From contig CAKJVC010000030.1 in NCBI GenBank assembly GCA_918026815.1, positions 1 to 64,000 of the forward strand: DNA of 64,000 bases, written 5' to 3'. The first letter of the stretch is position 1; every line of letters begins with the position of its first letter. The position numbers and the translations under genes were made by a program. The notes beneath the pieces are model-generated. The model was not told the DNA's origin and did not search any database. It saw nothing but the letters and a program-made list of their open reading frames with translations. The DNA comes from Chalara sp. BL73 (lineage: Eukaryota; Ascomycota; Leotiomycetes; Helotiales). Positions 1 to 64,000 of this stretch are shown here, piece by piece.

Positions 1-138
1 TAACCCTAACCCTAACCCTAACCCTAACCCTAACCCTAACCCTAACCCTAACCCTAACCCTAACCCTAACCCTAACCCTAACCCTAACCCTAACCCTAAC
101 CCTAACCCTAACCCTAACCCTAACCCTAACCCTAACCC
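1..138. repeat. Telomere, 23 tandem TAACCC units
   Basis: The window opens with an uninterrupted run of TAACCC, the C-rich strand of the TTAGGG telomere used by most filamentous ascomycetes. The C-rich strand reads 5' to 3' from base 1, so base 1 is the physical chromosome end side. There are no degenerate units until the switch to the 12-bp variant satellite. Confidence 0.98.
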
Positions 139-295
139 GACCCCTAACTCTACCCCTAACTCTACCCCTAACTCTACCCCTAACTCTACCCCTAACCCTA
201 CCCCTAACTCGACCCCTAACTCGACCCCTAACTCGACCCCTAACTCGACCCCTAACTCGACCCCTAACTCGACCCCTAACTCGACCCCTAACTTT
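139..295. repeat. 12-bp variant telomeric satellite (ACCCCTAACTCK)
   Basis: About thirteen 12-bp units follow the true telomere. The first four end in CTCT, one ends in CCCT, the next seven end in CTCG and the last ends in CTTT. Each unit holds one telomere-like CCCCTAAC plus a diverged half. The ordered blocks of variants suggest local unit-by-unit expansion rather than telomerase synthesis. Confidence 0.93.
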
Positions 296-340
296 GCTAG
301 CGCCTTGACCCCAACAGCGTTTAGCGCTTGTTCAGCAACG

Positions 341-420
341 TAAAATCCTGCTTAGTTGTAAAATCCTGCTTAGTTGTAAAATCCTGCTTAGTTGTAAAAT
401 CCTGCTTAGTTGTAAAATCT
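341..420. repeat. 18-bp tandem repeat, about 4.4 copies
   Basis: The unit TAAAATCCTGCTTAGTTG is repeated exactly four times and then breaks off after eight bases. It lies between the telomeric satellite and a T-rich tract. No function is evident. Confidence 0.95.
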
Positions 421-1330
421 CGTTTTGCTCGATAGCCCTAGTTCTCCTGCACACAATTTACTTTGTTCTTTTAATCCTTAGGTATTTTTTAAAGTAAATT
501 TTAATCTTCCGTTTTTTTGTTATTTTATTTCCTTTTTTGGGCCCTTTTATTCCTTGGCTTTTTATTTTAGCTTTTTACTCTATTATCTGGCTGGGTTATT
601 TTTTCCGTATCCTTTTGTTTTTCCTTTTCAACTACTATTTACTTTCTGATTTTTATATTTTGTTCTTGGGTTCTGTTTACATTTTATTGCTACTTTGTTT
701 GGTACCTAGAAATAATCATCATATACCTGTTCTTTCTTTTTTTTAATATAACTTTTCTTTAACCTTTTTACTTGGATAACTTCTCTTTGTTAAGAAAGAG
801 AAGAAGCTTTTAAATACCCGTTCTTTTTTAATACTTACTTCTTTCGTACCACTTCTTTTTTTTTTTTTTTTGAAGAGTCTTTAATACTTTTTTACGTCTT
901 ATTTTTATGCTCCGTTAAACTCTTCCTATTTTAATTATACTCTTTTTTAACTTTTTACATACGTTATTACTTTTGCTTTACTCTTTATTTTCTTCCTTCT
1001 TTTTAGAAGAAGGGCGGGGGCGCGGCGTTAACATTTCCCTTAACTTTATTTTCGTTTTTAATCCTAAATTTTTCAAGTTAAATTACTATCCAGTTTTTTT
1101 CGCATCGGGTTTATTCACTAGTTTTAGAGTTAGGGTTATTCAAGTTGCCTTCTTTTCAAATATTATATTTATTTTGCTTTGAAGAACTAACTAACTATAA
1201 ATTAATATATACTAGGTTTCCGAAAATTGCGAAAACATTTATTTATTCGATTATAATCGCTTTGGTTTTAATTTGGCGCAACGCTAAAAAATAAAATAAA
1301 ATACAAAGTAGAGGAACAACGCTGCGGGTC
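421..1330. other. T-rich subtelomeric tract without genes
   Basis: The plus strand is extremely rich in T and poor in A, with long T runs near 855, across most of 430-1200. This is a strand asymmetry, not the symmetric AT enrichment expected from RIP. Short open frames here are low-complexity and hydrophobic by composition only. It may be the 5' leader of the LINE that follows or a subtelomeric spacer. Confidence 0.7.
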
Positions 1331-1398
1331 AAGGTAAAATTGCGTCCGTGCGTCCGGCGTTCCCTTCGTTACCCCTTTTTTACGCGAGCCCCGAAACC

Positions 1399-1452
1399 AT
1401 CTCTAGACCCCTGGGGACTGGAGATCCCCGCCACCCGTCCGGTTTCGACCGG
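1399..1452. other. Quasi-palindrome and UUCG-type hairpin
   Basis: An imperfect palindrome ATCTCTAG-ACCCCTGGGGA-CTGGAGAT is followed by CCGGT-TTCG-ACCGG, a five-base-pair stem with a TTCG loop. Both lie in the leader before the first LINE ORF. A close relative of the palindrome recurs at 5945-5971 inside ORF2. Confidence 0.6.
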
Positions 1453-1605
1453 CGCCACCTGTGCCAAATATCCCTGTCTAGCGGCACTAGGCGGCTTTGC
1501 GATACTCTATCTTCCCTCCTTTTCATTTCCGGCGACATTTCTCTTTGTTCTTTTAGCATCGTTCAACTTCAATTATTTGAAATCTGCTGGGCCGTTCTCA
1601 TCGCT

Positions 1606-3189
1606 ATGTCTTCCCCGGCTGCAGGTTCCACCGCCCCGCTAGACTATATCCAGTTCTTTCATCTCCTGTTGCAAAGGATGCGCCAAGATGCCGTGGTAGT
1701 AACTGATTCCACGCGCTCCTGTTCTTTGTTTGTTGCCTGCGATGCAACCGCTGCGTTGCGCTTCATCCAGCAGGACTCCTCTCAAACCCGTGCCGTGCTA
1801 TTGAACGACACCGATATAAGTGATGGCGGCATCGACGACGCCGATCTCACTTCCTTAGCCCAGCCAAGGCGCACTCATGGGTTAGCCCTGGCAAACCCTA
1901 ATCCTTCCCAACCTCCTCCAGTTGTGCTAGACTCTGATGCCGAAGACGCCTCGCTCATGTCTGACCCGGAGAGCGGTGACGATCAGGAGGATCAGGACGA
2001 CGGCCTGGGTCCCGCACCGAAACGCCAAAAGCGAGATGGGACCCAGCCCCTGGACGATAACGATGCCATGTCCGGTTCCAACCCGCCTTTCACCCAGCAG
2101 CAGCTCCAATACACCGTCACTAATCGCAACCGTACTAAGGAAAGGCGGCGGCGAGCCCGCAAGAACCTACGAGGCAACGCCACTTCCTCTTCACCATCGC
2201 CCCCCTCCACCCCAACGGTGTCGAGCCAGACCCTCCCGCAGGCTCAGACGCCGATCGAAGAGAAGGCGAAGCGCGCCCTCGTCAAGCATCACCTGCCGGC
2301 CCTGACCTGGATCATGTCCAAGAACGTGGCGCCCTGCTCCGTGACCACCCCAGCCGGAAAGATCACTTATGCAACCGCAGACAAAATGATTCAGAAAGCC
2401 AAAGCAATTGGGAATGCGACTGCAGTCGCCGCCTGGCAAGCCATTTTCAAACACTGGCGGACCCACGGGACCCTGGCCACCATTAATCTCTATGCGCGAA
2501 CCCCGACCTCGTCCCAGGCCCGCGCGGCACCGCCGCACTTGACCCAAGAGCCCCCAGAAGTCCAGGCGCTGTATCAGGTGTTCCAGACGATCAACCAATC
2601 TGATGTCGACGGGGCACTGCATTTAATGCTGCACCGACGCTATTATGCCGACCTTTTCCAGCATTACCAAGATGCGGAGGCGGTCATTGGTGCAGACCCG
2701 AACCCCACTGATCGTCCAAAGGGGGTGACGAATGCCGCCGTGGTAAAGCTGCGGCTTTTTCGCAGCTTGTATCCGGAATACACGGGGGAGCGCCCGCCAC
2801 AAGACAAACATCACCGCCGAAACTGGGACGGGTTCCATAAGAAGCTGGAAAAAGGCCGGCGGTGGCTATATCTGAGACAACAGACCAATGCTGGCGTTTT
2901 TGCCCTCATCCCAGACGTGGTTTCAAACTCCTGGATCGAGAGGTCCCTGCCGTACGACGTCTTCTGCACATGGGTGCAATTGATTCCATATTGCAATCAG
3001 CCAGCCGTGGCCCTAGGGGAACTCATGCTCACAGCGTTGCAACAGGCCTTGTCGGGACATGCCATCCCCCAAAAAAGGATTCGTTTGGAAATTGCAGAGG
3101 CGGCAGAGCTCAAGGATTGTCCGGATACGTCTGTGCTTTTTCATGAGGTGGAGGATAGCAGTGATGAAGAAGATGATCCCGTTTGTTAA
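1606..3189 (+). CDS. Intact 527-aa protein of unknown function, first ORF of telomeric element
   Basis: I do not recognise a family. The chosen ATG begins MSSPAAGSTAP; the open frame extends further upstream but has no earlier ATG. Residues 80-160 are rich in Asp, Glu, Pro and Ser. Two basic patches, KRQKR near 135 and a run starting RTKERRRRARK near 175, look like nuclear localisation signals. The C-terminal 250 residues are well structured in composition, with many Trp, Tyr and Leu, and the tail is acidic (DSSDEEDD). No zinc knuckle or RRM motif is visible. The stop TAA is followed at once by AATAAA-like sequence. The protein is unbroken although the LINE ORFs downstream carry several frameshifts, so it may be younger, selected, or a separate gene. 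Confidence 0.65.
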   Translation: MSSPAAGSTAPLDYIQFFHLLLQRMRQDAVVVTDSTRSCSLFVACDATAALRFIQQDSSQTRAVLLNDTDISDGGIDDADLTSLAQPRRTHGLALANPNPSQPPPVVLDSDAEDASLMSDPESGDDQEDQDDGLGPAPKRQKRDGTQPLDDNDAMSGSNPPFTQQQLQYTVTNRNRTKERRRRARKNLRGNATSSSPSPPSTPTVSSQTLPQAQTPIEEKAKRALVKHHLPALTWIMSKNVAPCSVTTPAGKITYATADKMIQKAKAIGNATAVAAWQAIFKHWRTHGTLATINLYARTPTSSQARAAPPHLTQEPPEVQALYQVFQTINQSDVDGALHLMLHRRYYADLFQHYQDAEAVIGADPNPTDRPKGVTNAAVVKLRLFRSLYPEYTGERPPQDKHHRRNWDGFHKKLEKGRRWLYLRQQTNAGVFALIPDVVSNSWIERSLPYDVFCTWVQLIPYCNQPAVALGELMLTALQQALSGHAIPQKRIRLEIAEAAELKDCPDTSVLFHEVEDSSDEEDDPVC

Positions 3190-3436
3190 ATAAAGCTCGT
3201 ATGTAGATATAAAAGAAGAGCGCTCCTCGATAAAAATCTGTTCTTGCGATCAGCGTAGGCAACTTCAATGAATCCACCGAGTCCAACCGCGATAAAGCAG
3301 CCAACGCGCTGGCATAGTGAGCTGGGAAAGCTCTTTTTGTGCGAGAATCTGCTGCTACACTTCAATAACTATCTGGCATGTTCGCAGTGCTGTTCGCAAC
3401 TCGCGCGCCGTGCCCCGTTACTGTACCAGCAAAACC

Positions 3437-4773
3437 ATGCCTTTACCAAGAACCAAGGCGGAAATGCCCCAGACAAGTCCACCCGCCGACTATGGAGCTG
3501 TCGAATTGCGAGCTCCCGCACCCGCACCCAGAGCTGCCGGAAGCTGACCGTTTCTGATATGCTGACGCTGTGCTGGGGACAGCTGACCGTGGAACAATTT
3601 AGCCAATCAGTCCGAGAGGTATTGGCAACCCATGACATGCACAAACCAGAGAACGTCGACTTGAAAGGCTGGGTAATGAGGCATAAACAACGCCCGAAGG
3701 ACCCAGAGATGACCCCTTCGACCCCAACCAGGGCTTCCGTGCTCGGCAAGAGCAGGTAATACCAAGAGGAAAGCATTCGATGCAACGGGATCAACCCCAA
3801 GCAAGACCGACCGCCATAACCGACACAACCAATGGGCCGGCGACACCTTTGTCGACTCCTCTCTTCCGTCGACACCACTGCCCATCAGAGCACCAGGCGG
3901 CCATACACTATTGTCCCTGGTCCAACAAGTCGCTTCCCTAGGGGGAAAGATTCAGGACCTGACCGATCAACTCACGTTATGTCATCAAGAGATGACCACA
4001 GCCATGCAGGCGATCCAAGCTCAGCAGCCAAATGGGTCATCGTTACTTTCGACACCACACCCAAGCGTTCCTTCGCCGTCCCACCCCACCCCACCCCAAT
4101 ATCATTACGACCACGCTCGCTGACCCCAGGTTCAACCCCTTATCCCTCGTCCTGCATCCCTTCCACCCAGCCCCATCTGGACCGGCTAGCATCGACCAAG
4201 GTGATGACATTTACGCTACCCGGGAAGGCGAAAACCCGTCGGCCGGTAGAAGTGACCTGGATGTATGCGGATTGTCTGATTGAGAACCCCCAAGACCTGA
4301 CAGCCAAACAGATCCACGACCAGATTAGAGAGGACATCTCGGGAATGTACAATGCCGAGCAGATGAGTCGCATCCTGTGGTGTCGGCAACTGCGAGATGA
4401 CAACCAGACCGTCGAGCTCACCGTATACAAAGACGCCCTGTATGAGCTGTCCGAGGTATGGTTGGAGAAATTCGGCCGAGGGGGGTCCCGGTTAGACCTG
4501 AATGAAGGTCCGCGTGAGATCCATGATCCGTTCTACTGGAAGCGGTTCTTACAGACGAGAGACGGCGCCAGGGACATAGACGAGTTGACATCGATCCAGG
4601 AATACGATGTCGGGTCGCTGGCACATGCATGGGTGCTGTGCCAGAGCAAACTCGTAAAAGCATACCTCTACGCTCGGTGCAACAACTGGCACCAGGGAAA
4701 TACTTTTTATGCGGCGGTAGGCACTTACCGACAAAAGCTTCAGCATGGGATGCAATTCCCCGATCGGCCATGA
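3437..4773 (+). pseudogene. LINE ORF1, broken by at least three frameshifts
   Basis: A single protein can be followed across reading frames. It starts MPLPRTKAEMPQTSPP, changes frame near 3545 (LTVSDMLTLCWGQLT), again near 3755 (NTKRKAFDATGST), and again near 4110, ending in a long segment with VEVTWMYADCLIENPQDL. The third segment contains a short heptad-like stretch (LVQQVASLGGKIQDLTDQL) that could form a coiled coil, as in the trimerising part of many ORF1 proteins. The ORF1 stop and ORF2 start share the tetranucleotide ATGA. No CCHC knuckle was found. The frame changes are not in homopolymers, which favours real decay. Confidence 0.7.
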
Positions 4774-7699
4774 GTTTACGCATTGGCTACGTCAATGTCC
4801 GGGGGCTGTCTCCAGACAAATTTGAGATCTGTAGTCGCTTGGTGGACACAATATACGACTTCCTCTTCGTAGCAGAGACCTGGTTTGTCGACCACCACTT
4901 ACGGAAGCGAGACCGGCGATTTATTGCGTCCACGTGCAAGGCGACGCAGATCCGAGGACGTCCAACAGGTGGCATTTACCTTTTGGGAACCAAACACGCC
5001 CGCAGCGTGCTCACGGCCAAACCGATGGTTACGACCTACTCCATCACATTCCAGACATCCAAGCTACGCGTTTCTGGGGTCTACTTCCCTCCAGCCTCGA
5101 TGAGCATTCAAAATGTGGAAAAGCACCTCAAGACGCTACACGATTCGTCCATTATCATTGGTGATATCAATGTCCGTTTCCGAAATTCTTTCTTCCAAGA
5201 GGGAACCGCGGGCCCCACCGACAGACTCGGAGTCTTCACGCAATGGCTAAACACGACCGGGAGAAACCAAGTGCTCCCACGGACAGACAGCTGCACAGAT
5301 GTAAAGCGCGTCATGTCCCATGGGTCGGGGCTGCGTCCCAAACTAAACCTCGACCACTGTTTCGTCTCCCAACGGCTATTAACGAGGGCCAGTCTGCGGT
5401 TGCTGGACTGCACCCAGATCGCGCTTCGAACAGACCACCCCTACGTAATGCATTTGACAATGGCTGCCGCTGCCCAAGGCGAGAGGGTCGGTTCGTGCAT
5501 AGATCCGGTCCGCTATCGCTTGCATCGATTAAAAGAGAAGAGATCGGTTGACCAGATTCCAATGGTCTTGAAAAAGTCTATCCGGAAAGTCCATCACCCC
5601 ACCACAGATGTAAATGAACTCAATACGATGCTGACTACCATTTGCCAAACCGTGGCGGAGGAAATTTGTGGGTCATACAAACCGTCTATCAAGATGCAAT
5701 CAGCCGACAAGTCGATCCCCCATCTCCACCAAGAAAGCACGACCCACGCGGCGGCTCGTCTTTTCAAAGAAGCCATGCGGGGCTCCAATGACAATGGTCC
5801 GATTCTTCCTACCGCGGAGACGATAGATGCTATGACGGAAAACTTGAACATCCTCAAGATGAAATACGCTGCACCGGTGGATGTTGGACTTCGAGACCCC
5901 AAAGGTCTAGAGGGCTGCAGGAAATTCCCACCTCAGGCACCAATATCTCTAGGCCCCAGGGGACTAGAGATCCAACCCGCAGATCTGGTCCCAGGCCAGC
6001 AAATTTGCCATGAGAGTTGGGTGGCATTTTTCAATGCGGAGAAGATCAAGGCGGAAATCATGTTGCAGGCAGGAGAAAAGAGCTGCGGGCATAATGGCAT
6101 TCACATCCGGCTCCTAAAAGCCTTGATGGAAACCGAGTTCATCCCGCTGCTGGAGAATCTGTTTGTCCTTTGTGCGCAGACGGGGCAAACCCCCAAAGCA
6201 TGGAACCGGTCCACGATCCATCTGCTAAGTAAAGATGTGGGAAAGAGCCGTGATGCGAAGAACCTTAGACCGATCACCATTATCTGTATGTTCCGGAAAA
6301 TCTTTGAACGGCTGCTGCTGCAGACGTTTGATGAGCATGGCTGGGCCAAAGTTCACCCGGCCCAAGCGGGCTTCCGAGGAGGCTATTCCGTGGTGACGAA
6401 TGCCGCCGTGCTGCACTATATGCTTTCAACCGGAGCACGAACCACCGCTATTATTCAACATTTTCATTGATGAGTTGCTGTACATTTTGAATGCCGGTGC
6501 GGCAGACCTGCCGAACTGTCTGTATTACGCCGATGATGGAGTGATCCTGACCAAAACGATTCGGGAAGCACAACGACTGTTGGATCTGGCAGAAAGCTGG
6601 GTGGAGCAAGTCGAACTGAATTTCAATGTCAAGAAATGCGCCGTGATCAGTGCCGAATCGGCGGTGCTGATCTTGCAGAATCAACCCATCCCCGTAGTCA
6701 ACACCTACCAATACCTGGGATTCCCGGTCACCGCCCACGGCATTGATTTCGCGGCACATGTGACGAATCGAATCGGAGCAGCCGTGCGGTGGTGTGATTT
6801 TTTGATGATGAAGTCCGCCAGCTGGGGAGTAGCAAACCGCCTGCGGGTCTACCATCAACATCTCGCTCCCATGTTCGAATTCGGGGCCCCGCTGGTGGAA
6901 AGCTGGCGACAGAGTTCCCGCGCAAACCGACAAGCATTTGTGGGGGCGGTCAAGCCGTGGAAGAAACTAATCGCGTGGATCAATAGCGGGTCGCAGTCAT
7001 GTACGAACGTGACCGCAAACCTGCTCGGCCTCACATCGCCCCAGAAAAGATTTCAGCGGCTCAAGACCCAATACCAGCTCGTATTAGAAGAACTTGCGGG
7101 CGAAAACCCGCTGCGAGTCATTTTGGACACGGGTCACAAGTCACATTGCTCACCTTTTGCTTATGCGCTGAAACGGGACCGAGGTTTTAATGAGTTCAGA
7201 AAGACGGCATCAAACGAACGAGACTTGGAGCCGCAACTATACAATTTTCTACGGACGGCACGGCGTGAAACAATTATGAAAGAAGCCCAGCAGGCGAAGC
7301 TAACTCGAATCATTCCAATCGAGTCTCGAAAAGTTCCGGGTCTTTTCTGTGCAGACATCAGTTTAGCTGCCCCCGTGCCTGCGCAACAGATGCTGCTCTC
7401 GTATCGGCGGAATCGGTTCGGCGCAAGGAAGAACTGTCGTTGTGGGAAACCATTTCGGCGAACGCATGAGATATGCTCTCACCTACCGCATCCGATCCAC
7501 CTTTCCAAGGCAGAACGAGCCGACAAAGCTGCCATGTTTCGCTCATCTCCAGCCGGATGACTTCAAGACGACCGATATTGATTACCTGCTTAATAAAGGC
7601 CGGCTAATAGAAGCCACCGAGGTCTTGACCGCCATTAGCACCAAGTTGGATGAAACATATCATCAAGAGCAATTGGTACTGGCCGAAAGCAATGTTTAG
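4770..7699 (+). pseudogene. LINE ORF2: EEP endonuclease and reverse transcriptase, palm deleted
   Basis: The first 220 residues form an exonuclease-endonuclease-phosphatase domain: RIGYVNVRGLSPDKF at the start, FVAETW, IIGDINVRF, LNLDHCFVS and RTDHPYV in order, matching LINE target-nicking nucleases. The reverse transcriptase follows (CGHNGIHIRLLKAL; NLRPITIICMFRKIFERLLL). Near 6440-6470 the frame switches and the sequence jumps from AVLHYMLSTGA to PLLFNIFIDEL, so the segment with the first catalytic Asp and the PQGSPLSP-type motif is missing. The YADD box is present about 25 residues later. A C-terminal C-x-C-x7-H-x3-C finger (CRCGKPFRRTHEIC) is followed by another frameshift near 7535 and about 50 more residues. 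The enzyme cannot be active as written. Confidence 0.85.
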
Positions 7700-7919
7700 C
7701 ATGTTTACTCGACCCTTCCCAAACCCACCCGACGGACCTAAGCACGTCCTGCTAAACTACTCGCATCCCTGGTTACAAGAGATGTGTATCGTCCTGAATT
7801 ACGGCGTGATGCTAATTCCGTCAGTAGTTTTCTCATTAGCGGAACCTACTGTCGTCAGCTTTTGCAGTTTATAGACGTATGGGTTTCTACGATACGTCAG
7901 GCTTCGTTCTGCTTGCCAG

Positions 7920-8400
7920 TTACGGGAGAGAGGAAAGGAGCATAGACTTGACGGAGCTGAAGAACTCCAAGCAGTGAGCTACTGCAGCCGACGGATCAGG
8001 AAAAACAGTTGCCTGCTTGCTGAATCCGGAGACGCGCGCGGGGAGACAGCGTAGGGTAGTCACGGCTGCCAACAGATCACGGGAAACTTCACCGTACACG
8101 AAGGAACCTATGTCGGCGGAGGGTGCCAGGAATGTTTCGGTTGAACTGGTCACCACACCGATCCCACTGGATGAGACGTGGGTTATGCGGAAGGTCTCTG
8201 GCTGGGTGGTAACTTGGATAACGGTATTGTTCGGGTTCGCGATCTGGTTCTTCAGGGCGGGAGATAGAAAGCGTTGGAGGTGTAATCCCAGCTGGAAATC
8301 GGACGGTCCTCCAGCCACTAGATTACTTTGCAAGGCACCAGCCCTTGGAGTAGCGGAGACGTGAAACCTAGGTCGAGCCTCTTTCGCCGAAAGTTCTAGG
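7920..8400 (-). other. Open frame of unknown origin opposite the LINE 3' region
   Basis: The minus strand is open for about 150 codons and has protein-like composition, with segments such as LHLQRFLSPALKNQ and HVSSSGIGVVTSSTE. There is no in-frame ATG near the 5' end and I recognise no family. It could be an exon remnant of a host gene or chance. The plus strand here would be the LINE 3' UTR. Confidence 0.25.
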
Positions 8401-8522
8401 AGGGAGCTGTAAAATAGAGATGTAAGCGCCTAGAGGTTCGCGTGGTGCTGCTGCGTTTTGAAACTAGGAACTGCTGCTTCAATATGTACGGTAGTTATAG
8501 CCATAAATATAATACTCATTGA

Positions 8523-8536
8523 CCCCTAACCCTAAA
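8523..8536. repeat. Interstitial telomere repeat, CCCTAACCCTAAA
   Basis: Two telomere units in the same orientation as the chromosome end mark the junction between the LINE 3' side and a truncated OrsD-type gene. Translated, they form part of an artificial tail on the broken gene. Confidence 0.85.
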
Positions 8537-9414
8537 TACACAAGATACCGGTCCATGCTCGTTTTTTCTTGCAACGGCCCAAACGGCCGGCTGTGGGCAT
8601 CTTGGTGATGAGGGCTGGCCAGCAGCAGCCGCGTCATTAAAGGCATGCTCTTGAGGCCATCGATGCATCGGCCGAAGAACAGCCGGTCCATGGCAGCACA
8701 CATGCGCTTGAGCTCATCGTCGTTCCGATCTGGCATTCGGCTGCAGACGTAAACCTCTCCAAGATCTCTCCCTTGAAAGTGAGCCGGCCACCCTGCGCGC
8801 TTCGACCAGTTGGTGGTTTCGTGCTTGTCTGCCCCGTCTGCCAGAACTTTCTGAAGCTCTTGCTGCTGAGCTTGTTCGTGCCCCCACTGCTCCTTAATAT
8901 CGTCAATAAGCTGGCTGGCTAGCTGGCCTTCTGCATCTGTACGGTCGTCGCTTAACTCCTCTTGACCTGGAGTCTCGGTCCTGCTCTGCGCAACGCAAAA
9001 GTAATGAATAGCATTTCCAGGGACCGTAAAAAGGGTCTGCAGCTTTGCTCTAGACCAATGTCCCGAGCCGGATTGGTGTTTACTTGGGACCCAGCTATGC
9101 TTTTTCTCGAGTCGATGGCACCGGAATTTCTTCCAGCTCGTAGTCAGGAACCCACACTCATGGCACGCAAATCCGTCATGAATAGTAAGACCTGGAATAG
9201 CGAGCGTTGGGTTTGCTGGCCCATAGAGAAAATTGGCATTTGGCGGCCGGGTCAGTAGTAGCCCTATATATTCCGTAAGAATTGCCTGTCGATCTTTGGC
9301 CTTAATTTTCCGGTGCTTATCGCTCAAATGCTGTGCCAAGTTTAATATTGCATATCCATGAGCTACACAAACTAAAACCTGGTGTTCCTGGTGATAAACT
9401 AGCCAGTCAACCAT
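8537..9414 (-). pseudogene. OrsD-type (DUF3505) zinc-finger protein, C-terminally truncated
   Basis: The reading frame begins at MVDWLVYHQEHQVLVC and matches the fungal OrsD domain. It shows an N-terminal Cys-His pair (VCVAHGYAILNLAQHLSDKH), then IPGLTIHDGFACHECGF with a C-x2-C and a later H-x5-H, and the conserved EELSDDRTDAEGQLASQL. The family is named after a gene in the Aspergillus orsellinic acid cluster, but most members are uncharacterised and common near chromosome ends. The protein runs about 290 residues, then stops matching exactly where TTTAGGGTTAGGGG begins. Full-length relatives continue well beyond this, so the gene was cut and capped with telomere sequence. An upstream non-ATG extension is ignored. 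Confidence 0.8.
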
Positions 9415-9462
9415 TTTTATGCTCTGCCCCAAACAATAATAAGGGTTCGGATGACTAAGCGA

Positions 9463-9507
9463 CAACCCTAAACATCAACAACCACAATTTAGGGTAACCT
9501 AGGGTTG
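9463..9507. repeat. Inverted telomere-like repeats
   Basis: AACCCTAAA and TTTAGGGT face each other across a 15-base spacer and are followed by another TAGGGTT. They lie just upstream of the OrsD-type start codon and could be relics of a former chromosome end or a fold-back. Confidence 0.7.
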
Positions 9508-10832
9508 CAATTTACTCACGCACCACTTGCTTCAGAAACTTGCAATTTTCTCCAGAGCTGAAGAATATCTTTCGCAAAGGGTCGTCTGCTTTTTAAGAGT
9601 CAATGGCAGCGGGAAAGGGGGAAATTAGGGTTTCAGCCGCAGATTGGTATTTGGAACCTGGTATCTGGGGACCCCAGCTTTGGCCCCATTTTATTTTTAC
9701 GTGGGCAGAATCGCCTCACCGCCTGGTATTTGGGCCCAGATACCAGCCGGCGCGGCAACAGCTTCGCGGTTAGGCCTAAGGTGTACATCGATTCGAAGAT
9801 GGCGCAGTAGCCAATTTAACAAGGGGTTTGCGTTCGGGGTATTAAGTAATAGTTTGCGGCCACATCGTTGTTTTTAAGGAGTTAATCGATGAACAAGAGC
9901 GTATTGAACTTGGCCTTGAGTAGGGTTTGCTTGTAGAACGATTTCATCTTGTGTATATCCAGAATCGTAATAAAGAACTTGAATTCGGAGTCGGTCATCG
10001 CGTGTACAATATCTATGAGTAGGTGGTATGTTGATTCATGATGATTCTTACAAAATACAGTACAAAAGCAGCGTTCGTAGAATTTTATAATCATTGGCTA
10101 GTCCAAGAGTGGAGACGGAACCTTCGAGAGAGCGCACAGACGTAAAAGGCTAGATTATGATGGTCTGATGAAGTAAGAAGACTAAACAATTCTCCAAGTG
10201 TCTGTGCGCTGTAGCTGTACGTCACGTACAGAAGCATACCGCGGACCGTTCCGCCATGCTAAAATTAACCATTGCTCCGCCTCGCCAAACTGTTATCCCA
10301 AAAGCCTACATTAAAGTACATAAGGTTATATGTGAATCGCATTGTGGTAATGTGATAAACTCCGTATGTTTTATGCCCAGTCCCCGAGAGCGACTTCGTC
10401 GCGCAGAGTGGTTGAACAGCTGTTGAAGTTTAAAGATATATGGAGGTTAAACTTCACACTGCTTCGGATGGTATCATGATGATGTTGTACCGTACAGCGA
10501 GAGAGCTTGAGTACTTGCGCTCGTCAAATGCAAATGTCGTCCCGTTGACCGAATTAGTCTCTCACCTTCCTTTGAATAAGGTTACGGTGGCCAGATCTTC
10601 ATAACCAAATGATCACCCAATAAGAGTGCTTGAGATATGCCCACTCGAAAAGTCATGCTCACCAATGGCGTTGTCGAACATAAGATATTGTCAAGCCCTT
10701 GATGGTGCGTATAGATACTGTACAATACAACGATACCCAAGGTACCAATGGAAGCCTTATTCTAGAAGACTTCTCTTAACCACCACACGATCCTCAAACA
10801 TTGCTCGTTCGACATCCTAAGTTTGAAATGAT
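9508..10832. other. Intergenic region, no supported gene
   Basis: Near 9645-9745 the motif GGTATYTGGG occurs three times, the last as a near-palindrome GGTATTTGGGCCCAGATACC. A minus-strand ORF of 69 codons starting with ATG at 10094 has protein-like composition (DIVHAMTDSEFKFFITIL) but no recognised family and no upstream exon. A block near 10071-10140 (GCGTTCGTAG and GAGAGCGCACAGACGTA) recurs in diverged form at 12743-12805. Confidence 0.5.
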
Positions 10833-11295
10833 CAGGGTTGGAAATCGATCGATCAGAGCTTGGAATCGAATCGATCGACGATCAAATCGATCAAATCTGT
10901 CATAGGCGGTCAGGCCCAAGGGCAGCAGGAGGGATCACGATACGCAGAGCAGGTAATCACGTGACAATGCACCGGGGGGCGGGGGCGCGAATAGAGAGTT
11001 TTGATTATTCGATATCAGTAGTTCTATGAGTATAGAGAAGAAGGAGACCAAGAGGAAGGGACAGATATTGTCGGGGTGAGTGTTAGACGCTCGTGCATTG
11101 GGATCTGCCCATGGTTCAACACGTGACAATTTCACTTTACATGGGATCCACCCGATCGACGATCAAATCGATCGATTGGAGCTTGGATCGATACGATATC
11201 GATCGATTGACAGGTTAGATCGATACGGTCGAAATCGAAATCGAATCGACTAATCGAGTCGATCAAATCGATCGCTCGGTCGATTTCCAACCCTG
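10833..11295. mobile_element. hAT-type MITE, 463 bp, 8-bp target duplication
   Basis: The ends are perfect inverted repeats CAGGGTTGGAAATCGA and TCGATTTCCAACCCTG. Both flanks carry the same 8-bp GAAATGAT, the duplication length typical of hAT transposases. The subterminal zones are packed with GATCGAT and AATCGA motifs on both sides. No transposase is encoded. The CAGGG terminus matches the common hAT terminal consensus. Confidence 0.95.
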
Positions 11296-11322
11296 GAAAT
11301 GATTGAAGCCTTACGAATAATA

Positions 11323-11497
11323 CAGTCAAACCTCTTTATACGGGAATTTCCTTATATGGGAAACCTCGATATATGGGAACAAATGCCTGGAACCGTAGTA
11401 TAATTTTCAATACTTTGCAACCTGTATATATGGTGAACCTTTATATATGGGAGTCAAAGTCTGGAACCGAGTGTTCCCATATTAACAGTTTTGACTG
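11323..11497. mobile_element. Tc1/pogo-type MITE, 175 bp, TA target site
   Basis: It starts CAGTCAAACCTCTTTATACG, ends with the near-inverse ...AACAGTTTTGACTG, and is flanked by TA on both sides. The interior repeats TATATGGGA several times. Its termini are close relatives of those of the pogo elements at 35224 and 38030, so it is probably mobilised by that transposase family. Confidence 0.9.
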
Positions 11498-11499
11498 TA

Positions 11500-12108
11500 C
11501 CACATTATAGTCCTCTAGTCAACAATACCTTAAATTATACAGGCACGCCCCCAAGAGTTGCTAAGCCTTTCTAGTGGGGTGAGATAGACCTACCCCCGCA
11601 ATTCTAAAAGCCTTTGGGAACCTTCCCCAAATCTACAGAGCACAAGACGAGATGAAATGTAACTCCCTCGTAGGTGGGGTGGTCGCGAAAACTTGACTAG
11701 CGGGATCCACTCCTTTTAGCCAATGGTCATGACATGTGAGCATTCTGGTGATGATGACGTCACTTCTTTCTAATGTCATCTTGCACGAAGGTTTGCAGGT
11801 AGACGCCACTTCCTAGCCCAGCAACCAGTAGCACTATTCTATTAGTGACTTTCCAGGCTATTATAGGCTTAGGCCACAGGCTTATAGCCCTATAAGCCTC
11901 ACTATAATCAATTTCTCTTCAAGCTACCTGGACGCTGAGCCCATTGCTGGGTAGCCTCTGGCCCAAGCTTAGCGCGAGCAAAGACTTTTGAAATGCACCT
12001 CCGTACATCCAACTAACCCGCCTTAGCAGCCAGTATACACGTGTGGTACCACCTTAAAAGGCTCGTTCTACAAAGGCACCCAGAACTTGAGGGAATGGGA
12101 AAGGAGAA
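11500..12108. other. Intergenic region with a short palindrome
   Basis: No gene is supported. A perfect 10-bp inverted repeat AGGCTTATAG-CC-CTATAAGCCT lies at 11878-11899. The right end merges into decayed Tc1 transposase sequence. Confidence 0.5.
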
Positions 12109-12249
12109 GATGCTATCAAAGCCTTAGAAAACGCTTTAATTGAAGCCTGGGACCTATTACCTGATAGTTTATTCGAACAGCTTGCAGATAGTATGCCATA
12201 CAGGGTTGCGGCGGTGATCAAAGCAAATGGGTGACATACAAAATACTAA
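12109..12249 (+). pseudogene. Tc1/mariner transposase, C-terminal remnant
   Basis: The frame reads EAWDLLPDSLFEQLADSMPY followed by RVAAVIKANG, a stop, then HTKY. This matches the conserved C-terminus of Tc1-type transposases, where the stop replaces a Trp (TGG to TGA), a RIP-like change. Only the last 45 or so residues are recognisable and no catalytic residue remains. Confidence 0.75.
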
Positions 12250-13506
12250 GGAATTCAAGGATGGAGCACATGAAAGAGGCCTTATTGTCATTTATTTGCA
12301 ATCAAAATCAAATCAATTGGATAAGTGGTTGTAAAGTTATTAAATAAAGTGTAACTAGGTGGCGGGACTAGTACTGTATAATTATGCTACTTGACCTTGT
12401 GGCCTCCAAGACCCACAGAGACCGTTCTCCATAATTTTGTTGACATGGAGGAAACCACAGACCAGGTTAGAGGGGCGGGGGATCCGGGAATTTGCAAGGA
12501 CCCGCCGGGCCTACTCTGGGCCGGCAAGTGGTTAGTTTTGTAGAGGCTTTGCGTATGGTGGACAGGGAGTTGGTGGCTGGAAAAAAAGGCCCGTTTTGTT
12601 GTAGCTGAATCCTTTGCCTAATGTTTGATGCTTGGCAATCCTACTTTTGAGGAATGTCCTAGCATTTTATCTAGTTTTTTTTGTTAGAAACACAGCGATA
12701 CATTTATTACTCATTTCTTTAATAAGATCAATTATTATAGCGTTCGTAGCATTCTATACTCTCTACCTTGTTTCTATAGAGCGCACGGACGTAGAAAGAT
12801 GGAGTGTTAGGGCCGGTACGAAGTAGTACCTCAGCTGGCGGCGGAGCAGCCACAATTCACACACATCATAAGATCGGATGCCACACTCTCGGTCTAAGGC
12901 ATACTACAGTGGAAATCATGCTCATCAGTTTGTCAGAACGCAGATAGCTCATTGGTTACGCATCGACGATCGGTCTACCTTATCTCAAGCCTCTCGGGGT
13001 GTCAAATTAATATACCTATCTCCCTATAACTACAGTAGTAACCCTAAAAAGATGCCAGACTTCTATAAAGGCTACATAAATGTAAGAACCGGCCTGTGCT
13101 CTAAAGATCCGTAGGACAATCAAAATCAGAAATAGTTAAGTTGTGGAATCATCGAGATTTGGTGTTGTTTAAACGTTCCTTTCAGTGCATGGCACAATTT
13201 TGAGGGGCATACCGACGATCACCACCCGTTAGCCGGATTGGTCCGGTCCAGCCATACAAGGATCTGGGAAAGGGCGGACCACTCGGAGCACGATAACGAG
13301 TTTTATTCGACAGTCATCATTCAGGTACAAGGGCTGATATGGATGGTTGACAGAATATGAAGGGCAGCCTTAGAAGCATTATAAGATATTTTGCGCTCCC
13401 AATACCCCACCTTTGCCTAGAGTACCAACCTCGGGGATTCTCTCGTACTTTTTGCACGCGACTCTAATATTTGGTTTCCAGTTTCGCGGGAAGGATTATC
13501 GAAACT
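12250..13506. other. Intergenic region, no supported gene
   Basis: Short open frames are not protein-like. A TGTTAGGGCCGG block near 12807 could be an LTR edge but no partner end was found. Confidence 0.4.
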
Positions 13507-15856
13507 ATGTCGAATCATACTGTGCTGTGGCAGGCATGGGAGGGACGTATCGTTCCTAGGGCCTTCTCTGTTGGATATGTTGTGCTATCATACGCAGTCA
13601 GCTATGTTGGGGCATGGACAACATTAGAGCTTATAAACCGCAGGACCTCGGGGAGAGGCTTGTATAATTGGTAAGTTAAATCGATTAGCCCGGCTGTCCG
13701 CTCAAGCCAACGAGACTCTATAGGTATCTTCTCGTTGGCTCATCCGTCTCTATGGGAGGCATTGCCATTTGGTGTATGCACTTCATCAGCAACCGTGCGA
13801 TTGTTCTTGGGAATGCCCAATTCGCCATACAGATCGCATACAGCCCCGGATATACAGCCTTATCCTTCTTCGTTCCGATCACAGTGCTCTTTGTTGCTTT
13901 CATCGCTTTCGGATCGCATGACCGAGTCAGCATCATTCGTGTAACGATAGGAGGGACGCTGGCTGGACTCGCCATCTGTGGGATGCACTATCTTGGCCAA
14001 ACTGGTATCTCGAACTATACTTGCGTTTACGACATTCCCAATGTCGTAGGATCCGTGGTCATCGCTGTCGTTGCTAGTATCGTAGCGCTATCTTTGTTTT
14101 TTGTTCTTCGTGCCGCTTGGACAAATTCTTGGTGGAAGAGGGCTCTTTGCGCTATCATTCTCGCTGGCGCCGTGTTTGGGATGCATTGGACGGCATCTAT
14201 CGGCACGCAATATCGTCTCAAGAAAGGCGATGCTTCCTTGTCCCACAGTATTTCACGAGATTTGACTGTTATCGTCGTCATTGTTTTAGTATATCCACTT
14301 TCTACTTCTATAGATGTTATGCTGATATAAAATAGTCTATTACTGCTTGCTTTATCCTCCTTATCTTTGCAATACTTGCTCAGAGGAGAAGGTCACGTTC
14401 TGCCAACAGAGCTCAGCATGTTGTCCTGGCTTCTGCTATCTTTGACGAGCATGAGAGGCTTTTGGTAACACCAGAAGGTCTTCTGCCAAACCAGAAGGTT
14501 ACGTCCTCATATGCTGAACGGGTATATCGACCGCGTGATTCTCTTCTACTATACTTGTGCTAACCAATAGATAGTCTCTTGCCGAAGAATTTGGGGTTGC
14601 GCATCCCGTTTTCCAATGGATTTTTCGAACTACGCGCAATTGGACCAGCATCTCTAGCCTTCTGCCTGGTATGCGTAATCATCTGTATCATGCCTCGATA
14701 AGCAGAGGATCCCGACCGGCGTTAATACCTGACATCAAGCTTAGCAATGATGAACGGGAGCCTACCGACGACTATTCGATCATCTTCCGTGAACTTTTCT
14801 GCATCGCCGCAGCCGATTTAGCAGCGCAGCTGAATGAACCTTTGGAAAATATAGGTATTCTCTTCGACGAGATACTCGCGACTGGCCAGGAGACGTTGTC
14901 AAAGTCGAAAGCTCAATGGAACTCACTTGAAAGCACCGATAATCTGGAGAGCCATAGCACGGCCATACTCGGTAGAGGCCAGCTCCTTTTCCTTGTTCGC
15001 CGTGCAAATAGAAGAGAAGCCGAGCGCCTCGCGGCCTCCGGCTACCGCTTCGCGGAAATTCCAAATGTTGCCCATATCATAGCCCGAAGTATGCAGATCA
15101 AGTGCAGCGATTTCGAAAGCTGCCTCTCTAGTATGCTCGCATACTCCAGCGACACGCACTCCTAGGCCCCGGTGTTCACGTTGCATGTTTTGCCATCCGG
15201 GCGAGCGTCCGCGGTAGCTTCGACGTCATTGTCCGCAAAGATGCCAGAAACCAACTTCCTACTATGCAGTTGCCCATTGACAACCTGAACAGTTGGCAGA
15301 TCGCTTACCTGTCTCAGCTAGATGGCTCTTCTGTTACAACATGCTTGAACTTCCTGAAGGAGAACTCAGCGAGCTCTGAGATCACGAAGAGGGAACAGAG
15401 CTTTACCATACAGTTGTATAATGCGATCTTGGAATTAAGCGAAGAAATCAATGACCCGTTTTTCACCGATGCTCTCCTTATCGGAAGACCGATCCCAGCA
15501 CCTTGTTATGGGTCCGGCGGGGACGCGAAGCCAGCTCAAGCAACGATCATCGCATTTCGAATTATTGTGCCTATCCAGTTCCGTGCCCAAGGTCCTAAAC
15601 TTACGTTCACTCCCCTTAGCTTCTTTAGGACGCAACAGTATGTGTATAGACACAGTTCAGATCATGCACGCTTTGCACGTAAAATCCATAAGGAATTTGG
15701 ACCGATTCTGAATAAGAGGAGATTGAGTATCAGAGATGATGCGACAGCCTTGAAGAGTCCGACGCGTCTAGGGAAGTTTCCAAGGAGGTTGAAGAGGAAT
15801 TCGAGGGGGCCATTAGATATTTCGATGCCGGCAGAAGTACCAAGAGCTCATGCTAG
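13507..15856 (+). pseudogene. MHYT-domain integral membrane signalling-type protein, two frameshifts
   Basis: Four exons join in phase: introns are 13671-13723, 14289-14335 and 14522-14574, all GT-AG and 47-53 bp. The N-terminal half has about seven hydrophobic segments carrying the repeated MHYT signature (CMHFISN, GMHYLGQTGISNY, GMHWTASIGTQY), thought to bind a metal or gas ligand in the membrane. The C-terminal half is a soluble region typical of fungal MHYT proteins (EEFGVAHPVFQWIFRTTRNW; GVHVACFAIRASVRGSFDV; ending REVSKEVEEEFEGAIRYFDA). One frame change lies near 15160 beside a CCCC run and another near 15752. The splice sites and both halves are otherwise well preserved, so this is either a recent pseudogene or a good gene with two base-calling errors. 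The ATG at 13507 begins MSNHTVLWQAWEG. Confidence 0.82.
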
Positions 15857-16329
15857 GGCAGCCCTAAATCTAAGGCTCTGGAATCGGCCATCGGGTGAAA
15901 AGCCTACGACTCTGCCGATAGCCACTTTGGATAGTACTTCTGAATACAGTTAGTTGAAACGCAGTCGTTTGGGGGGATTATGGTTAGTCAAGAAGTTAGC
16001 GTTGATGTTAAAAATCTCGAGGAACTGAGTCGAGAAGGAAACGGTGATAACCAATTTGGTGAAATTAATGCAGGTGGAATGAAACTTATGCAGATGGGGA
16101 CGACTGGCATAGCAATGAAGGAGGTGGACGATTCTAAGACTTATGTTGATATATTGTTAGCTATTTCTATCGCGACAATTCGATAAGACAAGGGCACGTT
16201 CACTAAGCTGATACACGGCAAGTAAATTCAAGTCGTTATAATGTTACTGTTTAGAGAGCTTCGATGCTGCTTCTAGATGGTGCTCTATTATGGTGGAGTT
16301 AGCCAAGTAGGGCAACTTATATACGTCAG
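15857..16329. other. Intergenic region, no supported gene
   Basis: A 68-codon ORF beginning at 15980 with ATG has biased composition and no recognisable motif. Nothing else stands out. Confidence 0.4.
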
Positions 16330-16500
16330 AAGGTGGTGCGTTCCGAACTTATAGTGGGTCTGATTGAACAGGCGACGAGGTCGATAGAAATCGACAAGTG
16401 GCAAAGTAGTGATGACGGTGAAAGGCTCTGTAGTATGAAGTTCAACTAAGCAGAAAAGAGTCGCAAATAGCACTGTCGAGGCGGAGTACGTCACTCTAGG
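16330..16500 (+). pseudogene. Copia RNase H remnant
   Basis: Frame by frame one can read TYSGSD, stop, TGDEVDRNRQ and later SSTKQKRVANSTVEAEYVTL. These match the YSDADWAGD and SSKKQxTVATSTTEAEYVALS segments of Copia RNase H. Several stops are Trp-to-stop changes. No RT or LTR could be traced around it. Confidence 0.65.
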
Positions 16501-17930
16501 GAACCCTCTCTAGAAGCGAATGGCCGCCTCCTGCTGTGAGGAACGGAATTAACCCCGGTTCTCTCGTAAAACAGATGGAAGGGCTTTCAAGGGCATATCA
16601 CCTTTTGCTGCCTCGAAACCAGGTTTGGTAAATGACAGAATCTCGGACGCTTTGAGCGAGCCAGCTCGTGTCCATTGACCTCTGACTTCCGCTTTGGTGC
16701 CGAGGATGGATGATCTCATATCGTCTTCGTTCCATCAGGCTCGCTTGTTTGGGAAGTCCACTCTCCTCCGTATCCTTAAAGTATCTGAGAATAACTTTTT
16801 GAACTCTATTGTGCTTGATTAAAGGAGCCTGATTGGAAAATAGGAAATTGCCTGAAGTATAGTTCCCAGGGCAGCGAGTCAGCCTAGAGAGCCTGCGATT
16901 TACTGATAGATTTGCCTATTGAATGTGTCCGATCTTTTACAAGGTTTGTCGGACATCAGTCTCCATTCCGAGTAGTTTCCGTACTTTTCCTCTTGCGTCC
17001 TGTCGCCTGTCCTCGCTCACGAAGACATGCCTCAGTTAGTAAAGAACGAGGGTGATCCACCAGTGACGACCTGTTACAATTTAGCCTTCAACACCAAGGA
17101 ATGACAGCTATTAGTTATCGACGTGAGGTCTTCCCGTTGCCTCTCACGAGAAGATAACGGGGTGTGCCGGTACTAGATGGAATTAGTAGCACATCATTGG
17201 CAGCACATTATTGGCTACCAAGCCCTCTTTAACTGGTATGAGAAGGCTCTTAAAGCAGCCCCCGAACTCATCATCTACAGATATCTGCCGAGCTTCGGCA
17301 TATACTATAGTGGTACTTCCTCCCGGATCGCATTGCCGAAGTTCCATCTGAAGGTAGAACCTGTCGTTTCCAGGATCAAGATCCAGCGAGGATAAGGAGC
17401 TTGGGTTGCTGTGAAGAAGGCTCTGAGCTGAGAGGCGCTAACGAGTGGAGAAGCGCTACTAAGCTCAAAAGCAACATGCAAAGGTTAGATCAGGAATGCA
17501 CCGATCTGAGAACCCTTTGGTATAGGTAGCGGTGCAGACATGCTGGAGTAGACTGGTCTACGCTGATCTGTGGTACAACACGAGATACAAGTTAGCGTGA
17601 TGGTATGCCGCCTGAAGCTGTGTGGCGTATTTTAATTTCAGCTCCAAGCATCTCAGATGTTTGGAGCTTGTTGGCACGCTTATTTGACCGTAGCATTATG
17701 TGGGGCAACTGACTGACGCGGCTTTACTCTGTGTCTCCCCCGAAAATTCCAGCTGAACCTCACCATTGACACTCAGCGCTAAGCTTTTGTGTTCGCAGAA
17801 CCATTGCGGCTCCATTTATTAGCCATGTGCGGGCAGGTTCGATTATCCACACCGTCATCAACATTCTAGCCATGAATTACTGAAATCGGCCAAAAAATTT
17901 TGGGCTATACACAATGCCGAGGTTAGTGTG
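16501..17930. other. Intergenic region, no supported gene
   Basis: A 12-bp inverted repeat with one mismatch (AGCTCCAAGCAT, ATGTTTGGAGCT) lies near 17639-17667. A 72-codon ORF at 17177 has no recognised motif. The sequence may hold further decayed transposon DNA. Confidence 0.4.
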
Positions 17931-17933
17931 GAG

Positions 17934-17940
17934 TATATAA
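17934..17940 (+). promoter_or_regulatory. TATA box upstream of the ilp-like gene
   Basis: TATATAA lies about 225 bp before the start codon at 18164, followed by pyrimidine-rich leader sequence. The spacing suits a fungal promoter with a 5' UTR of roughly 200 bases. Confidence 0.5.
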
Positions 17941-18163
17941 ATACAGTTGAGGATCCTTGATAGCTAGCTTGCTGTTTTCAGTATATCTCCTTTCTAGGTT
18001 CTATAGCCAAACCAGGTCCTCGTCACTGCTTTAGTGAACGCTCATTTCTATCGCTGAAACACTCATTATTCGTCATCATCTCAACTGGTCTCAAGGTGTA
18101 GCACTGCCGTAGGTCTCTAGAACCAGAAAAGAGCGAATCCCTTATTAAAACCAACCTAGCCCA

Positions 18164-18734
18164 ATGTCATCATTTGACATCCTAGAATGGTATCCTCAAT
18201 ACCAATCCTGCCTCTGCTACTTTCTTGATCATGCACAGCACACTGCACCAGTACAAGTTCTCTGTGCGTCCCTTAATATCGAGTTACCATGCCAGCGAAT
18301 GGAATTTCCGGTACTCTCCTTGGACTCCTGCCAACTTGCCTAGCACTGTCAGTCCTATGCAACAGACCACCCTTAATCAGCCTGCTACTTCTTTGGGAGA
18401 GGTCCTACAAGGTCATCCCCAAGCAATCTCTCTAATACCATATATTCGCCGCCTCGTCTGCACAAGGCACGACGACCATTCTATCTTCTTTGGCTTCTTC
18501 GGCGATTCTTGGCCCACGGGTGTTGGCCCTTTGCAGGAAATAGAGCGAAGGAACTTCCTTATGGCTGCGAGGAGCTCGTCTTGGATAGACATAAAGCTGG
18601 CTTATGATAGAAATGAGCAAGAAACTGTACCATTCTTAGCATCCTTGAGCAAAACGACAGAGGCAGAAGTCGCAAGCGCGGAGGAAACGTGGGTTACATG
18701 GTCGAAGATGCGGAATTGGACGCTGGCGCAATGA
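18164..18734 (+). pseudogene. 'Ilp is an apoptosis inhibitor'-type small fungal protein, one frameshift
   Basis: The ATG opens MSSFDILEWYPQYQSCLCYF and continues DHAQHTAPVQVLCASLNIEL, the conserved start of a small ascomycete family annotated in databases as 'ilp is an apoptosis inhibitor'. About 55 codons later the frame hits TAG (after DSCQLA); the family sequence resumes in another frame as LIPYIRRLVCTRHDDH, FFGFFGDSW and EIERRNFLMAARSSSW, ending near WVTWSKMRNWTLA. Splicing cannot restore the frame with an intron of normal length. The family function is not established by experiment that I know of. The gene is expressed, if at all, from the TATA box upstream. Confidence 0.75.
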
Positions 18735-18843
18735 TACTAGGCGATATGTGGTTATATGAATAGGAGCGCAATTCAATTCAGGACCGTTGTTATATTATAT
18801 CCCATCATGTTAGGCCTGGCGTGAAAGTTAGGTGGGGCCGTTT

Positions 18844-19710
18844 TCTGAACTGCTTCCTTGACCCTGTGAAGCTCAGCTTCGTCTCTACATGCTACCTTGA
18901 CGCGTTCGGCATTTCTGGAATCCTTGATTACTGCCGCGCAGCGCCAATTCGCATGTCCATCCGTGGTGCGGATCTCTTCCTCGATTGCTTTTCTGATTGA
19001 TCCTGGGTGCACCTTGCTCTTTCTTCCTCTCCCATCCTGGACGTATCGATGGTGCAGTACAGCGTATCTGTCATTGTTGATGGCCCCGTGCCCATCGAGG
19101 TAAGGGTCTGGACATTGCTTGGTTGACTACTCGGTGGCGTCCGGGCAACATCTGCATACGACAAATTGACTGCCGAGGAATTTTGGATGTTGGACCACTG
19201 GGTCTGGATCAATTCAGCCACCTCTGCCTTCAGGGATTCGATCTGCTTCGTGTACAATTCGGAGAGAGTCTCGATCTGGTTGGCGTGTGCCCGATTCTGC
19301 TCCTCTATTGTCTCCATCTGTTCTTGCTTCTGTTCCTCTATGGCGCTCAGTAAAGAGGTAATCAACTCGGTCAGTGTCTTGTTCTGCCCATTGACCGTTG
19401 TGCTCGTCTTTCCGATCACTGATCGATTTGTAGCTGTAGCCGCTGCTGCCAATCGTTCTGCAACCTTCGCTGCAGATGTTCGGGTTCTCGTGGGCGCTGC
19501 TTGGTCCTTGGGTTGAGGCGTGATTGCGGTTCGAGTCGGTCGTGGTGCGCCAGGGGCCATTGTCGCTACGTGAATTGTCTTCTCTGGCCCGCTGTCATTG
19601 CTCTCATCTTCATCCGCCAGGAGCATGACCTTTTCTTGTTCCAATGCTTTCGTTGTTTTGGTAGGTTCGCGACGCGACTGACGCGTCGGACCTGGGTCTC
19701 CTTCAACCAT
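18844..19710 (-). pseudogene. Tad-like LINE ORF1 (gag-like), fragment
   Basis: The protein is a diverged copy of the ORF1 at 30203-31543: shared SYADVARTPPSSQPSNVQTL, MTDTLYCTIDTSRMGEEER, and after a frameshift near 19005, EEEIRTTDGHANWRCAAVIK and CRDEAELHRVKEAVQK. A long predicted coiled coil occupies about residues 100-165 (many E, Q and L in heptads). It breaks off before the CCHC knuckles and ORF2 is absent, so the 3' part was lost, unlike normal 5'-truncated LINE copies. The ATG at 19710 starts MVEGDPGPTRQSRR. Confidence 0.8.
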
Positions 19711-20034
19711 CACCGCACCACCTTAACCTTCCTCCTTGATGTAACTTCAAATGCTCTGAACTTGAATCCTTTGTATTCAATTGTTCTCGTCTATTCACTC
19801 ATCCAAGTGTAGGTAGTATCGCTACAGGGTGTTTTACAGTGAATGTTGGAACGCATGTAACTAGTCATGTGAAGAGTTATGGGTCCTCTCGGGACCTACA
19901 ACCTCTTCGCGACACGTAGCTTAGAACACAACCACAATCGACACACATCTTACACCTGACGCCAACGAGCATACTAAGTGAAATCACTAGTCTGCCCGGC
20001 GACCCGTGAGATGCAGTCACCCGACAGTGAATGT

Positions 20035-20172
20035 TGCCGAATATCTCATATACCACTTTGATGGTATATGAGATATACGTCAACAAAACGATGGCATATC
20101 AGATATTCGGCAAAAAAAGTGTGGTATATGAGATATTTGTCAACAAAACGATGGTATTTGAGATATTTGCCG
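20035..20172. repeat. ATATC palindrome and 30-bp tandem repeat
   Basis: ATATCTCATATACCA is followed after six bases by its exact inverse TGGTATATGAGATAT. The second arm starts a series of about four diverged 30-31-bp units of the form TGGTATATGAGATATTTGTC plus AACAAAACGA. The unit length keeps an open frame on the minus strand, giving repeated KYLIYHxFVD-like peptides, probably by chance. Confidence 0.85.
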
Positions 20173-20189
20173 TTTAATGAATTATGGAC

Positions 20190-21260
20190 ATCAATCATGG
20201 AGTGATTGAGAAACAATTGATGACGCTGAACGAGAGAAATATGCAGCAGCGACAGGTGGAGGAAGATACCATGCATCCCATAAGCGGCCCTTGCAGTATA
20301 TAATGAGTTGTTAACCTCAGCCATCTCTCCTTCAAGTTGACCTCTATTTCTTTCCATCTTACTCTGGGCCGTCGGAGTAATAGGACTTTCTCCTTGCTTT
20401 GGTTGGCCCAGAGGTAACACGAATCCCCCATCTAACCTTGGGAATCGTCCCACGTCCTTGTTCAGCGGTGGAACTCTCGACAGACGTTTGTTGAGCTCGT
20501 CCCGAAATCTTTCCAGTCAATCTTCATCCCTATCTGGCACACAAAAGCTTTTTGCCCTCTCTAGATCTTTCCACAGAGCGATCTGCGGGCTAAGATCCAA
20601 CGCTGTGTTTGAGCGCCCGTCTAAATATGGGTGTCTGCCAAGGTTCAGACTTGTATGTATGGAAGGTAATGCCGTTCGTGAGCGCTGGTCCAAATATATA
20701 TTTCGCCCAGCCGCCAAACTAGTATGCAGGTGGGTGCAGAGTTGAACTGTTGTTCGGAAGGTTGAGGAGGGAGAACCCACGATGATGGGAAGTGAGGCAG
20801 GTATTTGTTCGACGGCAGGCTTTCGACTGCCAGTGCTGCCGGCGACGGCGATGGTGGGCTTTCGAAGTTGGCGGTGGGTGCTGATTGCACCAAGGAAATG
20901 GGGTTTTCGAGGGTCACTTCATGATTTCGCGTGGGTGTTGTAGGGTCTGATAGATTCGATTCCCCCTCATCGTTTTCTTGAAGTGCACAAGTACAAGGGA
21001 AGTAGGTGTCGTAGCCAGGCACGCTGGAACTCATTTGGTGATGGCCTGCATAGATGGGAGATCTCACAGTCGTCGGTGTGAACCAGCAGAGTGTTATTTC
21101 AGCCAATTTGGAGAGAGAACAAGTGCTAGACCAGTTTCACAGACTTTCTGGGGTTGACTGTGTGGCTGACTTCGAGGCTCCCGAGATATGGGGCAGCATC
21201 TTGGAGGCGCAGCATCTTTTTGTGGAGGCGGTGTGGTGTGTCCGCAGCCTCACTTTCTCT
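20190..21260 (-). pseudogene. Degraded gene of unknown family with a 69-bp internal repeat
   Basis: Protein-like sequence can be followed on the minus strand through frame changes and stops. It includes ASKMLPHISGASKSATQS, SVPGYDTYFPCTCALQE, NPISLVQSAPTANFESPP, then two 23-residue repeats (HTSLAAGRNIYLDQRSRTAL and HTSLNLGRHPYLDGRSNTAL), then VPDRDED, a stop, LERFRDELNKRLSRVPPLNK and GRFPRLDGGFVLPLGQPK. One stop is at the place of a likely Trp. I cannot name the family. The charged, helical C-terminal part looks cytoplasmic. A small number of breaks suggests a fairly young pseudogene. Confidence 0.5.
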
Positions 21261-21691
21261 CACATGACGACCCAGTGAGCGCATCAATTCAAAATTTATG
21301 CGTGTGCTTGATCCTCAGACTATGTTCCGCATTCGTCCGTCTCAGCTCCATTTCCAAGAAGCAACTTTTCAGTGAATAGAGGGAGGTCTACACTCAAAAC
21401 AAAACGCACTCCTGATGTGCACTGACCTGCCCGAGATATCTCGTACGAAGAGATCCTGTAGTCCTTTATGGCGTCATTCCAGCGCTTTCCTCCTACAGCC
21501 CTCGTTTCATACTTATGGTTTCCCGACTGTGGCTCAGCGCTAAGCCTCACTTTCCTTCTCAGCGGACATTTGGAGTTTCGAAGGCTGCGACAGACTTTAG
21601 ATCCTTCAGTATCTGCTTGTTTTTTGGGTCCACAAGTTTCCGTTAATATCGAGCCTTTGGAACAGACGAATAATCGTCATCACTCCCCTAA

Positions 21692-23956
21692 ATGGTCTCA
21701 GACTCAAGGATGAAAGCGTTCCGACAACACGAGAATCATGATTCCGAAGACCCTGAGCCCCATCGAAGGGATCAACCCACACTGTTGACTGCTCGAGGAT
21801 TATGCCGCACATGTGACAGGATTGAATTGACGCTCGATAACGAGATGTTGAGTGATTGGGAAGTCGGCTTGTTATCAACCATCAGCCAGAGAAGGACAAC
21901 ATGTTGCCTCTGCCACCTTCTTTATTGCCTGGTTGAAGAGCACTTCACAAGCTATGGCATGACTTTAAGCCCGATATCCACAGTAAATCTTCGTCGTCCA
22001 AGTCACCATTTTGCAGGAAGGAGATTTTTTAGCAGAGAATTCGCTGTGGTGGTAGTGCAGGGAAAGGATTCTCCATCCATTGTACTCGGCGACACTTTTC
22101 GCCCAGATGGACTCAGTCACCGAACGAGGCCCTCAATTGGACCATTTCATTCAGATTTTAGCGTCAACTTATCCAAGAAAATCCGCAGTTTTCAGGAAAA
22201 GCTACAGCACTGCGATAAACACCATACCGTGTCCTGCCACGGGGTTGCTGGAAGAACAAATCCTTTCCCTGTTTACCTTATTGATACAATGAGATTATGT
22301 ATCGTTGCTTCAACCACGACATCTAAATACTTCACCTTAAGCTATGTCTGGGGTGGCGCCCCACAGGCATTGCTTAGTCGAGAGAATGTTGACACTTTGA
22401 TGCAACCCGGAGGACTACGGCAGATATGGCACTCAATTTCTCGCGTTATTCGAGATGCCATTCAGCTGGTCGGCGAGATTGATGTATATGAGACACGATA
22501 CTTGTGGGTCGACTCTTTGTGCATTCTAAATAACGACAAGCAGCATAAGCACGCGCAAATCGCCCAGATGGACGCCATTTACGGGCAAGCCGCTATGACC
22601 ATTGTTGCTCTAGTTGCTGCCAATGCTTCCTCTGCTCTATTTCACCAGGGTGATACATCCTTTGGATTAGGCCCAGTACTGAGAGAAGTCGAACGTCGGA
22701 AAAACGTGGAGTTTATCCCAGACTTCAGAGTTAGCAGTAGGGTCATTCAAGAGGCTGATGAGCGGGGATATGCTTACAGAACTCGCGCGTGGACGTTTCA
22801 AGAAGAACAACTTTCTCGTCGGTTACTCTATTGCACAAAGTCGGGCTTTGTGTTTCGCTGTCGCCTGCACGAATGGAGTCCTGCGCGCATATGGAATAAA
22901 GAAACCAACGAAAATTTGCCACCATACTGGGATAAATCCTTACAAACATACGATGCCATGTACCGGTGGTCCTCCCTGGTTGAAGCCTACACGCGTAGAA
23001 GCCTAAAATATCAGTCTGACGCCCTACGAGCTTTTACTGGTATTGCTGATTCGCTCCAACGGCCACGCCCCTCTGAAAACTCGGCATCATTGAGCATTAT
23101 CTGTGGAATCTGTTTTGACTTGTTCCCATTCTCATTGCTCTGGATACCGCTTAAGCCGAAAGATTGCAGCCAGCGAAGTGCGTTTCCTACGTGGTCTTGG
23201 GCCAGCGCCAACAGTCCGATCCTTTTCACTCAGACTTTGAAAAGACTTAGATCAAACAAGGCCGTCTACGTTGCCCGTCTCGTTGGCAGTATACTAGTAC
23301 CTACAGACCTTGATGACGGGGACATGTCAGACATAGTAATAGCATCCACCTCTATATCGGCCGAACGTAGGCGATTGAAAATCCGCCAATGCGCAATATC
23401 CATTCTCCGTTCTTCAAAAGCTCTATGTCAAAATATCCAGGGACCATTCACCGGGCCCGCAGATAAATTTCACATGCTCCAAATCCAAGTCGATTACAAG
23501 ATCCTGCGCTGGCGCCATCTCGGCTTAAAAATCAAGCCCGTAGAATATCGGGGAGTTTGGCAACACGAAAACTCTTGGAACAACTTCAACTTCGACTCGA
23601 TCTATATGAACTTTGACTTCCAAACTTTGAGCTCCGATCGATACCCCTTAGACCACAAGTGCATGAATTTGCATGTCTTTAAAGGTAAGTATAAGGTGGG
23701 TGGCCTCAACATAAGGATAAAGCGGTTCGGCGCCTTCAAAAATGATATGCTTAGTCTGATTCCACTGCTCAAGGATAACAACAGTTGTGGCGAGGTTAAT
23801 TTCTTGTTGGCTATTTGCGTGGGGGAGAATTTGTATGAGCGGATCGGAATTGGTGTTCCTGTCCGTCTGTTGGCTGGGCTAAGACCGATGGTGGAGGGCT
23901 TGTTGTCAATCTTATTTAGCCTGATACACTCAAGTATGGATCAGTATATGGAATAG
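21692..23956 (+). CDS. HET-domain (heterokaryon incompatibility) protein, 754 aa, intact
   Basis: The gene is a single exon starting MVSDSRMKAFRQHEN. The HET domain spans roughly residues 205-370 with its three blocks: YFTLSYVWGG near 212, YLWVDSLCILNND near 269 with the following QMDAIYGQAAMTIVAL, and RAWTFQEEQLSRRLLY near 364. An N-terminal Cys-rich region (CRTCDRIELT, CCLCHLLYC) precedes it, as in many HET proteins. HET domains trigger cell death on fusion of incompatible strains and are thought to be TIR-like. The C-terminal 350 residues, including the FPTWSWASANSP box, are typical of large HET proteins. It is the only undisturbed host-type gene between 8 and 26 kb. Confidence 0.95.
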   Translation: MVSDSRMKAFRQHENHDSEDPEPHRRDQPTLLTARGLCRTCDRIELTLDNEMLSDWEVGLLSTISQRRTTCCLCHLLYCLVEEHFTSYGMTLSPISTVNLRRPSHHFAGRRFFSREFAVVVVQGKDSPSIVLGDTFRPDGLSHRTRPSIGPFHSDFSVNLSKKIRSFQEKLQHCDKHHTVSCHGVAGRTNPFPVYLIDTMRLCIVASTTTSKYFTLSYVWGGAPQALLSRENVDTLMQPGGLRQIWHSISRVIRDAIQLVGEIDVYETRYLWVDSLCILNNDKQHKHAQIAQMDAIYGQAAMTIVALVAANASSALFHQGDTSFGLGPVLREVERRKNVEFIPDFRVSSRVIQEADERGYAYRTRAWTFQEEQLSRRLLYCTKSGFVFRCRLHEWSPARIWNKETNENLPPYWDKSLQTYDAMYRWSSLVEAYTRRSLKYQSDALRAFTGIADSLQRPRPSENSASLSIICGICFDLFPFSLLWIPLKPKDCSQRSAFPTWSWASANSPILFTQTLKRLRSNKAVYVARLVGSILVPTDLDDGDMSDIVIASTSISAERRRLKIRQCAISILRSSKALCQNIQGPFTGPADKFHMLQIQVDYKILRWRHLGLKIKPVEYRGVWQHENSWNNFNFDSIYMNFDFQTLSSDRYPLDHKCMNLHVFKGKYKVGGLNIRIKRFGAFKNDMLSLIPLLKDNNSCGEVNFLLAICVGENLYERIGIGVPVRLLAGLRPMVEGLLSILFSLIHSSMDQYME

Positions 23957-24843
23957 TGTGCTTTTAATTATATGCAGTAATCCTATTGAGTATCCAAATT
24001 TAGCTTTCTCAGGAACCCTTGTAAGAGCAGAGCGATGATGAGCTCATCAATAACAAGGTTGACTCAGACGACGATAATTGGGACTGCGTCCTACGAAGCG
24101 GAAGCGGCCGTCCTCGTCTTCCGACGGCCTAACCTTCAAGAAGCGCAAGCACTATCTTTAATAGAAGTCTGCCCGCAAGCGGAGAGCATACTCCAAGTCT
24201 TATCAGCATTCTCCAAAGCCACGCTTCCCTCTTGATCAGGGTTTGAGAGTCGCCGCCGCCTCTAGTGTCGTGGGTTAACTGCCTTCGCCGGCGCCGTCTG
24301 CGTTAGGAACCATGGATTTAGAGTCGGCATACGACTGCCGCAACCTTAGCGCGTCGTCCAGAGACATCCTACTAATACTAACCGAAGTTACACTCCGTCC
24401 GCGCTCTCTATACTACTGCTCCTTTACAGCTGTGATCCGGGAGGGCTGTAAAAGGCAGGAGTCTCCTTTAGCCAGCTTGTCCGACTTATCGTCTATACAT
24501 TTGTCTTCTCAACAAAGCTTTGAAAATATTATTCTTCGGCTTCGGCCCTGCATACCCCTCCTCTTCGACATTATTCTTCTGTACGATACAGAGGAACACC
24601 TGATCGAGAGTTGTAAGACTGACGGAATAATGCTCCGAGGCCAGCTCCTCCCGGTGCTCCTCAAGGCAACGGATCCCTGCCACCTTCTATCTTGTCCATA
24701 CCTCTAGCCTCAACTTCTGAATCTTGTTTCGTTACTTTCCTCTGAACAGGCACCGAGAATCTGATTTGACCATGTCTGGTCCTCGATATCAGCTCCAGGA
24801 AATTGTTACAAAACCCACGATTTGATCTTGTCAATCTCCTCTG
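23957..24843. other. Region with decayed coding-like sequence, not identified
   Basis: The plus strand shows short charged stretches (SDDELINNKVDSDDDNWDC, TKRKRPSSSSDGLTFKKRKH) in different frames near 24030-24150, resembling a nuclear localisation segment of a broken gene. The 24300-24700 part is open on the plus strand but with composition that fits neither strand well. I see no nameable family. Confidence 0.35.
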
Positions 24844-24890
24844 TCGGTGTGTGAGGTGCCGAATTCATCACAAGATGAACGTAGTAAGCG

Positions 24891-25221
24891 TCGCCATATT
24901 TGCGCTCCCGTCTACCTCTTTATGCTCCCTAACAAAGACCCCCGCCCGGGAATCTCTTTGATGGACCGCGCTCGTGAGATGGACTACGTCGGAAGTATTC
25001 TCACCATGGGAGCCTTCGTCTCCGGCGTCATGGCCGTATCCTTCGGCGGTGTAACCTACGAGTGGAATTCCGGACAAACCATCGGCCTCTTCTCCTGTTC
25101 TGGCGTCCTCTTCATCCTCTTGGGACTTCAACAAGTTTACACCATTTTCACCGCCACTAGCCGACGTGTCTTCCCGGTTGAGTTTTTCAAGTCGAGGACT
25201 ATGCTCATCCTTGTTGAATAG
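24891..25221 (+). pseudogene. MFS drug/proton antiporter (DHA2-like), internal fragment
   Basis: About 110 residues match the middle of 14-TM major facilitator pumps: APVYLFMLPNKDPRPGISLM, EMDYVGSILTMGAFVSGVMA, VSFGGVTYEWNSGQTIGLF, CSGVLFILLGLQQVYTIF and RRVFPVEFFKSRTMLIL. Two to three membrane segments are complete. Nothing of the N-terminal half or the rest of the C-terminal half is present; the match stops at a TAG near a telomere-like repeat. The fragment is unbroken, so the truncation is recent relative to its decay. Confidence 0.85.
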
Positions 25222-25286
25222 GTTAGGTCTAAGGATCATACCTAGTCTATTGTAGGCACCAGTAGGCACAGAAGGGCGGATGGGCG

Positions 25287-25299
25287 GTTAGGGTTAGGC
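25287..25299. repeat. Interstitial telomere-like motif GGTTAGGGTTAGG
   Basis: About two TTAGGG units lie 65 bp beyond the broken end of the MFS fragment, in the opposite orientation to the chromosome end. Confidence 0.7.
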
Positions 25300-26116
25300 G
25301 ATGGAAAACGGTCGTCCCACGGGTCGATGGCGCAAAAGTGGTCGCTTCACACCCGTTCTTTTTTAGATGCTCATCCACCGACCCCGGTAGATACTTTTCC
25401 CGGTTAATACATTGCATCAGCGCGTTATTTGCATTTGTGGTGTTGACAAAAGAGGAGGGAGCATCGTAAATATTTGATGAGGGCGGGTCGCTTAGCTGAC
25501 CCCTTTTGAATTAATCGAACCTTTGGCGCCTTTCCCGTTTCGAATTAATCGAACCCCTATTCTTGGAAAGCAGCAAAGGATAGCCATGGTGGGCTTGGGA
25601 TCAAAGCTGAAGGCGGTTATCGGTTTATCCTTGAAGACATTGTATGTTTAAAACACGTTTCCAGCATATACATATTCCATGTGTTGTCTCTAGCGCTAAT
25701 ATTATCGATAGGGTCAGTGGACAACTGCCGGCCGGTCACTACACCCATCTATCAGCCAGTCTCCAAGCCCTGTGAAGGGTTCTTCCCCAACTAGCGCAGT
25801 AGATGTCGATAGTGCCTGTGGGTTTACTACAAGTTTAAGTGCTTTTCGAAATGGACTTGACTAGGTGATGAAGCCTTATAGAGTGCGAAATCTGAGCTCC
25901 AACATCCACGGCGTACACATAACAATTCAAACCGAAGGGTAAGATGGCAAAGCACATCAGTTTTGTGTCCCGATTCACAAAGTGGCACACATCCACCTGG
26001 GCTTTAGTATCGGGCTTTTGAAGATTGAAAGTTTTGTTCTGTTCCTTCGGATAATAAATCGAGCCACCAACTTCTTATTAGACAGCGAGGAATCACTGCG
26101 GTACAATGAGATATTG
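25300..26116. other. Intergenic region, no supported gene
   Basis: A direct repeat GAATTAATCGAACC occurs twice near 25507 and 25539. No coding sequence or transposon end is evident. Confidence 0.45.
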
Positions 26117-26427
26117 TAGGAAGTAGTAGTAGTAGTAGTAGTTTATTGCGCCCGGCTAAGCCTAAAGGGCCCTATTCTATATTACATAATACACTTCCTT
26201 CGGTGTTCCTAATGCCTCCCAAAGCCCATACAGAACTGCTTCTATTTATCTCTTCCAATTTCAGTAACACATATTCAACGTGGTCTCGTGCGTAGTTGGT
26301 AGCAAGTTAACTTGAAGTCCATTCCTCCAAGTGTTCAATGTCCTATTGTCGGCGACTGAAGCGAGACCTGCTGGGGACACGATGGTGATAAAGGGTTAGT
26401 CGGGATAAGAGAAAGAAAAGGGATTTC

Positions 26428-29400
26428 CTATTGTAGGGAGTTAGTTGCCTGCTCTACTTCCATGTCCAGTCGTCTTGTGGCTATGGCGAACTTGATCGTT
26501 GCTCGAACCGCGTCTACATTTGGTGTCCATTTCTCCGGGTCAGATGGAGCTTTCCCTCCTAGGTAGAAGGAGAGGTTGCCTCTTCTAGTGTCTGTCAGTG
26601 CTAGCATTTGCGTTCGGTGTGCGTCCCATCTCGTGCATCGGAAAAGGAAGTGCTTGACAGTTTCTGTTGCCTGTCCGCAGGCACATTGGTCAGATTCCGC
26701 TGCTCCAATCCGGTGAAGATATCCGTTCAGTCGTGCCATTCCTGTACGGAGCTGTGCTAATACGCTCGCTTCTCTCCGCTTGAGACCGTCGTATAGGGTA
26801 CGAGTATGTTTTCCTGGCAGTGCGGTGTCCATTTCTCTGGAATACTTTCCCACCTCGTCTGGTAGTGTCCTTATTGCCTTTTCTGCCTTTCCCCTGTTAA
26901 TAGTTGTAGATTTGGCTTGGTAGCATTGCCCTTGCGGTGTTCGGTCTGGCTCGGTAGCCTGTCGTGCGGCTTCCTTTGCTCTCCTGCCGAGCTCGAAGCT
27001 CTCCTGAGACGGGATCCATATCATCGAGATAGAATTGCCTCCTTTTCTCAGCGCAGACGCTACCTCGTAAATCTCTTTAATGCTGGTTTGTCCTGATTGA
27101 TGTCTGGGTTGGCTGGTTGCTAGCAGGGCTCCCTGGTTGTTTGAAATAATCGTGATCTGTCTTCCCACCAGATGTAGCGGTAGGCGCTTCATTGCCATCG
27201 CGATCGCGGCGAGTTCAGCCGTGTACGGGTTCTGTTTCGTTCTTGCTCCCAGCGTGACTGAGTATGCAATCGGTTCTCTACCTGTTACAATGCCGAGCGT
27301 GTCGTGGATGGCTCCTCCCATCCCCACTATCCTCTTTCTCGCGGACGAGCTTGTCGCAACCCGAATGCCGCAGATAGTGTTCGCAATGTTAGTAGTCTCC
27401 TCCGTTCCGCGGTCGATTGTAGCGGGGAGCCGTTCCTCCCACGGAGCTATTACATAAGGCTGAATAACCTCCATCTTATTTGTTGGCATGTTTTGATGCA
27501 CACAAGCTATCTTTTGCAATGGTGACGTGAATCTCCGGAGTACTCTAGTGTTTAGCTTCGATATCGGATTCGTCTCGGGGAGCGTGCGGATGTTGACCCA
27601 CACCTTCGTAGCCCTCTCTGCAAACCGCTCGCTCACTGTACGTATGCTGGCCTCGGCTTCTGCAACTGCGGTGGCGACGGTTCGGAAAGCCCCTGTGACG
27701 GCCTGTGCTCCGATTCTTTGTATTCGGTTCATTAAGGCCATGCCCTTGTGCCCGCAAGCATGCATCCACACATTTGAAGCGTAGTCCACGACTGGCGCTA
27801 CCGTCGCTCCAAACAACTGCCTTGCAGTTGAGGGAGAGACCAGCCGCAGTCGTTTTAATGCCATCGCGGCAAGAAGGCCCTTGGTTGTTGCTTTCCCGAT
27901 GTGCTGTACATACCGGAGTCCGGAGTCCATAACGACTCCTAAGATCTTAGTCGCCTCCTTTGGTGCGATTGCCTCACCTTTGATCGCGAACGGTCTGGTA
28001 CTGATTCGGTCATGTCGTCTAGTGAAATGAATGATTGCTGTCTTCTTGCCTTCGAACGTGGCTCCGCTCCGCCTTTCCCAGTCCATTGCTTTGTCGATGA
28101 TAGCTTGAATCCCTTCTCGGTTCACATCCGCTGATGACCCTGTAACCCACGCGTTATAGTCGTCCACAAATGCTATTGATCCCCCATTTGCATTCAGTTT
28201 GTGTTGAACTAGGTCGGCATTGAAAAAGAGGAACAGGATTGGCGACAGTGGTGACCCTTGCGGTAAGCCTGCTTGTGGCAGTGGCTGCTGTTGAGAGGTG
28301 TGGCCATTGACTAGTATGGTTGCGGTGCGTTCTGAGCAAAAAGCATCAATCCACCGCACCAGGGCCGGTAGGATGCCTCTCGCTGCGAGTCTCTGCAACA
28401 GTCTGTCCTTGTACACTCCATTGTATGCGCCCTTCACGTCGAAGCTAACCAAGCTAAGGACCTTCTTTGATCTCCATGCATTATAGATGTGTTCTTGCAG
28501 CAGCAGAAGTGCCTGTTCCGCAGAGCGCTTCTTTCTGGCCCCGAAGTGATTCGTTGGGAGCAGACCAAAGGTCTCTACTGCGTGCGATATTCTTTCCGCA
28601 ATCACCGACTCCAGGACCTTTCCCAGTGTGGAGAGCAGCGAGATCGGCCTCCATGATTCTGCAACCGTGTAATCACCTTTGTTTGGCTTCTTCAGCGGTA
28701 TGATCTTGGCATTCCTCCATTGTGTAGGGAGTTCCCCTTCGTCCAACGACGTCTGAAAGAGGAGCAACACCCTGTCCTTGACCACTGGCCATACCTGCTT
28801 CCATACCATGGCTGGTAACCCATCCTCTCCTGGCGCCTTCCATGGCTTCGCCGCAAACATCCTCCGTTCGACTTCTTCCACGGTCAAGGGAGGCATCGAC
28901 ACTGCGGTTCGCTGCGGTCGTGGTCCTTCATCTTCTATCCTCTCTGGTAGTGGGGGAAAGAACACCGACAGCAGTTCCTCTGCTTGTTCAGTTTTGTTTT
29001 TCGTGGTGGATCCGTCTCTTTTTGTCAGCGGCGGTATCTTGTCAAATGCTGAGCTACCACAAGGATCCAAGTACTTTACCGCTTGCCATATGTTTGTGTC
29101 ATCTGCGAGGAAGTCCTCCCAGTGCGCCTTTTTCTGTCTCCGGACGGCATCGTGGTACTCCTTAGCCGCTTCATTCGCTTGCTGTTCTAGTTCGGGAAAC
29201 ATGCGACCCATCCGCCGTTGCGTTCTGGCCTGGTTCCTCCAGTACGTGTAGACTCGCCGCAGCTGCGTGAGGTCTGTTGTCCACCATCTCTTCGCGTATG
29301 GTGAAGGCTTCGCTCTTGGGGTGAGTGCGTGGACTGCCTCCAGCACCGCTGTCATTAACCCATCTGCCTGTTGCTGTACACTGCCACCAAATGGAACGAA

Positions 29401-30210
29401 ACGAAGATTGGTAGTAATCCTGGCCTTTATATCAGTCCACGGAGCATTCTTGAAAAGCAGCCTTGCTTCAACAACTCGTTCCGGAGTCGCAACGTCGAAC
29501 GTCGTCTGAATTGCTCTGTGATCGGACCCATGCTCCGTTGTGTGGACTGTACACTTCACTACTGACGTTGCCAATTCCTCGGAAGCCAGTACCAGATCAA
29601 TTGTTGACTCATGATTCCCCCGTTGCCACGTTTTCGTTCCCCTCCGGAGCAAGCTGTGAAGGGCATGCTCACTCATGAGGTCGATGATCGGGTCGGCCTC
29701 TCCTTGCCTTTCCCATGAGACGTCCTCTCCTCCCCATAATTGATCGTGCCGGTTGAAATCCCCGGCAAGTACCACATCCACTCGGGTGCCAATCTTGCTG
29801 CGTGTTTCCCTGATTACCTGGTGTAATTCGCATATCGCAACCCTCAATGCCTCTGCATCCTGCGGTTCAACGTAGACTGACACTACCAGTATCGACCGGT
29901 CTGGGAGTCGCAAGACCGCTGCCGTGAGGTCCGATGATTGTATTGGCACCTGTTCTGCTTCGATATCCTTCCGAATCCAGAGCATGCTCCGAACCGCCCA
30001 CCTTTCCACACGTTGGACTGTGGGCACTATTTTGATCTAGTTTGGGTGTCCCATTGGGGCTGTCACCAAAGTGCCGTCGATGATCCTCGCATATGGCTCA
30101 GATATCGCCAACACTCCACAATCCTTCAATTGCTCATCACTCATTAAACTGTGTTGCACCTCTCGCTGCTTCCGGACATTTAATTGGAGTATTTGGAAGG
30201 TTCTACGCAT
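26428..30210 (-). pseudogene. LINE ORF2 polyprotein (EEP, RT, RNase H-like, CCHC), one nonsense codon
   Basis: The start ATG (MRRTFQILQLNVRKQR) overlaps the ORF1 stop by eight bases. Domains in order are EEP endonuclease at 1-230 (LNVRKQREVQHS, AISEPYA, VVLAGDFNRHDQLW, HGSDHRAI), reverse transcriptase at about 480-760 (KAPGEDGLPAMVWK, FDVKGAYNGV, GLPQGSPLSP, FVDDYNAW near 683), an RNase H-like domain near 950-1080 and a C-terminal zinc finger CACGQATETVKHFLFRC. Codon 58 is TAG where NWxKI is expected, a TGG-to-TAG RIP-like change; the remaining 1200 codons are open. In the RNase H-like domain the expected TDGS reads TSSS and the third Asp position reads SNNQ, so catalysis there is doubtful. 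Confidence 0.92.
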
Positions 30211-31543
30211 CCCGGGAGCGGTGGCGTGTTCCGCAGTTCCCGCTGAGCGATTCGTGTGGCCCTCCGCATGTGACACACTTTGGTATTACTGCTTGACATT
30301 CACTGTGATGGTGTCCTGCTTGAGTACACTTGGCACAGACTTGCGGTTGCTTGCATGAGTACGCCTTGTGCCCGATTTCCTGGCATCGATAGCATTTCTG
30401 TGGACCATATCGCGGCTCGAAGACCCTGGTGTAGGCCGACTCTCCTGCGACATGGAAATATTGGTCTTGTAACAGTCGTGCGGCTTCGCTGCCTTTGGTG
30501 ACGTAAACAACCATTGAACCATAGGCTTTCCCCGCGTCTTTCTTACTGAGCCACCCGATCTTGGCTATGTGGACCCTGTTTTCCTTCCCAAGGACTTCGG
30601 CGGCGCCTGGTAAAACATTTCCGCCGTGATCGAGTATCGTTGTTCGATTGACATTGTCCACCTTGACCGGGTACAATTGGTCTCGCAGCACTCGGACTCC
30701 TTCGGCCGCAGTTTTCTGGGCCGCTTCCTTGACCCGTTGGAGTTCAGCTTCGTCTCTGCATACAATCTTGATGCGTTCCGTGTTCCTAGCGTCTTTGATC
30801 ACCGCAGCGCAGCGCCAATTTGCTTGTCCTTCCCCGGTGCGAATCTCCTCCTCAATTGCCTTCCGAACTGCCCCAGGTTGGGCCTTGCTTCTCTCTCCCT
30901 CCCCAACTCTGGACGTGTCAACTGTGCAGTACAGCGTATCGGTCATTGCTGACGGTGTGGTGCGCAGGGAGGAGAGGGTTCGTACATTGCTGGGTGAACT
31001 GTCTGGTGGCGTTCGGGCGACCTCTGCATACGATGGGGATGGGCTTGACGGTGCTTGGGCATTGGACAGCTGGGTCTGAATCTTTTCCGTCATCTCTGTA
31101 ACCTCTGCCTTAAGCTCTGCCTTAAGTGTTTCTATCTGCTCCGTGAAGGTCCGCGTTATGGTTTTGATCTGGGTCACGTGCTCCTTCTTCTGTTCCTCCA
31201 TTGCTTTCAACAGCGACTTGACCAAGTCAGTGAGCACTTTGATCTGCATATTTGCGCTTGCGTTCGCTTTTTCGTGTACCGGCTGGTTCGGGGTCGCTGC
31301 CGCTGTTGCAGGACGTTCTCCTGCCTTCGCGGCGAGCGCCTTAACCTTCGTCGCCACACTTTGCTCCTTGGGATGCGCGCCGATCCCCGTTCGTCTTGTT
31401 TGCAATGGCATGGGAGCTTCCTCAATTACTTCAATCGTGTCCTCTGTATCGCTTGCCACCGCTCTAGATCTTCTCTTGCTCCATTCTAATGCCTTTGTCG
31501 TCTGGACGCGTTCCCGGCTCGACTTACGCGTCACAGCCTCCAT
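30203..31543 (-). CDS. LINE ORF1 (gag-like) with three CCHC knuckles, 446 aa
   Basis: The ATG chosen begins MEAVTRKSSRERVQTT; a longer non-ATG extension is not used. Residues 85-190 are Ala/Lys/Glu-rich and coiled-coil-like (KSLLKAMEEQKKEHVTQIKT). The middle contains YAEVARTPPD and a gag-like core (EEEIRTGEGQANWRCAAVIK). Three zinc knuckles close the protein: CYRCQEIGHKAYSC, CAKCTQAGHHHSEC and CVTCGGPHESLSGNC. Such proteins coat the LINE RNA and act as nucleic-acid chaperones in the ribonucleoprotein. The frame is intact. Confidence 0.9.
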   Translation of the reverse strand: MEAVTRKSSRERVQTTKALEWSKRRSRAVASDTEDTIEVIEEAPMPLQTRRTGIGAHPKEQSVATKVKALAAKAGERPATAAATPNQPVHEKANASANMQIKVLTDLVKSLLKAMEEQKKEHVTQIKTITRTFTEQIETLKAELKAEVTEMTEKIQTQLSNAQAPSSPSPSYAEVARTPPDSSPSNVRTLSSLRTTPSAMTDTLYCTVDTSRVGEGERSKAQPGAVRKAIEEEIRTGEGQANWRCAAVIKDARNTERIKIVCRDEAELQRVKEAAQKTAAEGVRVLRDQLYPVKVDNVNRTTILDHGGNVLPGAAEVLGKENRVHIAKIGWLSKKDAGKAYGSMVVYVTKGSEAARLLQDQYFHVAGESAYTRVFEPRYGPQKCYRCQEIGHKAYSCKQPQVCAKCTQAGHHHSECQAVIPKCVTCGGPHESLSGNCGTRHRSRDA

Positions 31544-31600
31544 GTTCTCCTTCCTCCACACAACTACCGATTCTCACTAATTTGATTGCTGGCTGACTTC

Positions 31601-32274
31601 ATAAAACCCTCCTTATAACTCTTTTTCAAATTAAAGCTATTCCATAAATTCGACCAAATACGAGAGGAGTTGATTGAGTAACGTGATAGTCACATGACTA
31701 CAGAACGAATGCCATGCCCCGAGCTTGCGAGGGGTAGGCGCTCGTATTTACTAAAACTAGAATTCGAGTTAAAATTCTAGTTATTTAGAAATAAGATCTT
31801 TATCTCTTAATTAGTCATTCTAAACACGCTCAGCAGCCCGAGTAAGAAACAGAACCAGTGTAACTCACCTAAGACATAGGTGGCGTAAAATTATGTGTTG
31901 GCAATGTATCATTTTCCCAATGCAGGTTCAGGCTACGGCGCGTCCAAGAAAAGATTAGCTCTAGCGGCTTTTTGCTCTCAGCCGCAGGAGATAAGAGAAC
32001 TTTCTTCTATACAGTTGAACGTTTCTCTAGCACAAATTGTCAGACGGCAGAATTGGCGTGTCTCAGGTGGATTACAGGGGGCCTCCAAGCCGTAGATCTT
32101 ACAGATCTATATCAAAGTGGTGTGATGATATTCCGTCAGATGACGAAGGAAGTCACCTCCGTACTGTATTTTAGCCCATATATACCTGCTCTGGCAGCCA
32201 CATTCATAGATCAATCAATCAGACGATTCTCACTTCAAAGGACCCGTTTTTGGTCTGACACAAATCATATTTCA
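31601..32274. other. Spacer between LINE 5' end and membrane protein gene
   Basis: No gene is supported. The sequence just before 32275 is open in frame with the downstream start but shows no conserved motif. It probably holds the promoter of the membrane protein gene. Confidence 0.45.
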
Positions 32275-34453
32275 ATGGCAACTCCAGATACTCCAGGGCA
32301 AGTCATTGCGGCGGGAACGCAAGACCTTGCAGCCCTTGCAGGTACAACAATCTTAAAACTTCGCAAGAACGTTGCTAATTATATAAATTTCTCAGGTCTC
32401 TTCTGTACAAGTATGCTGCCCATCTCTCGCAGGGTTTTGGGATGTGTAGCCTTACGGTTAATACATCTTTTCTACCTTGGAATCGGGGTAAAATAAATTC
32501 TAGGACTAGGCTAATGCTAAAGGTTCTGTTTCTCTTTTAGATTCTGTTGAGAATAATGTTCTTGCTACTCAATATGGCTTTGGGGCTGTATGTATCTCCG
32601 CATTATCTATGCTTGGGTTGTTGGGTTTGGTCAAAACTACAATAAAGATCAGTCTTGGCCTTGAACGCTGCGAAAGTAAATTTAATGCACCCTCGTTGGT
32701 CACGTAAGCTAACAAGTCTTTCATAGTGGCCGGGTTCAATCTCGACTCCCTTCGTGGAATATTCGGATATGGACTTACGGAAATATCACCGACTGACGAT
32801 CATAAGCGATGTGCCACGATATATGTATCATTTCTTGAGGATAATATTATTATCATGAAAAAGGAGTATTTTCTGGACAGACGAATAACTCCAATGATCA
32901 AGGTAGGCGCAGATTGGTCTGAAGGCCTCAGAGGCAAGACCACCATCAATATTGGCAACCTTGAAGCAGAAACATCTATATCCCAAGGCTTATGGATGAC
33001 AATTCTATTCAGTACATTTTGCTCAGGCATCACTGCATGGCTGCTGCTAGTCATTCGCAGCCCTTGGAACTGGGCAAAATTTCTGGCCATCCTAGGTTTG
33101 CATATTTGCCTCGAAATTATGGTGATAATCCCATTGTGGTATCAGCGACAGACCGGCCGGCCTGGAAAATACCTCACCCCAGAGAAGTGGGACATGCTTC
33201 TTGGTAAGGACTACAAAATTGGCGAGCTTACTTTACTTCAAGCGCAGGTCAATATGGGGGATGTGTGTCATCTCCAAGGAAGAACGTCTTTGATTCACAC
33301 TCCGTGGTTTCGCGCGGTTTCTCTTCTTGTTGCAACATTAACGATTGTTGGATACATATGTCAGGTATGATTATTCATCTTTCAACATGTCGCATTTCAC
33401 TAAAAGTCATTTTTACAATAGTACACCATAGTGAAGTCGGCATCAAATCTGGAGGCTATCATCTGGATATCGTGCCAGGCTGCTGCGGCATTGTTCAGAG
33501 TCATGTACTGGATGATAGATCCCTCCTTCGATGATCCTAAAACCGACGATGCGGAGTGTGTCATGTTAAATAGCACTCAATTCCCAGAAATAACACTAAT
33601 CGAAATTCTTTGTGCATCCGACCAACGAAAATTCCAGCTTAAGAAGTGGGTATGGGATTACATCAAAAGCACCAGCATTACAGAGATACTTCGTCTGGCC
33701 ACTTCCCGACCTGTTAACGAGAGAGTGCCTCTCACCAACGAGGATGATGTACAAGTTCTCCTATGGGTAAACTTTGGCCGGATTTTCGAACAACGCGGGA
33801 TCGATAAGTTTCGTCATGATTTTCGTCTTGGATTCTGGCGCTTGAGCAATTCCGAATCTGCAGTCCACCCTTTCATCCTTTTGTACATTCCAGTCACACA
33901 CCTTTTGGAAATGCACGTATCTCAGCATGTATGGATAGAATCTGTTGCGAATTCCACTCTGGAAAATCCTTGCAGTCTCTTCGTCATCACGCAAGACAAC
34001 GTACGCATACATCTCAAATGTGATCCTCAGCCTAAATGCCATCACGATGGGCCCCACGATGGGCCCCACGACAATTATGAAAAGTCGCACGATAGCAGTA
34101 TGTTTCATAATGATAGAAAGAATGTCTGTGCATGGATATCAAATTCAATTGCCCCACTTGACCAAGGGCATGGCGCCAACACCTGGGGAACCGACATTTG
34201 GGTACACAGACCAAACGTTACCGATGAAGCTACGGAGAGATTGAAGAGATCGAGGGCCAATCCTCCCAGCATCCGGGGCTTTGATCTAGCGCCCAACAGG
34301 AACATCATGAGCACCGGGCACAAAGAGACATTCCAGGAGGGTCTGGATAGGGTCGGGGGGTATATCAAGTCCAGGTCGGAACAATACAACCTACGCGCCA
34401 AATATTTGAAGAACTTTAAGGTGCCTAATAGTGCCGAAGTGAATGTAGTATGA
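32275..34453 (+). CDS. Five-exon fungal membrane protein of unknown function, 628 aa
   Basis: Exons 32275-32341, 32396-32410, 32541-32675, 32727-33364 and 33422-34453 join with GT-AG introns and total 1887 nt, an exact multiple of three; exon 2 is only 15 nt. The protein starts MATPDTPGQVIAAGTQDLAA. Hydrophobic segments include CISALSMLGLLGLV, WMTILFSTFCSGITAWLLLV, FLAILGLHICLEIMVIIPLW, AVSLLVATLTIVGYI and a short one near WISCQAAAALFRVMYW, giving about five membrane passes before a large soluble C-terminal half. I recall similar uncharacterised proteins in ascomycetes but cannot assign a role. A DGPHDGPHD duplication comes from two 12-bp repeats. It is intact and lies between two transposons, with its stop about 400 bp from the Copia RT fragment. 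Confidence 0.85.
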
Positions 34454-34808
34454 TGTTACGAACGTGACTACGATCATGTGAGGAGCCTGAGGCTCGGGAA
34501 CATTCTAGTACTGGAAGCCGAGTAGCTGGCCAGGACTACTCTACAGAGAACTCCTATAACCAATAGCATTGTGAGTGATCGATTAGCGATCACGCAACCG
34601 GAGAGCCCGGAGAGCCAGGAGATCCAACGCACGAAGGGTTCTATATAAGTAGATGGGATCTCATTAGATAGGAGCTTCGTGCTCAACTCAAATTGTATAT
34701 GAAACTTTTGAGATTGAACTGGTTTTCATTCAACTTGACTGACAGCTCTCATATAAATACAGTGACACGCCCGTGCCACATAGGGTGTGACTCGCCACTT
34801 GAGTCACA
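34454..34808. repeat. Possible LTR fragment beside the Copia remnant
   Basis: The sequence starts TGTTACGAACGTGAC directly after the membrane protein stop and has a TATA-like CTATATAAG near 34641. It ends in an inverted pair TGTGACTC/GAGTCACA. It could be a Copia LTR in either orientation. No matching target duplication or second LTR was found, so boundaries are uncertain. Confidence 0.4.
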
Positions 34809-34839
34809 TCAAGCGTTGCCCAGACAACGTCTTGCTACC

Positions 34840-35222
34840 GACTTCATCAGGTCAACATTGACATCCATTTGGTCGACCTGCCAGTTCAGTGCGCATGCAA
34901 TGGCAAATAAAACTCTGTAGCTCATAGGCTTCACTACCGAGGCAAAAGTCTCTTTGATATCAATACCATATTCCTGTTCAAAACCTCGAGCTACCCAGCG
35001 AGCTTTGTACCTGTCGGGTTGCCCCGACGAATTGGCCTTGATTTGAAGATATATTTGCCACTCAGAACCCTCTAATGTGTTGGTCTTGCAACCACGGTCC
35101 AAGTCTTATTCTCTTCAAGAGAGTCACATTCCTCCTTGATTGATACAGACCATGTTTCTTTATCAGCTCCAGTTATGGCAGCTTTGTAGGTCTTTGGCTC
35201 ACACAGATCAAGACTCCTCACT
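34840..35222 (-). pseudogene. Copia reverse transcriptase, N-terminal part
   Basis: The frame reads CEPKTYKAAITGADKETW, EECDSLEENKTW, then YKARWVARGFEQEYGIDIKE, TFASVVKPMSYRVLFAIA and ALNWQVDQMDV, the first RT blocks of Copia. It diverges right after QMDV, before the catalytic YVDD, so the element was cut here. It continues the pol frame found at 40676-40868 once the pogo block is removed. Confidence 0.85.
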
Positions 35223-36012
35223 ACAGTCAAACCTGTTTATATCGGAACTCCTTATATCGGAAACCTCCTTACATCGGAAGGGAGGCCTGGAACGCTCGAT
35301 TTTTGGCTGGGTATACCGGAATCCTCTTTATTTCGGGATCGGAATGAAGTACAAGAATTTTGAGTGCATTCCGATATAAACTTTCGGTAAGGGCCTAGTA
35401 CTAAATTCAAAATTAGCAAATATTTTTATAAGTTATAATTTTCGGGAACTGTATTTTAACTCATTTTCACTTTTTTTGCTTTTTATTAAAATGCTTACTC
35501 GTAGAAATCGCGTACGTATTTTTAAAGAAATCTTAATTTAACCACAACTAAAAAGAAAAAAGCCGCGCTATAGTCCTTTTAATAAAGAGAAATACAACTT
35601 ACGTGCGTGGTATTTTGACCTTAATTACTTAAAAAACGGACTTTACGGCAATTAAACTCTTAAAGATTGTAGTATATAATGAAAAAAGAAGTACGAGTGG
35701 TTTTTGACTTTATTTAGCGCTTTAAATTATATATTCGACAAATACCAGTTCTTTAATGATTCGACTATTAAAGCAAAAAAAAAAAAGGCTCGTAAACGCT
35801 TCGGAAAGTGGCCTTTATTAAAAGATTGTTTGTACGAGTAGCAGCAAAAGTTCGAAAGTGCTGAAAGTTATTTAACAAGTGAAATACTGCAGCAAAAAGC
35901 GACGGAATTTTAAAGCGGTTTAGCTAAGTATAAAAGTAAGAACTTAGCTTATTAATTAGCAAATATTTACTAGTAATTTGTTAAGAAAATCTTGCCCGGA
36001 ATAAACGAATAG

Positions 36013-36155
36013 TGTAGTGGGGTTATGTCAGGGTGTCAAATAGTGGCTTTGTCAGGTGTTAGGCTGGCACATGACTTGTACAGTTGTATATAAACTCCTT
36101 TTGGGACTTCAATACCAAACCAGCTTTTTGCTCCTTGAACATTCACTCTTCCACA
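36013..36155 (+). repeat. Solo LTR, 143 bp, 4-bp duplication ATAG
   Basis: It starts TGTAGTGGGG, ends CTTCCACA and contains a TATATAAA-type box. ATAG flanks both sides, and removing the insert restores the transposase frame (TNS-stop-LHSFKDRY against TNGWLEGFKERH in the intact copy). It is unusually short for an LTR. Confidence 0.82.
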
Positions 36156-36652
36156 ATAGCTAACTACATAGCTTTAAGGATCGTTACGAAATTAAACAGT
36201 ATGTTCGACATAGTAAAGCTGCTTTTGCTAATTCCTTTGCCGAAACTTAGCGTATTATAAAGGAAATTCGGCAAAAGTGCGAGAAATATTAAGCTAAAAA
36301 TGTTTTTAATACTAATAAGACCGGTTATTACTAAAAAGCGTGCTTTAAGCGTGAGCTAGCAACGTCGAAAGCTTTCGGCAAAAAGCAAGAAAAAGCTAAA
36401 ATTTCTGCTTTTTTAACTTGTAACGCTAATAGCTCAAAAAAGCTTTTTATTTAGTTTATAAACAAAGCTAAAAAGCCGAAGTGCTTTAAAGCTAACCGGA
36501 TCAAAGACTTTCGTACTTTTAATAGTGTTTGGCGATACAACAAAAAAGCTTAAATAAACAACGTAATTTTTAAAGAATTCTTGCTAAATTTCGACAAAAA
36601 AATAAAAAGCAAGTTTGTATTGCTATTAATGAATAATTTCAGCGCTTATAAG

Positions 36653-36940
36653 TGTCACGGCCCTGGCCCTATCTCGAGCTTGGCGCCAAGCACTGCAGAG
36701 CTCGGTAGAGCTTGGCCCCTGTTACCACAGGGCTCGGCACCTCAGAGCTTGGCAGCCAACGCTACAGGGCTCGCTTACACTGGCCCCTGGCCAGCATCCT
36801 GTATATAAAGCACTGCTCTCCTTCCCTTCTTCCGCCTGTAGTTTGTTCTCTTAGTTATAACAATTGATAGTTGTTCACACCTTTGCATCCTTCTACTTAG
36901 ATCCACGGATCGAGATCCCTGTGCAGCTTGAGTTGTTACA
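36653..36940 (+). repeat. Solo LTR, 288 bp, 5-bp duplication ATAAG
   Basis: It begins TGTCACGGCCCTGGC, ends GAGTTGTTACA and is GC-rich against the AT-rich host. TGTATATAAAG near 36800 is a TATA box. Flanking ATAAG is duplicated and removal restores the AYKLAVKK frame of the pogo transposase. Confidence 0.93.
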
Positions 36941-37556
36941 ATAAGCTTGCTGTTAAAAAGTTGTTAAAAGCAAAGTTGTTGCGTAATACTAAAGTAATGT
37001 AGTAAGTTAAATATCGAGGGATATTGCCGCTGTGCTTTTTTCATCGCTTTTTTTTTTTTAGATTTTCCAACGATTTTATTAGCTCGATAAACATTCTTAC
37101 ACATGACTGATTTCGACTGAATTATAAGCTCTTTTTAAACGCAACGTCGTTATATTAACTTTTCGATTAAAAAATTATACAATGCTAAAAAACGCAAGTT
37201 AAATTTTAATAAATTTAGTTTATAGTGTAAAACTTCGATGTCGATCGCGATTTTCTTGATGAAATGACTGTTTTAAAAGCGATTCGATAGTGTATATCGG
37301 CATAAAAAAATAACGTTTCTGCAGCGACAATACAAAACTGTTAAACGCGCTTACAGTGCTACGACTTTAGCTAATTTCCTCGGGCTAACTTCGATACAAT
37401 AGTTGTTAACGTAAAAGATCGGTGGAAAAACGTACAACACTAAGTAAAAAGCATAAAAAACGCTTTACAGCGTTTACAAGCTTGCGAGGCTATCGAAGAA
37501 GTTAGAGATATACGAAGCTTTATATCGCTTCTTAACGAGAAAGTCGCTAACGATAT

Positions 37557-37901
37557 TGTGGAGGGGAACATGCTGAAGAGCAAGAACAGCAACAGGATCT
37601 AGCACGAAACTTATAGGCGTGACAGCTGTGGCTGTAGCATACTGGGGAGAGCACCGGCGAGCCTAAGCTCTATATAATAGATAAACGTCAATAGCTTATA
37701 AGATATAGTATATAGAAGGATAGAAAATAGTAATATTGATAGTTGCGTTGTATGTGTTGTTGATGATTGATTGATTGATTGTTGTGTTTTTGTACCGAAA
37801 GCATAGCTTATATACAACTCATGTTCCTCAGGTCACATGACCGACCACTCATACTCATCACATGACACCTTTGCAAAGAAAAGGAGTCAATCCCCACCAC
37901 A
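37557..37901 (-). repeat. Solo LTR, 345 bp, 4-bp duplication ATAT
   Basis: Its ends are TGTGGAGGGG and CCCCACCACA, imperfect inverses. On the minus strand GTTGTATATAAGC is followed by an A/C-rich leader with CAATCAATCAATC, as expected of an LTR promoter, so the element lies on the minus strand. Removing it restores NDI-SADSFV in the pogo frame. Confidence 0.88.
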
Positions 37902-38029
37902 ATATTTCAGCCGATTCTTTTGTATAGCAAATTGTCGACGCTTATAACTTTATCGACGAAGTAGAATTAAGAGATAAAGCGAAAGCTCGGCCGAAAATCA
38001 CGAACCAAAAAGCGCTATACAGTCGAAAC

Positions 38030-40312
38030 TGTTTATATGGGAACGCTTGGTTCCAAGTCCTGACTCCCATATATAGGGGTTTTCCATGTAAAGAGGTCTT
38101 ATGTAAGCAAGATTATACTGTATTCTAGAAGCATTCTCTAGTGATATATACACCAAAATCGTCTGCGACCTTACAATTCAAGTCCCGTAGATATCATCAA
38201 TCTTCCTGAAAGCCTGGCTTAGAAAAATAATACCGTAGATCCATTTGTTTTGAACTTTTCCACCTGAATTGACAATTCAGCAACTCTCTCTCATAGCCTC
38301 GAAGCATTTGTTGAAGCTCCTTTCTACTAGAGTCGTACTCTTGTTGCTCTTCGTAACGCTTCAACTGCTGAAGACAGCGTAAAGCTTCCTGAGGAGTAAT
38401 TGCTAGCACAAGCTCCTCTTCATCACTTGACTCTTCCTCTACTTCAGGATTGTAAGCGTCCGCGATTTGTTGAACTAGATCGACGTCAGGCTGATCATAT
38501 ACCTCTTCATTCGTAGGTGCTATAAACGCTTTAATATTGTCGACTTGATTGATCGCTCCCCGGTTTTGAAGATCCTGAAATGCCTCTTTTATATGCGTAA
38601 TTGGGCCCTCTGCTTCTTTCCACCGATCCCCAACGTCTACCACTATTGTATCAAGATCTGCTCGAGGATATTGGCCAAAATCGTAGCACTGAGAACGTGC
38701 CCAATAGTTTTGTATTGTTCCTTGTGTAACATCATTCTCCCAGGCTGATACACACCACCGAATCGCCTTCAAAACGTCCATTTGATGAATAAACTCGAAG
38801 CCTGCGTCAAAGTTCTGAACCATAAATCGAACCCAGTATGATCGTACATGCGATTTGAAGCATTGTATAATACCTTGATCGAGAGGTTGATGAAGAGAAG
38901 TTGCGTTAGGAGGGAGCCTTAATATCCAAAAAGTCAGTCATGTAATACAAGCTACCCCTCGATATTATATCACTCACCACATCACTTTAGTGTTTTGCAA
39001 CAACTTTTCTTTTTGCAACTTTTTGACAGCAAGCTCATGTGCGCTGAAATTATCCATTAAAAGAAGGACTGACCTGCCTTTCATTCTTTTGTCAAAATCC
39101 AGCAAGAATTCTTCAAAAATCTCGCTATTCATCCAAGCCTTTCTGTTGTACCGCCACACAGCTCCGATAGTTCGAAGATCTTTCATTCGGCCAGTTTTAA
39201 AGCATCGCGGCTTCTTAGATTTGCCTATAAACCACAAAGGAAGCTTGTCTGACCCGTCAGCGTTGCAAGTAAGAAGGCTAGAAATACGATTTTTGTCTTG
39301 TTTTCTCCCAGAGCTGGCTGACGTAGCTAAAGACCGTTTAGGTGAAGCTTTCCAGTAATACGAGGTTTCGTCGGTATTGTAAACATCCTGAGCTGAATAG
39401 TTTTCGCAGACACGCCGAATATCTTCTATTTTACGCTGTGTTTCGGCAGATCGATCCGCAGAGGCAGCTTCGCCGTGTCGACTATATTGTTTGATTCCAT
39501 GCCGCTCTTTGAAACCTTCTAGCCAACCATTTGTCCACTCCGGGCACACTTTTCCTAAAAAATTGTTACTGAAAATTTACTGACTTCGGACTAGGTTCTT
39601 ACCTTCATATTCGACCAATTTCTCCCAAAATTCGGTAGCTTTCAGTCTTAAAATATCGCCAGTTAAATGACCTCCCGCAACTTCGAACTTTTGCTGCCAC
39701 TCATATAAACAAGTCTCTAATAAAGGCCACTTGCCAGACCGTTTTCGAGCTCTCAGGTGCCTTGCTTTTATAGTCGAATCGTCAAGGAAGCTATATTTGG
39801 AAGATATATACCGAGAAGCATTAGTTGAGGGTAAATACGAGCCATCTGTTTTATGCCACCACAAAGCACAATCTTTAAGGGTTTTAGAGCCTTTCGGTCC
39901 GCTACCTAAGTAATTAGAGTCAAAATACCACTGGCGTAAACGATATTTCTCCTCATTCGTAGGATTATAACGCTTTTTTCGACTTCTAGGCTGTGCTGCG
40001 ATTAGTACACCTGAGATAATTGGTTCTCTAGCTCGTCGATAAGGCATAACGAAGCTTAGGAAAGGTCAAAACAAAGGTATTTTGGTTCAATTAAGGGGTG
40101 TTGACAATCATATAATAACTAAACTGGGAACAGGAACTTAAGCCCCACCACATTCTTATATGGGAATGCACCAAAAAAGCTTGTATTTCATTCCCATATG
40201 CTTTTAAAGAGGTTTTCCCATCTACCCACTATAAAATCGACTGTTCCAGGCCTTCATTCCCATATCTAGAGGTTTTTCATATAAGGAGTTTTCATATAAA
40301 CAGTTTCGACTG
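38030..40312 (-). mobile_element. Intact pogo-type transposon, 2283 bp, TA target
   Basis: Both ends read CAGTCGAAACTGTTTATATG inward and are flanked by TA. It is inserted inside the related decayed element, in the opposite orientation, within the codon pair CTA-TAC. Everything needed for transposition appears present. Confidence 0.95.
38197..40047 (-). CDS. pogo/CENP-B-like transposase, 580 aa, three exons, intact
   Basis: Exons 40047-39603, 39554-38978 and 38917-38197 join at GT-AG introns of 48 and 60 bp; the total of 1743 nt is a multiple of three. The protein starts MPYRRAREPIISG. An N-terminal DNA-binding region with helix-turn-helix character (EEKYRLRQWYFDSNYLGSG; ARKRSGKWPLLETCLYEWQ) precedes the DDE_1 catalytic core: NTDETSYYW for the first Asp, LLLMDNFSAHE for the second and LHQPLDQGIIQCF for the third. 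The C-terminal 100 residues are acidic and helical (EEESSDEEEL; LQQLKRYEEQQEYDSSRKEL). It cuts and pastes into TA sites. The intron 2 splice joins the codon for the Trp before the third catalytic segment. All domains are full length. Confidence 0.93.
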
Positions 40313-40675
40313 TACTACCTTCGTGAGCTTTAGCGATATAAGAAGCAACAAGAGTACTATTTTAGTGCAAACGAGCTGCTGCGTTCACTTAGGAACTATA
40401 AGAAAAAGTGTTAAAGCGCGTTTTTAAGTAAAATAGTACGAGGCAAACTAACTTGAGAACTTATTTCATTAGGCCCGAAAAGTAAAAATGGCCAGTAATA
40501 GCTTCAATTCTTCCATTTGTCGAGCTGCAGACATATTTAGTGTATTTACTACTGGGAATAGCTTCTGGGAATCAATATAATCTTGCTTACATAATACCTG
40601 GTTACATCGGAAACCTCTATATATCGGAACACAGGCGTGGAACCGATGGTTCCGATATAAACAGGTTTGACTGTA

Positions 40676-42574
40676 TTTCCGATGGAAGTGTCATCCATTC
40701 GTTGCCTTGATTCTGTTCCACTGAGAAGATCAGTGACGCAATAAGTGACACAAACTCGCCGTCTCCTTCGCCCTTGAGTTGTTCGATCTGAGTTGCAACC
40801 GACTGAGTGTCGATATCTGGGTCTCGAAGACGAAGCTCTTCATTTATATCACCTGCCTCTGTGACCAAGGCGGGTATGAGAGTAGCGGTCGATATTGAAT
40901 TCTCATTTTCTCGTGTATCAGCGCATCATCCTCAATGGCAGGGCGTTGTACAGTCTCGGGAATCTTTATCTCCGGATCAGGAAATAGCGTCTCTTTCCAA
41001 TCTAGGTCTCGAACAAGTTCGATCTTCTTATGAATCGAGTTCCACACGCGATACTGATGACTCCCATTTCCATAGCCGAGCAGGTAGCACTTGTCTCCAC
41101 GACTGTCGATCTTCCCCATACTCGGATTGTGCGGGAGGGACTTCCAGCACTCACAGCCGATAGCTCGGAGCTCCCTGAGTGGAGGGTCTTCTTGAAAGAG
41201 AATTTCATGAGGACATCGATCACTATTCGCAGATGTGGGCGAGTAGTTGTTGAGTTTGCAAACGGTCTTCAGAACCTCCCCAAAACAATACTCAGGCAAG
41301 TTGGTATCGAATAATATGCTGCGAACTGCATTAAGTAATATCCCCATCGACCTCTCAGCAACTCCGTTCTGAGCAGGGTTGTAGGGAGCAGTAAGCTCGA
41401 TATCAGCTCCAGTAGCACGATGAAGAGAAGTAAGCATGTCATTGGTGAATTCTCCCTCATTATCACTGCGCACAGCACTAACCTTGAAATCAAGGTGATT
41501 TTCGGCCCAGTCTTTCCATTCCCTGTAGAAGCCATTGACATCGCTTTTATGTTGCATGAGATAAACCCAGCGATATCGAGAGTAATCGTCGACTATAACA
41601 AGCCAATATCTGTGTACAGCCTTTCCCTTATGATAGGAGACAGGACCACCGACATCGAGGAAGACACGTTGTAGAGGCGCGGTAGCCCGCTTTCCGGGAG
41701 TGATATAGTTTCGTCTGACAAGAGTAGCCTTGCAACAGGGTTCGCATCGCTCCATTGGATCACTTGGAAACGTGATTCCAAGAGTGCGCTTAAGAAGTCG
41801 ACGAAGACGATTCTCCTTGAGATGACCAAGGCGACGATGCCAGGCATAGAGATCCTCATTATTAGTGACTTTAGCGGCATAGACATGCTTCTTATTTGTT
41901 GTCGGGGAACCCTGTAGTTTCAGAGTATAAAGATCACTATCGAGACAGTCTGCGCGAGCGATAAGTTGATCTGTGGATCCGCGAATTATCTCACAGGAAG
42001 GACCATTAAAGTCAATACCAATACTGGTAGGAGTGCCACCCTTGCTGAAACATAGTTTCTTGACAGAGATGATATTGAATGGCAGATCTGGGGCATGAAG
42101 TGCGTCGTCAATGGTAAAAGCCTTACAGAAACCATCAACTATAATTGGGAGTTGGACCGTTCCCATCCCTTGGACAGTGGTAGCGCCTCCTACCCTAAGA
42201 ATTCTCGTATTTGGCGGTGGAGGGCCAATGGAGACAAAAGCTTCTCTTTGGCCAGTAACGTGGGTCATGGCTCCCGAGTCAAGAATCCAGTAGTCTGCTG
42301 TGGCCTTTGAGGACAGGGCTGGCAGTACAATATCGGTAATGGTTTTATCGTAGTGCTGTGGTTGTTGTCGATGTAACCATAGAGCGAGAAGAGATATGAC
42401 GAGAGTAATACGGTAGAGGGTTGAAAGATAATTAATGAACGAAGAAAATAACTTGAACAGTCCCCACAAGGCAGATATGGAAAAAACACTAAGTAGAGAA
42501 AGCAGGACTCCAGGTGACGCCGGTTGTGGCGTAGTAGCTCGTAGACGTAGGTATTTCCGAGCTCGCGAGTTCAC
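40676..42574 (-). pseudogene. Copia pol: protease and integrase
   Basis: The frame shows DSGAMTHVTG, the protease active site; WHRRLGHLKENRLRRLL with ERCEPCC, the integrase zinc-binding region; and the integrase core with FLDVGGPVS, VRSDNEGEFTND and NPAQNGVAERSMG as the D, D and E boxes. It then reads GCECWKSLPHNPSMGKIDSR and KCYLLGYGNGSHQYRVW. Near 40870 the frame shifts, then runs LRDPDIDTQSVATQIEQL to the pogo insertion. The upstream boundary with gag is not clean. Unlike the pogo copy inside it, this ORF shows few RIP-like stops. Confidence 0.88.
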
Positions 42575-42658
42575 AGCTAATCGAGACCTCGGAATCGACG
42601 AATACAGTCGAATCTTGAGTTCCCATTTGCGCCACTTGCTGGGTGTTGACTGTGATTG

Positions 42659-43405
42659 CTATTCGTCAAGGTCGGGGCCATAGGTCTGCTCGATAACGAT
42701 ATTCTGTGTGAAGTCATGCTTCTCAATCTTGCGTTTCTTCTCAATACTCTCACGGTCACTATCGTTGCCTCTATTGCGTTTGCCTTTGAAGGCAGCATCA
42801 CGGTACTTCTCATTTCCAGGTCTGCTAAAGCATCCATATTGGCCATCGATGTCAAGATGTCCCTTCTTGTTCCAACGAGTACAGTGAAGGTTTTGACGTA
42901 TCTGTCTCATCTCCTTGCTGGCATCCTTCATCTTTGTCAATAAGGTATTATTGTCAAGACCGTCGTACGAGACGCTCTTTGCTGTAGCAACTACTGATCC
43001 TCCCCCGTACTTTCCGAAGAGACGCTGTTCCTCTTCAATGATCTGAAGCGTCAGGTCGTCGAAACACATGGGGTTTTCCACCGAGATCACACTCGGGTCA
43101 CTAGATAGTGCGCTCACTTTGTGCTCAAAAGCATCAGTGAGATTGTTGATAAACCATGAATTCATATCCCATATTGATTTTGCATACTTGGGGTTCAGTT
43201 GTATCAACTGTCGATTAATGTTGAGCAGAGCAGCCTTGAATTCTTTTGCACTTCCGCACGAAGCCATTGTAGTGTTCTGCCACTCCTTCTGAAGTTCTCG
43301 AAAGCGACTGTTTCCAATTGGCTTGGAGTTTTGGACGAGTGTATTGTAAGCAGTGGCGGGATCGTGTGCATCGATAATCTCGAGTTCTTTGTCCTTGGAA
43401 CAACT
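42659..43405 (-). pseudogene. Copia gag, N-terminally truncated
   Basis: The open frame begins upstream of the first ATG (EIIDAHDPATAYNTLVQNSK, RFRELQKEWQNTTMASCGS), so the true start has been lost at the LINE junction near 43405. The body contains WDMNSWFINNLTDAFEHKV and EEEQRLFGKYGGGS. The zinc knuckle reads CTRWNKKGHLDIDGQYGC, with the second Cys changed to Trp. The tail is basic (RKRKIEK-like). It lies directly before pol. Confidence 0.82.
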
Positions 43406-44012
43406 CTCCTTAAACTGAATGCTTACCTTTACCGCATAGAAGCAACAGTGTCAGACCAGTGCGCATGCGGACAAGCGAGAGAGACAGTAGACCACTTTCT
43501 TTTCCGGTGTAGAAAATGGTCTACCTACCGAACGGAGATGCTCCAATGCACGGAAACCCATAGAAGCAACATTTCATTTTATTTGGGGGGAAAATCGCCA
43601 TCGGATGACAAGAACTGGACCCCGGATATGAAAGCCGTCCGTGCCACGATACGATTCGCAATAGCTACAGGTCGTCTGGATGCAGACTAGTCACAAAAAA
43701 GGACACCGTAAACTCACCAGTACTGACACCGACCGACATCAATCACCTCGTGCCATAAACAGCAGGCACCGCTTTAGCCGCCGAGGATACGACGCTAAAC
43801 ACTTGGAGAATAGCCTTCAAGCTGGCCTACTAACAATACTAATCTACGAGAATCCGTTGAGATAAGACAGTTGAGAAGAGACATAAGTGGGAAACTAAGT
43901 TTGTATGGGCTTAAGGAGTTATTGATCTATTTTAAGAAATGTATTTGTAAATTAGCAATAGTTGCCCTTTTGGCTTAGCTACCAGGCGTGAATCAAATGT
44001 GTGTGTGTGTAG
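43406..44012 (+). mobile_element. 5'-truncated Tad-like LINE tail
   Basis: The open frame gives LNAYLYRIEATVSDQCACG, QARETVDHFLFRCRKW, SNISFYLGGKSPSDDKNW and VRATIRFAIATGRLDAD, the zinc-finger C-terminus of ORF2 as in the element at 26117-31600 but clearly diverged. About 310 bp of 3' UTR and a (GT)n tail near 44001 follow. It inserted into, or joined, the Copia gag. The 300 bp after it (44013-44311) hold nothing I can identify. Confidence 0.88.
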
Positions 44013-44311
44013 TATAAGTTACACGGAATCGTAAAACACAAATTTTTACTAAGTTTCGCGCCGAGTGAAGTAAAAGCGGCATGCCGTGACTTTTTGGTGT
44101 GTGGGCGCTAATGACGGCCGTTTCAATCTGTTGGTTTTACAGGGGAGCATAGCGATATCACTATGTGAAAGGAAAGGTATAACGACTGTACTGTATTCTA
44201 TTGATTGCTTGTTGTTAGTCTGTACTAGCTAGGTAAGATATATATGCGTGTTTCAAGATACGCTTTGGCCACGTAGTCAGGTGATATCGATGTTCCAACA
44301 CTTAATTTCAA

Positions 44312-46440
44312 TATTTGGGTGGTCTCCAACTAGTCAAGGCTTTGTTGGAGAACAAAGCAAAGGCTCAGCTCGGGCCTATAATTATTTTGTACGCCATATG
44401 ACGTTAAGTATTTAAATGAATATCACTGACAGCAAATACAGGTGTCATACCAATCATGCTCTTGATCAGTTCCTGGAGGGACTTGTGAATGAGGGAATTG
44501 ATATTGTAATTCGGGTAGGCGGCCAAAGTAAATCTACTATACTTGCGAACAAAAATCTCCGCATTCGATCTCAATCTGAAGCAAAAACAATGACCGAGAG
44601 AAGCATTCTTCGCGAAACCATTTCAAAATTAGAGGAATATGAGAAAATGATAGCACATAAAATCCGGCTACTACGAGATGTTGGAAATCTCGAATGGCAT
44701 GCTACTGGGATCTATTTGCAAAACACTTATCCGCAGGTATACAGCCAATTTGTAATGGACAGTAATGGTGATGATGCCACAGGTGGCGCTGGTGATGCAT
44801 TTGCCCAGTGGCGACTGGGATCTTCATCGAGAACTGTTGACGAGCCGGAAGAAGCAATAGAAATGATTTTGAAGAAAGCAAATAAAGACATACACCAACT
44901 GTCGAATCCGAGCCGTCATCGCCTACTTAAATGCTGGATGAGCCAGATTTTTTCACATACAGGTAAAGAGCTTTTTGAGCTGTTAAAATCAAATAACGAA
45001 CAAAAGCAGCATCGAAGCAACGTATACGGAGAGATTGATAGACGGTGCTTGAAAAATGCCGATGTTATTGGAGTTACCACAGCGGGGTTTGCTCTTAGGA
45101 TATCCATCCTACGGCACATAGATGCAAAGGTGACAATCTGTGAAGAAGCAGGACAGATTTTAGAAGGACATTTGATTTCAGCTCTCTTGCCTAGCTTAGA
45201 GCATCTTATTCAAATCGGCGACCATTCCCAGCTACGTCCACCTATCAATGACTATAAACTCTCTGCTGAAGGTCCATATGGCAGTCATTTCCAATTGGAC
45301 AGGAGTATGTTCGAGAGACTGTCTACTTCCAATCATGGGAACCCCCCGCTATCTTTTCTGAATGTACAACGGCGCATGAGACCAGAGATATCAAGACTCC
45401 TCAAAGGGACAATCTACCCGGCATTGATAGATCATGAGTCCGTCAAAAATATTCCAGACGTAGTTGGCATAAGGAAAAGCGTGTATTGGCTTCACCACAC
45501 GAATCAGGAGGATAGTTTCGGAGGAGATCGTGTACAGAAATCTTATAGCAATGATTGGGAGGTCGAGATAATTCATAGGCTTGTTCGACACATCGTTCGC
45601 CAGGGTGTTTACAGTATCGACGACATTGCAATTCTAACACCATATTCTGAGCAGGAACATAAGTTGAAGGTAAAATTAAACGCCTTTTCAGGTGGAGATG
45701 ATCAACTTCTTGTTCCCAAAGCGGCAAATCGCGTACCAGGCCGAAAGAATTGTCAACGATTTCGAGTCTCGACCATGTAAGTAACGTCTAGTATTCGAGC
45801 TCCAATTTACTAATTCTGGATGTAGTGACGGCTTTCAAGGTGAGGAAGCCAAGATTAGCGTTATTTCTCTTGTAAGAAGTAATAATGCCGGGAAAGTAGG
45901 GTTTTTGAGCTCTAGGAATCGTATTAACGTACTTTTGAGGTCAGCACTGACGCCCCTTCCATGCTAAAATCTAAAGTAAATTTTCCTAATGTTCGCAGCC
46001 GAGCGCAACATGGTCTTTTCATCATTGGCAACACCAATGTTGCTGAGCGCGTTCCAACGTGGTCTAAAGTCATTAGTATGCTCCGTACCTCAAACTCGGT
46101 CGGTACTACATTGAGTCTTCGCTGTCCTCGCCATCCGGATGTGAGAATGGAGGTTTCGCAACCCGAGGTTAGTCTATTTGTCCTTTGCTATATTCCTGAC
46201 CGTTTCTGATTATTTAGGATTTTGACGTCCTTAGTCCGGAAGGAGGCTGTACAAGAGTTTGCAACAGGTAAAAATCAAATCAAATAAAGCGATTATTCAA
46301 ATCTACTTACACTCCAATAGGCCCATTCATAACTGCTATCATTCATGCTTGAGTAGATGCCACTCGGAATACATTCATAGGGCTGTGAAGTGCCCCCAAC
46401 GGGTTCTACAATCGTGTTCAGAGGTCGGCCATTAAAGGAC
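44312..46440 (+). pseudogene. ZNFX1/NFX1-type SF1 RNA helicase, 5' and 3' truncated
   Basis: Five exon pieces join through GT-AG introns at 45777-45825, 45940-45998, 46168-46217 and 46268-46320. The first readable piece is GGLQLVKALLENKAKAQLGP, then a stop and CHTNHALDQFLEGLVNEGI. The helicase core has TICEEAGQILEGHLISALLP (Walker B-like), QIGDHSQLRPP, LNVQRRMRPEISRLL, IAILTPYSEQ, DGFQGEEAKISVISLVRSNN and LLSRAQHGLFIIGN. The Walker A segment (GPPGTGKS) is absent. The tail begins an NFX1-type Cys/His array (CYHSCLSRCHSEYIHRAVKC) and ends abruptly. Such helicases work in small-RNA pathways and heterochromatin in other fungi. All remaining splice sites are good. Confidence 0.88.
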
Positions 46441-46567
46441 GAACAGCCGAAAATGGTTCCCGACTACAACTTTGCAGCAAAGAGACCATGGTCTACAACT
46501 CCAGAGAATTGGTCACAGATAAGTCTAAAGGATGATGGCATTTACTTAGCAATAAAATTAAACGACA

Positions 46568-46690
46568 ATTTACTAACCTACCACTCAAAAATCCTGATAT
46601 TACTGAGATACCACCCAAAAAGTGTTTTATTACCAACCTACCACCCTAAAGTATATAATTACTGAACTACCACCCTAAAAATTGAAGTTA
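46568..46690. repeat. 31-bp diverged tandem repeat (ACCTACCACYC)
   Basis: Four units share CTACCACCCTAAAA or close variants, spaced about 31 bp apart. They lie between the helicase remnant and the MULE start. Confidence 0.8.
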
Positions 46691-46909
46691 TTCCCAACCG
46701 AACTACGTACATAATCACTTGCATATTGTATAGTACCTGCCCTGCATACGCCATCCCGCAATCAAATTAAAGCATTTCCTAATCATTTTGCACTCAATTC
46801 CCAAAGCTATTTAGACTGTTTCAAACCTGATTTCAGAAGCTAGTTATTCACAGTCCTTCACAATGCAACTCGGCGACCAATTTGAGTCAATTGACGCTGC
46901 CCGTGAGGC

Positions 46910-47050
46910 TAGACTGCGCAGAAACCCACGGGGCGGGCCGGGGCCCCCGACCCATGGGACCCCGTGGGTCGGGTCTTCGAGGCTCGCTTCCCCCGTGGGG
47001 TGGGTTGTATATTTTGACCCCAACCCGCGGGACCTCAATGGGGCCCCGAT
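46910..47050. repeat. Left hAT terminus: TIR and GC-rich subterminal repeats
   Basis: After the 9-bp TIR come repeated ACCCAYGGG, CCCGTGGG and CCCCGTGGGGTGGG motifs in both orientations. hAT transposases bind short subterminal repeats of this sort, so these are the likely binding sites. Confidence 0.8.
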
Positions 47051-47366
47051 AAGATTAACTAAATATAGAAACTACAGTCAAACTCCTCTACAAGAATGTA
47101 GGGCGGACTGGCGGAATTTTAAAAATATACGAGGTATTCTAGTATCGAGATGATTCTTTCCAGTTTTGGCATTGATTTTTCTATGTGCACACAGGTTAAA
47201 CAAGGCTATTTTGTATACTTGTTTTTACAAAAGTACTTGAAATGCAAAGTGGTTGATTAGTATAAAAATTAGTATAAAAATTAAACTTCAAATGTTAAAT
47301 CTAAACATATTGTAATAGAGTGGAAAAAATTGTGAATTATAATAATACAACACTAATATTCTAAAA

Positions 47367-50179
47367 CTAATTTTTTTTTTGCTTTTTTGACCTGTGAATG
47401 CCTATTGGAGTATCCGGCACAATATTACCAATACCAGGAGTCGGAAGTCGAGGCAGCTCTTGACTACTATTACTAGATAGTTCCCAGTTCGTTGTTTCAA
47501 TTGACGGTTCGCGGCGATTCCTAAGTGTATTTTGAAACTGAGTAGTCGAAAGTGGCTGATTTTGATGAATTGATTGACGTAAAGATTTAGAAATCTTGTA
47601 ATCCCAGCGTTCTTGAGCACGACGAGTTCGAACTTCTTCGTTTCCTTCTGGTTCTTCATCACTAATATAGTAATGATTTTCCCAAAGATCAATTTGATCA
47701 AGTTGGACTTCAAGATCATTTTCTCGCGTTTTAATTTCCGTTTCCATATCTTCAAGTGTCATATCCTGGATATTAATAGTTGAAAATAGTAGATTTTGAA
47801 GCTCACGTGTTCGTGAATGTTCAACGAGCGAATGATAAACCAAAAGAAGCGACCGAATAGTTGTCGGTTGAAGCTGGCCACGGCGATATCCGCATATATC
47901 ACGTGCAAAACTAAAAGCACGTTCTACTCCAACACCGGCCATCGGGATACAAAGTAAGTCTCTAGCCATTGCTGATAAGCCAGGAAGCTGTGTTTCAAGC
48001 GATTTCCAAACAAGTAGCGGTGATCGATTATCAGGCTCTAAAAAAACAACACAAAGATTAGTATAAAAATTAGTATAAAAAGTAGAATTGTAAACATACT
48101 CATAGCCAGCCATTCATCAATTTCAGAAGGAGAAAAGTCATCATCTTTGCGATAAGGGTTCTGAATGTCTCGAGTAAAGCGCTTGCGACTTAATGCCAAT
48201 GCTAAAGGGTCGTGATTAACTTCTCGAATTTGAGAAAGTCGGTCAGCATTCGTAGACTTTTTTTTATATTCCGTATCGTATAACGACCGAAATTGACGCT
48301 CAAATTCTTTGGCCCAATCAACTGTTTTGAAATTAAGCCAGCAGTAATCTTCTTCAAAGCATTTTAGCTTCGATTTTGGATCAAGAATTGCTCCGATGCC
48401 ATACAAACTACCAAGACTACTATATGTTTTGTTATAGTAAGTATCAAGCTTGGCTTCTGCAGCGTTAATCGCACCAATTAAATCTTTTACCCAAAGTTGA
48501 GCAACAGACTTTTTGGTTAATACTCGGCGAGATTCTTGCAAGTGTTCAAACAATTCATCGTAAATTGATAAAGCATAAGGCAATGTTATGCTTGTTGTTT
48601 TGCCGATTGTTGTTGTAAAAAAATTGAAAGGACGTAACAAATCGGCCAAATAGCCAAGTTTTTTCCATTCTAATGCAGAAAAAGAAAAAGGCTTAGCAGG
48701 ATCGTATGCACTGCAAAATTGATTGATAGACTCTTTAAGACGCAATGCACGAAGAATCATATGCACTGTTGAGTCCCATCGAGTGCATACATCAATTAAC
48801 AATGTAAGAACTGGATCATTCGGAGAAGATGAATCTCTGATTTGTTCTTGTTGAACTCTTTGAAATCGATGTTTCCGCTGTGCACTGGAATTAACAAGAA
48901 TAGCAAGCTTTCGAATCTAATATAAGATTAGTATAAAAATTAGTATAAAAGTCACGTGTTACATACCTTTGCTAGTATATATGGAATACCACGTTTGTCA
49001 CTAGCTTTGATTCTCTCAAGATCAGACAGCTCTTTTTCTGCTACCCAATTCCGAACAAATGTGTCGTTAGTAGGCCTCAATTGAACAAAGCCCAAAAGTG
49101 CTTGAAGACTAAGCTGAATCACATGCGATAAACACGGCACGTGTTGGACTTTCCTTTTTAGAATACTATTAGCTTTCAAAGCTTCTTGTAAGTATCCGTT
49201 GATTTCGAGAACCATTGTAGTATTCGAACTCGCATTATCAGTTGTAATTGAAACAACACGATCAAAAAGATTGTGCTGTTGAAAAACGTTATTGACAACT
49301 TGAGCAAGCGCATTTCCGGAATGAACGTTTACTAAACTTTCAAATCCTATTAATTCTTGACAAAGAACCCATGACTTATCAATATAGTGAGCTATTATAC
49401 CCATAAATGATAGTCTTGTTGTACTAGACCAGCAATCAAGAGAAATTGCAATTTTGCTTCCAGGAACAACATTTGAAAGCATGTTCTGTTCAAGTTTGAC
49501 TGATTGTTCCATTAGTCGATTCTTCATAGTTGTTGCAGAAGGAAGTTCGAAATTTGGATTTTGCATAACAGCTAGCTTTCTCCATTCAGGATTTTCGACT
49601 GCGCGGAAAGAAGTACGAAGTGAAACAATAGTTGCAAGAACCTGGTCGTGAAATGCTTGCTTCGTAAAGATTGGTTGCTATTAATATTAGACATTATACT
49701 AATATTTATACTAATCTACTTACAGAGATAGCGTGAAACATGTCTTCCACTTTTTTCTGCCTTGTATTACTTTGGCTAGAATAAACAAAGCATTGCCGAG
49801 ACGCTATATGACCAGACAAAGCTTTTGTGCCGGTATTCCGCGTATTTGGATGTGCGAGAACCTTGTTGCAGTTTTGACATATGACTTTAGGCTCTCCGGT
49901 GATCCGGTGTATTCCTTGATCGAATTGTTTCCAAGCAATAGATTTTCGATTTTGAGATTTCCAATTTAATTGCTTTACCAAATCAATTGATTGGTTTGCA
50001 ACTGCTTGAACTGCCCATTGTGTACTTAACCACCATTCAACAAACTTATCGTGATATTCGAGTTCCCATCGAAAATATAGGTTTTTTGGACCAATTTGCG
50101 AAAATAGTAAATTGTCAGAAGTATTTGGCTCAAATGAGCTAAAAGGATCAGAAAAGTCTTGCGAATTGCTTGACTCCAT
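47367..50179 (-). CDS. hAT transposase, 884 aa, four exons, intact
   Basis: Exons 50179-49724, 49677-48967, 48916-48100 and 48037-47367 join at GT-AG introns of 46, 50 and 62 bp; the total of 2655 nt is a multiple of three. The protein starts MESSNSQDFSDPF. A BED-like zinc finger lies near residues 95-130 (VICQNCNKVLAHPNTRNTG with a later H and C). The catalytic triad can be placed at Asp233 (SLDCWSS), Asp299 (TTDNASSN) and Glu700 (GVGVERAFSFARDI), by analogy with Hermes. The C-terminal hAT dimerisation region is complete (SPLLVWKSLETQLPGLSAMA to YRRGQLQPTTIRSLLLVY), followed by an acidic and then basic tail (RSKKQKKN). All expected parts are present, so it should be able to move the element. 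Confidence 0.95.
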
Positions 50180-50416
50180 AGCAACAAAAGTGTGCAAGTA
50201 AAAAAAAAAAGCATCAAATCGGAAAGAAAAAACAAGTATTTAAACACAAGTTAAATTACTACTTCCAAAAAATTGTACATATTAAAGGTTATAATTAAAC
50301 TTCCAAAAATTAATGTAAAATATAATGATTAGTATAAAGATTAGTATAAAATTGAATATATCTGCTTAAAGTTCCTTGCTTCATTTGTTGTATATACTTA
50401 AAAACTACATATACAT

Positions 50417-51721
50417 TTACAGCTTACGCGGCTTTTGAAAGCTGCTTTGTAAACCAAAGAATGCTTTAACGATTGTTTGACTTAAAGAATTGTCTGTCAT
50501 CAAAAACAAATCATTATAAGCGGGGAAAATACGTTCGTATGATCCATCTTCCGGAATTTCCGTAGCATATACCATATCAAACGCTTCTCTATGGCCTGTC
50601 AACGAATCGGAGAAGCCGAATCCTGTGTCATTTAACTTATCGTCGGCTGGCCACCAATTTGCAGGGCCCGGCAGATCGATCCACTCTTCATTTCCGTATG
50701 CCCATGCTGCAAGATTTTTCCAAATTGCCTTTTCTCCTTGAGTAAAGTATCTTTCAGGAGTTTTATACGCATAGAATTTGCTATATCAGTTAGCAGATTA
50801 GTATAAAAATTAGTAGAAATTTGTACTTCTTGTAAATGTAAGGACAGCTTGTTCTTTCCAAGTATTCCTGTCCACCAGCAGCAAGCTTTCGGATTTTGCG
50901 GAACAAAGATCGACGGCTTCGGCGCCATTTTCTTTGCCAAAACTTAAATTCAAGCTTTTTGGCATCCTGAAATTGTATTAGCGTTATACGAATCATTATA
51001 TTAATCTGAAACTTACTAAAATGGATCGTTTATGCTTGGCAATCCCGTCATTTTTCAACTCTTTAGCAGATTTGCCGACAACTGCTTTATCACCGTTTTG
51101 CTTTTCATTCAATCTCCACATATGCTCAAACTCGTATTCGTCTTCCGATTCATACTCAATATCTTCCCATGCTGGATTTCCATCATCATCAATTGCATAT
51201 AGGCCACCAATTTCTCCATAACCCAAAGCTTTTGCCACAGATTTCCAATCTTTGCCATCTCGTTCACTATACAGGTTAGTATAAAAATTAGTATAATCAA
51301 AATTAAACGAACCGCTTTGTTCTAACTTGCAAAGCAGACTGCTCAATCATTCGCTTCTGCTCGGCAACAGATGCGAGTGCAAATTCGGCAGACTTTTTGA
51401 GTACTTTTTTTCTGTATGTAATTGCTGCTTGATCTGCGGCTTTCGCTTTTTCGATCTGATTTTGAATACTGTTGCTTTTTATAGCTTCAAGTCTTCTTCT
51501 AGCTTTAACAGTATGCACATTGGTAGAAAAACTGCCCGGAGATTTGCGCTTGCGTTTATTGGAAGAACCGATTTGCTGCGAGGAATCAAGATCCATATCA
51601 AATTCATGATCTGAATCATCAGAAATGACAATGATATCCTTGAAACCGATTAGTATACAGATTAATATAATATTTCAATAAAAATTACCTGAGGAGGTTG
51701 CTTTTCGAAAGGTGAAGCCAT
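50417..51721 (-). CDS. hAT cargo protein, 370 aa, SUMO-interaction-like motif, unknown function
   Basis: Exons 51721-51689, 51638-51313, 51266-51017, 50966-50827 and 50780-50417 total 1113 nt, a multiple of three; the second intron uses a weak donor (GTTCGT). A further intron (51780-51833) lies in the 5' UTR. Residues 12-21 read DIIVISDDSD, a hydrophobic core plus acidic patch that matches SUMO-interaction motifs. NKRKRK near 40 is a likely nuclear signal, and residues 65-125 look coiled-coil (KARRRLEAIKSNSIQNQI). The C-terminal half is rich in Trp and acidic residues (NLAAWAYGNEEWIDLPGPAN; WWPADDKLNDTGFGFSDS). I recognise no family. The gene is transcribed away from the H3-like gene and towards the transposase, and ends about 240 bp before it. 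Confidence 0.85.
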
Positions 51722-52244
51722 ATTGGAAAGTAACGCAACCGAAAAGTAGGCGTATTTTGCAAATTTCAACTCGCAAGAACTAGAGCTTCAAAAATTAGTA
51801 TAAAGATTAATATAATACACCAAAAACACGTACTGCGATAGATGTTTGACTTTGTTCAGATTTAATAAGTTGGTGCAAAAAGAATGAATGAGGGAAAAGT
51901 ACGCGTTATCCTGAAAAATAAGGCAGTCGCGTTTTTATGCCTCGATTTTAAGGCATCCAACTACTTTTTTTAAACCTGACTTCTTTTAACCTTCAATTAA
52001 ATTTACCAACAACTACACCATACACAAGTATGTATTATATTTATCTTTTTTATATTCTATTTTTATATTAATCATTATACTAATTCTTTATAGTCTTCTC
52101 GTCGAAATCACAAAGCTATAATTTCAATTTCACGTGTCAATATTCACATTCACCTTCACCTTTTCTGAAAATAATTTGCGACTTTGCACAGGTACATATT
52201 ATTCTGTATTATACTAATATTTATTCTAATCTTAATAGGTTACA
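51722..52244. promoter_or_regulatory. Shared divergent promoter region of the two cargo genes
   Basis: The 523 bp between the two start codons contain 5' UTR introns for both genes: 51780-51833 for the minus-strand gene, 52028-52093 and 52192-52238 for the H3-like gene. That leaves about 190 bp (51834-52027) as the likely core promoter. The head-to-head layout is like that of ordinary fungal H3-H4 pairs, except that the partner here is not H4. Confidence 0.65.
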
Positions 52245-52793
52245 ATGGCACGTACCAAGAAAATAGCTACCAAATCTGCTCGCAAACCCTCTGCCAAAAC
52301 CTCTGCCAAAACCTCTGCCAAAACCTCTGCTAAAACCTCTGCAAAAGCTGTACCAAAGAAGAAATATCGATTGAAACCTGGCAGTAAGTTGATTAATATA
52401 ATAATTAGTATAAAACTAACATTTAAACGTAGCCAAAGCACTTAGAGAAATCAAACGATACCAAAAAGCACTGAGCTTTTAATCCCAAAAGCTCCATTTA
52501 CTCGACTAGTTAGGGAAATAATGTATGATATTACGTCTCGACACGCATTTCGCATTCAACTTAGTGCTTTACAATGTCTCCAAGAAGCCGCAGAATCTGC
52601 TTTGGTAGCTGAGTTCGAGCGTAAGTTATTTCATATAAATACATTATACTAATATTTATACTAATATTACTTTAAAGTCACAAATCTTGCCGCAATCCAC
52701 GCTAAGAGAGTTACTATTCAAGTAAAGGATATGCATTTGGTTCAAAGAATGAGAGAGGGAATGACGGGCTACAAGTACCCAGGCCGGTGTTAA
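52245..52793 (+). CDS. Divergent histone H3 with CENP-A-like loop 1, carried by a hAT transposon
   Basis: Exons 52245-52383, 52433-52620 and 52678-52793 are bounded by GT-AG introns. The tail starts [10 protein letters not shown], aligning with ARTKQTARKS of H3 (Lys4 and Lys9-Ser10 kept, Arg8 to Thr), then has five AKTS/AKAV units from a 12-bp repeat. The fold domain is unmistakable: [37 protein letters not shown] and [20 protein letters not shown]. Between LVREI and LQE there are 19 residues, against 17 in canonical H3 and 19 in CENP-A, so loop 1 has the centromeric-type extension. A five-A run at 52463-52467 must be six for the frame to continue; this is either a disabling deletion or a homopolymer error. 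The predicted protein is about 147 aa with a short C-terminal tail, [11 protein letters not shown]. Confidence 0.88.
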
Positions 52794-52997
52794 AGAATCA
52801 AACGCAGTTCATACAAAGGAAATGGGTTAAGCAATGGAGTTATTAAAGGTATACACGCTAGCGATAGGGCGCTAAGCACATAATAAAATTCACAAACCAA
52901 AATTTTAATACGTTTATGTCGCGTAGCTTTTGATTAGTAGACTTATTAGTATAACTTCTCTAACTGTACAGCAACTATTGTAATGTCACGTGTAAAT

Positions 52998-53138
52998 GTA
53001 ATGGGTGCTTGGCACCCCATCAAGACCCCATGGGGTGGGGTGGGTGCTTTTGATAGACCCCAACCCATGGGGTGGGACCCCGACGGGTGGGGTCAAGTAG
53101 GTGAAAACCCGCCCCGTGGGACCCCAGTTCGCAGTCTA
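52998..53138. repeat. Right hAT terminus: TIR and GC-rich subterminal repeats
   Basis: GACCCCATGGGGTGGGGTG, CCCATGGGGTGGG and CCCGCCCCGTGGG crowd the last 130 bp before the terminal CGCAGTCTA. The array is an inverted, diverged copy of the left end. Confidence 0.8.
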
Positions 53139-53322
53139 CGTGAGGCAATCAAGACCTACGTTTTAGGCCAAGGCGAATCCTACAAAACAGTCTCGTCGGA
53201 CAAAAGTCGGTATATTCTTGCTTGTAAAGATCGTGAATGCAAGTTTCGTATTCGAGCTACTCGGTCTAAGAAAGATATTATTTCAACCACAGAATTAGTT
53301 GCTTACTCCTGTACACCAGCTA

Positions 53323-55173
53323 ACGTATTCCACAAGCGAGCGGTCCACCCAAGCGAGCGGTCCACCCCAACCAAAAAGCGCGACCTATAATCTTTAATAT
53401 ACAATGCAACAACCATCTTCTCTTCAATTACCTCATAAAGAGGGTAAAATATCTCTTGCTATAAATGCTATCAATCACGGCCAATTTCAAAGCGAACGAA
53501 GCGCAATAAAGACGTACGACGCGGTGCGAACGACGCTCCGACGACGACGCGCCGGAATCCGTCCGCGACGCGATTGCACGCCCAATTCGAGAAAGCTTAC
53601 AGAGCTAGAAGAATCAGTTATTATTCAACATATCCTAGACCTAGATTCACGAGGGTTTTCGCCCCGATTAAGTGCCGTGGAAAATATGGCCAATAACCTT
53701 CTCCGGGCTCGCAGTGGAGGCAAGGTTGGCAAGAATTGGGCAGGGAACTTTGTCAAGCGCTCTCCAGAGCTTAAAACACGATTCAATCGCAAGTACGACT
53801 ACCAGAGAGCCAAGAACGAAGATCCAAAGGTTATCCGGAAGTGGTTTAGACTCGTACAGAATACTATCGCTAAGTACGGTATCCACGAAGACGACATCTT
53901 TAATTTCGACGAAACAGGCTTTATGATGGGCATCGCTTCCACGGCAAAGGTTATTACGGCCTCAGAGCGACGCTATCGACCTAAAATGGTACAGCCAGGA
54001 AATCGCGAATGGGTTACAGTGATCCAGGGAATCAACGCGCAAGGCTGGGCCATTCCCCCATTTTCGTAATCTTCGCTGGACAATACCATCTCTCAGCATG
54101 GTACAGCGAAGAAATACCAGGTGATTGGGTTCTCAGTGTAAGCGAAAACGGCTGGACGACAAATGAGCTTGGTTTTGAATGGCTTCAGCACTTTGAGAAG
54201 CACACAAAGAGGCGTACAAAGGGCACATATCGTCTCCTTGTCATTGATGGCCACGAGAGCCACCACTCGCTTCAATTCCAGGATTTCTGCAAAGAAAACA
54301 ATATTATTACACTCTGTATGCCTCCACATGCGTCTCATTTCCTTCAGCCACTTGATGTAGGCTGCTTTGCGCCTCTTAAAAAGGCGTACGGCGGCCAGAT
54401 TGAGGACTTGATCCGGAGCGGCATTAACCACATTACTAAACTTGAGTTCCTACCAGCATTTCGAGCAGCATTTGAAGCCTCTTTTACTAAAAGCAATATG
54501 CAAGGAGGCTTTCGAGGTGCAGGGCTCGTTCCGTACGATCCAGAGGCTGTAATTTCAAAACTTGATATTCAATTCAGGACTCCAACACCCCCTATCGCAG
54601 AAGACGTTCCCTGGGAGCCGAAAACACCAAGCAACTCTCTTGAATTAACCTCGCAAACGGAGCTAATTAAAGTTAAAATTGCACGCCATCAAAACAGCTC
54701 TCCTACAGCCATCAATACAGCAGTTGATCAGGTCCTCAAGGGCGCGCACAAAATAGCTCATCAGCTCGCGATTCTTCAGGCGGAAAATGCTGCTCTTCAC
54801 AAGGCTAACGAACTTGTAACACAGCGAAAACATCGCCAAAAAAAGCGAATTCAGCAGCGAGGGTCTCTTACAGTTCAAGACGGCCTAAATTTAATTGATC
54901 AATCGGACATTAATACCCAAATTTTGGAGGATATGCGTCAAAGTAGTAATAGTTCACATGCGACTGTGGGACGTCAAAGGCGATGTGGACGCTGCCGCGA
55001 GCCAGGACATCGCATTACAACATGTTCCCTAGGTCCTCAAGACATTGTAGATTAATTATTTTTAATTAGAATTAAATTCCTCAAGGCGTTGTAGAAATAT
55101 ATGTATTTAAAGTGGCTAGGTAGAGCTAAGGTGGACCGCTCGCTTGGGTGGACCGCTCGCTTGTGGAATACGT
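53323..55173 (+). mobile_element. pogo-type transposon, 1851 bp, TA target, nested inverted repeats
   Basis: TA flanks both sides. The ends begin ACGTATTCCACAAGCGAGCG inward on both strands, and each terminal repeat contains the AAGCGAGCGGTCCACC unit twice in tandem. It lies 185 bp from the hAT, inside the same MULE gene. Confidence 0.94.
53404..55055 (+). pseudogene. pogo transposase with C-terminal zinc knuckle, one frameshift
   Basis: It starts MQQPSSLQLPHKEGKISLAI, a psq-type helix-turn-helix (AINAINHGQFQSERSAIKTY), followed by a Tc5/CENP-B-type DNA-binding domain (SRKLTELEESVIIQHILDLD; GKNWAGNFVKRSPELKTRF). The DDE core shows NFDETGFMMG, VIDGHESHHSLQF and LQPLDVGCFAPLK. A coiled coil (LAILQAENAALHKANELV), a basic stretch and a CCHC knuckle CGRCREPGHRITTC end the protein. 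One frame change near 54062 lies beside CCCCC and TTTT runs; otherwise all 550 residues are open. It resembles the copy at 57345-58934 throughout. Confidence 0.9.
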
Positions 55174-55700
55174 TACTTATTATAACGCAAAGCAATCGTT
55201 CTCAGTGCAATTACTTAAGCCACATCACCGAGCTAGTGTTATTGACAACCGTAACATTACTCTTGCTACTGTATGGGCTAATGAATGCTTACAATGCAGT
55301 AACGAAATCAACTATATGCGAGCTGGCGTACAATTCAAACCTTATTGGTTGGGATTGATAGTGACGAAGCGGACTGCTTTGCCAAGTTCCCTGCTTACAT
55401 TGAGCGCTATAAAGCTACAGACCGGCGCATTTTCGCCCAGCTTAAACTGTCTGAAAAAGGCAATTTTGGGGCTATATTCTTTTGTCCAGCTGGTTGTATT
55501 AAAGCTTGTAGCTAGTTACGTGCCTTCGTTGCAGTCGATGGCACGCATACACGGTCTAAGTACCGGATGCAGCTATTGATAACTTGTAGTATCTACGCCA
55601 ATAACAATAGTGTACTACCTGCTTGGGTTTTAGTGCCTATTGAAGATGAATATTGGTGGATATGGTACATCGAGCAGCTCGTGCCTAGAAGAGGATTAGT

Positions 55701-56002
55701 GGAAAGAAAAGGGAGAAGCTAGTAGCGATATTACAGCGACGGCGATAAGAAGACGATCCAAAGTCAAGCGGGTGCACTGAGGAATACCGTATTATCCGTC
55801 GTATAGTCCCATGGGCTTATAACCCGTTCCTTCTACCTATGATAGGCCAGGGAGTGGGCTTATATGTAAGCATGGGCTAGTATTAAAGAGGGTATGGTAC
55901 TGCCGATCCACAATTTGCCACCCCTTTCTGCGTATCCTCAGTTTCCACGCTTTATATCTCTTTACAAGACCTGCTAGGTTATCTACAGTATCTACAATCA
56001 AT
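55701..56002. other. Spacer between MULE fragment and next transposase
   Basis: No coding sequence is supported. The last 100 bp before 56003 are pyrimidine-rich and may be the leader of the following transposase gene. Its terminal inverted repeats were not found. Confidence 0.4.
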
Positions 56003-57107
56003 ATGCCTCCTGTGCTTGCCGTTCATCTAAGCACGCCCCTAGAAAGAGGGCAAACCACTATACTTAGCACCCTTAATGGTGGCATTAGAATCCACCGCCC
56101 TGCCCGCCATGGGCCTCTACCTAAATCAACTGGCCAGGCTAATACAGTGCTTGGACGATGTCTTGCTGGTGGGCAGAATGAGAAGCAGGTGATTGAGCTA
56201 TTTGCAACTGCTCGGCTAGCTCAAATTGATGAGGGGGAGCCTGGAGATGTAGACATTGCAAATAGAAGGTTTGAGGAAAACGAGGAGCAGGAAGACGACC
56301 AGTACGAGTACACGCCAACTAAACGGTATTCCTACTCCCGCGAGCATAAGTTAGCTGCAATTGATTACTTTCAGACGACTTGGAAAGAGAATAAAGACGG
56401 TACTCCTGAACGCCTATCACTCCGGTACGCCTCTGGTAAGCTCAAAATCAACCGCAAGCAACTCCGCAATTGGGTGTCAAATAAAGAGAAGATCCAGGCT
56501 CAAAAAGGGGTACTTTTCGGGCCTGTAAAGAGCGTACTTCTGTCCAGGAACCTGAGCTTGAGCATATTCTTAATGCTCGCTTTGAGATGGCCCGGGAGCA
56601 AGGACGAAAGATCTCATATAAATGGATGATTCGGCATGCTAAGAAAATCTATGAAGAGCTCTACCCAGCACGTGTAGTTGTCTATGGAACTGGAAAGCGG
56701 TCGTACCTTGGTTTTCGCTTCTCTTCTGGCTGGTATACTGGCTTTCGGCGTCGACATAGCATATCCTTAAGATGTGGCACAAAGAGAGCACAAAAGTCTC
56801 CAGAACAGCTTACTCTTGTCCTTCAAAGCTGGCTCCAGTATAACCGCCGTATGCTAAGTGTAATTGAAGGAAAATCAATTACTGGTATACCACGAGGTCC
56901 TGAGGTTCCAGTTGTTGGTCGAATTGAGCTGTCTGAAATCTGTAATACGGACCAGTCCCCTCTTCCATTTGAATATCTTAAAGGGCGCACGTATGCAAAG
57001 CGGGGGGACAGAACAATCCGAATTAAAAGAAGGCAAAAGCGGACATGACAAACGCCAGTGTACTCTTCAGATTGCTGTCTTTGCAGATGGAGTATTACGT
57101 TGTAAGC
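56003..57107 (+). pseudogene. DDE_1 (pogo/CENP-B) transposase, N-terminal two thirds, broken
   Basis: The ATG starts MPPVLAVHLSTPLERGQTTI. A helix-turn-helix follows (YSREHKLAAIDYFQTTWKEN; LRYASGKLKINRKQLRNWVS). Near 56512, at a GGGG run, the frame changes to ACKERTSVQEPELEHILNAR and MAREQGRKISYKWMIRHAKK (CENP-B-type domain). The catalytic core begins ICNTDQSPLPFEYLKGRTYA, with the first Asp in TDQ, and after a second change at an AAAA run near 57015 continues SGHDKRQCTLQIAVFADGVL. It stops at the LTR-like sequence, before the second and third catalytic residues. Confidence 0.82.
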
Positions 57108-57320
57108 TGTAACAACCGGTATGCCCAAGGTGCGGCACGAAGGTCATCGCGCAGGAGCAAGGGATGATGATCAGGGTATGAGGGGTTTCAGAGCCGTTAC
57201 GGAGGAGAGTCGGAGTCGCCTATATAAAGGCCTGCTCCTACTTTCTACAGTTGTTCCTCATGTTTTTGTATCCTTCGTAGGTAGACCTATAAGGCAATCA
57301 CTATCAGCCTATTGCACGCA
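57108..57320 (+). repeat. LTR-like sequence between two transposase fragments
   Basis: It starts TGTAACAACCGG exactly where the upstream transposase breaks off and has a TATATAAA box at 57221. The right edge is unclear because transposase-like codons resume by about 57345. No target duplication was found, so it may be a truncated LTR or a recombination joint. Confidence 0.45.
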
Positions 57321-57344
57321 CTCCCATATGCCTCTATTCTAGCC

Positions 57345-58934
57345 CGTGATTCCTTGCGTCGTTACAACAATGTGCCTCGCAAAACATTGTATAACCGATA
57401 TCACGGAAGAACTTCACGACGCGATATTTCAGCTAATTCTCGAAAACTTACCGATCTTGAAGAAAATGTTATCGTACGGCATATTCTTGACTTGGATTCA
57501 CGGTCATTTCCTCCTCGACTTAGTAATGGTGAAGATATGGCTAATCAACTACTTCAACAACGAAACGCGGGACGCGTCGGCAAAAACTGGACTTCAAACT
57601 TCGTACGACGACAACCAGAGCTACGAACGCGTTTTAATCGAAGAATCGACTATCAGCGAGTTCAGTGCGAAGACCCTGACGTGTATAACGCATGGTTTCG
57701 CCTCGTACGAAACACAATTGCCAAATATGGGATTCAGGAAGAAGATATATACAACTTTGACGAAACGGGATTTGTAATGGGCCAGATTTCGTCCGAAATG
57801 GTTGTAACAAGCTCTGAACGACGTAATAAGCCTCGAACTGTACAACAAGGGAATCGGGAATGGATTACAGTAATTCAAGGGATCGGTTCGTACGGCTATG
57901 TGCTGCCGCCATATATAATTGTTGCGGGCACAACCCACCTTTCGTCGTGGTATGAAAATAGTCAATTGCCGTCAGATTGGGTTATTGCTGTTACTGCAAA
58001 TGGCTGGACAACAAATGAACGAGGCTTATATTGGATTCGGCATTTCAATTTACATACAAAGAGTCGTACAAAGGGTGGTTATCGACTTTTGATTCTTGAT
58101 GGCCACGAAAGCCACCACTCGACTGATTTCGAGCTTTATTGCAAAGAACACAACATTATTACTCTTTGTATGCCTGCACATTCGTCTCACAAGCTTCAGC
58201 CTCTTGATGTTGGTTGTTTTCGTGCGTTAAAAAGATCGTATGGCGCTGAAATTGAAAAGCTGATGCGTGCGCATATTACTTATATTTCTAAGGAAGACTT
58301 TTTTCCTGCTTTCCACACCGCATTTCGTACAACAATGATTGAATCAAATATTCGAGGAGGGTTCCGCGGAACAGGCCTTGTGCCGTACGACCCAGAATAT
58401 GTGATTTCACAGCTAGATATCAAACTGCCAACTCCAGCTTCGCCTAGAACGTCGTCCGGTTTACCTTTAATTTGGGAGCCTAAAACTCCAAGCAACGTAA
58501 TTGAAACACAATCTCAGACTATATATGTCAAAGAAAGAATCGTACGACATCAAAATAGCTCTCCAACTTCGCTCTTGTCAAGTATAGATCAGTTTGCAAA
58601 AGGTGCAACGCGCGCAATTTATGAACTAGTGTTGTTGCGCGAAGAGAACAGAGCACTTCGCAAAGCAAATAATGAGCTTAGTCGGCGCCGTCGTACGAAA
58701 AAGCGCCGAATACAAGAAGGAGGATCACTTAGTTTGCAAGATGCGCAAGATCTTCAAGCTCAAAGTGATGTTAATGCTCAATTACAAGCCGATTTGGCCC
58801 AAGATAGTAGTCGTACAAAGCAAAATGCACCACAACAACGACGCTGTGGATTGTGCGGAGAGTTTGGCCACAATGTGCGAACATGTCAGAAGAGTAGATT
58901 AGAGCTTGAAGATTCAGATATTGAAGAGTTATAA
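57345..58934 (+). pseudogene. pogo transposase with zinc knuckle, lacking its N-terminus
   Basis: The frame is open for 530 residues without a break. It starts inside the psq-type helix-turn-helix (LRRYNNVPRKTLYNRYHG) and there is no in-frame ATG before MANQLLQQRNAG, so the first 30-40 residues have been replaced by LTR-like sequence. The CENP-B-type domain (SRKLTDLEENVIVRHILDLD) and DDE core (NFDETGFVMG, LILDGHESHHSTDF, LQPLDVGCFRALK) are complete, as are a coiled coil (LVLLREENRALRKANNEL) and the knuckle CGLCGEFGHNVRTC. An acidic DSDIEEL ends it. Apart from the lost start it looks functional. Confidence 0.88.
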
Positions 58935-58977
58935 TTAATTATTTGTATTGTTGTTTAAATATTTAAGTATTCGTACG

Positions 58978-59403
58978 ATGCCAAGAAAAAAAAATGGAAA
59001 TTCGCCTGTGTTGGAAACTCGCTTGTGGGCTACGTTAGCTGAAAAGGAAACATGGCTGCAAGCCAATCCAGCCGTACGACCTAGCCAATATCGTCAAAAA
59101 AGACAATTTACAAGCTGGCCAAGGCGCTATTGCGAAGAAAATCGGTGGCTTCTTCCTCGTGATCGGCTTGATCTTCAATCAGAGACCCTACTTGACGGGC
59201 CACCTAACTGGACTATTGAAGAGATTCAGGCTTGGCTAGACTGGGGCGAAAAAGAGCAAAAAGAAGTTGATCAACTAGTTGAAGCAGAGCTTGTTCAGGC
59301 AGGAGGTTATGGTAGAAGTAGGCAGCAAGGGCAAAAAGAGTTATGGAATCGTATGGCAGCCGAAGTGCACGCTAAAAACAAGGAATACAGGTTTGCTTGC
59401 TAA
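58978..59403 (+). CDS. 141-aa protein of unknown function following the pogo transposase
   Basis: The ATG lies 43 bp after the transposase stop and starts MPRKKNGNSPVLETRLWATL. The protein is rich in Trp, Arg and Glu; a central block reads FTSWPRRYCEENRWLLPRDR and WTIEEIQAWLDWGEKEQKEV. No zinc finger or known domain is visible. The frame is intact, the tail is helical and charged. The tight same-strand spacing suggests a second gene of the same transposon or a read-through unit, but eukaryotic re-initiation over this distance is not assured. A chance ORF with this composition is unlikely. Confidence 0.6.
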   Translation: MPRKKNGNSPVLETRLWATLAEKETWLQANPAVRPSQYRQKRQFTSWPRRYCEENRWLLPRDRLDLQSETLLDGPPNWTIEEIQAWLDWGEKEQKEVDQLVEAELVQAGGYGRSRQQGQKELWNRMAAEVHAKNKEYRFAC

Positions 59404-59535
59404 CTAAATGGGGCTTTTTTGACTGTATTGCGTTGATTTTATACTTTGATATTGTTGATATTTTGATATTATATTGCGCTTAATTAAAGCTTGAATTGAT
59501 CGAATTAAAGAAATATTCAGTACTGAAAATGGTAG

Positions 59536-59876
59536 TGTAACAGCCAAGATCCGTCAAACTAGTTTAAAATTCCGAATGTGGAATAAGAGTTTTTACGGGA
59601 GAAATTAAAACTTACAGCTACAAGCTTGCAGCCACTACAAAAGCGTAGGACCTAGACTGCCCTGTAGCTGCAGTACTTTCAGGGCTGCGAACGGCGTAAC
59701 CAGCTTATGGCCAGCTACAGCGGCAACAGGCTTGCGGCTACAACGGCTACAGGCTTGCTGCTACAGTGACTACAGGCTTGAAGCTTCAGCGGCTACAGGC
59801 TTGCAGCCACTACGAGGGCGTATGACTTAAGCTGTCGTGGCTTCAGCTGCTATATTATTGCCCTCTGTTTGTTACA
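59536..59876. repeat. LTR-like element with internal GGCTACAGGCTTGC minisatellite
   Basis: The ends are TGTAACAGCC and CTGTTTGTTACA, inverted TGTAAC/GTTACA. Inside, GGCTACAGGCTTGCAGC and variants recur about six times between 59620 and 59810. ATTCAGTACTG followed by A/G-rich sequence and TGGTAG lies directly before the left end and directly after the right end, a duplication of about 21 bp with three mismatches. Confidence 0.6.
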
Positions 59877-60859
59877 CAATTCAGTACTGGGAGTGGTAGA
59901 GTGGTGGCGCCGAAAGGGGAAATGGGGGGTTGTGCTGAGTAAGATATACGCCGGGGGCGTATGTGTACGCCAGCGTATCCGTATCCGCCCCCGCGTGAAC
60001 GGATAGGGATTCGAAGGGAAGAGGCTCATTGCCTCCCCCCAACACGTGCCGTGGCTGCTGCGAGTAAGAAACACTCGTGGCAACAGGGATCCAACAAGGA
60101 GCCGCAAGCCTAAAACTGGTCCTGGGCCAAGCTATCGAAAGCGCGCCAAGGGAAATCGAATGTTCGATGACGCAGCTCCCACAATTGCCCGCAAGTGGAT
60201 GTCTACCTTCCATCTCGGAATTGGCCATATTAATGAGACTGCTACTAAAACTTTTAATTTGTGTTATTGCATGCCCATTCTCTCTATTAAGTGAAAGGAA
60301 TCGTCCCCAAATTCGTCCATATCTTTCCCATCTCTGAGATCTGGCATGCTTGGCCTGATACTCCGGGCAATGGCCGCAGTAGCCATTTACCAAATTGCGC
60401 CTCTTATCGCTAGCCATTACCTCATTTTCTACATAGAGGGCTCCAATCTTAGTCGCCACGCCGTCTTGATAATAGGCGACCAGGACGAATCAGCAGCGTC
60501 GCGTTCGAAGCGGAACAAAGAAGACAAGCATCTGTTTGTACGTAGATTAGTTATTGAATGGGGGACAGGTCATGTGACACCGTCACATGACCCTGGAAGG
60601 GGCATATCCTCATTCCTCCATTCAATCTTCAACAATCAATCACATTCAACCTAAGCAATCCACGTAAAGACGTGGTGTTGCCACAGGTAGAGTGATCCGA
60701 CACTGATCAGTTAGATCTTTCAGATCAGAATATCGAACTCCAATCAATTCAACCCAATACAAACCCCATTCCCCAATCCTTGTGACGTTGCACCGAATCT
60801 GCAACCTTATTTGCTTCGGACCAATCCCCAAACAGAACCGTACGCGTACCTGGCTAATC
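59877..60859. other. Leader region of Copia element, with palindrome
   Basis: A perfect 11-bp inverted repeat GGTCATGTGAC-ACC-GTCACATGACC lies at 60568-60592; the same GGTCATGTGAC occurs in the LTR at 37557-37901. C/A-rich leader sequence follows to the gag ATG. A clear LTR end and primer-binding site could not be placed. A minus-strand open frame of about 190 codons at 59881-60459 has unconvincing composition. Confidence 0.45.
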
Positions 60860-61879
60860 ATGGCTACTTCTGCAGGCCCCTCCGGAAAGCAGGAACCAAT
60901 CGACGGGAATAAATGGCAATATGGTATCAACGCAAAAAGAGCTACAGTGGAGGACCTCAATTTATACGTGGTGGCGAAAATTAAGGGATACACCGACAAT
61001 ACAAAGCTGGATATCGACCTCTGGGAGCTTTTTCAAGATGATTTCAAAAGCTTCGACAAAGAGGAATTCAACAAAGTTACCCTTTCGACCCGCCAAAACC
61101 TACGGGCCTATCTGCACAACGGTGGCGTTTACGTACCACTTCACAACAAATCCAGATCCCTAAGCCAAACTTTATACGACGTAGCAAATGAGGAAGAACG
61201 CTACACTTGGAATGATGAAGATATCAAAGCTTTGCTGAACCAACCGGGAGGCTTAGGCAAAATAACATCCGTAGAGCTTTCCGAACGGATACAAAAACGA
61301 CCTACGGCTTACGGGCTCCGCAACAACTTTCAGCCCTATCAAACCCCATTTTCCGGCCCGTTAACTAGCCCGGAAGAAGAACAAGCTCAGCAATTGCGTG
61401 AACTTAATATAGACGCACAGCTAGAAGGGAACTACAGTTACAGCAGAGAATTGGCCGTTTTGACTAAGCTGTACAGCGAGGACATTAAGTACAGTGGAGA
61501 GAATGACAATTTTGACTTCAAGCTGACTATTTTCCTCGACTTGTGCAGCAAAGCAGGCATACCAAGGATAGCACTAGCTCAGGCTTATTCGACTATGCTA
61601 CGAGGTTTAGCTCTCGACCACTATTACACCAATCTCAGGAACACTAACGGCACTGCTACTTTTGATCAAATATGTGCTGCAACCTCTAATTACTTCGAAG
61701 GCCCTGAATACAAGCGTAGCATACTGAGTCGGTGGAACAATACAACTCTTCAAAGCGTAATTGCAAGCAACCCTGGAAAGCCGACTACAGAATGCCTTCA
61801 GCTTCTAGTCAAGGACCTGCGTCAGCTCCAGCATGGCCTAGATATCAGCCTCCGATCTGAAAATTTCCTCCACAACTAG
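60860..61879 (+). CDS. Copia gag, ending at an in-frame TAG
   Basis: The ATG starts MATSAGPSGKQEPIDGNKWQ. The 339-residue product contains the gag-like segments FDFKLTIFLDLCSKAGIP, YSTMLRGLALDHYYTN and CAATSNYFEGPEYKRSILSR. The stop lies between FLHN and LITACQQNEACRYACYKP, with gag sequence, including the zinc-binding CFVCKRENC region, continuing in the same frame behind it. A CAG-to-TAG change would explain this. Confidence 0.85.
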   Translation: MATSAGPSGKQEPIDGNKWQYGINAKRATVEDLNLYVVAKIKGYTDNTKLDIDLWELFQDDFKSFDKEEFNKVTLSTRQNLRAYLHNGGVYVPLHNKSRSLSQTLYDVANEEERYTWNDEDIKALLNQPGGLGKITSVELSERIQKRPTAYGLRNNFQPYQTPFSGPLTSPEEEQAQQLRELNIDAQLEGNYSYSRELAVLTKLYSEDIKYSGENDNFDFKLTIFLDLCSKAGIPRIALAQAYSTMLRGLALDHYYTNLRNTNGTATFDQICAATSNYFEGPEYKRSILSRWNNTTLQSVIASNPGKPTTECLQLLVKDLRQLQHGLDISLRSENFLHN

Positions 61880-64000
61880 CTTATTACAGCCTGCCAACAG
61901 AATGAAGCCTGCCGGTACGCCTGCTACAAACCCGCAAGCACCGTAGCAGGCCTAATCAACGACCTACGCTCCTCAATTGCAACTCACGAGGCAGCTAACC
62001 CGGATTCTACAGCGTACTTTACGGACCGTCGGTACTACGGCAAAAGGCACAACTACAACTCAGGAAATCGCCAGTACAGTTCACGACACAAAGGCCGTTG
62101 CTTCGTGTGCAAAAGAGAGAATTGCCGCTCGTGGAAACACAGCTCCGAAGAACAGGAGGAAGCAAAAGCTCGATTCAAAGCCCGCAACTCAAGCAGGTTC
62201 GACACTAGAGCACCCGACTTCAACAAACGCTTCAACGACAGCCTACGCCAATACATCATGACATTTGAAGGCAATGAGGATAGCGAAAGCGATTCCGAGG
62301 GTATCGACGAAGCTTTCAGTGCTTTAACAATCAAAGCCGACCTTGATTTCGACCTTCTTCCTGACCCAAACCCTGAACCTGGCTCTACCGATCAAACAGG
62401 GCACTTTGCAACAAGCTACCTTGCAAGCAGCGACGCAACTTCGCTGATTACGGAGCTGAGTGATCGAGCTGTAGGCCATCTGATTGCAGCTACGGGCCGT
62501 ATTCATGACAACAACCCCGTAAGTGACCCTGAAAACGACCCGTACAACGCTGATATCTACGCTGCTACTTCTGCCAACCTACCACGCTACAACGCTAGCC
62601 AATTCTACGGTATCATGATCGACACCGGCGCTTCTAAGCACTCGACAGCCGGCCATGGCCAGCTTCAGGCTCTACAGCGCCAAAGCAGCTCTAATATCGA
62701 CATCGACAACACGACAAAAGGGATGGTTAAAGTACAGTTTGGTATTGGATCTACAACGTCAATTGGCTCTATTCTCCTCGATACTCCACTAGGCCAAGTA
62801 CAATTTCACATAGTCGAAGCAGATACTCCATTCCTTCTTAGCCTTGCGGATATGGATTCTTTACAGGTTTACTTGAACAACCTGAAAAACGTTCTAGTTA
62901 CTCCGAACGGCAACGTGCCAGTTGTACGTCGTTTTGGCCACTCATTTTTGCTTTGGAACACTTCATTACAGTCTTTTCTGAAAAACTCTTTCGACAATAA
63001 CCCTTGCTACTTCACCAATTCAGAGCTACGCCGGCTTCATCACCGATTCGGCCATCCTTCGGTAGGTAGGCTCGAGGCGGTACTGACCCGTGCTGGCCAT
63101 GAAGTCAGCAAAAGTGCTTTAGAGCATTTGACTCGATATTGCTTTTACTGCCAAAAACACGGCAAATCTCCTGGCAGATTCAGGTTTACAATCGAAGATA
63201 GCAATATCGAATTCAATTATTGTATTATTGTCGATATCATGTATATCGACAAAAGCCCATTGCTTCATATCGTCGACCAGGCTACTCGATACCAGGCAGG
63301 AAGATGGCTTCAAAATATCAGCGCAAAGCATACATGGGACGTGCTACGCATGTGCTGGATTGACACTTATTTAGGCCCTCCTGACCTGATTGCTACCGAC
63401 GCTGGCAAGAACTTCGTTAGCAAAGAATTCAAGCAACACGCCGGCTCTATAGGCATCAAAATCAAAACTGCACCTGTAGAAGCTCACAACTCAATTGGAC
63501 TAGTCGAACGATACCACGGCCCTTTGCGTCGTGCTTTTCAAATTATTACGGCCGAGATTCAGGATATCGACAAAGATATGGCTCTGCAAATGGCCTTCAA
63601 AGCTGTAAACGACTCTGCAGGCCCTGACGGGCTTGTGCCTACGCTATTGGTCTACGGAGCCTATCCACGAATCACTGAGCTCGACGCTCCTCCAGCTACC
63701 GTTCAGCAACGAGCTACAGCCCTCAAGAAAGCTATGGAAGAAATCAAGAAGCTTAGAGCTGCACGCCAAGTCAACAACGCTCTCAACATGCGGAATGGCC
63801 CTAGGATCGACGCTATCCACGACCTCCCTTTGAACTCGCCAGTACTAGTATGGAGGGAAGGCAACACAGGGGGACGTGGCCACTGGAATGGCCCATACAA
63901 GCTGATATCAATTGAAGGAGAATCATGTGTAATCGACTTACCTCACGGCTTAACTACCTTTCGATCAACAACCGTAAAGCCTTACTATACGGAAAGAAGC
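61880..64000 (+). CDS. Copia pol (gag C-terminus, protease, integrase), open at the window end
   Basis: The frame continues directly from gag after the TAG and stays open for 707 codons to the last base. It holds the zinc-binding CFVCKRENCRSWKH, the protease box IMIDTGASKHSTAG, the GAG-pre-integrase block LRRLHHRFGHPSVGRLEAVL with YCFYCQKHG, and the integrase core with the acidic positions in IVDIMYIDKS, LIATDAGKNF and NSIGLVERYHGPLRR. After it comes SPVLVWREGNTGGRGHWNGP and VKPYYTE, the C-terminal integrase module of fungal Copia polyproteins. RT and RNase H would follow outside the window. It belongs to a different lineage from the Copia at 34.8-43.4 kb. Confidence 0.92.

Follow-up and report, generated by a model that had tools for sequence, protein, structure and literature searches.

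A mobile hAT transposon family of Chalara sp. BL73 with an H3-like histone gene, a constant companion gene and an array of paired motifs

Introduction

Histone H3 genes inside fungal hAT transposons have been published twice. Manning et al. (2013) described an H3L-bearing hAT of ~5.6 kb in Pyrenophora tritici-repentis, with 26 very similar H3L copies, in which a transposase with a dimerisation domain, a central ORF of unknown function and an H3-like gene lie between TIRs; its H3L fully matches neither H3 nor CenH3 and has tail insertions (PMC3538342). Dhillon et al. (2019) described an H3-bearing hAT in Pseudocercospora fijiensis and five relatives (PMC6710886). In the available parts of both reports, the H3 gene is regarded as a capture, and its function is left open (PMC3538342, PMC6710886). 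Among the papers listed by focused searches of open-licence PMC (12 of 566 for a transposon-encoded histone, 5 of 6 for fungal transposon anti-silencing), no title or abstract dealt with either subject, and the available parts of PMC4994206, PMC8616336, PMC9145170 and PMC12859917 describe no H3-bearing transposon. In view of the two published elements, the original prediction that the locus studied here represents an undescribed cargo class was wrong.

A further comparison is offered by Arabidopsis VANDAL21, which is a MULE, not a hAT. VANC21 binds YAGTATTAY in VANDAL21, at sites in introns and other non-coding DNA (PMC5735166), and this system resembles the present element in that an accessory gene is accompanied by a short motif, AT-rich and nearly element-specific, which recurs in non-coding DNA, introns included (PMC5735166, PMC10398659). 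No histone is described for VANDAL21 in the available text (PMC5735166), and VANC binding is proven, whereas motif binding by the ORF2 product described below is putative. Here we describe a hAT element in the window, i.e., the whole 64,000-nucleotide stretch of Chalara sp. BL73 DNA that was analysed (contig CAKJVC010000030.1, positions 1 to 64,000), and its copies in the same genome.

Results and Discussion

Structure and gene content of the element

The window contains a complete hAT element sitting in a MULE frame with an 8-bp duplication, with the following features:

46910..53138, no strand: hAT element, 6,229 bp, from own-genome matches, ends and target-site duplications (TSDs)
46902..46909, no strand: left 8-bp target-site duplication CGTGAGGC
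53139..53146, no strand: right 8-bp target-site duplication CGTGAGGC
46910..46918, plus strand: left TIR TAGACTGCG, 9 bp, perfect
53130..53138, minus strand: right TIR CGCAGTCTA, ending at 53138, 9 bp, perfect
47367..50179, minus strand: hAT transposase gene, exons 50179-49724, 49677-48967, 48916-48100 and 48037-47367 (predicted introns)
50417..51721, minus strand: ORF2, exons 51721-51689, 51638-51313, 51266-51017, 50966-50827 and 50780-50417 (predicted introns)
52245..52793, plus strand: H3L gene, exons 52245-52383, 52433-52620 and 52678-52793

The base-exact ends proposed for the element are borne out by the duplication, the TIRs and the MULE reading frame that runs across the flanks, which when joined give a peptide matching PF03108 DBD_Tnp_Mut (7e-13). 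The element belongs to the hAT superfamily by its 8-bp TSD, short TIRs and C-terminal dimerisation domain, the last of which was identified in the transposase of locus L022 (PF05699 Dimer_Tnp_hAT, 1.5e-09, 37.9 bits, cut-off 21.4). The RNase-H-like fold of PF14372 scored 20.0 bits, under its cut-off of 27, and Pfam BED gave no match at E 1; a C-x2-C...H-x5-C run was seen by eye. The transposase (four exons, 884 aa) has an open frame in the window copy, as had been claimed, and so does ORF2 (five exons, 370 aa). The spliced H3L of L022 matches PF00125 (8.7e-30) and solved H3 chains (4e-33), indicating by sequence an H3-type histone fold, and the protein is 147 aa long in intact copies. Thus, two extra genes, one of them an H3 relative, are indeed present, but the H3L of the window copy has its exon 2 frame shifted by a one-base homopolymer difference, as assembled.

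By predicted gene models, this is the three-gene layout of the P. tritici-repentis H3L-hAT, i.e., transposase, central ORF and H3L between TIRs; the likeness is one of layout by description, and a profile search with ORF2 named no pleosporalean protein (6 hits, 5 of them named, all named ones Leotiomycetes). No motif array is described for the P. tritici-repentis element in the available text, and its abundant 2.3-kb chimeric short form was not met in this genome (PMC3538342). The P. fijiensis element is likewise a hAT with an 8-bp TSD, TIRs, a high copy number and host RIP, but it is ~9.5 kb long with a 20-bp TIR and one or two intronless H3 copies, the extra copies being RIP-inactivated, and its authors report no further domain or repeat structure in the available text (PMC6710886). 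H3L here, in contrast, has two introns, and open copies exist.

Copies in the genome and linkage of the genes

In the 58.66 Mb of genome searched, where copy counts are lower bounds, the family occupies at least 30 loci; the element search gave at least 24 scored matches, and searches with the left and right ends gave 31 and 32. Perfect 8-bp duplications flank 22 of the 24 fetched copies and are all distinct, so the structure of the element is not due to chance. The remaining two, L023 and L031, have one end cut off, and L023 occupies the same site as L020, their left flanks being identical over 210 bases. H3L lies within 4 kb at 29 of 30 ORF2 loci, the lone exception being truncated, and ORF2 is present at all 29 H3L loci. 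Of 107 hAT dimerisation matches genome-wide, 87 are not part of the family. Just one of the 87 comes within 8 kb of an H3-like match; it lies past the end of the family copy on C148. Among the best-scoring candidates of the genome searches, neither a full-length copy without H3L nor an H3L with insertion ends of its own was met.

The expectation that transposase and H3 genes recur together between duplicated ends is, therefore, confirmed within this genome, the objection that the copy might be unique falls away, and the objection that other copies might lack the H3 gene is weakened. These results support H3L as a constant part of a mobile hAT, and an autonomous, recently active transposon is the best explanation of the element. 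At a separate locus, L037, a MULE-like frame with stop codons was read by eye.

Paired motifs in the non-coding DNA

47256..52954, no strand: 15 paired motifs TTATACTAAT-N2-TTATACTAAT, half-sites 12 bp apart, at most 3 mismatches, starting at 47256, 48057, 48927, 49694, 50328, 50797, 50984, 51275, 51649, 51794, 52063, 52209, 52392, 52644 and 52933 (the last weak)

The motif consists of two 10-bp sites 12 bp apart, and pairs occur in 13 of 13 non-coding segments: none of the 9 introns and 4 intergenic stretches lacks one. Against the 15 pairs of the element, 300 shuffles gave a mean of 0.04 and a maximum of 1. The spacing is exactly 12 bp, on one strand, in all 14 close pairs; half-sites with at most one mismatch number 30 within the element, against a single one in the remaining 57.8 kb of the window, and of the 122 genome-wide matches to the exact 21-mer, 97 of the first 100 fall in element copies. 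An element-specific motif repeated in non-coding DNA, as in VANDAL21, is thus present here, and an array reaching every non-coding segment is new to this element.

Since TACTAAT resembles a branch point, the motifs might be splicing signals with no role as DNA sites, and all 9 introns do carry a pair, 6 of them on the coding strand. We give this reading scarcely any credence: it is weakened by orientation, as 3 of the 9 introns have the motif on the opposite strand, and it has to contend with the 6 of 15 pairs outside introns, with the fixed 12 bp of the 14 close pairs, and with the host genes for H3 and the CenH3-like protein, whose introns showed no motif by eye.

Alternatively, the motifs may be internal sites for the transposase or for complex assembly, with H3L and ORF2 shaping the element for excision and not for anti-silencing. 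A 720-bp derivative that lacks genes, has an unrelated middle and has moved too retains one degenerate motif pair, and one pair also lies in a fragment that terminates in GTCCGCAGTCTA, ~260 bp away from this terminus; both would suit such a role. However, GC-rich octamers CCCNNGGG occur 5 times in the left and 3 times in the right terminal 250 bp and never in the element body, and this confinement makes them better candidates for transposase binding than the motifs, while sites in every intron have no obvious role in pairing the ends. Excision sites are, therefore, an unlikely explanation of the array. Two short gene-less elements, on C127 and C183, were counted as one insertion because their duplications are identical and so are the few bases next to them, and for a related fragment at C124 a second end was not found within 4.65 kb.

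The H3-like protein

H3L carries T8, A11, R12, K13 and P14 in its tail, where host H3 has R8, T11, G12, G13 and K14, while K4, K9 and S10 are retained; the Bisporella protein P0001 has the identical five changes. With these tail differences among others, and a 100/98 split separating it from canonical H3 in the tree, H3L does not fall within canonical H3. The host CenH3-like gene L034 also lies across that split (as the sole CenH3 in the tree, and with a long branch), and the suggested influence on centromeres thus finds no backing in the grouping. Moreover, the two H3L introns occupy positions absent from the host H3 gene. Judged from sequence, a lineage apart from canonical H3 with these tail changes appears to be new.

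The altered residues have been studied in Neurospora, where substitutions at R8, T11, G12, G13 and K14 in an extra H3 gene were semi-dominant, with loss of DNA methylation, and where R8A or G12P abolished DIM-5 activity in vitro, while G13M and K14R hardly affected it; when the mutant genes were targeted to his-3, dominance was less marked, R8A acting at one of three regions and G12 at none, according to the available text (PMC3248561). T11A is the sole substitution identical between H3L and those mutants (PMC3248561). Semi-dominance of some mutant H3 genes on DNA methylation (PMC3248561) would also fit H3L as a dominant-negative histone of general effect, one that reduces heterochromatin all over the genome with no sequence-specific delivery, the motifs serving transcription. 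We regard this as highly unlikely, as it leaves unexplained both the near-confinement of the motif to the family and the constant company of ORF2.

ORF2 and its relatives

ORF2 has no known domain in Pfam, and its family has no match among solved structures at E 10. Six ORF2-family members scanned against Pfam gave only two weak, unrelated families, in one member each; DUF1985 and DUF287, which VANC proteins carry (PMC5735166, PMC10398659), were absent, and no VANC-type protein was found among them. Viral contigs yielded no relatives of ORF2 or of the Bisporella H3L. Relatives of ORF2 occur in 4 named genera, all Leotiomycetes, a distribution that is new here, as is RIP in the host. Tricladium varicosporioides has, at the species level and as seen from proteins only, a relative of ORF2 (41%) together with a protein of the H3L type (62%), and the pairing therefore looks old. 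The data from other species being proteins only, H3L inside a hAT was not seen there.

Frame integrity, RIP and movement in trans

Among the 24 fetched copies, the transposase frame is open in 3 and ORF2 in 8; H3L is open in 4, including one changed by RIP, and L022 alone has the three frames open together. In the assembly, 11 of 14 young full-length copies, among them that of the window, have a frame shift in H3L, and 6 of 14 have one in ORF2. Young copies differ mostly in homopolymers that are one base longer or shorter, in patterns incompatible with one another, so part of the gene breakage may be sequencing error.

The host shows RIP-type decay, and its genome gave one match to Pre-SET and four to C5-methylase, the latter spread over three contigs. 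RIP damage was found in 8 of the 24 fetched copies, the older ones being affected, so protection, if there is any, is incomplete. L025 has every one of the 226 RIP-type changes of L026, and the two have different sites, different duplications and unlike flanks, which implies that a copy with three broken genes moved in trans after RIP; together with the mobile 720-bp derivative, this indicates that none of the three genes is needed in cis. Shielding of the motifs from RIP was not borne out: RIP-type change in CpT cells affected 6/192 in the motif and 286/1350 in other non-coding DNA, but ACTA sites outside motifs were also rarely changed (17/392), so the low motif rate is a context effect.

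Movement in trans and the frame-shifted H3L copies would suit a passive passenger, i.e., an H3 gene and another gene captured once by transduplication and copied along with the element, which is also how both earlier reports framed the histone (PMC3538342, PMC6710886). Against this stand the apparently old pairing in Tricladium, the position of H3L beyond the 100/98 split and the changes between two lineages, in which ORF2 and H3L pooled show 7 silent and 1 replacement (P=0.0009). For ORF2 these were 6 silent and 1 replacement (P=0.0024), while H3L alone, with 1 silent and 0 replacement changes, is no test by itself. On balance, a passenger origin seems somewhat unlikely.

A possible self-protection kit

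The best inference for H3L is a role in chromatin. By analogy, we tentatively prefer, at a little under an even chance, a VANDAL/VANC-like anti-silencing kit, in which ORF2 would read the motif and H3L nucleosomes would resist H3K9 methylation. ORF2 (less likely the transposase) would bind the paired, 12-bp-spaced motifs throughout the non-coding DNA; H3L with host H4 might form nucleosomes at the element, and the host H3K9 methyltransferase might act only poorly on the H3L tail. The kit would work in trans on every copy that bears motifs and keep the family in open chromatin, where the transposase could be expressed and the element ends reached, anti-silencing being the benefit. That ORF2 is a sequence-specific DNA-binding protein which delivers or retains H3L nucleosomes poorly methylated at K9, so that, in a fungus with RIP and an H3K9 pathway, all motif-bearing copies are marked as unsilenced and introns serve partly to carry sites, is possible but doubtful. 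In favour of the kit are the constant linkage of ORF2 and H3L, the motif array, the altered H3L tail, the Pre-SET and C5-methylase matches and RIP-type decay of the host, the excess of silent changes in ORF2, alone or pooled with H3L, and the VANDAL21 analogue. Several observations speak against the kit: H3L keeps K9 and S10, only T11A among its changes was tested in Neurospora, where effects at his-3 were weaker, a RIP-killed copy was mobile in trans, most young H3L copies are frame-shifted, and RIP does not particularly spare the cytosines of the motif.

Why hATs carry H3 was not settled by the earlier reports, and this element suggests a specific answer that can be put to the test, whose parts are an H3 variant altered at residues read by the H3K9 methyltransferase, a protein that constantly accompanies it and paired sites arrayed regularly through all non-coding DNA. 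If the answer is true, fungal transposons would have evolved sequence-guided anti-silencing of the VANDAL kind with different proteins and a histone as effector, and H3L would be a naturally occurring variant with which to study the control of heterochromatin by the H3 tail.

The hAT Element and Its Insertion Site

Positions 46910–53138 of the window are occupied by a complete hAT element of 6,229 bp, in agreement with the original prediction; it ends in TAGACTGCG and CGCAGTCTA, has a perfect 9-bp terminal inverted repeat and is flanked on either side by the 8-bp duplication CGTGAGGC. The claim that a MULE reading frame is restored across the insertion was also borne out, as a peptide translated across the two flanks, once joined, matches PF03108, the MULE DNA-binding domain, at 7e-13. 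The element carries three genes, whose exon borders are gene models predicted from sequence alone:

Transposase gene, minus strand: four exons, 884 aa; hAT dimerisation domain (PF05699, 1.5e-09)
ORF2, minus strand: five exons, 370 aa
H3L, plus strand: histone H3-like gene of three exons that encodes 147 aa where intact; PF00125, 8.7e-30

Neither Pfam nor the solved structures gave a match to ORF2. Of the two extra genes that had been proposed, H3L is indeed an H3 relative by its PF00125 match, but as assembled in the window its frame is shifted by a one-base homopolymer difference. Three other features adjoin or lie near the insertion:

53404–55055 (+): Pogo/Tc1-type transposase pieces (HTH_Tnp_Tc5 and DDE_1, 1.6e-28), directly downstream of the element and seemingly cut into the MULE as nested insertions
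44416–45780 (+): reading frame to the left of the element, with AAA_11/AAA_12 domains (4.2e-18)
46560–46690: several imperfect repeats within AT-rich DNA, seen by eye, with a unit like ACTAACCTACCACCC, adjoining the insertion's left

Copies and Gene Integrity

Searching the host genome (58.66 Mb, 199 contigs) with the element yielded 24 scored matches, of which 13 span its full length at an identity that rounds to 100%. Both ends and a perfect 8-bp duplication are present in 22 of the 24 fetched copies, and no two of these duplications are alike; the remaining copies, L023 and L031, each lack one end. L023 (G000:C6:20377-26513) and L020 (G000:C7:2878-9112) have one common site, with left flanks identical over 210 bases, owing either to segmental duplication or to duplication in the assembly. 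Further loci, on contigs C3, C17, C33, C62, C73 and C114, came from protein searches and bring the ORF2 loci to at least 30; all locus counts for the family are lower bounds.

The transposase frame is open in 3, ORF2 in 8 and H3L in 4 of the 24 fetched copies, and all three are open in one, L022; among the 14 young full-length copies (L009–L022) the numbers are 3, 8 and 3. The young copies differ mostly by one base in homopolymer length, with few substitutions, in patterns incompatible with one tree, and part of the gene breakage is therefore possibly sequencing error; the differences, as seen in L009–L021, may come from slippage, from gene conversion or from errors made in sequencing repeats. 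If the frame-shifts are real, the many frame-shifted H3L copies favour a rival explanation, in which H3L and its companion are passive cargo. Between two lineages (L009 or L012 versus L022), with transition bias allowed for, silent and replacement changes number 6 and 1 in ORF2, 1 and 0 in H3L, and 11 and 6 in the transposase; the changes are few, with a silent excess at P=0.0024 for ORF2, P=0.0009 for ORF2 plus H3L and P=3e-5 for all three.

Linkage of the Three Genes

H3L lies within 4 kb of ORF2 at 29 of 30 ORF2 loci, the exception on contig C53 being truncated on the H3L side, and ORF2 is present at all 29 H3L loci counted. Copies of the hAT lacking the H3 gene, with that gene set between insertion ends of its own, had been named as a sign of a passive passenger; no full-length form without H3L was found among the loci searched. 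The hAT dimerisation domain is matched 107 times in the genome, 20 times inside the family; of the other 87 matches only one, located past the end of the family's copy on contig C148, has an H3-like match within 8 kb. Short gene-less elements of 720 bp (G000:C127:1034560-1035279) and 713 bp (C183:16851-17563) keep the family's ends and one degenerate motif pair around a middle unrelated to the element, so H3L is dispensable in cis for movement. Since both have the identical duplication AGCATGAC, they probably represent one insertion, later duplicated with its surroundings.

H3L, ORF2 and Their Relatives

The idea that a histone-bearing hAT is an undescribed cargo class was mistaken, since such elements have been published. 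According to the available text of these reports, a Pyrenophora tritici-repentis hAT with a transposase, a central ORF and H3L was described in 2013, along with H3L ESTs and 26 H3L copies of very similar sequence (PMC3538342), and RIP-damaged H3-hAT elements in six Mycosphaerellaceae in 2019, where, for the P. fijiensis element, the authors found neither another domain nor repeats in direct or inverted orientation (PMC6710886).

Among the best 120 of 7,654 database hits, H3L is closest to a Bisporella protein (90%), and Clarireedia (65%), Tricladium (62%), Pseudogymnoascus (59%) and Talaromyces (55%) have H3-like proteins that resemble it in a C-terminal stretch. In a small unrooted tree with long branches (17 rows, hand-picked from the hits plus the host's two H3 genes), a 100/98 split separates H3L and these five proteins from canonical H3 and from the CenH3-like protein of the host. 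Intron positions do not coincide (after coding nucleotides 139 and 327 in H3L, 25 and 383 in host H3). For ORF2, a single-sequence search gave two relatives, in Chlorociboria (44%) and Tricladium (41%), and a profile search gave six, of which five are named proteins spread over four leotiomycete genera and one comes from a metagenome. At the level of its protein set, Tricladium has both ORF2-type and H3L-type proteins. The range of these relatives suggests a leotiomycete host. Tricladium varicosporioides has another ORF2 relative at a greater distance (P0125, 31%), which indicates that ORF2 families split within one genome.

The H3L tail keeps K4, K9 and S10 and has T8, A11, R12, K13 and P14 where host H3 has R8, T11, G12, G13 and K14; the Bisporella protein shares all five of these residues, and more distant relatives have other tails. 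In the available text on Neurospora (PMC3248561), the in vitro activity of DIM-5, the H3K9 methyltransferase, was abolished by R8A and G12P, greatly lowered by T11A, slightly reduced by G13M and not reduced by K14R. Extra H3 genes changed at R8, T11, G12, G13 or K14 are recorded there as causing semi-dominant DNA-methylation loss; when the gene was targeted to his-3, however, R8A had an effect in a single region out of three and G12 in none. T11A is the only substitution of H3L identical to one in these mutants. A rival reading of H3L is that of a non-specific, dominant-negative histone.

A Paired Motif in Non-coding DNA

The window has 15 matches to TTATACTAATNTTTATACTAAT (up to 3 mismatches), every one inside the element, and 100 shuffled windows have none. 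At least one pair of half-sites occurs in each of the element's 13 non-coding segments (9 introns and 4 intergenic stretches; 2,018 bp), against a mean of 0.04 pairs and a maximum of 1 in 300 segment shuffles (dinucleotide-preserving, otherwise plain base shuffles). Spacing is exactly 12 bp, on a single strand, in 14 of 14 close pairs. The genome has 122 exact 21-mer matches, and 97 of the first 100 listed are inside element copies. A RIP-decayed left end (L038, G000:C114:117300-117650) has four tandem 12-bp units versus two in the window, as expected from an expandable tandem unit.

A branch-point role does not explain the motif, because intron pairs lie on the coding strand in six introns and on the opposite strand in three. 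The pairs might instead be transposase sites; however, GC-rich octamers, numbering five and three at the termini and none in the body, would be better candidates for these. Exact paired motifs outside the family were seen in an intron-like spot of a MULE-transposase-like frame, judged by eye (L037, G000:C9:1384443), and in very AT-rich DNA (L035, G000:C124:13814). A further fragment (L036/L039, G000:C124:33500-38150) ends in GTCCGCAGTCTA and has a paired motif roughly 260 bp inward from there; a left end to match it was not found within 4.65 kb, and it represents a related family or a decayed relative.

RIP and Movement in Trans

Eight older copies (L024–L030 and L032), at 96% to 83% identity, have changes that are nearly all C-to-T or G-to-A, so RIP-type mutation is, or was, present in the host. 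Rates are highest and about equal at CpA and CpT, lower at CpC and lowest at CpG, which is nearly spared (L032: 440/752, 357/687, 171/408 and 58/438 sites changed, respectively); ACTA sites hardly changed. No footprint was found at the motif, as its cytosines are not specially spared after context matching. The young burst of copies is without RIP-type changes. A search of the host genome found one match to Pre-SET and four to C5-methylase. L025 (G000:C27:94639-100870) has all 226 RIP-type changes of L026 (G000:C18:4276-10500), while their duplications differ and their flanks are unlike; a RIP-killed copy therefore moved later, and the family's proteins thus act in trans.

A Possible Chromatin Function

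The layout resembles that of VANDAL21, where VANC21 binds YAGTATTAY repeated across non-coding parts, introns included (PMC5735166), and causes DNA-methylation loss over the element (PMC5735166, PMC10398659), according to the available text. For every step from motif binding onward, we infer that ORF2 would read the paired motif, that H3L nucleosomes would be poor H3K9-methylation substrates, and that they might hold motif-bearing copies open in trans. The 2013 report, in its available text, asks if altered chromatin could have aided transposon amplification (PMC3538342); the motif array, the tail argument and an anti-silencing reading of H3L were not found in the available text of the H3-hAT and related literature. 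The element is of greater interest than the capture of a housekeeping gene would be and provides a specific, testable chromatin hypothesis.
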